DNA of 37,845 nt from the IMG/VR virus record IMGVR_UViG_3300017971_000149, positions 1 to 37,845 of that record. The stretch is one strand, 5' to 3'. The DNA comes from a virus. The translations under genes were made by a program, and so were the position numbers. Under the pieces are notes generated by a model. That model had not been told where the DNA came from. It ran no database searches and was given only the letters and a program-made list of their open reading frames with translations. Below, in pieces: positions 1-37,845 of the stretch (positions are counted from its first letter, which is position 1; the number at the start of each line of letters is the position of its first letter).

Positions 1-123
1 GGAGCTGGTGTTTATTCTTCAGCAGATGCCGCACCAGTGGGCTGAAGGCACAGCGATTATTCCTCATGTTCACTGGCAGAAAACAACGAGTGCGGCTGGC
101 GATGTTTTGTGGCGCTTACGGTA
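1..123. repeat. Terminal direct repeat, left copy (circular contig overlap)
   Basis: The first 123 bases are identical to the last 123 bases (37723-37845). The reading frame of the gene at the right edge continues without a break into the left edge, so this is best read as the overlap of a circular assembly. It may reflect a circularly permuted or terminally redundant phage chromosome. A true short terminal repeat is less likely because the repeat lies inside a coding sequence and its length is typical of an assembler overlap. Confidence 0.9.
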
Positions 124-436
124 CAAGCACGCGCCCATTGGTGAAGTGATGGATGCTGCATGGAGTTCAGCGATCGATGTAACTGAGCCTGTTGCCGGCA
201 CACCGGATACCGATACGGCTGACTATCACATGATCTCATCGTTCGGTGAGCTGGACATGACAGGCTACACCATTAGCCATTGCATCCTGTACGAACTGTC
301 GCGTGTTGGTGGTGATGCTTCGGATACCTACGGTGCTGATGCCCGCTTGCTGGAATTTGATAGCCATATACAGGTTGATAGTCAGGGCAGTATTCAAGAG
401 TTCACCAAACAAGAATGGCCGTATGATCTCTTATGA
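1..436 (+). CDS. Conserved phage virion-type protein, 3' part of gene starting at 37544
   Basis: This is the C-terminal 144 residues of a 204-residue protein whose start (ATG at 37544) is at the other end of the window; base 2 begins the first complete codon. The segment is rich in beta-prone and aromatic residues, with motifs such as QMPHQWAEG and IPHVHWQK that I associate with hypothetical proteins found near tail and lysis genes of podoviruses. There is no signal peptide or enzyme motif. The stop (TGA 434-436) overlaps the next start in an ATGA junction, so the two are translationally coupled. A structural or tail-associated role is inferred from position only; the true function is unknown. 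Confidence 0.75.
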   Translation, partial: ELVFILQQMPHQWAEGTAIIPHVHWQKTTSAAGDVLWRLRYKHAPIGEVMDAAWSSAIDVTEPVAGTPDTDTADYHMISSFGELDMTGYTISHCILYELSRVGGDASDTYGADARLLEFDSHIQVDSQGSIQEFTKQEWPYDLL

Positions 437-729
437 TTGAGCAGCTTCCTAAAATTGCTGCCGCTGTTGCCGCTGTCGGAAGTATTGGCGGCGGTGCAGT
501 TGCGCTCGACAAGATGCACGTTGCTTCAGCAGACTTCGAGAAGTACATCGAACAACAGCAGATTGCCGATGAGCGCGAATACGTTCGGGAACTCAAGGGT
601 GATATTCGTGATGTGAAGTCTGCCCTTTTGAATCACCCCGGCGATGAGTTTTTGATGGACGAGCTCGCTGAACTTCTTGATGAGCTTTGCGAGCTACGTC
701 CTGATGATCGACTGTGTGAGGATGAGTAG
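433..729 (+). CDS. Small membrane-anchored coiled-coil protein
   Basis: This 98-residue protein starts four bases inside the previous gene (ATGA overlap). Residues about 7-26 form an Ala/Gly-rich hydrophobic segment (IAAAVAAVGSIGGGAVAL) that could span the inner membrane. The rest is strongly charged and helical (about 33-98), with an acidic C-terminus. It is the last gene of the rightward late transcript. Its size and shape resemble accessory lysis or holin-associated proteins, but no family is recognised. Its stop codon TAG (727-729) directly abuts the stop of the convergent gene at 730. Confidence 0.7.
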   Translation: MIEQLPKIAAAVAAVGSIGGGAVALDKMHVASADFEKYIEQQQIADEREYVRELKGDIRDVKSALLNHPGDEFLMDELAELLDELCELRPDDRLCEDE

Positions 730-1410
730 CTACTTCTCGCCGTAGGCTTTCTGTTCGCAGCGTTCTAGCGATTCCTCACACACTTCCTTATGTGATTGTC
801 TGAACTCGGCCAGGTCTTCCGCGGCCTCGAGGCGTCGCTCTAGATCCTCGATTGTTGCGAGTGCGCTGTTCATGCCGACTGCTTTCTTATGGCATTCCAG
901 CTTGGCCTCGTCGTTAGTCATGCCGTCGAGCTTGAACGTGCGGTACAGGTTTTTGTTCTGACATTTCCAGAACCAACCCAGTTCTCGTTCGCCGGCAGCA
1001 AAAGCATCGTCGGCTGCTTGTTCGTAGTCGCAAGCCTTGGATCGCCAAGGAAACCCGACTGCACCGGACTCACCGTTCTTACCAAAGGCAAGGCCGAAGA
1101 CCCGGACGCAGGATTCCGTGTTGTTGTTCGGAACCAGCACGACGTTGCTGCTGTTGTTCTCGACACGATCCCCTTCGACGTTGAGGCTATTGCCCTCGTT
1201 ACTTGAGTTGGCTGCTGCTTCGGATGCTGAGTTGGATGCGGCCTCGGATGCGGCGTCAGCATGGGATTCACTGGCGGCTGTGGCCTTGGCCTCAGCCTCG
1301 GCTTCCGGGTTCTTTTTGTACCCGGTAGCGTTGGCATCGTAGACCACGACCATAGCGGCCAGTCCAAAAAACAGGGCTGCAAGCAACCCGTACTTGGTTG
1401 ATTTCGTCAT
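730..1410 (-). CDS. Exported Cys-containing, Ala/Ser-rich phage protein
   Basis: This 226-residue protein starts at the ATG at 1410, preceded by GAGGA at a spacing of about 7; the open frame upstream lacks such a site. It has an N-terminal signal or anchor (about residues 5-28, basic then GLLAALFFGLAAMVVV), then a low-complexity Ala/Glu/Ser stretch (about 36-75). A conserved-looking domain follows with six cysteines (in SCVRVFG, SKACDYEQ, WKCQNK, LECHKK and two near the C-terminus) and a helical C-terminal tail. Similar exported proteins are common near lysis genes of phages, where their role is unknown. It is the last gene of the leftward operon, 10 bases after the ParB-like gene. Envelope location is inferred from the signal. 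Confidence 0.75.
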   Translation of the reverse strand: MTKSTKYGLLAALFFGLAAMVVVYDANATGYKKNPEAEAEAKATAASESHADAASEAASNSASEAAANSSNEGNSLNVEGDRVENNSSNVVLVPNNNTESCVRVFGLAFGKNGESGAVGFPWRSKACDYEQAADDAFAAGERELGWFWKCQNKNLYRTFKLDGMTNDEAKLECHKKAVGMNSALATIEDLERRLEAAEDLAEFRQSHKEVCEESLERCEQKAYGEK

Positions 1411-1420
1411 GTAATTTTCC

Positions 1421-2980
1421 TCAGAAGATGAGCCATTCAGGGCGCCAGTCACTCGGCACCTTCTCTTTCAGGATAGCGCGGATCACCTTGGCCGTCGCGT
1501 TTACATCGATCGATACACCTGTTTCCTTGGCGATGGCAATCAGTGTCTTCTTGTTGGTAATGCCATTCCAAAAAGCGTCGTCGGCCTCCCATGTGCTGAC
1601 CTCATTCAGCCCGAGTGCACGGCCCAGCTCGTCCGTGTTCTCCACATTCTCACAGGCCCAGTTGTAGGCTACCGTGAGGATGATCCAGTCGCGGATCTGC
1701 GCTGGCTTGTACTCGTCCAGCTTCTCGGCCAGTGCCGGGAACTTGACGTCCCAGGTCCAGCCATCCTTGACGCCAAGGCACTCGAGCATTTCCGTGTACC
1801 GATCATGGATGTTGATGAACGCATCGCTGCTGTGCAGGCTGTCATTGTAAGCGTCGCTCAGGTTCTTGCCGCCCGGGCGGAACTGGATGTTGTCAGCTTG
1901 CTTGAGTAGCAGCATCAGTGTGCCGGTCAGTCCGGTGGTGGCGTCGGCCATGACCATGTACTGCTGAACTGCGGCGTGGCGTGTCTCGGCCATGAAGTCA
2001 TCGAACGCCTTGCTGGTGGCTGGCTTCTCGATCTTCTTGCCTTGTTCCTCCGGGTTCGTCGCCTCCGGCGCCTTACCCGCCGACTTCTTGCGGGCGTATC
2101 CCTTGTGGAACTCGACGTTGCCTGTGCGCTCGCTGACCGTGTAGATGACTTGACCGCCGTCCTTCTTGGCTACCTTGTCGTAGGCGTACTGTTGGAAGTA
2201 ATCGACTTGCTGAACCTTCCAGCCTAGTTCTTCCAGCTTGGCTATCTCGGCATTAATGGCCTCGGTCTGGAGCTCCCAGAACTGGTCGCCATCGGTGAGG
2301 TATTCCTCATCGTCCTCTGCGAACAGGTCACGGATCTTTCCGCCCGTGTACTTCTCGAGGTCGAAGATCGCTGCGCTGGCCGGGTACTTACCTTTCTCGT
2401 ATAGCCAGTCATTGATCTGCCAGTCGTTCGGGCGATCATCTTTCTTCAGCTTGTTATAGCGGGCGACGTTTTTGCCGGATGCCACGGCGAGTGCGCGCAG
2501 GGTGCGATCCCCGATGTCGCCTTTTTCAGCGTCGTCGAGAATTTTTTTCGGCAAAGTTCCGATGGCCAGGGTACGTTGCACGCTCTCGGGTGTGAGGCTG
2601 AACTGCTCTGCGATCTGGTCAACTGACACGCCGGACTTGAACAACTGGGCGAATGCTTTGAACAGCTCGATCTCACCCATTGGCGCGCGGTCATAGTTCT
2701 CGGACAGTGACAGCGCCACCCTCTCGGAATTGGTTAATGCCGAGACATCGAGACAGCGTACCTCGTCAACACCTGCGGCGATTGCACCTGCCACCCTGAG
2801 CTGGCCGGCGATGATCTCGTACTTGCCGTCACCATTCAGTGCAACAGTAGGCGGGTTGATGATGCCTCGATGCTTGATCGAGTTGGCCATCTGAGCGATG
2901 TCCTCTTTCGTGTGTTGTGCCCGCACATTGCTGACTGATTTTTTCAGCAGGTCTGTGCTTACCATGATTTCATTTGTCAT
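1421..2980 (-). CDS. ParB/RepB/Spo0J-family DNA-binding protein
   Basis: This is a 519-residue protein starting at ATG 2980 behind AGAGGAAC. The N-terminal ParB-like domain (about 5-100) includes a segment at 54-66 (YEIIAGQLRVAGA) aligned with the ParB nucleotide-binding box, and LSENYDRAPMGEIEL (92-106). A helix-turn-helix lies at about 119-144 (SVDQIAEQFSLT...). The long C-terminal half (about 180-519) is helical and of unknown function, as in large plasmid ParB-like proteins. Family members bind DNA sites and load on DNA for partition or gene control. The GERR arginine motif of CTP-binding ParBs is replaced by AGQLR, so CTPase activity is doubtful. There is no ParA gene in the genome. A consensus parS is present at 18463-18478. 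Repressor, partition or replication roles are all possible. Confidence 0.85.
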   Translation of the reverse strand: MTNEIMVSTDLLKKSVSNVRAQHTKEDIAQMANSIKHRGIINPPTVALNGDGKYEIIAGQLRVAGAIAAGVDEVRCLDVSALTNSERVALSLSENYDRAPMGEIELFKAFAQLFKSGVSVDQIAEQFSLTPESVQRTLAIGTLPKKILDDAEKGDIGDRTLRALAVASGKNVARYNKLKKDDRPNDWQINDWLYEKGKYPASAAIFDLEKYTGGKIRDLFAEDDEEYLTDGDQFWELQTEAINAEIAKLEELGWKVQQVDYFQQYAYDKVAKKDGGQVIYTVSERTGNVEFHKGYARKKSAGKAPEATNPEEQGKKIEKPATSKAFDDFMAETRHAAVQQYMVMADATTGLTGTLMLLLKQADNIQFRPGGKNLSDAYNDSLHSSDAFINIHDRYTEMLECLGVKDGWTWDVKFPALAEKLDEYKPAQIRDWIILTVAYNWACENVENTDELGRALGLNEVSTWEADDAFWNGITNKKTLIAIAKETGVSIDVNATAKVIRAILKEKVPSDWRPEWLIF

Positions 2981-3007
2981 GTTTGTTCCTCTTGGTTTCA
3001 GATATAA

Positions 3008-3100
3008 CGAAGCCCCGACGACACCTGTCACCGCGCTGTTCAATTACTAGGGATTTGTAGTCCTGTTCGTGTACTGAGCTACGTGGCCGCCGGGGCTCCG
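3008..3100 (-). other. Long-stem RNA/DNA inverted repeat upstream of the ParB-like gene
   Basis: Arms 3008-3022 and 3086-3100 can pair over 15 base pairs, with three G-U pairs on the leftward transcript, closing a 63-base loop. It fills most of the 148-base gap between the zinc protein gene and the ParB-like start. The loop on the minus strand contains GTAGCTCAGTA and GGACTACAAATCCC, which look like tRNA D-arm and anticodon-arm pieces, but no complete cloverleaf can be drawn. No T-run follows, so it is not a simple terminator. It could be a structured leader, a processing site or a degenerate tRNA. Confidence 0.55.
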
Positions 3101-3128
3101 AGCCTATCGGGAAGCTATCCCCGATTCT

Positions 3129-3308
3129 TTAATCCCTTGGTCTAGGGAATTTCAGATTGATACTGTCGCATACAGCACAGTACGCTTCTGGGTTTTCGTC
3201 GTAGGCATCGAGTGTTCTGTACTGGACGCAGCCGCCTGCATACTGCTGACCGCAATCCAGACAGATTGCTTCGATGTCCTCAGAAGGGGATGTCGTCATC
3301 AAAGTCAT
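3129..3308 (-). CDS. Small zinc-binding (CxxC) protein
   Basis: A 59-residue protein with two cysteine pairs (CLDCG near residue 18 and CAVC near 46), a further cysteine between them, and a Pro/Arg-rich end, suggesting a zinc ribbon. The start is taken as ATG 3308, which follows GGGGAG at a spacing of 5; upstream GTG and downstream ATG codons are alternatives. It overlaps the 3' end of the SSB gene by about 29 bases, consistent with coupled translation in the leftward recombination operon. Function unknown; it could regulate or assist its recombination neighbours. Confidence 0.65.
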   Translation of the reverse strand: MTLMTTSPSEDIEAICLDCGQQYAGGCVQYRTLDAYDENPEAYCAVCDSINLKFPRPRD

Positions 3309-3771
3309 CGTCACTCCCCGGCTCTCTGTTTACGGCGCGGCTCGCGGCTTGGCCGCCCTGTACCGGCCCGCCGCTGCCGCTGTACCTACTTCGTTCAGCG
3401 CCCGGTGTTTCGTTGACGTCCCACCCCTTGCCTTTCTCAATGACGAACAGCTCGCCCTTGATCTGGGGGATGATGACCTCGGTGATGTAATGGGTCTGTC
3501 CGTCTTTGTCGTAGGTGCGAGTCTTGAGCTCGCCCTCGAGGTAGACGCGCGTACCCTTTTGTAGCCATGACCGGGCTACGTCGACAAGGAACTTATTGAA
3601 CACTACGACGTTATGCCAGGCTGTGTCTTCCCTCCGTTCGCCGCTGCTTTTGTCTTTCCATTTTCTGGTGGTTGCAACCGAGAACTTGCATAGCTCATCC
3701 CCTGATTGCATGGCGTGGAATGATGGGTCTTTTCCAAGGTGGCCCATCAGACAGACTTTGTTGAGATCCAC
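3280..3771 (-). CDS. ssb: Single-stranded DNA-binding protein
   Basis: This 163-residue protein coats single-stranded DNA during replication and recombination. The N-terminal OB-fold (about 1-110) shows the family features NKVCLMGHLGKDP, a KFSVATTR-type strand, TAWHNVVVFNK and GTRVYLEGELKTR. A Gly/Ser/Arg-rich linker follows, and the protein ends with the acidic tip DDDIPF that recruits host partners such as exonuclease I, RecO and PriA. The start is GTG 3771, six bases after GGGAG; it overlaps the preceding TAA by its position (TAAGTG). With the annealing protein and exonuclease it forms a recombination module. It is the most clearly assigned early gene. Confidence 0.95.
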   Translation of the reverse strand: MDLNKVCLMGHLGKDPSFHAMQSGDELCKFSVATTRKWKDKSSGERREDTAWHNVVVFNKFLVDVARSWLQKGTRVYLEGELKTRTYDKDGQTHYITEVIIPQIKGELFVIEKGKGWDVNETPGAERSRYSGSGGPVQGGQAASRAVNREPGSDDDFDDDIPF

Positions 3772-4509
3772 TTACTTCTCCCTTTTCTTCGGCTTGCCCT
3801 CGGTCAGCTCGGTCTTCTTCTTCAAGACCCACGAACGCATTTGCGTGGCGGTGGCAACGGGCAGGCCTGCCATCCACAGCTGGTGATTCTGCAAGACCGC
3901 ATCCATATCTTCGGGTGTCTTGCACTTTTCGATAGCGGCGATGAACTTCTTGCGGTCCTGCTCGTAGGCCATCTGCTTCGCTGATTTCTCGGCATCCTTC
4001 TCGCCTTTGAGTTCCTGCACGTACTTGTTGTCGTCGAACATGCCAAGGAATACATCGGCGTTGAAGCCAAGATGACTGAGGCATTTGGTCAGGCCATCCG
4101 TCGAGGCTTTCTTGTAAGCGTCCGTGTCAGGCACAGCTTTGAGTGAACCATCCTTGTTGCTGCCAACCAGCACCGCAGCGCCGCGGATCGGGCCGTAGGT
4201 ATTGCGATCGCCGTAGCCCTTGATGCCTTCCCATTCCTGCACGTTGCGCCACCAGAATGTGACGTCGCAGTACGCAATGATCTTGCCGTCTTGCAGATGG
4301 ATCTCGCCGTACTGATTGTCGTAGCCCCAACCGACGCCGATGGGTCCGAATGTCTGCGTGGCCTGCAACACTTGGTAGTGTGCGTCGATGGCTGTGAACT
4401 TGCGGCCGAAGCTGACTTGCTTGGTGTGATCGGGATCGGTCTTGGCCACCTTGTCCCAGATCTTCATCTTGTTGTCTTGCTCGATTGCTTTGTCTTTGGT
4501 TTTACTCAT
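3772..4509 (-). CDS. Single-strand annealing recombinase (Rad52/Erf-like)
   Basis: This 245-residue protein starts at ATG 4509 in an ATGA overlap with the upstream gene; an AAGGGG sequence lies upstream. Its core (about 15-125) has the pattern DKVAKTDPDHTKQVSFG, FTAIDAHYQVLQATQTFGPIG and a GWGY turn, then WWRNVQEW, GAAVLVGS and DAYKKASTDGLTKCLSHLG. This is characteristic of phage single-strand annealing proteins of the Rad52/Erf/RecT supergroup. The C-terminal third (about 165-245) is helical and basic, ending in a Lys-rich tail. It probably pairs resected ends made by the exonuclease at 4832-5425 on SSB-coated DNA, generating concatemers or repairing breaks. The exact subfamily is uncertain. 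Confidence 0.8.
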   Translation of the reverse strand: MSKTKDKAIEQDNKMKIWDKVAKTDPDHTKQVSFGRKFTAIDAHYQVLQATQTFGPIGVGWGYDNQYGEIHLQDGKIIAYCDVTFWWRNVQEWEGIKGYGDRNTYGPIRGAAVLVGSNKDGSLKAVPDTDAYKKASTDGLTKCLSHLGFNADVFLGMFDDNKYVQELKGEKDAEKSAKQMAYEQDRKKFIAAIEKCKTPEDMDAVLQNHQLWMAGLPVATATQMRSWVLKKKTELTEGKPKKREK

Positions 4510-4835
4510 TTGAACAGATCCCCTTGTTGGTGTTTCTTGCTGAGTCGATAGATGCACTCGGGCCGGCCATAGATACCGTCCCTGATGCGCTCGGTTTTCA
4601 CGAGGTCGCCCTCGTTGTAAAGATTGGTGACTGCCCTCCGTACTGAGGTGAGTGGTGTCTTGTTGAAGATTGCTGACGATTCACGGAAGCACTGGCGCCA
4701 CACCTCGCTGGCGGTGTACTGCTGCGGGAATCGTGCGAGGAAGAATCGAAGTACCTGTTCCTCCTGACTGGCAGCTTTCTCGGCGTACTCGGTGAGCTGC
4801 TTGCCCACCACATGAGTCGTGTTGAAATACGTCAT
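4506..4835 (-). CDS. Winged-helix-like DNA-binding protein in recombination operon
   Basis: A 109-residue protein whose start (ATG 4835) overlaps the exonuclease stop in an ATGA junction. The segment at about 22-100 has helix-rich spacing (EEQVLRFFLARFP, TASEVWRQCF, PLTSVRRAVTNLYNEGDLV) followed by a probable wing containing RPECIYRL. This pattern suits a winged helix that controls expression or binds DNA during recombination. It is coupled at both ends, between exonuclease and annealing protein. A long upstream extension in the same frame lies entirely within the exonuclease gene and has no ribosome site, so it is excluded. Confidence 0.65.
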   Translation of the reverse strand: MTYFNTTHVVGKQLTEYAEKAASQEEQVLRFFLARFPQQYTASEVWRQCFRESSAIFNKTPLTSVRRAVTNLYNEGDLVKTERIRDGIYGRPECIYRLSKKHQQGDLFK

Positions 4836-5425
4836 TTTGTCCAGCCCTTTCGCTTGCCTTGATACTCCGGTGGCCTGATGCCTCGCTCGAGCATGAACAT
4901 GAAAGTCTCCTCCATTTCTTGCAGTTCCAGATCGAAGGGCTCGTCGTACTCCACCCTGGTCCACTCGTACTTGGTGTTCAGGTAGATCACCGAAAAGATT
5001 GCATACGGGGACTTGGTGACTCTCATGGCGTGCATGAGCTGGGGCCGGTACTTGTCGAGCAGGTTGTGGGGTTTCCACATCATGTTGACTGCTTTGGCCT
5101 CGAAGGGGATGAAGAACTCATCACGATCGATTGATAGGTTGTCGTCCTCGGCTTGTTGCAGCAGTCCGTCAGGCAGGTAGGTACACCACGGTTTGTCGGC
5201 CAGTCGCAGCGGATCGTTCTGCCAATCATCGCGCACCAGCATGTCCCTGCCCGTGTCCTCCATGAACAGCTCTCTGTTCAACGGTTCCAGAGCGTGACCT
5301 ATTGCGGCCGGCAGGGGGTAACTGGGGGCGTCTGGTGAGGTTTTTCGATCAAAGAGCTCGGCCCATTGGCCTGCCCAAATGTGAACGGCGTCTGATGCAC
5401 CGATCGATTTGCTTCTGTCATACAT
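4832..5425 (-). CDS. YqaJ/lambda-type 5'-3' exonuclease
   Basis: A 197-residue nuclease of the PD-(D/E)XK fold that would resect double-stranded ends for the annealing protein. Family signatures are present: SIGASDAVHIWAGQ (7-20), GHALEP with E47, the metal-binding D86 in LPDGLL, E109-x-K111 in FEAKAV, and the helix YRPQLMHAM with Q129. The start is ATG 5425 behind GAGGACT; earlier starts would run into the divergent promoter. It is the first gene of the leftward operon that continues through the annealing protein, SSB and ParB-like genes. At just under 200 residues it is slightly shorter than lambda Exo (226). The assignment is firm by motif and neighbourhood. Confidence 0.88.
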   Translation of the reverse strand: MYDRSKSIGASDAVHIWAGQWAELFDRKTSPDAPSYPLPAAIGHALEPLNRELFMEDTGRDMLVRDDWQNDPLRLADKPWCTYLPDGLLQQAEDDNLSIDRDEFFIPFEAKAVNMMWKPHNLLDKYRPQLMHAMRVTKSPYAIFSVIYLNTKYEWTRVEYDEPFDLELQEMEETFMFMLERGIRPPEYQGKRKGWTK

Positions 5426-5464
5426 TTTTGAGTCCTCGCTGAGTCCGTCAGGGACTATTGTACT

Positions 5465-5489
5465 ACGGTATGCTTCCGGGTGATACCGT
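5465..5489. promoter_or_regulatory. Palindromic operator in divergent control region
   Basis: ACGGTAT (5465-5471) and ATACCGT (5483-5489) are perfect 7-bp inverted arms with an 11-base spacer, in the middle of the 98-base gap between the leftward exonuclease gene and the rightward HTH gene. On the minus strand TACAAT nearby is a plausible -10 box, but I see no good -35. A dimeric regulator, possibly the AlpA-like protein encoded next door, could bind here. The leftward leader also holds AGTCC/GGACT pairs that could sequester the exonuclease Shine-Dalgarno. Confidence 0.5.
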
Positions 5490-5523
5490 GTTACCCTTTG
5501 TGCTGTTAATAACTTGTGGATAT

Positions 5524-5718
5524 ATGATGACGAGCGCACTATTGAACGACACGTTGACCACGGTTGAGGCAGCCAGGCACATTGGATTCAGTGTTGCGAC
5601 GTTGAAACGCTGGCGACAGCAGGGGATTGGCCCAAAGTATCTCCGGCTTGGTCCGCGGATCATCCGTTACCGCCAAACAGACTTGGATCATTGGCTGCTC
5701 GAGGCCCGTCATGGCTAA
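5524..5718 (+). CDS. AlpA/excisionase-like helix-turn-helix protein
   Basis: A 64-residue protein with a MerR/AlpA-type helix-turn-helix: TTVEAARHIGFSVATLKRWRQQGIGP (helices at about residues 12-32), then the basic wing LRLGPRIIRYR and the capping DLDHWL motif. Such proteins bind DNA as regulators of phage or element genes, or as excisionases. The start is one of two adjacent ATGs (5524 or 5527); upstream residues in frame fall inside the promoter region. It overlaps the nuclease gene by 8 bases. No integrase is present, so a regulatory role is more likely than excision. Confidence 0.8.
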   Translation: MMTSALLNDTLTTVEAARHIGFSVATLKRWRQQGIGPKYLRLGPRIIRYRQTDLDHWLLEARHG

Positions 5719-6013
5719 GCGGTTCTTTGCAAAGCAGCACAATACGGACGCGAACCAGCCGGAGATTGTTCAGGCACTCAGCGAGATTGATTGCCGATGT
5801 TACGAGATGGAAAGGCCAGTCGATCTGCTGATCGAAGACACGGTGACAAAAAGCTGGTTCGTATTGGAAGTGAAAAATCCGAAGGGAATGAATCGATTAA
5901 CTGGAGAGCAGGAAAAATTTTTTGAAAAGACGACAGCGCCCGCCGGCATCGTTCGCTCGGGGGATGAGGCAGTACGATTCGCTCACGCCTTAAGGCGCCA
6001 GTCGTCGGAGTAG
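5711..6013 (+). CDS. VRR-NUC-like small PD-(D/E)XK nuclease
   Basis: A 100-residue protein with the arrangement typical of stand-alone VRR-NUC or Holliday-junction-type phage nucleases: an early acid in QPEIVQAL (E18), PVDLLIED with D38, the core LEVKNPKG with E53 and K55, and a downstream T-x-E-Q helix (TGEQEKFF). These would coordinate Mg2+ for DNA cleavage. The start ATG 5711 lies 8 bases inside the AlpA-like gene. The 3' end overlaps tail-to-tail with the leftward gene at 5983-6177 by 31 bases. Possible roles are resolving recombination intermediates or trimming DNA before packaging; the substrate is not known. Confidence 0.75.
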   Translation: MAKRFFAKQHNTDANQPEIVQALSEIDCRCYEMERPVDLLIEDTVTKSWFVLEVKNPKGMNRLTGEQEKFFEKTTAPAGIVRSGDEAVRFAHALRRQSSE

Positions 6014-6177
6014 AAAATGAAATGCACTTTGCCCTTTCGAGAAGGGGGCTCATCACAATGGATAATGAACTGGCTACTCAGAAGTACCTGTACGGTTCCT
6101 TCGAACTGGACGTTGAAGGTTGGCTCGAGGAAGGTGATTTTGTCACCGACCTCTGGCTTTCTCTGCTGTGCGGCCAT
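5983..6177 (-). CDS. Small beta-rich hypothetical protein
   Basis: A 64-residue protein of alternating hydrophobic and polar residues (GDKITFLEP, FEGTVQVLLSSQFIIHCD, KVHFIFYSDDW), suggesting a small beta-barrel of SH3 or Tudor type. The start is coupled to the DUF932 stop in a TGATG junction, and the end overlaps the convergent nuclease gene by 31 bases. It is the last gene of the leftward 9638-5983 operon. No family is recognised. Confidence 0.6.
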   Translation of the reverse strand: MAAQQRKPEVGDKITFLEPTFNVQFEGTVQVLLSSQFIIHCDEPPSRKGKVHFIFYSDDWRLKA

Positions 6178-6983
6178 CAGTTCAGGGTTACTTCCTCGGC
6201 TGTCGATTCGATGATAGCTGCTTCGTGACTGTCAAATCCAGACAGGTCCACGTCACAGAAATCGTCCAGAAGCAGATGAAGGTCTATGGTCTTCTTCGGC
6301 AACTGAATGAGCTGGTTTGTACTGGCTGGCCCAAGTGCCGCAGTACAAGCATTGAAGTAGCGCCACACACTTTTGTCACCATGATCTGCGGACGGGTTGC
6401 TCCACTCCTCATGTACTTTACCGATCCGCTTGAGATTGATGATGCCCTGGCGGTACGTCTCCATGATGAGATGGTCAGCCGTGAAGTCGTCAAGGGGTGC
6501 TTCCCGATACTCAGCGAACCGTACATCTTGGCGCTTACGCATCACTCGAATCTTGCTGATTGCCCCTTGGAAAATCTCAGGAAGCTCATCCCAAATGTTC
6601 GGCGTGTGCTTGCGCCCTACGACAATATCCCCAGAGAAGGAAAGATTGTCGCAGACGAACACCTTGGCACCTATCGCCAGCGATGCGCTGAACATTTTGT
6701 CATGTGAGTTTCTGAGCGCACACATCGTACCGTGGCCGGCGTCGGGATCTTCATCCTCATGTAGCAGTCGCATCAGGCTGAAGTAGTGTGCGCCTTCTCG
6801 ATTGAGATAATGGCGGGTGTCTTGCAGATCATAGCCTTGGTTCCGCAGGCCATCGGCGGCCAGCTCGAAGAACTGGTGGTGTGGGATCGGTAGATGCGTG
6901 TCCGTTGGTGGCGGTGTTTGCATCGTTACGATCTGTGGATACGGTACGGGTTCCGCACCGCAATGCATCATAAGTCCTCGCAT
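6177..6983 (-). CDS. DUF932 / phage-plasmid-like protein
   Basis: A 268-residue protein starting at ATG 6983 behind AGAGGA; the in-frame upstream extension overlaps the neighbouring gene and has no ribosome site. The central region (about 85-120: ALRNSHDKMFSASLAIG followed by KVFVCDNLSFSG) matches the DUF932/TIGR03299 family of plasmids and phages. The N-terminus is Pro-rich and the C-terminus helical, with an acidic stretch near the end. Members often sit in plasmid leading regions with RadC, SSB and antirestriction genes, as here with a RadC-type gene 2 kb upstream. The biochemical role of the family is unsettled. Confidence 0.82.
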   Translation of the reverse strand: MRGLMMHCGAEPVPYPQIVTMQTPPPTDTHLPIPHHQFFELAADGLRNQGYDLQDTRHYLNREGAHYFSLMRLLHEDEDPDAGHGTMCALRNSHDKMFSASLAIGAKVFVCDNLSFSGDIVVGRKHTPNIWDELPEIFQGAISKIRVMRKRQDVRFAEYREAPLDDFTADHLIMETYRQGIINLKRIGKVHEEWSNPSADHGDKSVWRYFNACTAALGPASTNQLIQLPKKTIDLHLLLDDFCDVDLSGFDSHEAAIIESTAEEVTLN

Positions 6984-7000
6984 TTGCTTGGTCCTCTTAG

Positions 7001-7297
7001 TTAATGACCTGTCAGGTCGTCGTAAAGTCTTTCCTGTGCCAGCGTGTGACATTCAGCACAGGGTTCTCCATCGTGTTGCACTTGGACTTCTTCGCAGATG
7101 TCGCAAACCACACGGTAGGTAATGGCGATGATGCTGTTCATGCCATCGTCAGTGGCGCCACAGCTTGGGCATTTGAGTACGAACTCGGCCGGCTCCAAGC
7201 GTGTCTCTTGAAAGACGCACTCGGAATCGGCTTCGTTCTCGTGGAACTCGTTGTTACAGGCTTTGCATTTCAGGTATTCAACTTCCATCGCATCCAT
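7001..7297 (-). CDS. Multi-CxxC zinc-ribbon protein
   Basis: A 98-residue protein with four CxxC pairs (C11/C14, C43/C46, C65/C68, C80/C83) plus C27, enough for two zinc ribbons. The start is ATG 7297, with ATG 7288 as an alternative; both overlap the upstream membrane-protein gene by 11-20 bases. It has no recognisable catalytic motif. It could be a nucleic-acid-binding or transcription-modulating early protein. It is part of a run of small overlapping genes whose order suggests one transcript. Confidence 0.7.
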   Translation of the reverse strand: MDAMEVEYLKCKACNNEFHENEADSECVFQETRLEPAEFVLKCPSCGATDDGMNSIIAITYRVVCDICEEVQVQHDGEPCAECHTLAQERLYDDLTGH

Positions 7298-7496
7298 CCT
7301 TGATCCTCAACCACAACTCCTTGTCGCATTGAGGGATCTTTCGTGGCTGCCATCCTTTTACTTCAACTTGGTTGGCGGCTTCGTATTCTGCGTGGGCCTC
7401 AGCTGCTTCGATGATGACCTTGCACGTAACCCATAGCACCATGACGATAATGATTGCGAGCAGGTGATCTGCCCAATCGGCTTTAATTTTTTTCAT
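7278..7496 (-). CDS. Small single-span membrane protein
   Basis: A 72-residue protein with one clear transmembrane segment (about residues 11-30, HLLAIIIVMVLWVTCKVIIE) after a short basic N-terminus, then a charged domain about 40 residues long. It overlaps the gene on each side (14 bases upstream, 20 downstream). Inner-membrane location is predicted. Small membrane proteins in early phage operons often target host functions, but nothing specific can be said. Confidence 0.65.
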   Translation of the reverse strand: MKKIKADWADHLLAIIIVMVLWVTCKVIIEAAEAHAEYEAANQVEVKGWQPRKIPQCDKELWLRIKDGCDGS

Positions 7497-7689
7497 CGTT
7501 CATCCTCTGAATGATCGCTCGCAATTCTCCACCCTGCATTTTCGCCAGTTTTTCCAGCTTGCGTACCCGACGATTGTAAACGTCGATGCGTTCTTCAATG
7601 CTGTCCATCCATGCGCGTATCTCTTTGCGCTGTTCCGTTAACTCGTCGACTTTCTTGAACAGTTCGGCCCGTTGAATCTCTCCGTTCAT
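7483..7689 (-). CDS. Small coiled-coil protein
   Basis: A 68-residue, highly charged helical protein with heptad-like spacing (AELFKKVDELTEQRKEIRAW, then VYNRRVRKLEKLAK). The start ATG 7689 has GAGGAAACC upstream; an earlier in-frame start lacks a ribosome site. The first 95 bases overlap the 3' end of the winged-helix gene 7595-8017 in another frame, an unusually long overlap. Function unknown; it probably dimerises. Confidence 0.6.
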   Translation of the reverse strand: MNGEIQRAELFKKVDELTEQRKEIRAWMDSIEERIDVYNRRVRKLEKLAKMQGGELRAIIQRMNDEKN

Positions 7690-8017
7690 TGCTGGTTTCC
7701 TCGATGATGATTTCGATTCCGGCAGCAACTCTCTCGCCTGCCGGCGTCAATGAAAATAACCACGGCCTTCTGCCTCGACCAAATGGATCTCGGCCCGTGA
7801 GCTCGATCTCGAGCTTGTCATCGTCGCTGAGTTTTGGAACGGGCGGCGCTTTCCGCTTTTGAATGAGGCCCTTTTGAATGCACAGGGATACCTGTCTGCT
7901 GGCTGATGTGATCGGGCTGTTGCCCTCGTACATCATGTTGATGAGCTGCACAGTGCATGGCTGCATCTGACTGATGGCATAGATCAGTCGCAATTCTGCA
8001 ATTCCGATGTTGAGCAT
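7595..8017 (-). CDS. MarR-like winged-helix protein
   Basis: A 140-residue protein starting at ATG 8017 behind AGAGGAAAG, coupled to the stop of the small HTH gene upstream in a TAATG junction. Residues about 1-110 follow a winged-helix plan: AELRLIYAISQMQPCTVQLINMMYEG (shown in part), SASRQVSLCIQKGLIQKR, and the wing RPWLFSLTPAGERVAAGI. The last about 30 residues are polar and overlap the next gene, so the conserved domain ends before the overlap. A regulator of early phage genes is the likeliest role. Confidence 0.65.
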   Translation of the reverse strand: MLNIGIAELRLIYAISQMQPCTVQLINMMYEGNSPITSASRQVSLCIQKGLIQKRKAPPVPKLSDDDKLEIELTGRDPFGRGRRPWLFSLTPAGERVAAGIEIIIEETSNERRDSTGRTVQESRRVNGTAQRDTRMDGQH

Positions 8018-8154
8018 TAGTCTTTCCTCTCTCGTTCGACCGTGGCCTGGCTGGTGCCAAGCTGTTCGGCCAGTTCTTTGTCCGTCAATCGTGAGGACGG
8101 CCGCAGCATGACCGTCTGCAACCGTCCCCACTCGTCTCTAAGTGTCGTGAACAT
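8017..8154 (-). CDS. Very small helix-turn-helix protein
   Basis: A 45-residue open frame from ATG 8154 to TAA 8017-8019. It contains a convincing helix-turn-helix, LTDKELAEQLGTSQATVERE (residues 23-42). It overlaps the upstream gene by 17 bases and the start of the winged-helix gene by one base (TAATG), so it fits the coupled operon exactly. A complete AAGGAGGTG sits unusually close (2 bases) to the ATG, so initiation may be inefficient or use another codon. It may act as a miniature DNA-binding regulator. Its short length makes it easy to miss. Confidence 0.6.
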   Translation of the reverse strand: MFTTLRDEWGRLQTVMLRPSSRLTDKELAEQLGTSQATVERERKD

Positions 8155-8353
8155 CACCTCCTTTTTCTTGTTGAACAGGTAAAACATCAGATTTCCTCAG
8201 CTCGATACATGGATCAGATTCCATGAGATCGGCGTGTTTGTAGAACGGCGTGAGGTGGCCCCTTAGATACAGAACATGATGCTCTTTTTCGGACACCTCA
8301 ACGTATTCACCCTTGTACATAACAATGGGATTTCCGTTGGCGGCTCGAATCAT
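8138..8353 (-). CDS. Hypothetical early protein
   Basis: A 71-residue protein from ATG 8353, in an ATGA overlap with the upstream gene. It contains two short beta-prone stretches (NPIVMYKGEYVEV, HHVLYLRGHLTPFY) and a charged C-terminus. The longer in-frame extension upstream lies inside the neighbouring gene and is excluded. No family recognised. It is kept because of its coupled start and coding-like composition. Confidence 0.55.
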   Translation of the reverse strand: MIRAANGNPIVMYKGEYVEVSEKEHHVLYLRGHLTPFYKHADLMESDPCIELRKSDVLPVQQEKGGDVHDT

Positions 8354-8793
8354 TCGCAGACAATCTCGTAAACGTCTTGCTCGACCATCTTGGTGCCTAC
8401 CTTGACGCGCTTGCAGACCGTACTGGTGAAGTTGACCCACAAACGAAGCTGCTTGCTCTTATCGAATGGCTCGACATCTTTCTCCCACCAACATGAGAAA
8501 TCGGTGAGCTTGTCGTCTTTGGGCCTGCTGCTTGGTACGTAATTCATGCGACGTAATGCAGCGAATACTCCTTCGAGCGTGTGCTTGTCGCCAGCGAATC
8601 GCAGGTCGAGACACTGATTGGCTGTGTCAATATCATTGCCAACTATCCATGATTTGACAGGCTCCAGTCCTTCTTCGAGCAGCAGGATTTGAGTTGCATA
8701 CTCGTCGATGAATTTGAGTCGCTTTTCATGGCGCTCGTTGGCCTCTTGCAAAGCATTTACGGTGCTGGTTCTGAGGTCTGTGATGATTGACAT
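8350..8793 (-). CDS. Hypothetical early protein, helical N-terminus
   Basis: A 147-residue protein with a helical N-terminal third (residues 1-42, including LQEANERHEKRLKFIDEYAT) and a beta-rich C-terminal half with several Trp and Phe residues (DFSCWWEKDVEPF, LRLWVNFTSTVCKRV). The start ATG 8793 is coupled to the upstream TAA in a TAATG junction, and the stop overlaps the next start. No known domain or catalytic motif is visible. Position suggests an early host-interaction or regulatory gene. Confidence 0.65.
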   Translation of the reverse strand: MSIITDLRTSTVNALQEANERHEKRLKFIDEYATQILLLEEGLEPVKSWIVGNDIDTANQCLDLRFAGDKHTLEGVFAALRRMNYVPSSRPKDDKLTDFSCWWEKDVEPFDKSKQLRLWVNFTSTVCKRVKVGTKMVEQDVYEIVCE

Positions 8794-9002
8794 TACTCTC
8801 TCCTGATATCGACTGTCGCAACGACCATGCCGCTGTCGTCGTTTGCGAGCAGAGTGGTTTTGCCAAGTGCGGCCCCTTTGGCATTAACGGTGGCGTCAAG
8901 GATTAGGCTTTCGATCCTCAACCCGAGCTTGAGCATTTCCTGTTTCCATCCGTCGGGATCGATTGGGAAATGATCGGGGAAAATGTGAATTTCGATGTGC
9001 AT
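8793..9002 (-). CDS. Small hypothetical early protein
   Basis: A 69-residue protein with beta-prone ends (HIEIHIFPDHFP, SGMVVATVDIRRE) and a helix in between. The stop is coupled to the following gene by TAATG, and the start at 9002 shares a base with the RadC-type stop. It is probably a small alpha/beta protein. No family recognised. Confidence 0.6.
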   Translation of the reverse strand: MHIEIHIFPDHFPIDPDGWKQEMLKLGLRIESLILDATVNAKGAALGKTTLLANDDSGMVVATVDIRRE

Positions 9003-9475
9003 TACATGATTCCTCTTGAGGCCAGGGATGTTGCTTGGGTTGCTTTGTGTCCGATGATGAGATGATCGAGAAGTCGAATGTCGATGAGTTCGAGTGCGGC
9101 TTTGATGCGTTTGGTGATTCGTTCGTCTGCCTGTGATGGTTCGGCTACCCCGGACGGGTGATTGTGCGCGAGTATCACGGCGGCTGCGTTTCGCTTGAGC
9201 GCTTCCTTGACTACCTCTCTCGGATAGACACTGGTGCCATCGACTGTGCCGCGGAACAGCTCTTGATAGTCGAGAACGTAGTGCCTGTTGTCGAGGTAGA
9301 TTGCAGAGAATATTTCATGCTCGAGGCCAGCTAGCCTTGCATGAAGAAATTTCTCGGTGTCTTTTGGCGATCGTATTGCAGATCCCACTGTTCCTGCGGT
9401 GCATTGCACATAGTTCTCAGCGATTTCTTCAACTGTCGCCTTTCGATAGCGGCCCTTTACTTTGATGTACAGCAT
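9002..9475 (-). CDS. RadC-type JAMM/MPN domain protein
   Basis: A 157-residue protein with the JAMM metal site of the RadC family: LAHNHPSGVAEPSQAD carries H104, H106, S114 and D117 in the HxHx7Sx2D pattern, with glutamates E52/E54 nearby and the core strand IFSAIYLDNRHYVL. It lacks the N-terminal helix-hairpin-helix domain of chromosomal RadC, as is usual for plasmid and phage copies. The activity of the family is unproven; JAMM sites elsewhere act as metallo-isopeptidases or hydrolases. It belongs to the leftward early operon with the DUF932 gene, a pairing typical of plasmid leading regions. Confidence 0.9.
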   Translation of the reverse strand: MLYIKVKGRYRKATVEEIAENYVQCTAGTVGSAIRSPKDTEKFLHARLAGLEHEIFSAIYLDNRHYVLDYQELFRGTVDGTSVYPREVVKEALKRNAAAVILAHNHPSGVAEPSQADERITKRIKAALELIDIRLLDHLIIGHKATQATSLASRGIM

Positions 9476-9638
9476 TGGCTTGGTCCTTATTGAGTTGTGC
9501 GGCCCGTGTTCTGGCCCACGCTTCGGGATACCTTTCGGTCTTGGTCTGTTTCTGCACGAGCTCGCCTGATTGTCTATCCAGTACGCCCCATTGCTGGTGC
9601 ATTTGGAACGGGATAAATCGAGGCTTATTGCGCGGCAC
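9429..9638 (-). CDS. First gene of leftward early operon, small basic protein
   Basis: A 69-residue, strongly basic and Gln-rich protein. It starts with GTG at 9638, six bases after a strong AGGAGG, so the start is well supported. Its 3' end overlaps the RadC-type gene by 47 bases. The sequence (FQMHQQWGVLDRQSGELVQKQ) resembles small proteins of plasmids that have a WxVxD strand followed by a helical, Arg-rich tail. It heads the leftward operon and so is probably made first after entry. Function unknown. Confidence 0.65.
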   Translation of the reverse strand: MPRNKPRFIPFQMHQQWGVLDRQSGELVQKQTKTERYPEAWARTRAAQLNKDQANAVHQSKGPLSKGDS

Positions 9639-9665
9639 GGAATCCTCCTTTCTGTGAAGTTGATC

Positions 9666-9711
9666 GGCCCTTTAGATTAAGGGAGTGTGGTTGCGGCCCA
9701 TTAGATTCAGG
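9666..9711. repeat. Direct repeat upstream of early operon (candidate operator)
   Basis: GGCCCTTTAGATTAAGG (9666-9682) and GGCCCATTAGATTCAGG (9695-9711) differ at two positions and start 29 bases apart, close to three helical turns. They lie 28-73 bases upstream of the GTG at 9638 on the leftward strand, where promoter or operator sites are expected. The first copy is itself partly palindromic (CCCTT...AAGGG). No good sigma70 -35/-10 pair is visible in this gap, so the repeats may be activator or repressor sites. The rest of 9639-9845 shows no gene. Confidence 0.55.
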
Positions 9712-9845
9712 AGAACCTGGCGAGCGCGCTCTCGGATTTTCAGATTGGAATGCGATTAGGATTGGAAGGCTTGCTGAGACATTGCTGCGAATGAGCTAAG
9801 AGAAAGCTGCGTAGCCTGGGATAAGCTGTAAAGCGAGCGGAGATA

Positions 9846-9887
9846 CAAAAAATGGCTGACGCTCGTCGTCCGTGACGAACGCCAGCC
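9846..9887 (-). terminator. Strong rho-independent terminator (leftward)
   Basis: On the minus strand GGCTGGCGTTCGTC pairs with GACGAGCGTCAGCC (14 pairs including two G-U) around a 6-base loop, followed by ATTTTTTG. It lies 10 bases after the stop of the gene at 9898-10482 and ends its transcript before the early operon promoter region. Confidence 0.9.
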
Positions 9888-9897
9888 GCGTTAAGGA

Positions 9898-10482
9898 TCA
9901 ACCCATCAGAATGTTGAGCGCTTCGTCCGTGGTTGCGACTGCTTCCTGCGTCTTGTCAGGAGCGTTGAAGCGGTAGCCCCGGTGCACACGATGGAGAGCG
10001 TCGAAGATCGGCCCCAGCGCATCTTTGTACTGCTGCTGGACCTGCATCTGCGTCAGCCATCGCAGCGCCTTGGCGTAGGACACTTCGCGATTCGCGTCGT
10101 TCGGGCTGGCCAATATACGATGCGAGGCCGCGATGACGTCCTGCTTCGCCTTTTCAACCGGCGCGGGCTTCATCAGGTTGCTCGACGGATAACCGAGGCA
10201 GCTGTTCTCGACGTACTCGAGTGCGCGGCGATCGACTTCGTGCTGGTCGATTTCGCCCTGCGCTTCCGAGTTATTCGGGAACTTCTTCTGGATGTGCAAC
10301 TCGGCAGCCGACAGCATCGGATCAACCGGAGCAGCGTCGATCCGAGCCTGCAACAGCTTCTCGAAGGCCGTGATCGTCTTGAGCTCGTCTTTCGTGAGCC
10401 CCAACTCGCTGGCCAGATCCGTCGTGTTTGCCTGAGCTTCAACAGCCCGTTCAGATAAGGTTTTTTCCGTTTTCTTGGTCAT
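9898..10482 (-). CDS. Hypothetical helical protein of the control region
   Basis: A 194-residue, almost wholly helical and charged protein. The start is ATG 10482, with GAAGGAC upstream; the in-frame extension to 10659 runs through the inverted-repeat region and is excluded. It contains a possible helix-turn-helix-like segment near the N-terminus (TDLASELGLTKDELKTI) but otherwise no recognisable domain. It stands alone between two leftward terminators, just downstream of an operator-like palindrome and a large inverted repeat. That suggests independent regulation and perhaps a role in control or replication initiation. This role is inference only. Confidence 0.7.
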   Translation of the reverse strand: MTKKTEKTLSERAVEAQANTTDLASELGLTKDELKTITAFEKLLQARIDAAPVDPMLSAAELHIQKKFPNNSEAQGEIDQHEVDRRALEYVENSCLGYPSSNLMKPAPVEKAKQDVIAASHRILASPNDANREVSYAKALRWLTQMQVQQQYKDALGPIFDALHRVHRGYRFNAPDKTQEAVATTDEALNILMG

Positions 10483-10512
10483 GTTACTGAGTCCTTCGTT
10501 AGTTAGAGATGC

Positions 10513-10528
10513 GTGGTCGACTGACCAC
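10513..10528. promoter_or_regulatory. Perfect palindrome upstream of the 194-aa gene
   Basis: GTGGTC-GACT-GACCAC has perfect 6-bp arms and lies 31-46 bases upstream of the ATG at 10482 on the leftward strand. It could be an operator for a dimeric protein or a small hairpin in the mRNA leader. No matching sigma70 boxes were found beside it. Confidence 0.5.
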
Positions 10529-10533
10529 CCGAT

Positions 10534-10629
10534 CCAGCCGCCACACCGGGCTTGACCTGTCAACGCCGCGGCAGCGGCACAAAAAATAAACAAGGACCGT
10601 TGACAGGACAAGAACGGTGTGGCATCTGG
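10534..10629. repeat. 32-bp inverted repeat around an A-rich core
   Basis: The 32 bases at 10598-10629 recur inverted at 10534-10565 with 27 of 32 matches. Each copy reads CGTTGACAGG, then CAAG, CGGTGTGGC and CTGG, with mismatches clustered between these blocks. The 32-base spacer contains an A-rich run (10580-10593). Both copies carry TTGACA, but no matching -10 box follows at normal spacing. The symmetry suggests protein-binding sites controlling the leftward gene, or part of a replication origin. Confidence 0.65.
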
Positions 10630-10639
10630 GCCGCACATA

Positions 10640-10694
10640 CAAAACCCCGGCAGCGCCACCCAGCAGAAATCAACCAGGGCGCCTAGCCGGGGCC
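10640..10694 (-). terminator. Rho-independent terminator (leftward) with no upstream gene
   Basis: On the minus strand CCCCGGC and GCCGGGG form the outer stem and GCGCC/GGCGC an inner one, separated by a small internal loop, and TTTTG follows. No convincing leftward gene lies upstream (10695-11500). The terminator must therefore end either a small RNA or read-through from the strong rightward/leftward control region. Confidence 0.75.
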
Positions 10695-11509
10695 ATAAAC
10701 AATAGCGGCCCAGACTGGTCGGATAAGTGGGCAGTCGGCCCCGCAGCTCTTACTGACGAGTAGGCGAAGCAACGTGACCCAAGAAAACGGAAAAAAACTC
10801 CCTTCTTTCATTGAACGGGCTGATTGAACTCAGCAGCAAACACCGGATTCTGCGCCGAGAGTCTTGGGGCCGAAAGCGCCAGCTCACAGATCACGGGCTT
10901 CGCTAAGAAGCTGCGCAGCGGTCGGCTCGAGGCTGAGCCGATGTTGATTCCGGCTGTCGATGCTCCGAGGCACATCCAGAGGGTCAGAAGTTCCCGATCG
11001 GAAGCGCAGGGCGGGCTTTTTTCGACCAGCACACCGATCGCGCACTCGGGTATGTCGAGGACTTTGCTGCCTCATCCGTCGATATTGCAACCGTCGAAGC
11101 GCGCGCCTCCGGTCAACAGGCGAAGCAGGCTAGTCGCGTCCTCGACATCCCCACCGGCCAGCCCGGCGTCGCGGATCGGCTTTTGGAAGTGGCCTACGAC
11201 TTTAGGCCTGCGGCTGACCAGTCAGGGCCCGCAGCAGACTCTAGATGCGCGGCCGATCAGCGACTCTCCGTGCACCGGGGCTGCCGGTTCGACGTCCCTG
11301 ACAGATATACGAGAAGCAGCGCGCCCGGACGAACGCTCACCTTCACAGGTTGATCTAGCGGCTGGCGTTCAAGGGGACGACGAACAGCGGCAGCCAGTGG
11401 CGATGGATCGTAGCGAGCGACATCTAACGATCGTGAGTCTTTTCGAGCAACGCAAAGACGACAGTCTTTTCCGTCGTCTGCGTAGCGCAGAAATAGCGAA
11501 CTCATTCGT
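10695..11509. other. Long non-coding, structured control region
   Basis: No gene can be supported here. Open frames exist on both strands (the longest 10824-11543, rightward) but are Ser/Arg/Pro-rich, lack ribosome sites and resemble no protein I know. The stretch has many inverted repeats: TCGGCTC/GAGCCGA (about 10922-10941), the cruciform-like CTGCGGCTGAC/GTCAG...CCGCAG (11208-11234), and AGACGAC/GTCGTCT (about 11456-11479). Together with the flanking terminator, DnaA-like boxes and promoter this suggests a regulatory, origin or packaging region, or a structured RNA. Confidence 0.55.
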
Positions 11510-11529
11510 TCATCCACAGCTTATCCACA
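11510..11529 (+). promoter_or_regulatory. Tandem DnaA-box-like sites
   Basis: TTATCCACA at 11521-11529 is a consensus DnaA box, and TCATCCACA at 11510-11518 differs by one base; they are in the same orientation, 11 bases apart. They lie just upstream of the left arm of the 17-bp inverted repeat and the late promoter. As the phage encodes no replication initiator that I can recognise, host DnaA binding here could support replication or regulate the promoter. Confidence 0.6.
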
Positions 11530-11537
11530 GGCTATGT

Positions 11538-11641
11538 GATTGAGAATGTTCGTTATTCAAAGAATGTATTTGACACGAGCATGGCACAGGACTTGTAATT
11601 AACTCAGTTCGCCCGGTATGGTTCAACGAACATTCTCAATC
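11538..11641. repeat. Perfect 17-bp inverted repeat flanking the late promoter
   Basis: GATTGAGAATGTTCGTT at 11538-11554 is exactly repeated in inverse orientation at 11625-11641. The two arms bracket the promoter at 11570-11599, with arm centres 87 bases apart. A further AAGAATGT (11560-11567) resembles half of the site. The arrangement suits cooperative binding or DNA looping by a phage regulator that silences or activates the rightward late transcript. Confidence 0.85.
11570..11599 (+). promoter_or_regulatory. Sigma70-type promoter for the rightward late genes
   Basis: TTGACA (11570-11575) is a perfect -35, and TGTAAT (11594-11599) matches the -10 in five of six positions, with an 18-base spacer. 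Transcription would start near 11606, ahead of the TerS-like gene at 11660. No phage RNA polymerase is encoded, so host RNA polymerase would use this promoter. Confidence 0.8.
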
Positions 11642-11659
11642 CCTGATCGGAGCCACCGG

Positions 11660-12046
11660 ATGTCTCAGCAACGCCTACCTCAAGCGAAGGACGCCGAACG
11701 GCCACTCACCGCAAAGCAGCGGGAACTCGTGGACCTGGTACTGACCACCGGAATGTCGATTAGAGAGTGCGCTGACCACTTAGGCCGAGACGTCTCCAAT
11801 CTCTACCGCGATCTGCGAAAGCCTCACGTTCGCAAATACTTACACGAGCGCACTCTCGAGCATATCGGCGTCCTCGCCCCAATCGCTGCTCGAACGCAGG
11901 GGCAGCTCTTAAGCTCAGACTCGGACCACGTAAGGGCGAGCGTTGCTGAGAACATCCTCGATCGGCACCTCGGCAAGCCCATCGCTCGGGCTCAAGTCCA
12001 GCATCAAGGGTCGGTGAATGTGACGATCGATCTCGGTTCGGACTAG
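11660..12046 (+). CDS. Terminase small subunit-like protein
   Basis: A 128-residue protein with an N-terminal helix-turn-helix (LTAKQRELVDLVLTTGMSIR, then ADHLGRDVSNLYRDLRKPHV, about residues 16-57), a helical middle (VRASVAENILDRHLGK) and a C-terminal strand QGSVNVTIDLG. This plan is typical of small terminase subunits, which recognise the packaging site and feed DNA to TerL. The start ATG 11660 has GGAG 7 bases upstream; ATG 11618 lies only about 12 bases from the predicted transcript start and inside the repeat, and has no ribosome site. It is the first gene of the late transcript, 2.2 kb before TerL. Confidence 0.7.
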   Translation: MSQQRLPQAKDAERPLTAKQRELVDLVLTTGMSIRECADHLGRDVSNLYRDLRKPHVRKYLHERTLEHIGVLAPIAARTQGQLLSSDSDHVRASVAENILDRHLGKPIARAQVQHQGSVNVTIDLGSD

Positions 12047-12205
12047 CACTGACGTCAAACGAAGCCACCCCTGCCATTGAGCTCACAGGTGCTAGGGGGG
12101 TTGAAAACTGCGTTGCCCTTACAGGTATCCCCTCCCATCCACGCACCTTTTGAAAACCCCTTTGTGAAAAAAAGGGCGTATATTTTCCTTTGTGGAGGTG
12201 GTGTT

Positions 12206-12388
12206 ATGAGTGAAATGACTCCGCAGGAAGCGGCAACCAAGTGGTGTCCGTATTATCGTCAGAGCGATCCGCACAGTGATAATCGGGCGGGCAGGTGTTT
12301 GGCTGATGAGTGTGCTGACTGGATTTGGGTGAAGCAGGGGAATCAGCCCCCGGTGAAGGGTTATTGTGGTTTGACCCACCCTGATTGA
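12206..12388 (+). CDS. Small Cys/Trp-rich conserved phage protein
   Basis: A 60-residue protein starting at ATG 12206, 8 bases after GGAGG. It has four cysteines in the order KWCPYYR, GRCLADEC, GYCGL, with Trp residues between (DWIW). I recognise this pattern from small phage proteins with an ending like GYCGL, presumably metal-binding. The in-frame upstream extension has no ribosome site. The 159-base gap before it holds no gene; a CCCTTT/AAAGGG hairpin lies at 12158-12176. Role unknown. Confidence 0.75.
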   Translation: MSEMTPQEAATKWCPYYRQSDPHSDNRAGRCLADECADWIWVKQGNQPPVKGYCGLTHPD

Positions 12389-12425
12389 AGGCAGTATGCT
12401 CCGTGGTGTCGGGGCCGATGGGACA

Positions 12426-12439
12426 GTAAGTACACTTAC
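12426..12439. promoter_or_regulatory. Short perfect palindrome
   Basis: GTAAGT-AC-ACTTAC is a perfect 6-bp inverted repeat with a 2-base centre, between the Cys-rich gene and the terminator at 12456. It could be an operator; no promoter boxes are obvious beside it. Confidence 0.35.
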
Positions 12440-12455
12440 AGATCCCCCCTGAACG

Positions 12456-12494
12456 AAAGAGCTTGCATCCTTGAGGCCCCTCTTTATTTTTTTT
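12456..12494 (+). terminator. Possible rightward terminator or attenuator
   Basis: AAAGAG (12456-12461) can pair with CTCTTT (12480-12485), followed by ATTTTTTTT. The stem is short and A/T-rich with an 18-base loop, so termination would be partial. The Shine-Dalgarno of the next gene (GGAGAG) directly follows the T-run. Confidence 0.5.
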
Positions 12495-12504
12495 GGAGAG
12501 CATC

Positions 12505-12639
12505 ATGCGTGACATGCCGAAGCCGAAGAAGGGCGGCAAGCCGAAGCGGATCAAGACCAAGAATCCTCCGGGTGGTTCCCAGACGCCGGGTGCGAAGGGA
12601 ACGTGGCCCAAGCCGCCGCCCAAGAAGAACCGCAAATGA
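12505..12639 (+). CDS. Small Lys/Pro-rich basic protein
   Basis: A 44-residue protein composed almost entirely of Lys, Pro, Gly and Arg (MRDMPKPKKGG..., ending KPPPKKNRK). It starts at ATG 12505 behind GGAGAG, and its TGA overlaps the next ATG in an ATGA junction. The composition suggests a disordered nucleic-acid-binding peptide. Similar small Lys/Pro-rich proteins occur in phage late operons. Function unknown. Confidence 0.65.
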   Translation: MRDMPKPKKGGKPKRIKTKNPPGGSQTPGAKGTWPKPPPKKNRK

Positions 12640-12920
12640 GCAATTTCAAGAATATCTTCGGCAACGAGGGCTGGATTCAGTCAGCGATTGATCGCTCTCG
12701 TGGCAAGACCCGGCCTGGCGAGAGGCGCAGGCGGGCTGCTTCTCGGGATGCTTCTCGTCGCCGGCAGACGTTGTTGAATGACCCGCTTTTCAAAAAATAC
12801 GGGAATCCGTCTGATCTCGATCCGAACAAAGGCAATGCTTCCGGCAAGGGCATCAGTGGACTGCTGGCCGCTGCCTTGAAGAAGAAACAGCAGGAGCAGC
12901 CCAAGCAGGGCATGATCTGA
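12636..12920 (+). CDS. Small basic hypothetical protein
   Basis: A 94-residue protein starting in the ATGA overlap with the previous gene. A short N-terminal helix (NFKNIFGNEGWIQSAID) is followed by an Arg-rich stretch (RRRRAASRDASRRR, about residues 26-42) and a Gln/Lys-rich end. It is likely nucleic-acid-binding. It is coupled to the metallopeptidase-like gene by TGATG. No family recognised. Confidence 0.6.
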   Translation: MSNFKNIFGNEGWIQSAIDRSRGKTRPGERRRRAASRDASRRRQTLLNDPLFKKYGNPSDLDPNKGNASGKGISGLLAAALKKKQQEQPKQGMI

Positions 12921-13291
12921 TGGCTAGGGTTCTCCGGGTTGGGGTGTATGCGACCGCGTGGCGCTGCATCCAGATTCACTGTGATATTGCTTGGATGCGC
13001 CGTGTCGGGGTTGGCGGCATGGTGGTGGGGCGCCGCGTTTTCTTTGCCAAACCGGCTGACCAGATCAATCCACAGCTATTGCGGCATGAGCTGGAGCACG
13101 TTTACCAGCAGATCCGTGAAGGCGTTGTGATTTTTTACCTGAAGTATTTCTGGTATTCGTTGCGCTACGGCTACAAGGACAACCCGTTCGAGGTTGAGGC
13201 GCACGAACGCCAGCATGATCCACTCACGCAGACCGAGGAACAACTGCTATGGAAATTAAGAGAAGGCTCAATAAAATCGCGAGTCGCCTGA
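12920..13291 (+). CDS. HExxH metallopeptidase-like protein
   Basis: A 123-residue protein with a zinc-protease motif RHELEHVYQQ (HELEH at 56-60) and a downstream acidic motif NPFEVEAHERQ (about 89-98), the arrangement of minimal gluzincin-like peptidases. The N-terminal strands lead into it (VFFAKPADQINPQLL). Such small predicted peptidases occur in many phages next to packaging genes. Possible roles are processing of a virion or host protein, but substrates are unknown. The start is coupled by TGATG, and the 3' end overlaps the coiled-coil gene by 43 bases. Confidence 0.7.
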   Translation: MARVLRVGVYATAWRCIQIHCDIAWMRRVGVGGMVVGRRVFFAKPADQINPQLLRHELEHVYQQIREGVVIFYLKYFWYSLRYGYKDNPFEVEAHERQHDPLTQTEEQLLWKLREGSIKSRVA

Positions 13292-13833
13292 CGCCTCAGA
13301 TCGAGGTAATGAACATCGCAACCGAGATGCAGCGTATGTGCCAGCGCTTCGAGGAGCTGCTGGACTACGGTGAGGAAAAGGTCGAGAAGGCCGCGAGGAA
13401 GGGCGAGACAATGGCGGCGCGTGTCGATCGCCAGCGCAAGGAAGAACAGGCCGAGATTCTGCGCCAGCAGAAGGCCGAGTCCGACGAGAACCGCAAGGAT
13501 CAGGAAGAAGCGGCGGCAGAGCGTCAGAAGCTCATGGACAAGTCGAAGAAGAACCCCATGCCGGAGCAGCGCCGCGTCGAGGTCGAGATTGATCGCACGA
13601 TCCCGCCGGGAACCAAGATGGGCGACCAGTTCGGTGACGGTGACGGTATCCCTGAAGACGATGGGCTGGATCGCTTCTATTCCGAGGATGCCAAGACCGG
13701 CGAGATTTTCGATCCGCGAGCCGATGCGCCGCAGTCCGTTCAGGACGGAACCTGCGATGATGAGCCGGTGAAGAAGAAAACCAAGAAGAAAACCAAGAAG
13801 AAGGCCAAGCGCAAGGCCAAGAAGAAAACCTGA
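13249..13833 (+). CDS. Coiled-coil protein with histone-like Lys-rich tail
   Basis: A 194-residue protein. Residues about 15-100 form a long charged coiled coil (FEELLDYGEEKVEKAARKG, then many Arg/Glu/Gln repeats). An acidic middle follows (GDGDGIPEDDGLD), and the C-terminal 20 residues are almost only Lys with Thr, Ala and Arg in KKK-T/A repeats, like histone H1 or AlgP tails. That tail should bind DNA non-specifically. The start ATG 13249 has GAGGAA upstream, 43 bases inside the previous gene. A role in DNA packaging or condensation is plausible but inferred. Confidence 0.6.
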   Translation: MEIKRRLNKIASRLTPQIEVMNIATEMQRMCQRFEELLDYGEEKVEKAARKGETMAARVDRQRKEEQAEILRQQKAESDENRKDQEEAAAERQKLMDKSKKNPMPEQRRVEVEIDRTIPPGTKMGDQFGDGDGIPEDDGLDRFYSEDAKTGEIFDPRADAPQSVQDGTCDDEPVKKKTKKKTKKKAKRKAKKKT

Positions 13834-14015
13834 TGCAGCAGCATTATCCTGTTGATCGCTGCACGACGATGAACTTCGGGCGCGGCTTTCTGTGCAATTG
13901 TGGCCGTACCGTTGTCGGCACAAACAGACTTCAGGAACATTTCGGGAAATCACTGGAAGAACTGGAGGCCGATCTCAATGCCCGGAGAGAATCTGCACAA
14001 ACTGTCGAAGTCTGA
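13833..14015 (+). CDS. Small Cys-containing hypothetical protein
   Basis: A 60-residue protein coupled to the previous stop (TGATG). It has a possible metal-binding cluster (LCNCGRTV, with a later His in LQEHF) and a helical acidic end. It overlaps the following gene by 38 bases. No family recognised. The zinc-finger-like C-x-C ... H pattern could bind DNA before packaging, but this is a guess. Confidence 0.5.
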   Translation: MQQHYPVDRCTTMNFGRGFLCNCGRTVVGTNRLQEHFGKSLEELEADLNARRESAQTVEV

Positions 14016-14265
14016 GCTGGATCAGCTTCGCGGCATCGTTCGCAAGGTGTACGGCAAGGAAGAAGGGCTCACTGACGCGATGGTGAAGGAGTTCCTGACG
14101 GATCGGGAGTGCGACAAGCTGATCGATTCCTTGCTGCCGTCCACGGTGGAGAAGCTGAAGGAAATGGGCGAGTCGCGTGGCTTCCTGTCCGAGAAGAAGT
14201 TCTTCCTGCCGACCCGGATCGTTGGCATAAACGGCAAGCCTCTGCACAAAGAGGACGATGCCTGA
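13978..14265 (+). CDS. Hypothetical protein preceding TerL
   Basis: A 95-residue helical protein (KLSKSELDQLRGIVRKVYG, TDRECDKLIDSLLPSTVEKL) starting at ATG 13978, 9 bases after GGAGG. It ends 8 bases inside the terminase gene. Small genes directly before TerL often encode the small terminase subunit; this one lacks a clear HTH, so I prefer the gene at 11660 as TerS. It may be an accessory packaging factor. Confidence 0.6.
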   Translation: MPGENLHKLSKSELDQLRGIVRKVYGKEEGLTDAMVKEFLTDRECDKLIDSLLPSTVEKLKEMGESRGFLSEKKFFLPTRIVGINGKPLHKEDDA

Positions 14266-15793
14266 TTTTCATTACAAACCAGACGGCGCGACCCTTCGTG
14301 AGTTTATGAAGGATGATTCGTTCTGGCGCGGCATCCGTGGCCCGGTGGGTTCTGGTAAATCGGTCGCCTCCTGTGTCGAAGTGTTCCGGCGAGCTTTGCA
14401 ACAGCAGCCGAATGAGAAGGGCATACGACGCAGCAGGTGGGCCGTCATTCGTAACACCGGGCCGCAGCTCAAGACCACCACGATCAAGACCTGGCTGGAT
14501 TGGTTTCCCGAAGACGAGTTTGGCCCTTTCCGTTGGGGCGTGCCGTTCACCCATCACATCATGGTGGGCGACATCGACCTCGAGGTTATCTTCCTTGCGC
14601 TGGATTCCGAGGAAGATATTCGCAAATTGCTGTCCTTAGAACTCACTGGAATATGGGCAAACGAAGCAAGAGAAATGCCGAAGTCTATTATCGACGCCTG
14701 TACCATGCGTGTCGGTCGGTTTCCTTCCATGCGCGAAGGTGGGCCAAGCTGGTACGGGATGATCTGCGACACCAACGCTCCTGAAGACGATCACTGGTGG
14801 CCGATCATGGCCGGTGATGCGCCGCTGCCAGAGGATTTCACCGAACAGCAGGCATTGATGCTCAGGAAGCCCGAAGGCTGGAAATTCTTCAACCAGCCCG
14901 CGGCGATGGTGGAAATCAAGAACGAGGATGGTGATGTCACTGGCTACGAGATCAGCGACCTTGCCGAAAACCGCAAGAACCTGACGCCGGATTACTACAA
15001 GAAGATCATCACCGGCAAGACGAAGGACTGGATCGACGTCTACGTGATGAACCGCCTCGGGACGGTCAGCGAAGGCAAGATCATCTACCCGAACTTCAAC
15101 GATCAGGTACACAAATCCAAGGACATCATTCCGGTTGCGCCAGGTCGGCCCATTTATGTCGGCCTCGATTTCGGATTCAGCCCCGCCGCTGTGTTCGCGC
15201 AGCGTTTCTACGGTGGTCGCTGGAACATTCTGGCCGAGCTGGTGCCTGAAGACATCTCGACCCCGGCCTTTGCGCGGGAAGTCAAGGCCAAGATCAAGGA
15301 ACTGATGGTCGATGACCGGCAGGAAGTCCGTATCTTTGGCGATCCGGCTGGCGATCAGCGCACACCGGGGCGCGAGGACACCAAGACCGCGTTCCAGATC
15401 ATGCGCGCCGGGGGCATTCGGGCCAAGCCAGCGCACAGCAACGATCCGGCCATACGCATCGAGGCCGTGAAGCAGGTCATTGACCGTATGGTGGACGGTA
15501 AGCCAGCTCTGCTGGTCAGCCCTGAGTGTCGGAACCTTCTGAAAGGCTTTATCGCCGGGTACTGCCGCCGCCGCATCAATGCGCGTGGACCGGCGCGGTA
15601 CGAGGATCGACCCGCCAAGAACAAGTATTCTCACCCTCACGATGCCCTGCAATACCTGATGTTGGGTGCTGGTGAGGGCCGGGATTTGACCAAAAGCGCA
15701 TCGCCAAGCGCGCCAAAAGCCAAGGCTAAGACCAAATGGAACGTGTTCGGGAAGAAAAAACGCGCGAGGACTACGCGACGCTCGACTATCTAG
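14258..15793 (+). CDS. terL: Terminase large subunit
   Basis: A 511-residue DNA-packaging motor. The N-terminal ATPase has Walker A GPVGSGKS (28-35) and the Walker-B-like GIWANEAREM (131-140) where NE replaces DE, a common variant in podoviral terminases. RVGRFP and CDTNAPEDDHWW follow. The C-terminal RNase-H-like nuclease has acids D304 (VGLDFGFSPA), D362 (FGDPAG) and D462 (SHPHDALQY). It pumps DNA into proheads through the portal and cuts concatemers. The Lys/Arg-rich C-terminus (about 475-511) probably contacts DNA or the portal. It overlaps the gene on each side, so translation is coupled. Confidence 0.95.
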   Translation: MPDFHYKPDGATLREFMKDDSFWRGIRGPVGSGKSVASCVEVFRRALQQQPNEKGIRRSRWAVIRNTGPQLKTTTIKTWLDWFPEDEFGPFRWGVPFTHHIMVGDIDLEVIFLALDSEEDIRKLLSLELTGIWANEAREMPKSIIDACTMRVGRFPSMREGGPSWYGMICDTNAPEDDHWWPIMAGDAPLPEDFTEQQALMLRKPEGWKFFNQPAAMVEIKNEDGDVTGYEISDLAENRKNLTPDYYKKIITGKTKDWIDVYVMNRLGTVSEGKIIYPNFNDQVHKSKDIIPVAPGRPIYVGLDFGFSPAAVFAQRFYGGRWNILAELVPEDISTPAFAREVKAKIKELMVDDRQEVRIFGDPAGDQRTPGREDTKTAFQIMRAGGIRAKPAHSNDPAIRIEAVKQVIDRMVDGKPALLVSPECRNLLKGFIAGYCRRRINARGPARYEDRPAKNKYSHPHDALQYLMLGAGEGRDLTKSASPSAPKAKAKTKWNVFGKKKRARTTRRSTI

Positions 15794-16299
15794 TGTGCTT
15801 CGTTGACCGTGACGATCGCAACTGGTGGGATTATGTGTTCCGTACCCGCGAAGGCTTCCGGCATTGCTTCGCGCTTCAGTGGTGTGAGTGGTCGAAACGC
15901 TGGCTGATGGTGGATTGGCGCCAGTCCCGCACTGATTTCACGGTGTTCTTCGACTTCGAGATCGAATTGATCCTGCGGCGAATGCACGAAACAAAAGGGA
16001 CGGTGGTGAAGTTCACCGGCCCGAAGCGGCCTGACGATGCGGGTGGCCTCATCACCTATTGCAGCAACATCCTCAGTCGATTCCTCGGCCTCGGCAACCC
16101 GGTAATACTGACACCATACGGTTTATATCGTAGACTCGTCGCATCTGGTGGTGAGGTCGTCTTTTCATGGAGGGACGTAGCCCATGAGCAGCAAGCCCAA
16201 ACAGTCGGCCCAATCGAAGGAACTGGAACGCATTCAGATCGAACGCGAGAAGCAGCTCCGGGTCGAGAATGCGCGCCAAACCACCAAGGCGTTCAGTGA
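15736..16299 (+). CDS. Hypothetical late protein between TerL and portal
   Basis: A 187-residue protein starting 58 bases inside TerL. The first 140 residues look like a folded alpha/beta domain rich in Trp and Phe (RNWWDYVFRTREGFRHCFAL, WLMVDWRQSRTDF). The final about 40 residues are polar and overlap the next gene by 116 bases in another frame. I recall similar Trp-rich small proteins next to terminases in podoviruses but have no function. The start lacks a strong ribosome site, so translation is probably coupled to TerL. Confidence 0.65.
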   Translation: MERVREEKTREDYATLDYLVCFVDRDDRNWWDYVFRTREGFRHCFALQWCEWSKRWLMVDWRQSRTDFTVFFDFEIELILRRMHETKGTVVKFTGPKRPDDAGGLITYCSNILSRFLGLGNPVILTPYGLYRRLVASGGEVVFSWRDVAHEQQAQTVGPIEGTGTHSDRTREAAPGRECAPNHQGVQ

Positions 16300-16573
16300 C
16301 AACATCGCCTTTCGCAAGAAACTCCGAGGTATTTTTTCCCTGCTATCGGCTGGCTTTGCCGGTTTTCCGCGTGGCCTTGGCGCTGGCGGCGGCAGGCAAT
16401 TTGGTGGTCGTAGCACATCTGGCGGTGGCGGTAGCGGTTATGCAGGTGGCCTGGGTAGTGGCAGCACACGGCCCGGAAGCTACGGCGGCAGCGGCAGCGG
16501 TGGCGGTGGCGGTGGCGGTGGTAGCCCTGCTCCACGTAGGCCGTCAGTACCGAAGGGTGGGGTTTACCGATGA
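16184..16573 (+). CDS. Gly-rich small late protein
   Basis: A 129-residue protein. Residues 1-50 are helical and charged; about 60-115 are a low-complexity Gly/Ser tract, and the end is Pro/Arg-rich. It starts at ATG 16184 with GGAGGG upstream and ends 4 bases inside the portal gene (ATGA). Gly-rich small proteins here could be minor virion or prohead components. No family recognised. Confidence 0.6.
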   Translation: MSSKPKQSAQSKELERIQIEREKQLRVENARQTTKAFSDNIAFRKKLRGIFSLLSAGFAGFPRGLGAGGGRQFGGRSTSGGGGSGYAGGLGSGSTRPGSYGGSGSGGGGGGGGSPAPRRPSVPKGGVYR

Positions 16574-18126
16574 AGCTCTCTGGCCCTGAACTGCTGAAGC
16601 GTTTCTCCAAGGCCAAGTCAGCGCGATCAAACTGGGAAGATTTGTGGCAGGACATCTACGATCTGGTGCTTCCTGCGCGTGAAGGTTTTTACGAAACGAC
16701 CCCCGGCGAGGAAAGAACCGAGGAAATCTTTGACGAGACTGCGCTGGTTTCGCTCGCTGATTTCGTTTCCCGCATCCATCAAGGCGTCATTCCAGCGCAC
16801 TTGATGTGGTTCAGGCTGGAGCCGGGTCCAGAAGTGCCGCCGCAGCAGCGGGCAGAACTGCAAGAGCAGCTTGATCTGGTTGGCAAGTTCATCTGGGAAG
16901 CCATCGTGAACTCCAACTTCGTCAATGAGGCTCAGGAAGTTCTGACCGATATTGCGATCGGCTGGTCAACGCTCATCATCGACGACGGTGTTGATGGCAA
17001 GCTGTTGAGCTTCAAGTGCGTCCCGCAATGCCAAACCTTCTGGGACACAGGCGGCCCCAACAAGGAGGTTGACGGCGTGTTCCGGGTGCGCCACAAGGTT
17101 CGCATCAAGGACATCAAGCTCATCTGGCCGGACGCCAAGATCAGCGATGCGCTTCAGGGCAAGGCCGATGGCGATCCCGAAGCAACGACCAATCTGGTCG
17201 AGGCCAGCTACCGCGATTGGAGCCGCAAGGAAACGCCGCGCTACTGCTATCAGGTGGTTGCCGGTGAAGACAAGTCGCTGGTGATCGATAACTACGAGGA
17301 AGGTCTGGGCTCGCGCCCGTATGTGACACCACGCTGGTCGGTTGCGGCCGGTGAGGTCTATGGCCGCGGCCCGTTGGTGTCGGCGCTGCCGGCGATCCGC
17401 ACCACGAACCTCGTCACCGAAATGATTCTTGAGAACTCGCAGATGGCGATTTCTGGAATCTGGCAGGTGGACGACGATGGCACGATCAACGTGGATAACG
17501 TCGAGATTGTTCCCGGTGCTGTGTATGCGCGCCCCACTGACAGTCGCGGCCTCGAGCGCACTGATAGCCCAAACAATTTCAATGTGGCCGACATCGTACT
17601 GAGCAACCAGCAGGAGAACATTCGCAAGGCCCTGTTCGCTCAGAATCTTGGCCCATTGGATCAGACGCCGCGTTCTGCTACGGAGATCCAAGCCCGAATG
17701 CAGGACTTGGCCGAACAGACCGCAGGGCCGTCAGGACGATTGAAAGTCGAATGGCTGGACAAAATGATCCAGCGCATCGTGTGGCTGTTGACCCGCCGTG
17801 GCGTATTGGAAATGCCGCGTGTCGATGGCCGCCAGGTCCGTATCGTTGCCAAATCACCGCTTGCCCGCGCACAGAAGTTTGAAGAAATCGAGCGCATCCG
17901 TGGCTTTGCCGGTGACGTTGTGACGATGTTGGGGCCGCAGGCCAGCCAGCTTTACATCGATCAGGACGAGCTGGTTGACGAACTGCAAATGAAGTGGGAA
18001 GTGCCGCAAAAGATGGTACGCGATCAAGCCAACCGAGAGAGGATGATGCAGGGCATGGCTGAAGCGGCTCAGGAACAGGGAATTGTACCGGGCGGTCTGC
18101 CTGCTCAAGCTGAAATTGGGCAATGA
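16570..18126 (+). CDS. Portal (head-tail connector) protein
   Basis: A 518-residue protein forming the dodecameric portal at the unique capsid vertex through which DNA passes. The N-terminus (LLKRFSKAKSARSNWEDLWQ, DIYDLVLPAREGFY) and later segments such as RPYVTPRWSVAAGEVYGRGP and PLDQTPRSATEIQARMQDLA match podoviral T7 gp8-like portals, and the length agrees with T7 (536). The C-terminal region is helical with a Gln/Met-rich tail. It overlaps its neighbours by 4 bases each and follows TerL closely, as in T7-like virion modules. Confidence 0.93.
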   Translation: MKLSGPELLKRFSKAKSARSNWEDLWQDIYDLVLPAREGFYETTPGEERTEEIFDETALVSLADFVSRIHQGVIPAHLMWFRLEPGPEVPPQQRAELQEQLDLVGKFIWEAIVNSNFVNEAQEVLTDIAIGWSTLIIDDGVDGKLLSFKCVPQCQTFWDTGGPNKEVDGVFRVRHKVRIKDIKLIWPDAKISDALQGKADGDPEATTNLVEASYRDWSRKETPRYCYQVVAGEDKSLVIDNYEEGLGSRPYVTPRWSVAAGEVYGRGPLVSALPAIRTTNLVTEMILENSQMAISGIWQVDDDGTINVDNVEIVPGAVYARPTDSRGLERTDSPNNFNVADIVLSNQQENIRKALFAQNLGPLDQTPRSATEIQARMQDLAEQTAGPSGRLKVEWLDKMIQRIVWLLTRRGVLEMPRVDGRQVRIVAKSPLARAQKFEEIERIRGFAGDVVTMLGPQASQLYIDQDELVDELQMKWEVPQKMVRDQANRERMMQGMAEAAQEQGIVPGGLPAQAEIGQ

Positions 18127-18434
18127 GTGAAGACGGAATCGGGAAATCCAAACGACCACCGAAGAAAACACCACGAGCAAAAGCAAAGCAGTATCTAGGG
18201 CCGGATGGCTTGCGCCGGCCACCGAAGGTTGAGCGCGAGCTCAATGAGTCCTTTGCCATTGTGTTTTCAAGCGCAGCAGGCAAGAAGACGCTCGACTACC
18301 TGAAGTCGATCACGACGAACCGGGTGCTGGAACCGGGTTTGCCGGAAAATACCTACTCGTATCAGGAAGGAGCCCGTTGGCTGATGGGCGTAATATCAAC
18401 ACGAATCAAAGACGGTGAGGAAAAGAAACCATGA
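18123..18434 (+). CDS. Bbp19-like structural protein
   Basis: A 103-residue protein with a basic N-terminal tail (about 1-40) and a helical domain, FAIVFSSAAGKKTLDYLKSI followed by YSYQEGARWLMGVISTRI. This resembles the Bbp19-like domain first seen in Bordetella phage BPP-1, usually next to portal and scaffold genes. It is coupled to portal and scaffold by ATGA overlaps. A head-assembly role is assumed from context. Confidence 0.7.
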   Translation: MSEDGIGKSKRPPKKTPRAKAKQYLGPDGLRRPPKVERELNESFAIVFSSAAGKKTLDYLKSITTNRVLEPGLPENTYSYQEGARWLMGVISTRIKDGEEKKP

Positions 18435-19276
18435 AATATTTACTGTGGCTCTTGTGGCTGGTTGTTCCACGTGAAACAGAAGGGGGCGAAGGTGACAGCG
18501 GTGGAGAGGGCGATGCTGGCGGTGATCCTGCTGGTGATGGTGATGGCGGTGGCGACGGTGACGGCGCAGCTGGTGAGCGCAAACCGCTTGGGGGGTCTGA
18601 CCCGGAAGGCAAACCGGACTGGCTGGCTGACAAGTTTTGGAATCCTGACCTCAAAGCGCCGCGAACCGAAGTCCTTGCCAAATCCTTCAACGAGCTCGAG
18701 GGCAAACTCCGCACCAAGACGGAAGAACTGAAGGAAGAAGTGCTTGCGGATTTGCGCGCACAGGCCCCGGAGAAATACGAAGTCAATCTGTCCGAGGATC
18801 TGAAGCTGCCGGAAAACGTCGAGTTCAATCTGACCGACGAAGACCCGCTGGTGGGCTGGTTCTCAGGTTTCGCCAAAGACATTGGACTCACTCAGGAGCA
18901 GTTCGACAAGGCGATCAACGAGTACGTTGGCATCGAGATCGGCAACATGCCGGACATGGAAGCGGAGATCGGCAAGCTGGGCGACCACGGCCAGGATCGA
19001 CTGCTGCGCGTCCACAACTGGCTTGAAACAAGGCTTTCAGAGGATGAGCTGTCTTCGATGAGCTCGCTACTGAACTCAGCGGAGCAGATCGCCGCATTGG
19101 AGAAGCTGATGAAAGCGTCCGGCCCCAACGACTTTGACGGCGATTCTGGCGACGAGCCGTTGACGCTGGAAGAACTGCGCGAGATGCAAAACGACACGCG
19201 TTACTGGCAGGACAAAGACCCGGCGTTCATCAAGAAAGTCGAGGCTGGCTACCAGAGGCTTTACAAAAACCAGTAA
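18431..19276 (+). CDS. Capsid scaffolding protein
   Basis: A 281-residue acidic protein that would guide prohead assembly and then leave. A very acidic Gly/Asp tract (about 18-50) is followed by a helical body (FNELEGKLRTKTEELKEEVL; LGDHGQDRLLRVHNWLETRL) and a C-terminal helix (PAFIKKVEAGYQRLYKNQ) as in podoviral scaffolds. Position between portal and capsid supports the call. Unusually, it begins with a hydrophobic leader (MKYLLWLLWLVVP), and no downstream in-frame Met is near. A Shine-Dalgarno GTGAGG precedes the start. Codons 11-16 contain a parS sequence (see 18463). Confidence 0.85.
   Translation: MKYLLWLLWLVVPRETEGGEGDSGGEGDAGGDPAGDGDGGGDGDGAAGERKPLGGSDPEGKPDWLADKFWNPDLKAPRTEVLAKSFNELEGKLRTKTEELKEEVLADLRAQAPEKYEVNLSEDLKLPENVEFNLTDEDPLVGWFSGFAKDIGLTQEQFDKAINEYVGIEIGNMPDMEAEIGKLGDHGQDRLLRVHNWLETRLSEDELSSMSSLLNSAEQIAALEKLMKASGPNDFDGDSGDEPLTLEELREMQNDTRYWQDKDPAFIKKVEAGYQRLYKNQ
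18463..18478. promoter_or_regulatory. parS: parS-like site (chromosomal ParB box)
   Basis: TGTTCCACGTGAAACA matches the bacterial chromosomal parS consensus TGTTNCACGTGAAACA at every fixed position; its two halves differ at one base. It lies within the first codons of the scaffold gene. I noticed no second copy. Host ParB/Spo0J would be expected to bind it; whether the phage ParB-like protein does is unknown. Confidence 0.85.
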
Positions 19277-19287
19277 ATCGACATATA

Positions 19288-19327
19288 GTTCGGGTCGAAG
19301 GCCGCTACGCAGCGCCTCGGCCCGGAC
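19288..19327 (+). other. Long hairpin after the scaffold gene
   Basis: The transcript can fold with GTTCGGGTCGA against TCGGCCCGGAC, and CGCT against AGCG at the top, giving about 17 pairs with two small bulges. No T-run follows, so it is not a simple terminator. It may be an mRNA processing or stability element separating scaffold from capsid message. Confidence 0.6.
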
Positions 19328-19351
19328 TTCCGGCACAACCGATTCAGGCGC

Positions 19352-19393
19352 CAAGTAGAGATAACCTGTAACCCTAGTTGTCATCTTTACTTG
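19352..19393 (+). promoter_or_regulatory. Stem-loop abutting the capsid Shine-Dalgarno
   Basis: Bases 19352-19365 pair with 19380-19393 (13 of 14 positions, one G-U, one A-C mismatch) around a 14-base loop. The stem ends on the first G of the Shine-Dalgarno GGAG (19393-19396), which is 6 bases before the capsid ATG at 19403. It recalls the processed stem-loop leaders of abundant phage capsid mRNAs and may raise stability or control initiation. Confidence 0.7.
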
Positions 19394-19402
19394 GAGAAAA
19401 CG

Positions 19403-20272
19403 ATGTTCTTGCTTCGTTTCATCCTGAGCCTCATCTTCCCGATGACTCAGGACAATTCGATCGACACCGCCTTCACCAAGCAGTTTGAGTCCGAAGTCCA
19501 CCTTGCGTATCAGCGCATGGGCTCCAAGTTGCTCAACACTGTTCGGCGCAAGACGAATGTCGTCGGCAAGTCCACCACTTTCCAGATCATCGGTAAAGGT
19601 TACGCAGGCACCAAGACCCGAGGCGGTCAGGTTCCGATCCTCAATCTCGTTCACACGAACGTCGAATGTACGCTGGCAGATCGCTATGCCGGTGAGTTCA
19701 TCGACAAGCTGGACGAGCTCAAGATCGAGCATGACGAGCGAGCAGCCGTAACGGCCAGCATCGCCGGCGCTTTGGGTCGCGCATCCGATCAGGACATCAT
19801 GGATGTCACCGATACGTTCACGCAGGAAACTTCAGCAACGGGCGTCGTTACGCAGCCCAAGATTGAGGAAGCCTACGAGTATTTCGGTAACAACGATGTG
19901 CCGGATGATGGTGGGCGTTTCCTTGCTGTTGCTCCGCAAGGGTGGACTGACCTTATGGGTCTTACGACCTTCGCGTCTCTGGACTATGTACCGGAGTCGG
20001 ATCTGCCTTTCCCGAAGGTAGGGTTCAGCGCGAAGAACTGGTTCTCGTTTAACATCTTCTCGTTCAGTGGTATCACGCTGACTGGCGGCACTGTCCGTCA
20101 GAACGTCGCGTACCACAAGAGCGCGGTCGGCCACGCAAGCGGTCAGGATGTGGCGATGGACATCACCTGGCAGGGCAAAGAGCAGGCGCATCTCGCGGTC
20201 GGCTCGATGTCCATGAATGCCGTAATCATCGATGACGTCGGTGGCTACCGCATTCGCTCGACGGAGACTTAA
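19403..20272 (+). CDS. Major capsid protein
   Basis: A 289-residue protein, by position and sequence the major capsid subunit of a T7-like podovirus: IDTAFTKQFESEVHLAYQ near the N-terminus, then VVGKSTTFQIIGKG, ADRYAGEFIDKLDELKIEHD and, near the C-terminus, a V/I-rich strand ending GGYRIRSTET. The HK97-type fold is known for such proteins. The start is ATG 19403, behind GGAG; this adds a hydrophobic leader (MFLLRFILSLIFP) before MTQDNSID, where relatives normally begin. A second start at that internal Met lacks a ribosome site. Flanked by structured RNA on both sides, so strong independent expression is likely. Confidence 0.92.
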   Translation: MFLLRFILSLIFPMTQDNSIDTAFTKQFESEVHLAYQRMGSKLLNTVRRKTNVVGKSTTFQIIGKGYAGTKTRGGQVPILNLVHTNVECTLADRYAGEFIDKLDELKIEHDERAAVTASIAGALGRASDQDIMDVTDTFTQETSATGVVTQPKIEEAYEYFGNNDVPDDGGRFLAVAPQGWTDLMGLTTFASLDYVPESDLPFPKVGFSAKNWFSFNIFSFSGITLTGGTVRQNVAYHKSAVGHASGQDVAMDITWQGKEQAHLAVGSMSMNAVIIDDVGGYRIRSTET

Positions 20273-20273
20273 G

Positions 20274-20564
20274 ATGAAAGCAATCTTCGATAAGCTCATC
20301 CTCGGTCTGCTTCGATTCTTGCCCTGTGCGTTTGATGCCACTGGCATGAACCGCCTTCACTCGGGCACCTGCACGCTCTGGATCTACAAAACGACTGACG
20401 CAATCGCAACGGTCGCCGGCTCCGGGTATTTCAATAGCTTTACGGATCAGCTTAGGAACGGCGATGTCATCATCGTTTCTGACACGAACGTACCGACTAT
20501 TGATATGTTGACGGTCACTTCCGCGGATAACGCGGCGACCGTGACGACCCTGAACGGCACGTAA
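20274..20564 (+). CDS. Small head-associated (decoration-like) protein
   Basis: A 96-residue protein. After a hydrophobic leader (MKAIFDKLILGLLRFLP), the domain LWIYKTTDAIATVAGSGYFN, LRNGDVIIVS and DMLTVTSADNAATVT is all-beta and resembles small proteins encoded after the capsid gene in many podoviruses, thought to decorate the head or serve in its assembly. The start ATG 20274 follows GGAG and the capsid stop by one base. The upstream in-frame extension lies in the capsid gene. It is followed by a strong terminator. Confidence 0.7.
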   Translation: MKAIFDKLILGLLRFLPCAFDATGMNRLHSGTCTLWIYKTTDAIATVAGSGYFNSFTDQLRNGDVIIVSDTNVPTIDMLTVTSADNAATVTTLNGT

Positions 20565-20586
20565 TCCAAACCGAGGACAGGAGTGT

Positions 20587-20622
20587 GGGCCGGGGTTAGC
20601 TAGTCTAGCCTCGGCCCCTTTT
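20587..20622 (+). terminator. Strong terminator after the capsid genes
   Basis: GGGCCGGGGTTAG pairs with CTAGCCTCGGCCC around a CTAGT loop, with 13 pairs (two G-U), followed by CTTTTG. Its place after the capsid genes matches T7 terminator T-phi. It would limit downstream tail-gene expression. It also lies between a Shine-Dalgarno at 20579 and the ATG at 20627. Confidence 0.9.
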
Positions 20623-20626
20623 GCAT

Positions 20627-21238
20627 ATGGCCGAAGTAGATCGAATCGACAATGCGAACAAGGCCTGCCTTGCGGCTGGTGTGAATACCATCATCAGCTT
20701 TACTCAAGGTACGCCCGAATCCATTTTCTGCAACGACTGGTACGAGCTCATCGTTGATTCCGAGCTGTCACTTTACAAGTGGCGCTTTGCGACGAAGACC
20801 GTTGACCTCACAACGTCGTTGCTTGTCGGTGAACCGGATACGCGCTACAACACGCGCTACCAGTTGCCGACTGATGTTCTGTCCGTTGATACGGTACTGG
20901 TGGGGGAAGACCCTATCGATTACGACCGCTATCAGGACGAGATTCATACCAACGACACCAGCAATGACACGGTGGTCATCAAGTATCGATTCCGCGCTGA
21001 TGAAGCCTTGTGGAGTCCGTATTTCAAACTGCTGGTGATCTACCGGCTGGCGACCATGCTGTCATTCTCATTGGCCCGCCGCGATGATGTTGCGGCATCA
21101 ATGAAAAGCCTTGCCGATGAACACTGGCGTAGGGCCAAGACCGAAGACGCACAGGCGCAGACCAATCAAAAGGTCAATCTCAGGCGACTTGCTAACGCAA
21201 GGGGCGGCTCTCTCGACAAGTTCTGGCGTAGACGCTAA
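20627..21238 (+). CDS. Tail tubular protein A (head-tail adaptor)
   Basis: A 203-residue protein of the T7 gp11 type, forming the upper ring of the tail tube under the portal. Features: NKACLAAGVNTIISFTQG, NDWYELIVDSELSLYKWRFA, TRYQLPTDVLSVDTVL, then the helix YFKLLVIYRLATMLSFSLAR and an Ala-rich end. The start is ATG 20627 directly after the terminator; no Shine-Dalgarno is adjacent, but AGGAG lies at 20579-20583 across the hairpin. It is coupled to tubular protein B (TAATG). Confidence 0.88.
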   Translation: MAEVDRIDNANKACLAAGVNTIISFTQGTPESIFCNDWYELIVDSELSLYKWRFATKTVDLTTSLLVGEPDTRYNTRYQLPTDVLSVDTVLVGEDPIDYDRYQDEIHTNDTSNDTVVIKYRFRADEALWSPYFKLLVIYRLATMLSFSLARRDDVAASMKSLADEHWRRAKTEDAQAQTNQKVNLRRLANARGGSLDKFWRRR

Positions 21239-23529
21239 TGCCTCGCTTCCGCAACTATCAGACAAACTTTTCCGGGGGTTTGCTATCTGAGGGTATGTTG
21301 GGCCGGCTCGACCTGGCTCAGTACGAAAACGGTTGCAAGATTCTCGACAACTGGTGGCCGAAAGTCACTGGTGGAATGCGGCGCCGACCCGGAACCACTT
21401 ACCTCAATTCTCAGGAAGGGGCGGTTCGCTTGGAGCCGTTTATCTTCTCTGAAGATCAGGTGTACCTGTTCCTGTTCTGGAATGATCCACTTAGCTCAAC
21501 CGATGGCATCAACATTTACGATGCGGATACGGGTGCGCTGATTCAGTTCCTCGATCTCAGTGGTGTTGCGTGGAGTGACGACATCATCAAGGAACTGTCG
21601 ATCACGCAAACTGCCGATGTCATGTTCTGCGCGCACAACAGTTTCCCGCCAATAATGATTCGTCGGACTGGTGCCACGACGTTTGTGCAGGAATCATTTC
21701 AGTTTGAAAGCAAGTATCCGGTGGACGCTGGTGCGTATCCGCTGGCTATGCCATTTTTCAAATACGCTGACACGGCTATTACAATCCAGACCAACGGCTA
21801 TCAGGAAGGCGCCTCAGTCACAGTTACGGCCAGCTCGCCGGTCTTTGAGGATCGGCACTTGAATCGAGCGATCCGCTATCGCGGCAAGCAGCTCTATGTA
21901 ACAGCCGTTCCCGGTCCACTTCAGCCGCAATCAACCTGTACGGCTGTCATTCTTGAGGATTTGGATCGCGGTGCCGTACTTACTTTTGCTGGTACGCCAA
22001 CAGATATGCCAATGGATTACCTGATCGATGAGATCGTGGTAGGCCGCACTTCTGGCATCAAGGCCCAGGTCATCGACAAAAGCCCAACCTCAATCACGAT
22101 TGCGATGATTGCTGGTGTGTTCCCGGCTGGCGCAACTGAACAGGTCGAGGGCCTGACCAGCGGAAACATTTGCACGATCACAGCCAACTCGAACGTGAAT
22201 CCGGTGCCGACGACTGATTGGGATGAGGAAGCCTTCACTCCGACACATGGGTATCCATCCGTAATCGAGTTCCACTCGCAGCGCCTTTGGCTCGCAGGTA
22301 GTTCCTCACTTCCAGCCCATATCTTCGGGTCAAGGGTTGCTGCGTTTTTTAACTTTGATGTGGGCGATGCTGAAGCTGCTGATTCCATTCAGGCTGTCAT
22401 TTCCGACAAGCAGGTGAATGAAATCCGTGATGTTGTCAGTGGCCGTCACTTGCAGATTTTCACTGACGCTGCTGAGTTCTACGCACCACAGTCTGAAGAT
22501 TTGCCGCTAGAACCTACCACGTTTGATTTGAGAAAGCAGACTCGGTATGGCGTCAACGCCACTATTGAGCCGCAGATTTTCGATGAGTCGACGCTATTCG
22601 TACAAGCTCAAGGTAATGCAATTCGTGAGTTTATCTGGGTTGATACCCTGCGCGGTTACTCGTCAGATGCCATCTCACTGATCTCCGAAGAACATCTCAA
22701 TGATATTCAGGAAGTCGAAGTGCTGTATGGCGGCTATGACCGTCCCGAGCAGATCGCTTTCTTTGTCAACGGTGACGGCACGATTACGTGGTATCACGCA
22801 GCTCGCGCCGAGCAGATTCGCACATGGGGCAAATGGACAACGCAAGGCAATTACAAATCCTTGGCCGTTATTCAGGACAAACTGTATTGCTTGGTTGAGC
22901 GCGAGATTGATGGCGATACTGTTTCCATGATCGAACGCTTTGAGCTTCATCTGACGGTGGACTCTGCAATCACCAAGGTTTCCGCAGGCCTTGTACCCGT
23001 GACCGGATTCACGGCTCATGCCTTGCACCTGAAAAATACCGAAGTCAACGTGGTGGTGGCTGTTAATGCCAGCAACTCCGGTTCGCTTGGTGGCCCGCAG
23101 GTTGCGGATCAGGAACTCGACGCGGATTACTACCTTGGCAATATCACCATTGGCGAAACAGGTGACAGTGAATTGTCGGGTGTCATTGAGGTTGATCCGG
23201 TTGGCAATATGACGGTCGGCCTGCCATATACACAGTTGCTTGAAACCATGCCGATCGAAATCAAGGACAATCAAGGCGTCACTTCTGGCTTGCCGAAGCG
23301 CATCGTATCGGCCGATCTGTACCTTGCTTCGACACTGGCCGCGCAGTTGCAAGGTAATCGCGTGTTGACGTTCCTTGGCGAAATTGATCTTCAGCAGAGG
23401 CCGCTTGCTATTACCGGCCCGCGCAAGTTTTACCTGTATGGCTATTACGAAAGACCGACACTGGTAATTCAGAATGAAATTCCGCTACCGTGTGAAGCGT
23501 TGGCACTTGGCGCAGAGGTGGAATACTGA
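21238..23529 (+). CDS. Tail tubular protein B (tail nozzle)
   Basis: A 763-residue protein homologous in design to T7 gp12, which forms the tail nozzle. The N-terminal signature YQTNFSGGLLSEGMLGRLDL, NGCKILDNWWPKVTGGMRRR is conserved in this family and the length agrees (T7 gp12, 794). Later segments such as FHSQRLWLAGSSSLPAHIFG and FVQAQGNAIREFIW are also typical. It overlaps tubular protein A by one base and the next gene by one. Confidence 0.92.
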   Translation: MPRFRNYQTNFSGGLLSEGMLGRLDLAQYENGCKILDNWWPKVTGGMRRRPGTTYLNSQEGAVRLEPFIFSEDQVYLFLFWNDPLSSTDGINIYDADTGALIQFLDLSGVAWSDDIIKELSITQTADVMFCAHNSFPPIMIRRTGATTFVQESFQFESKYPVDAGAYPLAMPFFKYADTAITIQTNGYQEGASVTVTASSPVFEDRHLNRAIRYRGKQLYVTAVPGPLQPQSTCTAVILEDLDRGAVLTFAGTPTDMPMDYLIDEIVVGRTSGIKAQVIDKSPTSITIAMIAGVFPAGATEQVEGLTSGNICTITANSNVNPVPTTDWDEEAFTPTHGYPSVIEFHSQRLWLAGSSSLPAHIFGSRVAAFFNFDVGDAEAADSIQAVISDKQVNEIRDVVSGRHLQIFTDAAEFYAPQSEDLPLEPTTFDLRKQTRYGVNATIEPQIFDESTLFVQAQGNAIREFIWVDTLRGYSSDAISLISEEHLNDIQEVEVLYGGYDRPEQIAFFVNGDGTITWYHAARAEQIRTWGKWTTQGNYKSLAVIQDKLYCLVEREIDGDTVSMIERFELHLTVDSAITKVSAGLVPVTGFTAHALHLKNTEVNVVVAVNASNSGSLGGPQVADQELDADYYLGNITIGETGDSELSGVIEVDPVGNMTVGLPYTQLLETMPIEIKDNQGVTSGLPKRIVSADLYLASTLAAQLQGNRVLTFLGEIDLQQRPLAITGPRKFYLYGYYERPTLVIQNEIPLPCEALALGAEVEY

Positions 23530-24119
23530 TGTTTGATCGATTTCTTGTTTGGGTGCTGAGTCGCTTCATCCCGCTTGGCGGCAGCGAATACCTGATCTAT
23601 TACGCCTATGCGGCGGCCGCGGTGGGTACTGCCGTGACGGTGCAGAATCAGGCGTATGCCAACCGGATGCGCCAGCAGCAGCTCGAGGAAGAACTGCGCT
23701 CGCGGGAGCTCGCCGCGCTGGACGAAGAAAACCAGCGGCTTCAGGCATTACGAGAAGCGAATCAGGACATACTGGTACGGGCCGGTGGCATTGACGCATG
23801 GGCCTCGCCGTCACTAATTGCTGCCCGTAATTTCAACTTCAAGATGGGCATGGAAGACATCGAAAACATTCGCCTCAATTTGCAACAGGCTCGCTCGTCC
23901 GTGGCTGCAAGGATCTCGGTGCTAAAGAAAAACACGCGCGCTACTCAAATTGCCGGGCTCTTTGAGATTGCCAGCATTGGGCTGAACGCAGCTTCGGCTT
24001 ACGGCCAGCTTGGTAAAACTGGAACCAAGGCAATTCCAAAAGACGGATCAGGCGGCATCAATCAAAAACTTGGCGTTGGCATTCTTGACACGCCGGGCGG
24101 TACGGGAGCACTTAGCTAA
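23529..24119 (+). CDS. Internal virion protein (first)
   Basis: A 196-residue protein at the position of T7 gp14, which is ejected and spans the outer membrane. It has a hydrophobic leader (MFDRFLVWVLSRFIP), an Ala-rich hydrophobic segment (LIYYAYAAAAVGTAVTV, about 21-38), a long coiled coil (residues about 48-95) and a Gly-rich C-terminus. The gene order tubular B, gp14-, gp15-, gp16-like is conserved in T7-type phages. The start overlaps the preceding stop (TGATG), with AGAGG upstream. Confidence 0.8.
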   Translation: MFDRFLVWVLSRFIPLGGSEYLIYYAYAAAAVGTAVTVQNQAYANRMRQQQLEEELRSRELAALDEENQRLQALREANQDILVRAGGIDAWASPSLIAARNFNFKMGMEDIENIRLNLQQARSSVAARISVLKKNTRATQIAGLFEIASIGLNAASAYGQLGKTGTKAIPKDGSGGINQKLGVGILDTPGGTGALS

Positions 24120-26722
24120 TGGCTCGACTGACACGACAGATCGGCATAACCGCACCGCAGGTTCGCTTGCCGCAGTCGCAAAGCGTTGGCCCGGCTATCG
24201 TCAAGACGGCCGCTACCCTGGCCGACATCGAATACCAGAAGATGTCTGACAAGCGCACGCAGGAAGCGCAGGTCGCCGCGGCCAAGCTGGTGTTCGAGCG
24301 TGACGACGAAGGCAATCTGGTTGCTCCGTCGCTGCCCTTTAGTGACAACGGCCTGCTTGCGCCAAGCATCTTTGATCGCAAGTACACGCAGATGGTGGGT
24401 CAGCGGTATTTGCAGCAGACGCAGATCGACACGGCCAAGACGCTCAATGAGATTGCTATCGAGCATCGCTTTGACCCGACTGCTTTTCAGGAGGTTGCTG
24501 AAGGGTACGTCAACAAGGTCACGGAGCTGGCCCCGGACTTTCTCAAGCCTGACGTCAATAACGCGGCGCAGGTCAAGATGGTGGAGCATTACAACCACAT
24601 CATCAGGCAGAAGGCCGAACGGGATCACAGCGAGGCTCGTGGCGTCCATCTGCAATTCATGGATGACCTGAGCGATGAGCTGATTGGCTACATTGAATCC
24701 GGCGCCGATGATGAAATCGTGGGTGCAAAGATGCTGGAGATCCGCGCTGCCATTGAGCAGGGCGACGAGCTGAACTACTGGCTCGATGATGAAAAGATGA
24801 TGATGCACGATACGCTCAACAAGCGCATGAGCCTTGCTGAAATCATCACGCAGATTCAGCGCGTTCCCTTGGGTGACGATGTTGCTCAGGCTGAAATGAT
24901 TCAGTCATTGAGTGAGTTTGCTAACGGCGATGGCAAGATTGTCGTGGTCAACGAGCTGGGCGAGCGTGAAAGAGTGGATGTCACCGACATCTATCCAAAT
25001 CCTGAAGACCGGGCGGCGATTGCCGAGGTTGCGGCAAACACGCTAAACGCAAAAATGGCGAACTTCGAGAACCTTCAGGATGCGCGGTTGCAGCGTAATT
25101 GGGAGAAGTTCTTTAACTGGTACGATCAGCACGCCGTTACCCAGGCCGCAGCCGGTCAGCCATTGGATATGGGCCGACTGTCTGAAGAATTTTCCAAAGC
25201 ACACAACGATGTTATGACCAAGGGTTATGACTCGACGCTGCGTGAAGCGATCCGCAACATCATGTTGGGTCAGTACACCAGTGGCGGTGATGGCTCGATG
25301 TCGAAGTGGAAAGAGCGCTTCTTGGAAGGTTGGGTCAACTGGCATGAGCGTTATCAGATCGAACGCGAGAACTTCCTGCAAGGCCGCAACATTGAAGACC
25401 TGACGCCTGATGAAATGTCAGACCTTCACGAAATGGTGGTTGACAGGATTGGTTCTATCCCCGGTGGTCATGTGCAAAGCGAAGCGGCAACCGATGAGGT
25501 CAACGAGTTCTATACGGCGCTCACTGGCCGCACATTCGACCAAAGTCTATACGAGGATCTGATTGCGAACCCAGACGATCCCCGGTGGGCCGAGCTGAAA
25601 AACTGGATGCCATTGATGGGCGAGATTGGTTTGTGGGATCGCGGCATGGTCAACGCCATGATTGGCAAGCTGCGTGACCCGGAAACGATGTCGCCTGAAA
25701 CGCTCAAAAATGTACTGGCGTTGAACCGGATGTTCTGGGAAGAACCGACGTTTCGTTACAACATGATCGATAGCAATGCCCTCGGTGGCCGCATTGGTCG
25801 TGCGCTGGATTACGTTCACCGCACCAAAATGAACCCGACGCCGGCAGAGCTGAAGAAAATCCTCGATCAGTTTGCCGACTCAAACTGGTCGCCGCGCAAG
25901 GACTGGCTGGCTCGTTCACCTGAAGAACGTGAAACCTTCCGAAACATGGCGAATGAACGGCTTGAAAAAGTCTTTCAGGCACAGTGGACAAGTGCATGGT
26001 GGCCGAGTGGCATACAGGCGCCGGGCCTGTTTACCGAGCTGGCTGGTATTCCAGAAGAAGTTCGCAGCCTTGTCATTGATTCGGTAATTGCCGAGGCTGG
26101 TTTCATTGATACCAACGATCCTGAGACATTCGATACGTTTATTTACCGGGCCACGCATCGTGCGCTGGCCCAAAGCGGCTGGACGCCGAGCAAGATTGGT
26201 TATAGCCCGCAGCGGTATGGCGCGAATTACGATGGCCTGTTTGGCGGCTTTGATCGTCCTGATTACGCGCTGTCCAAGTACGCGCCTGAATACTACGCTC
26301 GCGACAAGAACGGCAACGTTGATCGCACAATGATTCGTTACGTTGAAGAAGATGCCCAGGTCGTGCTGAACGCTTACGAGAAGCAAACTGGCAACAAGTT
26401 TGTGATTGGTAAGAATGCTGCGTTGATTTACAACGGTGAAGCCAGCCGTCGGCAGTCAGCCAAGATGAATGACGGCCAGTGGCATCCGATGTACGAGATT
26501 GCACTCATAAAAGATGATGGCAATTACGAGACATTGCAGGAGTACCAGCAGCTTGAAGGCGTGCCGGTGTACTTCAACATGATGGGCAGCATGGTTCGGT
26601 ACAGGAAAGACGAGCGCAAGATGATGGAGCTGCGCAACCAGCGCACCGCTGCATTCCGTACCGATTACCAGAACGGCCAACTGAAAGGCGGCCAACGGTT
26701 GACGCATGGATCGATTCAATGA
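24119..26722 (+). CDS. Internal virion protein (second, gp15-like position)
   Basis: An 867-residue, mostly helical and charged protein between the first internal virion protein and the 1564-residue one, corresponding to T7 gp15 (747) in order. The N-terminus (LTRQIGITAPQVRLPQSQSV) and repeated helical stretches such as LNKRMSLAEIITQIQRVPLG are typical. No enzyme motif is seen. It probably enters the cell with the DNA and forms part of the trans-envelope channel. The start has GGGAG upstream and is coupled to the preceding stop. Confidence 0.85.
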   Translation: MARLTRQIGITAPQVRLPQSQSVGPAIVKTAATLADIEYQKMSDKRTQEAQVAAAKLVFERDDEGNLVAPSLPFSDNGLLAPSIFDRKYTQMVGQRYLQQTQIDTAKTLNEIAIEHRFDPTAFQEVAEGYVNKVTELAPDFLKPDVNNAAQVKMVEHYNHIIRQKAERDHSEARGVHLQFMDDLSDELIGYIESGADDEIVGAKMLEIRAAIEQGDELNYWLDDEKMMMHDTLNKRMSLAEIITQIQRVPLGDDVAQAEMIQSLSEFANGDGKIVVVNELGERERVDVTDIYPNPEDRAAIAEVAANTLNAKMANFENLQDARLQRNWEKFFNWYDQHAVTQAAAGQPLDMGRLSEEFSKAHNDVMTKGYDSTLREAIRNIMLGQYTSGGDGSMSKWKERFLEGWVNWHERYQIERENFLQGRNIEDLTPDEMSDLHEMVVDRIGSIPGGHVQSEAATDEVNEFYTALTGRTFDQSLYEDLIANPDDPRWAELKNWMPLMGEIGLWDRGMVNAMIGKLRDPETMSPETLKNVLALNRMFWEEPTFRYNMIDSNALGGRIGRALDYVHRTKMNPTPAELKKILDQFADSNWSPRKDWLARSPEERETFRNMANERLEKVFQAQWTSAWWPSGIQAPGLFTELAGIPEEVRSLVIDSVIAEAGFIDTNDPETFDTFIYRATHRALAQSGWTPSKIGYSPQRYGANYDGLFGGFDRPDYALSKYAPEYYARDKNGNVDRTMIRYVEEDAQVVLNAYEKQTGNKFVIGKNAALIYNGEASRRQSAKMNDGQWHPMYEIALIKDDGNYETLQEYQQLEGVPVYFNMMGSMVRYRKDERKMMELRNQRTAAFRTDYQNGQLKGGQRLTHGSIQ

Positions 26723-29700
26723 GTGGTGATCGCCTCGCACAAGCCATTGGATTACCGAACCCGCAGTTTGTAAAACTTGGGGCTACCGGCAATATCAATG
26801 ATCGCTTGCGCGATGCGTATATGCTCGATACCTCGGCTGGCCAGCTTACGATGTTTGCGGCCACCGCCAAGGCTTTTGGTGTGCCTATCAATTCTTTGCA
26901 GCGAAGGGTTGAGCCTGGCTACTCGCCATTTGACGACGATCTGCGTGGCTTTGAGATGCATCTGGACGAGTTTGAAAATTCAACCTCGCCAGAAGAAACA
27001 AGGCTCATCAAGCAAATGATCGAGAACAACCTCGATCTGCGACGCAACCTCGAGGACTACGGCGGCACTCGCTTTCTCACTGGTCTGCTTGACCCGATCA
27101 ATTTGATTCCGGTCCCTTTTGCTTTGGGCAAGGGATTCGCTGAAGGCGCAAAGGTAGCCCTGAAACGCGGTACGCCGATCATCGCCGGCACCGAGCTCAC
27201 GCGCCATGCCATTGACCCGACGAGTACGTGGGGCGAAACCACGATGAATACGTTGGGCGGCACACTATTCATGGGCCTGATTGGCGGCGCGGTTGGCAAG
27301 ATTCCCAAGAACACGATCACGGTCAGCGAGGCCCTGAACAAACTCACGCCACCTGCCGGCACCACGATGATGTTCGGCGGTATGCCGTGGGGTATTGGTT
27401 CGGCCAAGGGTGCATGGGGCCGGGTCAAGAACGCGATCAAGTCAACGGCCAGCTCCGGCGAGCCGTCATGGAAAAAAGTCGATCCTGATGATGTTCACAT
27501 GGAAGTGGACGAGTTTGGCGGCAGCGGCGTTGATCGCATTGTGCGAATCATTCACAACGATTCTGGTGAAGAAATCCTGACCGGCGTTGTGCGTGATGGC
27601 CGGATTGAAGTAGCTGTTGGTGTTCCAGAGGCCTTGCGTCGCCGTGGGCTTGCTTCTTATGCAATTCGAGAAGCAGCCATGTACGCCGAAAAGAACGGCC
27701 TTACGGTAGCCTCACATGGAACTGTGTCACCGGACGCGATTCAGTTGTGGAAGTTCTTTGAATCGCAAGGCGTCAAAGTCAAAGAGAATCCGAACTTCAA
27801 GCTGGACTCCGAAGGCAACCGCGTATCGCTGGACGATCAACCGCTATTCGAGGCGGTGCAGCAGATCGACCCGGAAGCAAAGCAGATCCCGAAAGAGGTT
27901 CGTGACGATCTCAATAGCCTTGAGCGTGATTACAAGCAATCCGAGATGGAACTCAAGGTTCTGGATGAGGCGGTCAAGCTCCAGAAAGAGAAGGTCAAGA
28001 ACGCCCCGGTTGCCGGTGGCGCCAAAACCAAGGCCAAGAACGCCCTCGAGGAGTTGCTGAAAACCCAGAACGAAACAGCATGGAAGCTGAAGCGCCAGAA
28101 GTCAGCCTTTGATGACCTAAACGTCAAGGCCGCGCAAATGCTGGACGAGGCCACCATCAAGGATTGGGACTTGCTGCCGACCGGCTACAACAAGCTGTTG
28201 GGCAAGCTGGATCAGTTTCCGTGGTGGACGTTGATGAAGACGCCGTTCCGCGAGCTGGCCCCGGACCTTGCCGTGAAGTACCAGATGTTCGCTTTGAAGA
28301 TGGCTGCAACACCGGGCCTGAACAATGCAGGCAACCGGCTTGGCTCATCTACTGGCCCAAGCGTTGAAGCGTTGACGATCGAGTACACCGGCAAATGGTT
28401 GGCAGCGGCCCGTAAAGCACAGACGATCTACCGCAAGTATGCAGGCTATGGCGAAACCAGCAGCCAGGTGAAGCACTTCATGGTGGATCAGGCGCAGCGC
28501 GTTCGTTCCACGGTGAATCGCGCCGCTGGCGGCGAGCCCATTAAGACAACCTCGGATGGCAAGCTGACCATCGAGGAGTTCAACAAACAGATCAGCATTG
28601 CCATTGCTGATAACGGCAAGCACACGATTCCTGAAGTGGCCGAAGCGGCCGCGGATTACGTTCGTGTTCTGAAAGAGATTGGCGATGAAGGCAAGCGGCT
28701 CGAAGTCTTTGCCACGCAGCGCAACATTCTCAGGCGTATCGCTAAGAAAGAACAGGCCCTCGCAGAGTTCGATGAAAAGTGGGGCCTCAAGTACAACGTC
28801 ACTGGCGATCAGGATGTCCAGCTAAATGAAGCTGGACAGGCCTTGCTTGATGAGTTCAATCGGCTCAATTCTATAATTCTCGGTGACGCTTACACCAATA
28901 CCAAGCCGACGTTTGTACCAGATCATGTGACTAAGCTGAAGGATGGGGTCAACGATGTTTACATCGATGATGCCATTACGCCGCGTGACGGTTTGCGTAG
29001 CGCAACCGGCGTTGACACACCATCGCGTGTTGAGGTTCTGAAGAATCCGACGCGAACCAGTCTTGCTCGTTGGGCTGGCAGGGATGTTGAATCAGTACGT
29101 TTTGCAGTAGACACGAATGGTGACTTGTACGTCTGGGATGCCAACCTGATGCTTCACGAAACCTTCCGTCAGGCCACGGACGTTGGTGCCTACAGCAATA
29201 CCTTCTTTGACATCACGATTGAGCCAAAGCGGCTATTCGATGCCTTTGAGGAATCGCTCAGTTCTCGTTTGTTTGATGGGCAGGAAACCAGCGGTGACAT
29301 TTTGTACCCGAAGGTATTCGCCAAAGAGATTGAATCAACCGCTTACTTTAAGGAAGTCAATCAGAAACTCGGTGCGGCTGCTGACGCAGCACCAGACAAA
29401 GATCCTCTGCCGCCGCCGTTGCAGGCAACTCGTGACGCTATCGAGCTGGAGAAAATGCAGCTTGAGGAAATGAACGAGAAGTACAAGCTGCAAGAGAATG
29501 AAGATTACGTTCATCGGATGTGGGATGCCGAACAGGTAATCGCCCAGGCCGACGAACTCAAGACCATGATCCGTGAGTCGTTCCTGCTTGATCCTCTGGA
29601 AGCCAAGACTGGCAAGAAGATCGATATTGATGTCCTGAATGCTCGCGTTGAGGAAGCCTATGCCTCGATTTTGCACGATGCAGAAACGGGTGGTGATTCA

Positions 29701-31413
29701 GCTTATGCCCCGAACTCAACTGAGCGCCGGAACTGGTTGGAAGCTCGCCTGAAATACCTCGAGGACAACCCGGATGGTCTGCCGTCGAAGCAGGTGTTTA
29801 CGCAGCAGAAGATCATCGAGCGCAAGCTGGAAAGGATTGAAGCAGGGCATGGTATTACCGGCGCCAGCGGCCCGTTGATTGCTCGTCGGCTGGATCTCGA
29901 CGACAAGAAGCTGATCGAAATGGGCCTGACCGAAGGCAACGTCGATACGTGGATGAATCACTACGTTATGCGAACGGCCCCGATGATCGAAACTGCTCGC
30001 GTCTTCGGTGATCCGAAAGCGCAGAAGGCGATTGACGATCTGTTCTACGAGGTTTACGAACGAGCTCAAGCGGAAACCAATCCGGCCAAGCAGGCCAAAA
30101 TGCTCGAGGAAGCCGAGCGTGCCAAGCAGGCCATGATTGATCTGCGTGACATCGTTCATGGCGTATATCAGATCCCCGAACACACTGACGCCATTACTCC
30201 TCGCCTGTTACGGATACTTCGCAACTTCAATATCCTCGGTGCGATGGGTCGCTCAGTGCTGATGGCAATGGGTGATATGGGCAATGTGATCGTGTCGCAG
30301 GGCTTTGTTCGTTCTCTGGGCCATGCGGTTGAGTCGTTTGCTGGCGGTCTGACTGACGGCAACATCAAGATGATAAAGGATGAAGTCGACCTGGCTGGTT
30401 CCGTTTCCGAGGTCATTCTCGGTATGCGTTACCACCAAATGACTGACTTCGGTGCGGCTGTGGGCTACTCGTCCAAGGCCCCGAAGTGGTTCAACAAGCT
30501 CGAGCGCGGTATGTCCAATGCTTCGCAGCGCTTCTTCCTTTACAACCTGCTTGGTCCGTGGACGGATATGGCGCGGCGATTCTCTGGTGGAATGCTTCAA
30601 TCGCGTTTGATCGAGAACTCGCGGCTATGGAAGGCCGGCCAACTTGGCGACGATCAGATCGAGATAATGACTCGGCTTGGCATCAACAAAGAGCAGGCAA
30701 TCCAGTTCGTCAACGAGTGGGAGGCCAGCGGTGGCCTCAAGCACAAGTCGATGTTCATTGCCAATACGTCACAGTGGGTCAGTGAGCAGGCTGTTCGCAC
30801 GTTCCGCGCTGCCATGAACACCGAGATCAATCGAATGGTTCCGACGCCCGGAGCTGTGGACAAGCCCAAGGCCCTTTTGAAATCCGAATGGTGGAAAGTG
30901 ATCGGTCAATACCGGGGCTTTTCGATTGCTGCAACTCATCGAATCATGGGTGCTGGCATTCACACCAAGGGCAAAACGAAGTGGGCCGGCATGGCCAGCA
31001 TGGTCGGGATCGCCATGACCGTCGATGCGCTCAAGCGGCCTGACTACATCCAGATGCCCATCGAGGAGCAGCTGCTTCGCGCTGTTGAGCTCTCTGGCGT
31101 AACGGGAATCATTCTCGATTTGAACGATACGATTGAGCGCGCCAGTGCGGGAACCATTGGTCTCCGGCCAGCTCTCGGCATGGATATTCGTGAGCGCAAT
31201 CCGAACTGGGCAAACCGCATGGGTACTATTGGTGCGGTTCCTAACCAGTGGTTGACCCTGATGTACGGTCTGACCTCTGATGAGGCTACGACAAATGACC
31301 TTGCTCGCGGTATTCGGTATATGATCCCCTATAACAACTTGTTGTGGTGGAACGAAGCGTTCAACCGTGGACAGAGGGCCGCTGTTGACACTATTGAGGA
31401 CTTTCAAGAATGA
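26719..31413 (+). CDS. Giant internal virion protein with GNAT-like domain
   Basis: A 1564-residue protein at the T7 gp16 position (1318 in T7), expected to be injected and to form the inner-membrane part of the ejection channel. Two hydrophobic/Gly segments lie at about 120-140 and 176-195. Residues about 258-375 look like a GNAT acetyltransferase: strand RIEVAVGVP, acetyl-CoA loop RRRGLASYAIREA (307-319), and SPDAIQLWKFFESQGVKV (337-354) as the final helix/strand. A long helical body with coiled coils (about 390-470) and a C-terminal domain follow. I see no lytic transglycosylase motif as in T7 gp16. The GNAT part may modify a host target on entry. Confidence 0.88.
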   Translation: MSGDRLAQAIGLPNPQFVKLGATGNINDRLRDAYMLDTSAGQLTMFAATAKAFGVPINSLQRRVEPGYSPFDDDLRGFEMHLDEFENSTSPEETRLIKQMIENNLDLRRNLEDYGGTRFLTGLLDPINLIPVPFALGKGFAEGAKVALKRGTPIIAGTELTRHAIDPTSTWGETTMNTLGGTLFMGLIGGAVGKIPKNTITVSEALNKLTPPAGTTMMFGGMPWGIGSAKGAWGRVKNAIKSTASSGEPSWKKVDPDDVHMEVDEFGGSGVDRIVRIIHNDSGEEILTGVVRDGRIEVAVGVPEALRRRGLASYAIREAAMYAEKNGLTVASHGTVSPDAIQLWKFFESQGVKVKENPNFKLDSEGNRVSLDDQPLFEAVQQIDPEAKQIPKEVRDDLNSLERDYKQSEMELKVLDEAVKLQKEKVKNAPVAGGAKTKAKNALEELLKTQNETAWKLKRQKSAFDDLNVKAAQMLDEATIKDWDLLPTGYNKLLGKLDQFPWWTLMKTPFRELAPDLAVKYQMFALKMAATPGLNNAGNRLGSSTGPSVEALTIEYTGKWLAAARKAQTIYRKYAGYGETSSQVKHFMVDQAQRVRSTVNRAAGGEPIKTTSDGKLTIEEFNKQISIAIADNGKHTIPEVAEAAADYVRVLKEIGDEGKRLEVFATQRNILRRIAKKEQALAEFDEKWGLKYNVTGDQDVQLNEAGQALLDEFNRLNSIILGDAYTNTKPTFVPDHVTKLKDGVNDVYIDDAITPRDGLRSATGVDTPSRVEVLKNPTRTSLARWAGRDVESVRFAVDTNGDLYVWDANLMLHETFRQATDVGAYSNTFFDITIEPKRLFDAFEESLSSRLFDGQETSGDILYPKVFAKEIESTAYFKEVNQKLGAAADAAPDKDPLPPPLQATRDAIELEKMQLEEMNEKYKLQENEDYVHRMWDAEQVIAQADELKTMIRESFLLDPLEAKTGKKIDIDVLNARVEEAYASILHDAETGGDSAYAPNSTERRNWLEARLKYLEDNPDGLPSKQVFTQQKIIERKLERIEAGHGITGASGPLIARRLDLDDKKLIEMGLTEGNVDTWMNHYVMRTAPMIETARVFGDPKAQKAIDDLFYEVYERAQAETNPAKQAKMLEEAERAKQAMIDLRDIVHGVYQIPEHTDAITPRLLRILRNFNILGAMGRSVLMAMGDMGNVIVSQGFVRSLGHAVESFAGGLTDGNIKMIKDEVDLAGSVSEVILGMRYHQMTDFGAAVGYSSKAPKWFNKLERGMSNASQRFFLYNLLGPWTDMARRFSGGMLQSRLIENSRLWKAGQLGDDQIEIMTRLGINKEQAIQFVNEWEASGGLKHKSMFIANTSQWVSEQAVRTFRAAMNTEINRMVPTPGAVDKPKALLKSEWWKVIGQYRGFSIAATHRIMGAGIHTKGKTKWAGMASMVGIAMTVDALKRPDYIQMPIEEQLLRAVELSGVTGIILDLNDTIERASAGTIGLRPALGMDIRERNPNWANRMGTIGAVPNQWLTLMYGLTSDEATTNDLARGIRYMIPYNNLLWWNEAFNRGQRAAVDTIEDFQE

Positions 31414-34118
31414 CTCAGATTACGATTCCTAGCGTACCAACTGAGGTTGAATACTCAGTTACCGTATCGTCCACCGGCCCATTCACTGTGCCTTTCCCCT
31501 TCTTTTCTGAAGAAGATGTGAAAGCAACAGTAACGGATGCTCTGGCCGTTGTAACTGAGCTCGTTGTGGATACTGATTTCAGTTTCACCACGAAAGACAC
31601 CCCGGTTGGTCAAGAAGGTAGCGGTTACACTGGCGGCACGATTACGCTCAATTCTGCGATCGGCGCCGATGGTGCAACCACGATCAAGATTTACCGTGAC
31701 ACGGTGATTGAGCGAACGGCCAACTACCCGAATACCGGCCCGTTCAGTATGCCGTTGCTCAATGACGAGCAGAACAAAATGATCGCAATCCTTCAGGAGC
31801 TCGCGGTTGACGTCAATCAGGTAGCGGTCAACGAAGCGAACATCGCGCAGAACACCACCGATATTGCGACCAATACCAGCGACATCGCAGACAACGCTTT
31901 TGCGATTACCAAGGCGGTGCGCGCACCTTCAGCTGATACCGCGGCCCAGATGGAACTGCCTGTTGCCAGTGGTCGACTCAACAAGTACCTCAAGTTCAAC
32001 GGTGCTGGTAACGTCGAGGTGGCTGATGTCACTGGTTCGGGTACTGTCCTGAGTCGATCTGTCATTTCCAACTTCTTGTGGCCGCAGACGGCGGCTGAGT
32101 TGGCTGCCGGTATTACGCCTTCTGATGAGGCTTACCCGCCGGGCAATGTGCTTCGTTATGGTGCTGTTGCTGACGGTGTGACAGACAACACAACGGCCTT
32201 CAACAACGCTATTACTGGTGCTGAGAAAGGCGTTGTTTACTTCCCGTATGTTGGTACGTCGTCTTACCGTACTGATCGAATCACGATGGCATCGACGGAC
32301 AGTGACAAATACATCTTCCTCGAGCCGGGTGTTGTTCTTGAATGTACGGCGGGGGGTACTGGTATTTTCCGAGGCAATGACGCGGATAACATCAGCATTG
32401 TTGGTTACGGTGCAACTTGCCAGATGGCGGGTCAGGCTGGCGGCTCAAGCAACGTCAACTTCTCAGGTGGTAAAAACATCCTGATTGAAGGCTTGCGAAT
32501 TATTGATTCTGGCGCATCGAAAGACGGTATCTACATCGGTGTCGGTGGTGCTGGCGCACCTTGCGAGAACGTCACCATTCGGAAGTGCTACCTGCAAGGT
32601 GCCGAACGAAACCAGATCTCAATCGTTGGTGGCGTTCATGTGGTTATCGAGGATAACGAGATTGCGGGTGGCGAGGTTGTTAATCCGGGTGCCGGTATCG
32701 ACATTGAGGCCAACACTTATAACGACATCGATCATATCGTCATTCGCAACAACTGGATTCACGATTGCTTGAACTACGGCATCATCAATGCTTTCGGTGA
32801 GAACGGTATCATCGAAGGCAACCTGATCGAAGACATCGTGAACGAGGCGCCAATCCTGATTGGTGCTGGCGGTGGATGGGATGAGAATGGTGCATTGCAT
32901 GATGTTCGTCGGCCGATCTCCGATTACACCTTGGCGACTGGCGAGGTACACATCAATGCGCCGGATAACCCGCCGACACCGTGGCCAGGTCAGGAACCGC
33001 ATCCCGGTCAGGTTGCATCGTTCATTACACTCAATGGCAAGGCGAAGCCTACCGAACATCAGGTGCAAACCTATTTCGTAATCGATTCTTACGATTCGGT
33101 TGCCGGTACGGTTGTGCTGTCTACTGCTGAAGATTGGGGTGTTATCGATTCCCTTTCGGACAAAGGTACGGCAATCCTGTCATCTGATCCTGCGGTGACT
33201 GAGCAGTTTCTTATCATTCGCACAGTTGGTTGCGCGTCGAACTGGACGGTTCGTAACAACAAGATTCGACATACCTCATCGGGTGAATTTGCGATTGTAA
33301 TTGGTGCTGGTGCGGTTGATTGCATCGTGGCTGAGAACACGATCCAGACTGGTCCTGCAACGGGTGGCATCCAATTCATCTACTCAGAAGGTTGCCTGAT
33401 TACCGGCAACAAAGTGTATGGCGATCAGACAAGCGTCAATGCTTTCAACAAGGCTTTGAGCCTATCGAATGGCGCGAGTAACTGCGTCATCAATGACAAC
33501 TATTTTGTTGGCTACTCGGAAGGTCTGCCACTTTCAGGCTGTCTCTCGAACAAGTCAATGAACATCGGTGTTATTCAAAACTGCGGTTGGGATGCTGGCT
33601 ACGCAATCGATATTCGAAATACTCGAAACTTCATTTTGAATGGTTGCACAATTCAAAACGATGCCAACGATTTTCCGACAACGTATGGTGTTGGTTTCTA
33701 TACTACCAGCACGCTGACCTGCGGGATCATCGGTTGCATCATTGAGGTTGGTTCGACAGATGCTAATGCGATCCAAGGCCTGAGTGCCTACGAGAGCATG
33801 AACATCATCAATGGCAAGCAGACAGGTGCGGTTTGGGCTTACCCGAATGATCCTGCTGCGGTAATTGGAACGTATCAAGACTTCATGCCGGGTGCGACCT
33901 GGGTTGATAGCTCACCGGCCAGTGGTTTGCCGGCGCTTGGTGCTTTTGACGGCAGCGCATTCCTCACGATCGGTGCGGGCCAGAACAGTAATGCTTACAC
34001 GCCAACGAACGTCGTGACTGATCGGGCCTACGATGCAAACGCAACAACGGTTGATGAGCTGGCCGACGTGCTTGGCACACTGATCGCAGATCTCAAGTCA
34101 GCGAAAATCATCAGCTAA
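31410..34118 (+). CDS. Tail fibre/tailspike with T7-type N-terminus and beta-helix
   Basis: A 902-residue receptor-binding protein. The N-terminal about 150 residues (EVEYSVTVSSTGPFTVPFPF, IERTANYPNTGPFSMPLLND) are the T7 tail-fibre attachment domain. A short coiled coil with TDIATNTSDIADN repeats (about 150-165) follows, then a pectate-lyase-like start (YGAVADGVTDNTTAFNNAIT) and many short V/I-N-N beta-helix turns (about 240-800). Such beta-helices often degrade surface polysaccharide. The trimeric C-terminus ends helically (DELADVLGTLIADLKSA). The start is ATGA-coupled, with GAGGA upstream. Confidence 0.9.
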   Translation: MTQITIPSVPTEVEYSVTVSSTGPFTVPFPFFSEEDVKATVTDALAVVTELVVDTDFSFTTKDTPVGQEGSGYTGGTITLNSAIGADGATTIKIYRDTVIERTANYPNTGPFSMPLLNDEQNKMIAILQELAVDVNQVAVNEANIAQNTTDIATNTSDIADNAFAITKAVRAPSADTAAQMELPVASGRLNKYLKFNGAGNVEVADVTGSGTVLSRSVISNFLWPQTAAELAAGITPSDEAYPPGNVLRYGAVADGVTDNTTAFNNAITGAEKGVVYFPYVGTSSYRTDRITMASTDSDKYIFLEPGVVLECTAGGTGIFRGNDADNISIVGYGATCQMAGQAGGSSNVNFSGGKNILIEGLRIIDSGASKDGIYIGVGGAGAPCENVTIRKCYLQGAERNQISIVGGVHVVIEDNEIAGGEVVNPGAGIDIEANTYNDIDHIVIRNNWIHDCLNYGIINAFGENGIIEGNLIEDIVNEAPILIGAGGGWDENGALHDVRRPISDYTLATGEVHINAPDNPPTPWPGQEPHPGQVASFITLNGKAKPTEHQVQTYFVIDSYDSVAGTVVLSTAEDWGVIDSLSDKGTAILSSDPAVTEQFLIIRTVGCASNWTVRNNKIRHTSSGEFAIVIGAGAVDCIVAENTIQTGPATGGIQFIYSEGCLITGNKVYGDQTSVNAFNKALSLSNGASNCVINDNYFVGYSEGLPLSGCLSNKSMNIGVIQNCGWDAGYAIDIRNTRNFILNGCTIQNDANDFPTTYGVGFYTTSTLTCGIIGCIIEVGSTDANAIQGLSAYESMNIINGKQTGAVWAYPNDPAAVIGTYQDFMPGATWVDSSPASGLPALGAFDGSAFLTIGAGQNSNAYTPTNVVTDRAYDANATTVDELADVLGTLIADLKSAKIIS

Positions 34119-34127
34119 GGAACTGAT

Positions 34128-35186
34128 ATGGCACTTACAGAAATCTACGTCGATCCTTCCATTGCGGCCGATAGCGGCGCCGGCACTATTGGTGATCCTT
34201 ACGGTGATCTCGAGTACGCAATCGAGCAGGAAACTTTCGATACAACCAATGGTACTCGCGTCAATATCAAGGCTGGTACTGATGAAATCATTGCCGCTAA
34301 TTTGGAAACAGCATTGGCTGATACTTCGGTATCAGCGGCTTGGGTTCCATCTGAAGATGCGCCGTTAGTTATTCAAGGGTACACATCGGCGGCTGGTGAT
34401 GGTGGCATTGGCGGAATCTCTGGTGGTGGCGCGGCCCTTTCGATCTTGAATACGACGCGAGATTTCATCTGGCTTATCGATTTGCATCTTCATAATGTTA
34501 CTGGTGCAAATCGGATTATCGATCTTGATTCCTATTCGACAATTCTTCGTTGTGAAATCAATAATGGTGCTGACACCGGTGTTGTAATTGGCAGTAATTG
34601 TGTAATTCAAAGCTGTTACATCCATGACGTAGGTGCAAATAACAGACACGGCATTCAAGCCAGTGGCAACAATCGTATTGCTTTTAATTATATTGATTGT
34701 GGCGAAGGTACTGATAAAGGTCAGTACGGCATTTTTGCTATTGGTACAAGTTGCTCCATAGAAAACAACATTATTATTGCTGCGCCTTCCTACTATGGAA
34801 TAGGTATTGCTTCGAACGGAAGCATGGTTAACAACAATTCAATTTTTGCTGTAGCAGGAACAGCAGCAGGTATAAACCTTTCTGCCAATTCATATGTTCC
34901 TACAGTAATGAACAATTTGGTTGAAGGGTTCAGCGGCGTTGGTGGTATCGGCATTGTGTTTTCAGCATCAACGACAGTTGGAGTTCTTGATGGTAATGCT
35001 GCTTATAACTGCACCACAGATTTCGATACAGGCACCATTGATGTATTGATTGAAAACGGCGCCGGGAATGAAAGTTTGTCTGCCTCACCATTTACTAATG
35101 CGGCAGCAGGTAACTTCAGTCCGGTTGATACTGGTAGCGTTAAAGAAGGTTCCATTCCGCAAATCATTGGTGGAGGCTTTGTCTAA
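34128..35186 (+). CDS. Second beta-helix tail protein
   Basis: A 352-residue protein with right-handed beta-helix character: repeated short turns (NGADTGVVIGSNCVIQSCYI, NNRIAFNYID, GTSCSIENNIIIAA). The N-terminal motif YVDPSIAADSGAGTIGDPYG resembles the start of such domains. It begins 9 bases after the fibre gene with AAGGAACTG upstream. Its middle is clearly more AT-rich than its neighbours (34500-34960), suggesting recent acquisition. It may be a second receptor-binding or depolymerase subunit, or a fibre chaperone-like cap. Confidence 0.75.
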   Translation: MALTEIYVDPSIAADSGAGTIGDPYGDLEYAIEQETFDTTNGTRVNIKAGTDEIIAANLETALADTSVSAAWVPSEDAPLVIQGYTSAAGDGGIGGISGGGAALSILNTTRDFIWLIDLHLHNVTGANRIIDLDSYSTILRCEINNGADTGVVIGSNCVIQSCYIHDVGANNRHGIQASGNNRIAFNYIDCGEGTDKGQYGIFAIGTSCSIENNIIIAAPSYYGIGIASNGSMVNNNSIFAVAGTAAGINLSANSYVPTVMNNLVEGFSGVGGIGIVFSASTTVGVLDGNAAYNCTTDFDTGTIDVLIENGAGNESLSASPFTNAAAGNFSPVDTGSVKEGSIPQIIGGGFV

Positions 35187-35377
35187 TGGCTGTTGAATTT
35201 AAGCGATGGAAAGGTGCGGTTGAGCCAGCGGAAACAAGTCCATCAGCAAATGAGTTCAAGCGGTGGAAAGGTGCTGTTGAGCCAGCCTACGTTGCTCCGC
35301 CAATGTCAGGCGGTGAAGCGAAGACTGGTCCGGGCCTGTCGTTCGGAGTATTTGGAAAAGTAGGCGCATCGCAATAG
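35186..35377 (+). CDS. Small protein with a duplicated motif
   Basis: A 63-residue protein with two near-identical copies of EFKRWKGAVEPA (residues 4-15 and 23-34), followed by a linker and a C-terminal LSFGVFGKVGASQ that resembles the N-terminus of the next gene product. Its start has GGAGG upstream and overlaps the preceding stop (TAATG). Probably a tail-associated or fibre-assembly peptide; function unknown. Confidence 0.65.
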   Translation: MAVEFKRWKGAVEPAETSPSANEFKRWKGAVEPAYVAPPMSGGEAKTGPGLSFGVFGKVGASQ

Positions 35378-35386
35378 GAGAAAGCA

Positions 35387-35668
35387 ATGGCTACGGCAAG
35401 ACTAACTTTGGGAGTTCTCGGCAAAGGTGGCGCACAGGTAATGCTGCCGCTGAGTAACGAGCAGGTAACATTCACGACTTCAGCGCAAAGCAGCGCATTC
35501 GATGGTAGCGCAGATGTTGTGCGGTTCATTGCTGATGCTGATGCTTACTTGTTGTTCGGGGCAAATCCAACGGCATTGGCCACGAGCATGTATGTGCCAG
35601 CTAATACGGTTGAGTATTTTGCCATTCGTCCAGGCGAGAAGTTGGCCATCTACGATGGCTCAAGTTAG
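35387..35668 (+). CDS. Small tail-associated beta protein
   Basis: A 93-residue protein with AGGAGA upstream of ATG 35387. The core (VTFTTSAQSSAFDGSADVVR, ADAYLLFGANPTAL, FAIRPGEKLAIYD) is an all-beta domain that I recognise as common among small phage proteins encoded near tail genes, probably virion-associated. Its first 13 residues (LTLGVLGKGGAQV) echo the end of the preceding protein. Confidence 0.7.
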   Translation: MATARLTLGVLGKGGAQVMLPLSNEQVTFTTSAQSSAFDGSADVVRFIADADAYLLFGANPTALATSMYVPANTVEYFAIRPGEKLAIYDGSS

Positions 35669-35698
35669 TACACATTTTTTTAGCAAGGAAGTTGGCGA

Positions 35699-36013
35699 AT
35701 GGCAAAGGAGAATGAAGACGTAAATGCAGTCAAGCGAGCTCTGGTCATTGCTATTACTTCTGCTTTTCTCGGGGGTGCTGGCGGTCCTGTGCTTTTTCTT
35801 AAGTTTACTGATGGTGAGTTCCTTCGGCCTGATCCTTTCACTGGTGCAGAAGGTGATGCACTGGCACGACGGATTACCGCTTTAGAGAGGCACATGGAAA
35901 CCCGATACGATGAGCACGATCGTCGGATTACTACGCTCGAGGTTCAGTATCAAAACATCATCGGCAACCAAGAGAAGATCATTGCTCGCTTGGATGTATT
36001 GAGAGACAAATGA
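35699..36013 (+). CDS. Membrane/coiled-coil protein of the lysis region
   Basis: A 104-residue protein with one hydrophobic segment (about 13-36, ALVIAITSAFLGGAGGPVLFL) and a C-terminal coiled coil (about 54-104, LARRITALERHMETRYDEHD). This layout resembles XhlA-like or antiholin-type lysis accessories. AAGGAAG lies upstream of ATG 35699, and the stop overlaps the next start (ATGA). It could be a holin partner; the evidence is layout only. Confidence 0.65.
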   Translation: MAKENEDVNAVKRALVIAITSAFLGGAGGPVLFLKFTDGEFLRPDPFTGAEGDALARRITALERHMETRYDEHDRRITTLEVQYQNIIGNQEKIIARLDVLRDK

Positions 36014-36465
36014 TGAAGACACTGACACTGACGCGCGAAGCATCTACCCAAACCGAAACGATGGGTCGATTGTTTATCGGTGAAAAGACACTTCATACTG
36101 TCGAACAGGAGTGGCGGCCTACCGCGCCGGGCGGTGAATCAAATAACTCATGCGTACCGGCAGGCAAGTACCGCCTGATCCCGCACACCCGGCCCAACGG
36201 GCAAAAGGTTCTGGCCCTAGTCAATCATGGGCTTGGCGTGTACCAGTACCAGCAGGATCGTCCTAACAGGGTGGGTCGATACCTTATCCTCATCCATTCC
36301 GGTAACACATCGCATGACGTTGTTGGCTGCATCGCCCCGGGCCTAAGCCGTGCTGACAATTTTGTTGGTTCATCGAGGGATGCTATGCGTTTGCTAATGG
36401 AGTACGTTGGCGACGACGAGGCCGAGCTCATCATTCATGGGAGTAACGACTATGAAGTTTCGTGA
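36010..36465 (+). CDS. DUF5675 family protein, candidate lysis enzyme
   Basis: A 151-residue protein of the DUF5675 type, recognised by CVPAGKYRLIPH, a central ILIHSGNTSHDVVGCIAPG (H96, N99, C107) and a C-terminal helix. The H-x2-N ... GC arrangement recalls L,D-transpeptidases, so a peptidoglycan-active role is conceivable, but the family's activity is not established. In this genome it lies where an endolysin is expected and no other muralytic gene is recognised. Coupled by ATGA to the gene before it. Confidence 0.75.
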   Translation: MMKTLTLTREASTQTETMGRLFIGEKTLHTVEQEWRPTAPGGESNNSCVPAGKYRLIPHTRPNGQKVLALVNHGLGVYQYQQDRPNRVGRYLILIHSGNTSHDVVGCIAPGLSRADNFVGSSRDAMRLLMEYVGDDEAELIIHGSNDYEVS

Positions 36466-36835
36466 TCGATTGAAATCCATTTGGATTCGCTTCAAGAACT
36501 GGATCGTGGGTGTGCTGGTTTCTCTGGGGCTCATTTCCGGTACAGTTCTCGCCGCAACCGTCAACTTCACATACACGCCGGCCTCGAGTTATGTTGACGG
36601 TACGCCAATGCCGATCACTGATATCAGCTTTACCCGGTTGTATTGCGACGGATCTCAGGTAGCTGAAGAACAGGGTGCTGATGGTGACTTCTCTGTGATT
36701 CTTGGCTTTGGCTCACACGATTGTTACGCAACTCATGTTGTTGTTGGTGCCGAGATCGAGGAATCAGCGCCTTCGAACACAGTTACAAAAACGGTTGCTT
36801 ATCCACAGCCAGGTAGCCCGGAGGATCTGCAATGA
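36452..36835 (+). CDS. Exported or membrane-anchored beta protein
   Basis: A 127-residue protein starting at ATG 36452 behind GGGAG (earlier in-frame starts lie in the previous gene). A basic amphipathic N-terminus is followed by a hydrophobic segment (about 18-36, NWIVGVLVSLGLISGTVLA) that may be a signal peptide with AxA-like end, then a fibronectin-like beta domain with two cysteines (YCDGSQ, SHDCYA). Envelope location predicted; function unknown. Confidence 0.65.
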   Translation: MKFRDRLKSIWIRFKNWIVGVLVSLGLISGTVLAATVNFTYTPASSYVDGTPMPITDISFTRLYCDGSQVAEEQGADGDFSVILGFGSHDCYATHVVVGAEIEESAPSNTVTKTVAYPQPGSPEDLQ

Positions 36836-37014
36836 AAATTCAGGGACTCGTTGTTGGTAAGCGTGTGACTGTTGGCATGGCGCTGGCCCAACTCGCCGCG
36901 ATTGGTGCTCACTATTTTCCGGCCCATGCTGCCCCATTAGTTTCTGCTGCCGGTGTTCTTACGTTCGTGGTGCAGGTCTGGATCGCAAACAACATGAGCA
37001 TTACCAGCAAATGA
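36832..37014 (+). CDS. Holin candidate
   Basis: A 60-residue protein with two hydrophobic segments (about 11-30 and 35-54) separated by a short PAHAAP turn, basic N-terminus and polar C-terminus, as in two-span (class II) holins. It is coupled to its neighbours by ATGA overlaps and lies directly before the spanin genes, which supports the role of inner-membrane pore former. Confidence 0.75.
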   Translation: MKIQGLVVGKRVTVGMALAQLAAIGAHYFPAHAAPLVSAAGVLTFVVQVWIANNMSITSK

Positions 37015-37403
37015 AACCTTGGGCTTACGCTGTGATTGTGGTGGTGGTGCTGGCTGCCTTTGGTGGAACGTATGCCAAGGGCCACAGTGCTGGCTATGAT
37101 AAGCGTGACAATCAGGTCAAAGCGGAGCTCATTGAAGCACAGGAAAAGGTCAGGCTTGAGGAAGAACAGAAGTGGGCCGCGGCGGTGGCTGCTGCTGAAG
37201 CACAGGTGAAGACCGAAGTGCAGATCGTGGAGAAGATCAATGTCGTTGAGAAAGAGGTTCCCAAGATTGTCGAGCGTGTCAGGATTGAGCGCCCTGAGTG
37301 TACTGATTACTTCGGCAATTCTTATGCAGGGGTGCTCAACGACCAAGTACGTGCCGCAAATAGTTTACCGGATACCGAATCTCCCGCCGGCCTGGTTGAC
37401 TGA
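37011..37403 (+). CDS. i-spanin (inner-membrane spanin subunit)
   Basis: A 130-residue type II membrane protein: N-terminal transmembrane helix (about 4-21, WAYAVIVVVVLAAFGGTY) and a long periplasmic coiled coil (about 30-85, rich in Glu, Ala, Val), as in Rz. It joins the o-spanin to fuse inner and outer membranes at lysis. The o-spanin gene starts inside it in the +1 frame. Coupled to the holin (ATGA). Confidence 0.85.
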   Translation: MKPWAYAVIVVVVLAAFGGTYAKGHSAGYDKRDNQVKAELIEAQEKVRLEEEQKWAAAVAAAEAQVKTEVQIVEKINVVEKEVPKIVERVRIERPECTDYFGNSYAGVLNDQVRAANSLPDTESPAGLVD

Positions 37404-37551
37404 TTGCAGGCCATTGGATTCATATCCGACAGATGATGCTGGCCTCATCATTACTCATGGTCAGAACATGGAGTCGGCTGGCATCTGCCGTGACCGACAT
37501 AACGCATTGGTGAAATACCTCAAGGAACAGAAGGCGAAAGAGAATGAGTAA
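37240..37551 (+). CDS. o-spanin (outer-membrane lipoprotein)
   Basis: A 103-residue protein with a lipoprotein signal (basic MSLRKRFPRL, hydrophobic core, lipobox ending LMQGC with C32) and a short periplasmic part with Pro-rich segment (YRIPNLPPAWL), resembling Rz1-type o-spanins but longer. The first 164 bases overlap the i-spanin gene in the +1 frame; ATG 37240 follows GGAGAAG. Overlapping spanin pairs are common in Gram-negative phages. Confidence 0.85.
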   Translation: MSLRKRFPRLSSVSGLSALSVLITSAILMQGCSTTKYVPQIVYRIPNLPPAWLTDCRPLDSYPTDDAGLIITHGQNMESAGICRDRHNALVKYLKEQKAKENE

Positions 37552-37845
37552 GGCACCACTCCAGCAGGAACAAGAGGACATCCTTGAAACATTGGGTGCT
37601 GCGCGCAGCTATGTCTGGGATGATTTGAAGTCGCCGGCCACAGCAATCAATCCGCCTGGTCAGGCTAGTGATCCCGATGTTGAGGCAGCCAGTGGTTTGC
37701 TGTTGTTCGATGCAGGAGGTACGGAGCTGGTGTTTATTCTTCAGCAGATGCCGCACCAGTGGGCTGAAGGCACAGCGATTATTCCTCATGTTCACTGGCA
37801 GAAAACAACGAGTGCGGCTGGCGATGTTTTGTGGCGCTTACGGTA
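37544..37845 (+). CDS. Conserved phage virion-type protein, 5' part (continues at base 1)
   Basis: Start ATG 37544 overlaps the o-spanin end by 8 bases. The first 59 residues before the repeat include ETLGAARSYVWDDLKSP and the repeat region continues the frame into base 1, giving 204 residues overall. The WDDL...P / GLLLF pattern is familiar from hypothetical phage proteins near the tail and lysis genes. Function unknown; see the entry at 1-436. Confidence 0.75.
   Translation, partial: MSKAPLQQEQEDILETLGAARSYVWDDLKSPATAINPPGQASDPDVEAASGLLLFDAGGTELVFILQQMPHQWAEGTAIIPHVHWQKTTSAAGDVLWRLR
37723..37845. repeat. Terminal direct repeat, right copy (circular contig overlap)
   Basis: Identical to bases 1-123. 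Closing here gives a circle of 37,722 bases and restores one continuous 204-codon gene. Confidence 0.9.

Follow-up and report, generated by a model that had tools for sequence, protein, structure and literature searches.

Inverted sites around the terS promoter of an environmental phage recur, with drifted sequence, in related phages

The small terminase gene of phage W (IMGVR_UViG_3300017971_000149, positions 1-37,845, the whole 37.8-kb stretch being called the window below) is preceded by a perfect inverted repeat whose two arms lie on either side of a promoter motif. This is a real, recurrent and probably regulatory arrangement around the terS promoter. The idea that the paired sites are regulatory is still the best reading, as an inverted pair of altered sequence is seen again in three relatives and the gaps of the strong cases are near-constant, although three other close relatives lack it. 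Since the layout is kept while the sequence changes, the arms are probably a pair of protein-docking sites. The promoter that they surround is more interesting than first described. Altogether, the arrangement points to a conserved late-gene control element in a little-known group of environmental phages in which neither an RNA polymerase nor a sigma factor was recognised. Conservation of the layout without the sequence could also help to find like operator pairs elsewhere among phages.

The window begins and ends with the same 123 bases (1-123 and 37723-37845), which form an exact terminal repeat. Two independent contigs, G001 and L135, belong to the same phage (99.9% identical) and span the terminal junction; the window thus represents a complete circular map of 37,722 bp. 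The record is classed among those with linear-type ends despite this circular map. In sample 3300028840, two contigs of phage W leave a gap at 10719-12559, covering the repeat region. Leftward genes on the left of the map encode a ParB-like protein, SSB, recombination exonucleases and a RadC-like protein, and the rightward genes starting with terS encode TerL, portal, major head protein, tail proteins, an internal virion protein and an Rz-like spanin. The inverted repeat is located between these divergent sets of genes and coincides with the terS promoter. The start of terS is supported by an N-terminus, MS-Q--P, that is conserved in seven relatives. No polymerase, sigma factor, helicase or replication initiator was recognised among the phage W proteins scanned, and profile searches found neither a tyrosine integrase nor a sigma54 enhancer-binding protein; the latter was encoded in none of the three phage records checked. 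TerL is 41% identical to that of Methylophilales phage MEP301 and 60% identical to that of Pelagibacter phage EXVC031P. MEP301 was assembled as a circle and relies on host polymerases, having none of its own (PMC8024684). TerS of phage W had no match among 50,697 phage records, and DNA searches of the phage collection, near and distant, gave none either. TerS alignment found no relatives in bacterial genomes, and no host was therefore found for phage W.

Table 1. Positions of the features of phage W in the window
Feature	Position	Strand	Remarks
Winged-helix protein	7595-8131		phage W
56-aa HTH-like protein, candidate binder	8017..8187	-	counterparts in relatives whose sequence covers the region
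DnaA-box-like TCATCCACA	11510..11518	+	one mismatch; upstream member of a tandem pair with 11-bp spacing; tandem or single box in 6/7 close members
Exact DnaA box TTATCCACA	11521..11529	+	10 nt before TTGA of the left arm; same register in 6/7, not L083
Left arm GATTGAGAATGTTCGTT	11538..11554	+	core TTGA-N4-RTTCG; about -70 to -54 relative to the predicted start
AGAATGT, half-site	11561-11567		
TTGACA, -35-like hexamer	11570..11575	+	TTGAC in 7/7, TTGACA in 6/7 close members
Sigma54-type -24/-12 element TGGCACAGGACTTGTAAT	11582..11599	+	best matrix match in the whole window; includes TGTAAT
TGTAAT, -10-like hexamer	11594..11599	+	18 nt after TTGACA
Right arm	11625..11641	-	reverse complement of the left arm; within the terS leader; about +18 to +34
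terS, small terminase subunit	11660..12046	+	128 aa; N-terminal helix-turn-helix; PHROG 2538; alignment; weak fold match to PaP3 small terminase

A perfect 17-bp inverted repeat around TTGACA-18-TGTAAT, with its right arm in the 5' leader of the TerS-like gene, had been described from the sequence, and both points were borne out (Table 1). The arms are complementary at 17 of 17 positions and separated by 70 nt, and the right arm ends 18 nt before terS. Their centres are 87 bp apart, at about -62 and +26 of the late promoter. Neither arm is palindromic on its own, each being an asymmetric TTGA-N4-RTTCG as read from the sequence. When up to three mismatches were allowed, the arms were the sole two matches to the arm sequence in the window, where shuffles average 0.14, and the observed arm match was never attained by shuffled flanks. 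Chance is ruled out as the source of the pair. Neither the window nor 80 related loci yielded a further perfect inverted repeat (at least 15 nt, gap 15-150 nt), the exact arm-gap-arm pattern had no match in viral contigs, and no Rfam RNA family was found at the repeat site. An extra half-site had also been noticed near the -35 hexamer; AGAATGT is indeed present there, but nothing similar is conserved in the relatives.

TerL and TerS searches gave six phage loci with the region upstream of terS (L083-L088, L-numbers designating related phage loci; TerS 50-76% identical). Together with phage W, they make up the seven close members. Their upstream regions are strongly diverged and the landmarks stand in ungapped register, in the following order: TTATCCACA repeats (not in L083), 10 nt, TTGA (exact in five of the seven), then TTGACA, six bases and TGGCAY. 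The left arm keeps a fixed register with the promoter across the relatives. Besides phage W, two strong cases of the pair were observed, L083 having 21-nt arms with two mismatches and L087 having arms that match at 16 of 18 positions. Arm sequences differ between the three phages, and the gaps are 70 nt in phage W and in L083 and 68 nt in L087 when its arms are counted as 21 nt. L085 is a partial case, with a 9-nt remnant and a 76-nt gap. The pair is absent from L084, L086 and L088 and hence cannot be essential to the group; in these three phages the leader after the -10-like hexamer measures 35-36 nt, versus 48-64 nt in the others. All six arms of phage W, L083 and L087 match the core TTGA-N4-RTTCG at nine of nine positions, this core having been derived from those same six arms. 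In L083, and likewise in L087, the two arms have unlike N4 middles but outer blocks that agree. A variable middle with constant outer blocks suggests, from three strong homologous cases only, a protein site with two contacts rather than a base-paired stem.

The explanation that best accounts for the repeat, its recurrence with drifted sequence, its fixed register and the promoter motif would add to these observations protein binding, looping, repression and timing. The arms would be two inverted copies of one bipartite DNA-binding site with the core given above, and one DNA-binding protein, of the phage or of the host, would sit on both. Once bound, it would hold the promoter, presumably an overlap of the TTGACA -35 hexamer with the sigma54-type -24/-12 element, in a small loop or would stop polymerase at the downstream site, and the packaging and structural operon would be kept off until the right time. 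Our leading but tentative reading, to which we give somewhat less than an even chance, is that the arms form an operator pair that brackets the main late promoter and controls it through looping or through a roadblock at the right arm. Copies of the arms occur only locally and nowhere else in the window, which is consistent with a local operator. Against an operator pair, the arms are not palindromic, unlike usual dimer operators, and of the three strong homologous cases L083 and L087 may share one exchanged promoter cassette. The E. coli gal operators OE and OI, held in a loop by GalR and HU, resemble the arms of phage W in that two like sites bracket a promoter, one at about -60 and the other downstream; they are centred at -60.5 and +53.5, 113 bp apart (PMC4693257). 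The gal system differs in that a GalR dimer binds each of its 16-bp operators, which are dyads, whereas the putative sites of phage W are asymmetric, with a spacing of 87 bp.

AlpA-like and winged-helix proteins had been put forward as binders. Their distribution among genomes makes neither likely as the common binder, because the AlpA-like protein of the relatives is absent from the phage W genome and the winged-helix protein has no counterpart in any relative examined. Counterparts of the 56-aa HTH-like protein were detected in L083, L085 and L086, the last of which is without the inverted pair. A phage gene whose presence tracks the pair was not found among the relatives, and the binder is possibly a host protein. 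Other kinds of site were considered as well. A site for a global phage regulator was disfavoured by the lack of additional arm copies in the window, and a ParB parS site by the arms not being palindromic; an att site was rejected, as no tyrosine integrase was found. No IHF sites were seen on inspection by eye only.

Could the arms serve packaging instead? As TerS binding sites, they would form a pac- or cosB-like packaging-initiation element, and TerS may then repress its own promoter too. In lambda cosB, repeated sites (R sites) bound by the small terminase lie directly upstream of the small terminase gene. Phage W is similar in the position of its arms, immediately upstream of terS at a single-copy locus, and differs in having two inverted sites only, placed around a promoter. 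TerS has an N-terminal HTH, and HTH domains are the route by which small terminases bind pac or cos sites (PMC9611059). However, in this small sample the arm sequence does not track the TerS DNA-binding domain, which weakens the packaging-site reading. L083 and L087 share a promoter and arm cassette that is 81% identical, yet their TerS HTH is only 47% identical, and L084, whose HTH is 76-78% identical to those of L083 and phage W, is without the pair. Moreover, a cohesive end is not visible, the window passing through the region unbroken. We therefore consider a packaging site unlikely, while it is the alternative that survives best.

The promoter had been labelled a sigma70 late promoter. 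TTGACA-18-TGTAAT is present, and the phage W hexamers match 11 of 12 bases by simple count. A sigma70 promoter needs an A at -11, the second position of the -10 hexamer. All seven close members read TG[CT]A[AG]T at the -10-like hexamer and so have a G at this position. A sigma70 scan requiring A there did not report TTGACA-18-TGTAAT of phage W, and the phage W intergenic region yielded no standard sigma70 promoter on either strand. All seven carry, inside the spacer, TGGCAY-N5-KTGYA, which has the -24 GG, the TGC-type -12 and the correct spacing of a sigma54 promoter. The sigma70 label is doubtful because the seven homologous promoters are all without -11A and with this sigma54-type element. 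At -12, three of the seven have GC and four have GT, and GT is also found in the listed sigma54 sites of pspA, pspG and hydN (PMC3844500).

This motif was spotted by eye first and scored after, with a matrix made from 29 intergenic sigma54 sites of Salmonella (PMC3844500). The seven elements scored 13.8-22.7, versus 14.2-22.7 for verified Salmonella sites in a leave-one-out comparison, L087 falling just below that range. In six of the seven phages, the element is the top matrix match of the entire contig. By contrast, upstream scores reached at most 3.5 in any of 28 more distant relatives, meaning that the element is absent there; the gap between the close and distant groups is too wide to stem from discovery by eye. 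To judge by its bases, the promoter looks closer to the rarer sigma54 type than to the ordinary type. Since TTGACA is kept too, overlapping sigma54 and sigma70-type promoters are plausible. In E. coli glmY, as reported in the GlmY reference cited in PMC4591121, a sigma70-type promoter is likewise overlapped by a -24/-12 element of the TGGCAC-N5 type. Unlike glmY, the phage W group lacks -11A in all seven -10-like hexamers.

The only features conserved upstream of the sigma54-type element were the DnaA-box-like repeats and the left arm, and no phage enhancer-binding protein was found. If sigma54 acts at the terS promoter, a host enhancer-binding protein must serve, and the timing of late genes would then depend on a regulator of stress or nutrients in the host, a link that would be unusual among phages. 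No sigma54-type phage late promoter was found in the literature searched, most subscription journals lying outside its coverage. The broader picture would be that of a phage lineage dependent on host polymerase, whose main late promoter is under host sigma54 with a host enhancer-binding protein and is wrapped by fast-changing inverted sites, the layout being kept while the sequence drifts. As a whole we find this picture doubtful.

Two further readings seem improbable to us, and about equally so. The first is that the arms pair with each other, in the transcript or as an extruded cruciform, and so control translation or promoter melting. A transcript across both arms would indeed fold well (-33.7 kcal/mol, z -2.2), and between phage W and L083 or L087 some arm positions are altered on both sides. 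The left arm, however, is upstream of the promoter, so that terS mRNA carries the right arm only, and folding of the terS leader is no better than that of shuffles (z 0.03); these two points are the main argument against a hairpin. In addition, the intergenic region of phage W offers no standard sigma70 promoter, on either strand, to transcribe both arms, the stem of L083 and that of L087 would each be interrupted midway by two neighbouring unpaired positions, and a 70-nt loop is unfavourable to a cruciform. The second is that DnaA boxes, arms and promoter make up a DnaA-dependent replication origin of a phage without its own initiator. The tandem DnaA-box-like repeats at 11510-11529 are possibly an origin or a regulator site. 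Boxes in fixed register in six of the seven close members, a divergent non-coding region of roughly 0.5-1.2 kb, scans that recognised no polymerase, helicase or initiator, and the similar lack of polymerases in the related MEP301 (PMC8024684) fit an origin. But L084, L086 and L088 have the boxes without the inverted pair and L083 has the pair without a box, so the two elements are separable, and no sharp sign of an origin is seen in the GC skew of phage W. Marginally less probable is that the right arm is a neutral inverted duplicate left by template switching, without function. Its patchy presence and the behaviour of the right-arm segment as a 25-nt insertion in the leader speak for this; the persistence of the pair in phage W, L083 and L087 despite change in both arms, the relatedness of the right arms of phage W and L087, and the recurrence of a different pair at the same place in L027/L031 speak against it.

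Finally, we looked at the wider family. In the 170 nt before terS of 37 relatives, inverted repeats with a score of at least 14 were seen four times, whereas random segments taken from the same contigs would give 0.16. In the distant L027/L031, an ordinary TTGACA promoter at the same position upstream of terS is bracketed by a bipartite pair of unrelated sequence, TATCAACACCTT-N-GACTGTCT. Both the excess and this pair speak for an operator pair. A scan of viral contigs with the full promoter pattern returned 31 places, including six family members, and on inspection the terS-promoter context was not seen in those outside the six. Several other features were observed in these genomes. In L027 (4340-4461), the right arm of the bipartite inverted pair extends to the start codon. 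The inverted repeats that precede terS in L026 and L034 have gaps of 69 and 79 nt and a right arm overlapping the -35, a different geometry. In L013, L014, L017 and L072, the open frames upstream of terL are very long, at about 800-1,550 codons, and their terS was not found within the sequence stretch covered. In L095 (record G003, 8434-18687), terS is about 11 kb away from terL. A tRNA gene lies downstream of terS in L086 (5698-5771), and about 240 nt upstream of terS, L085 and L083 have a hairpin, CAGTTYGTAAACCRAACTG, with a compensatory change between both phages.
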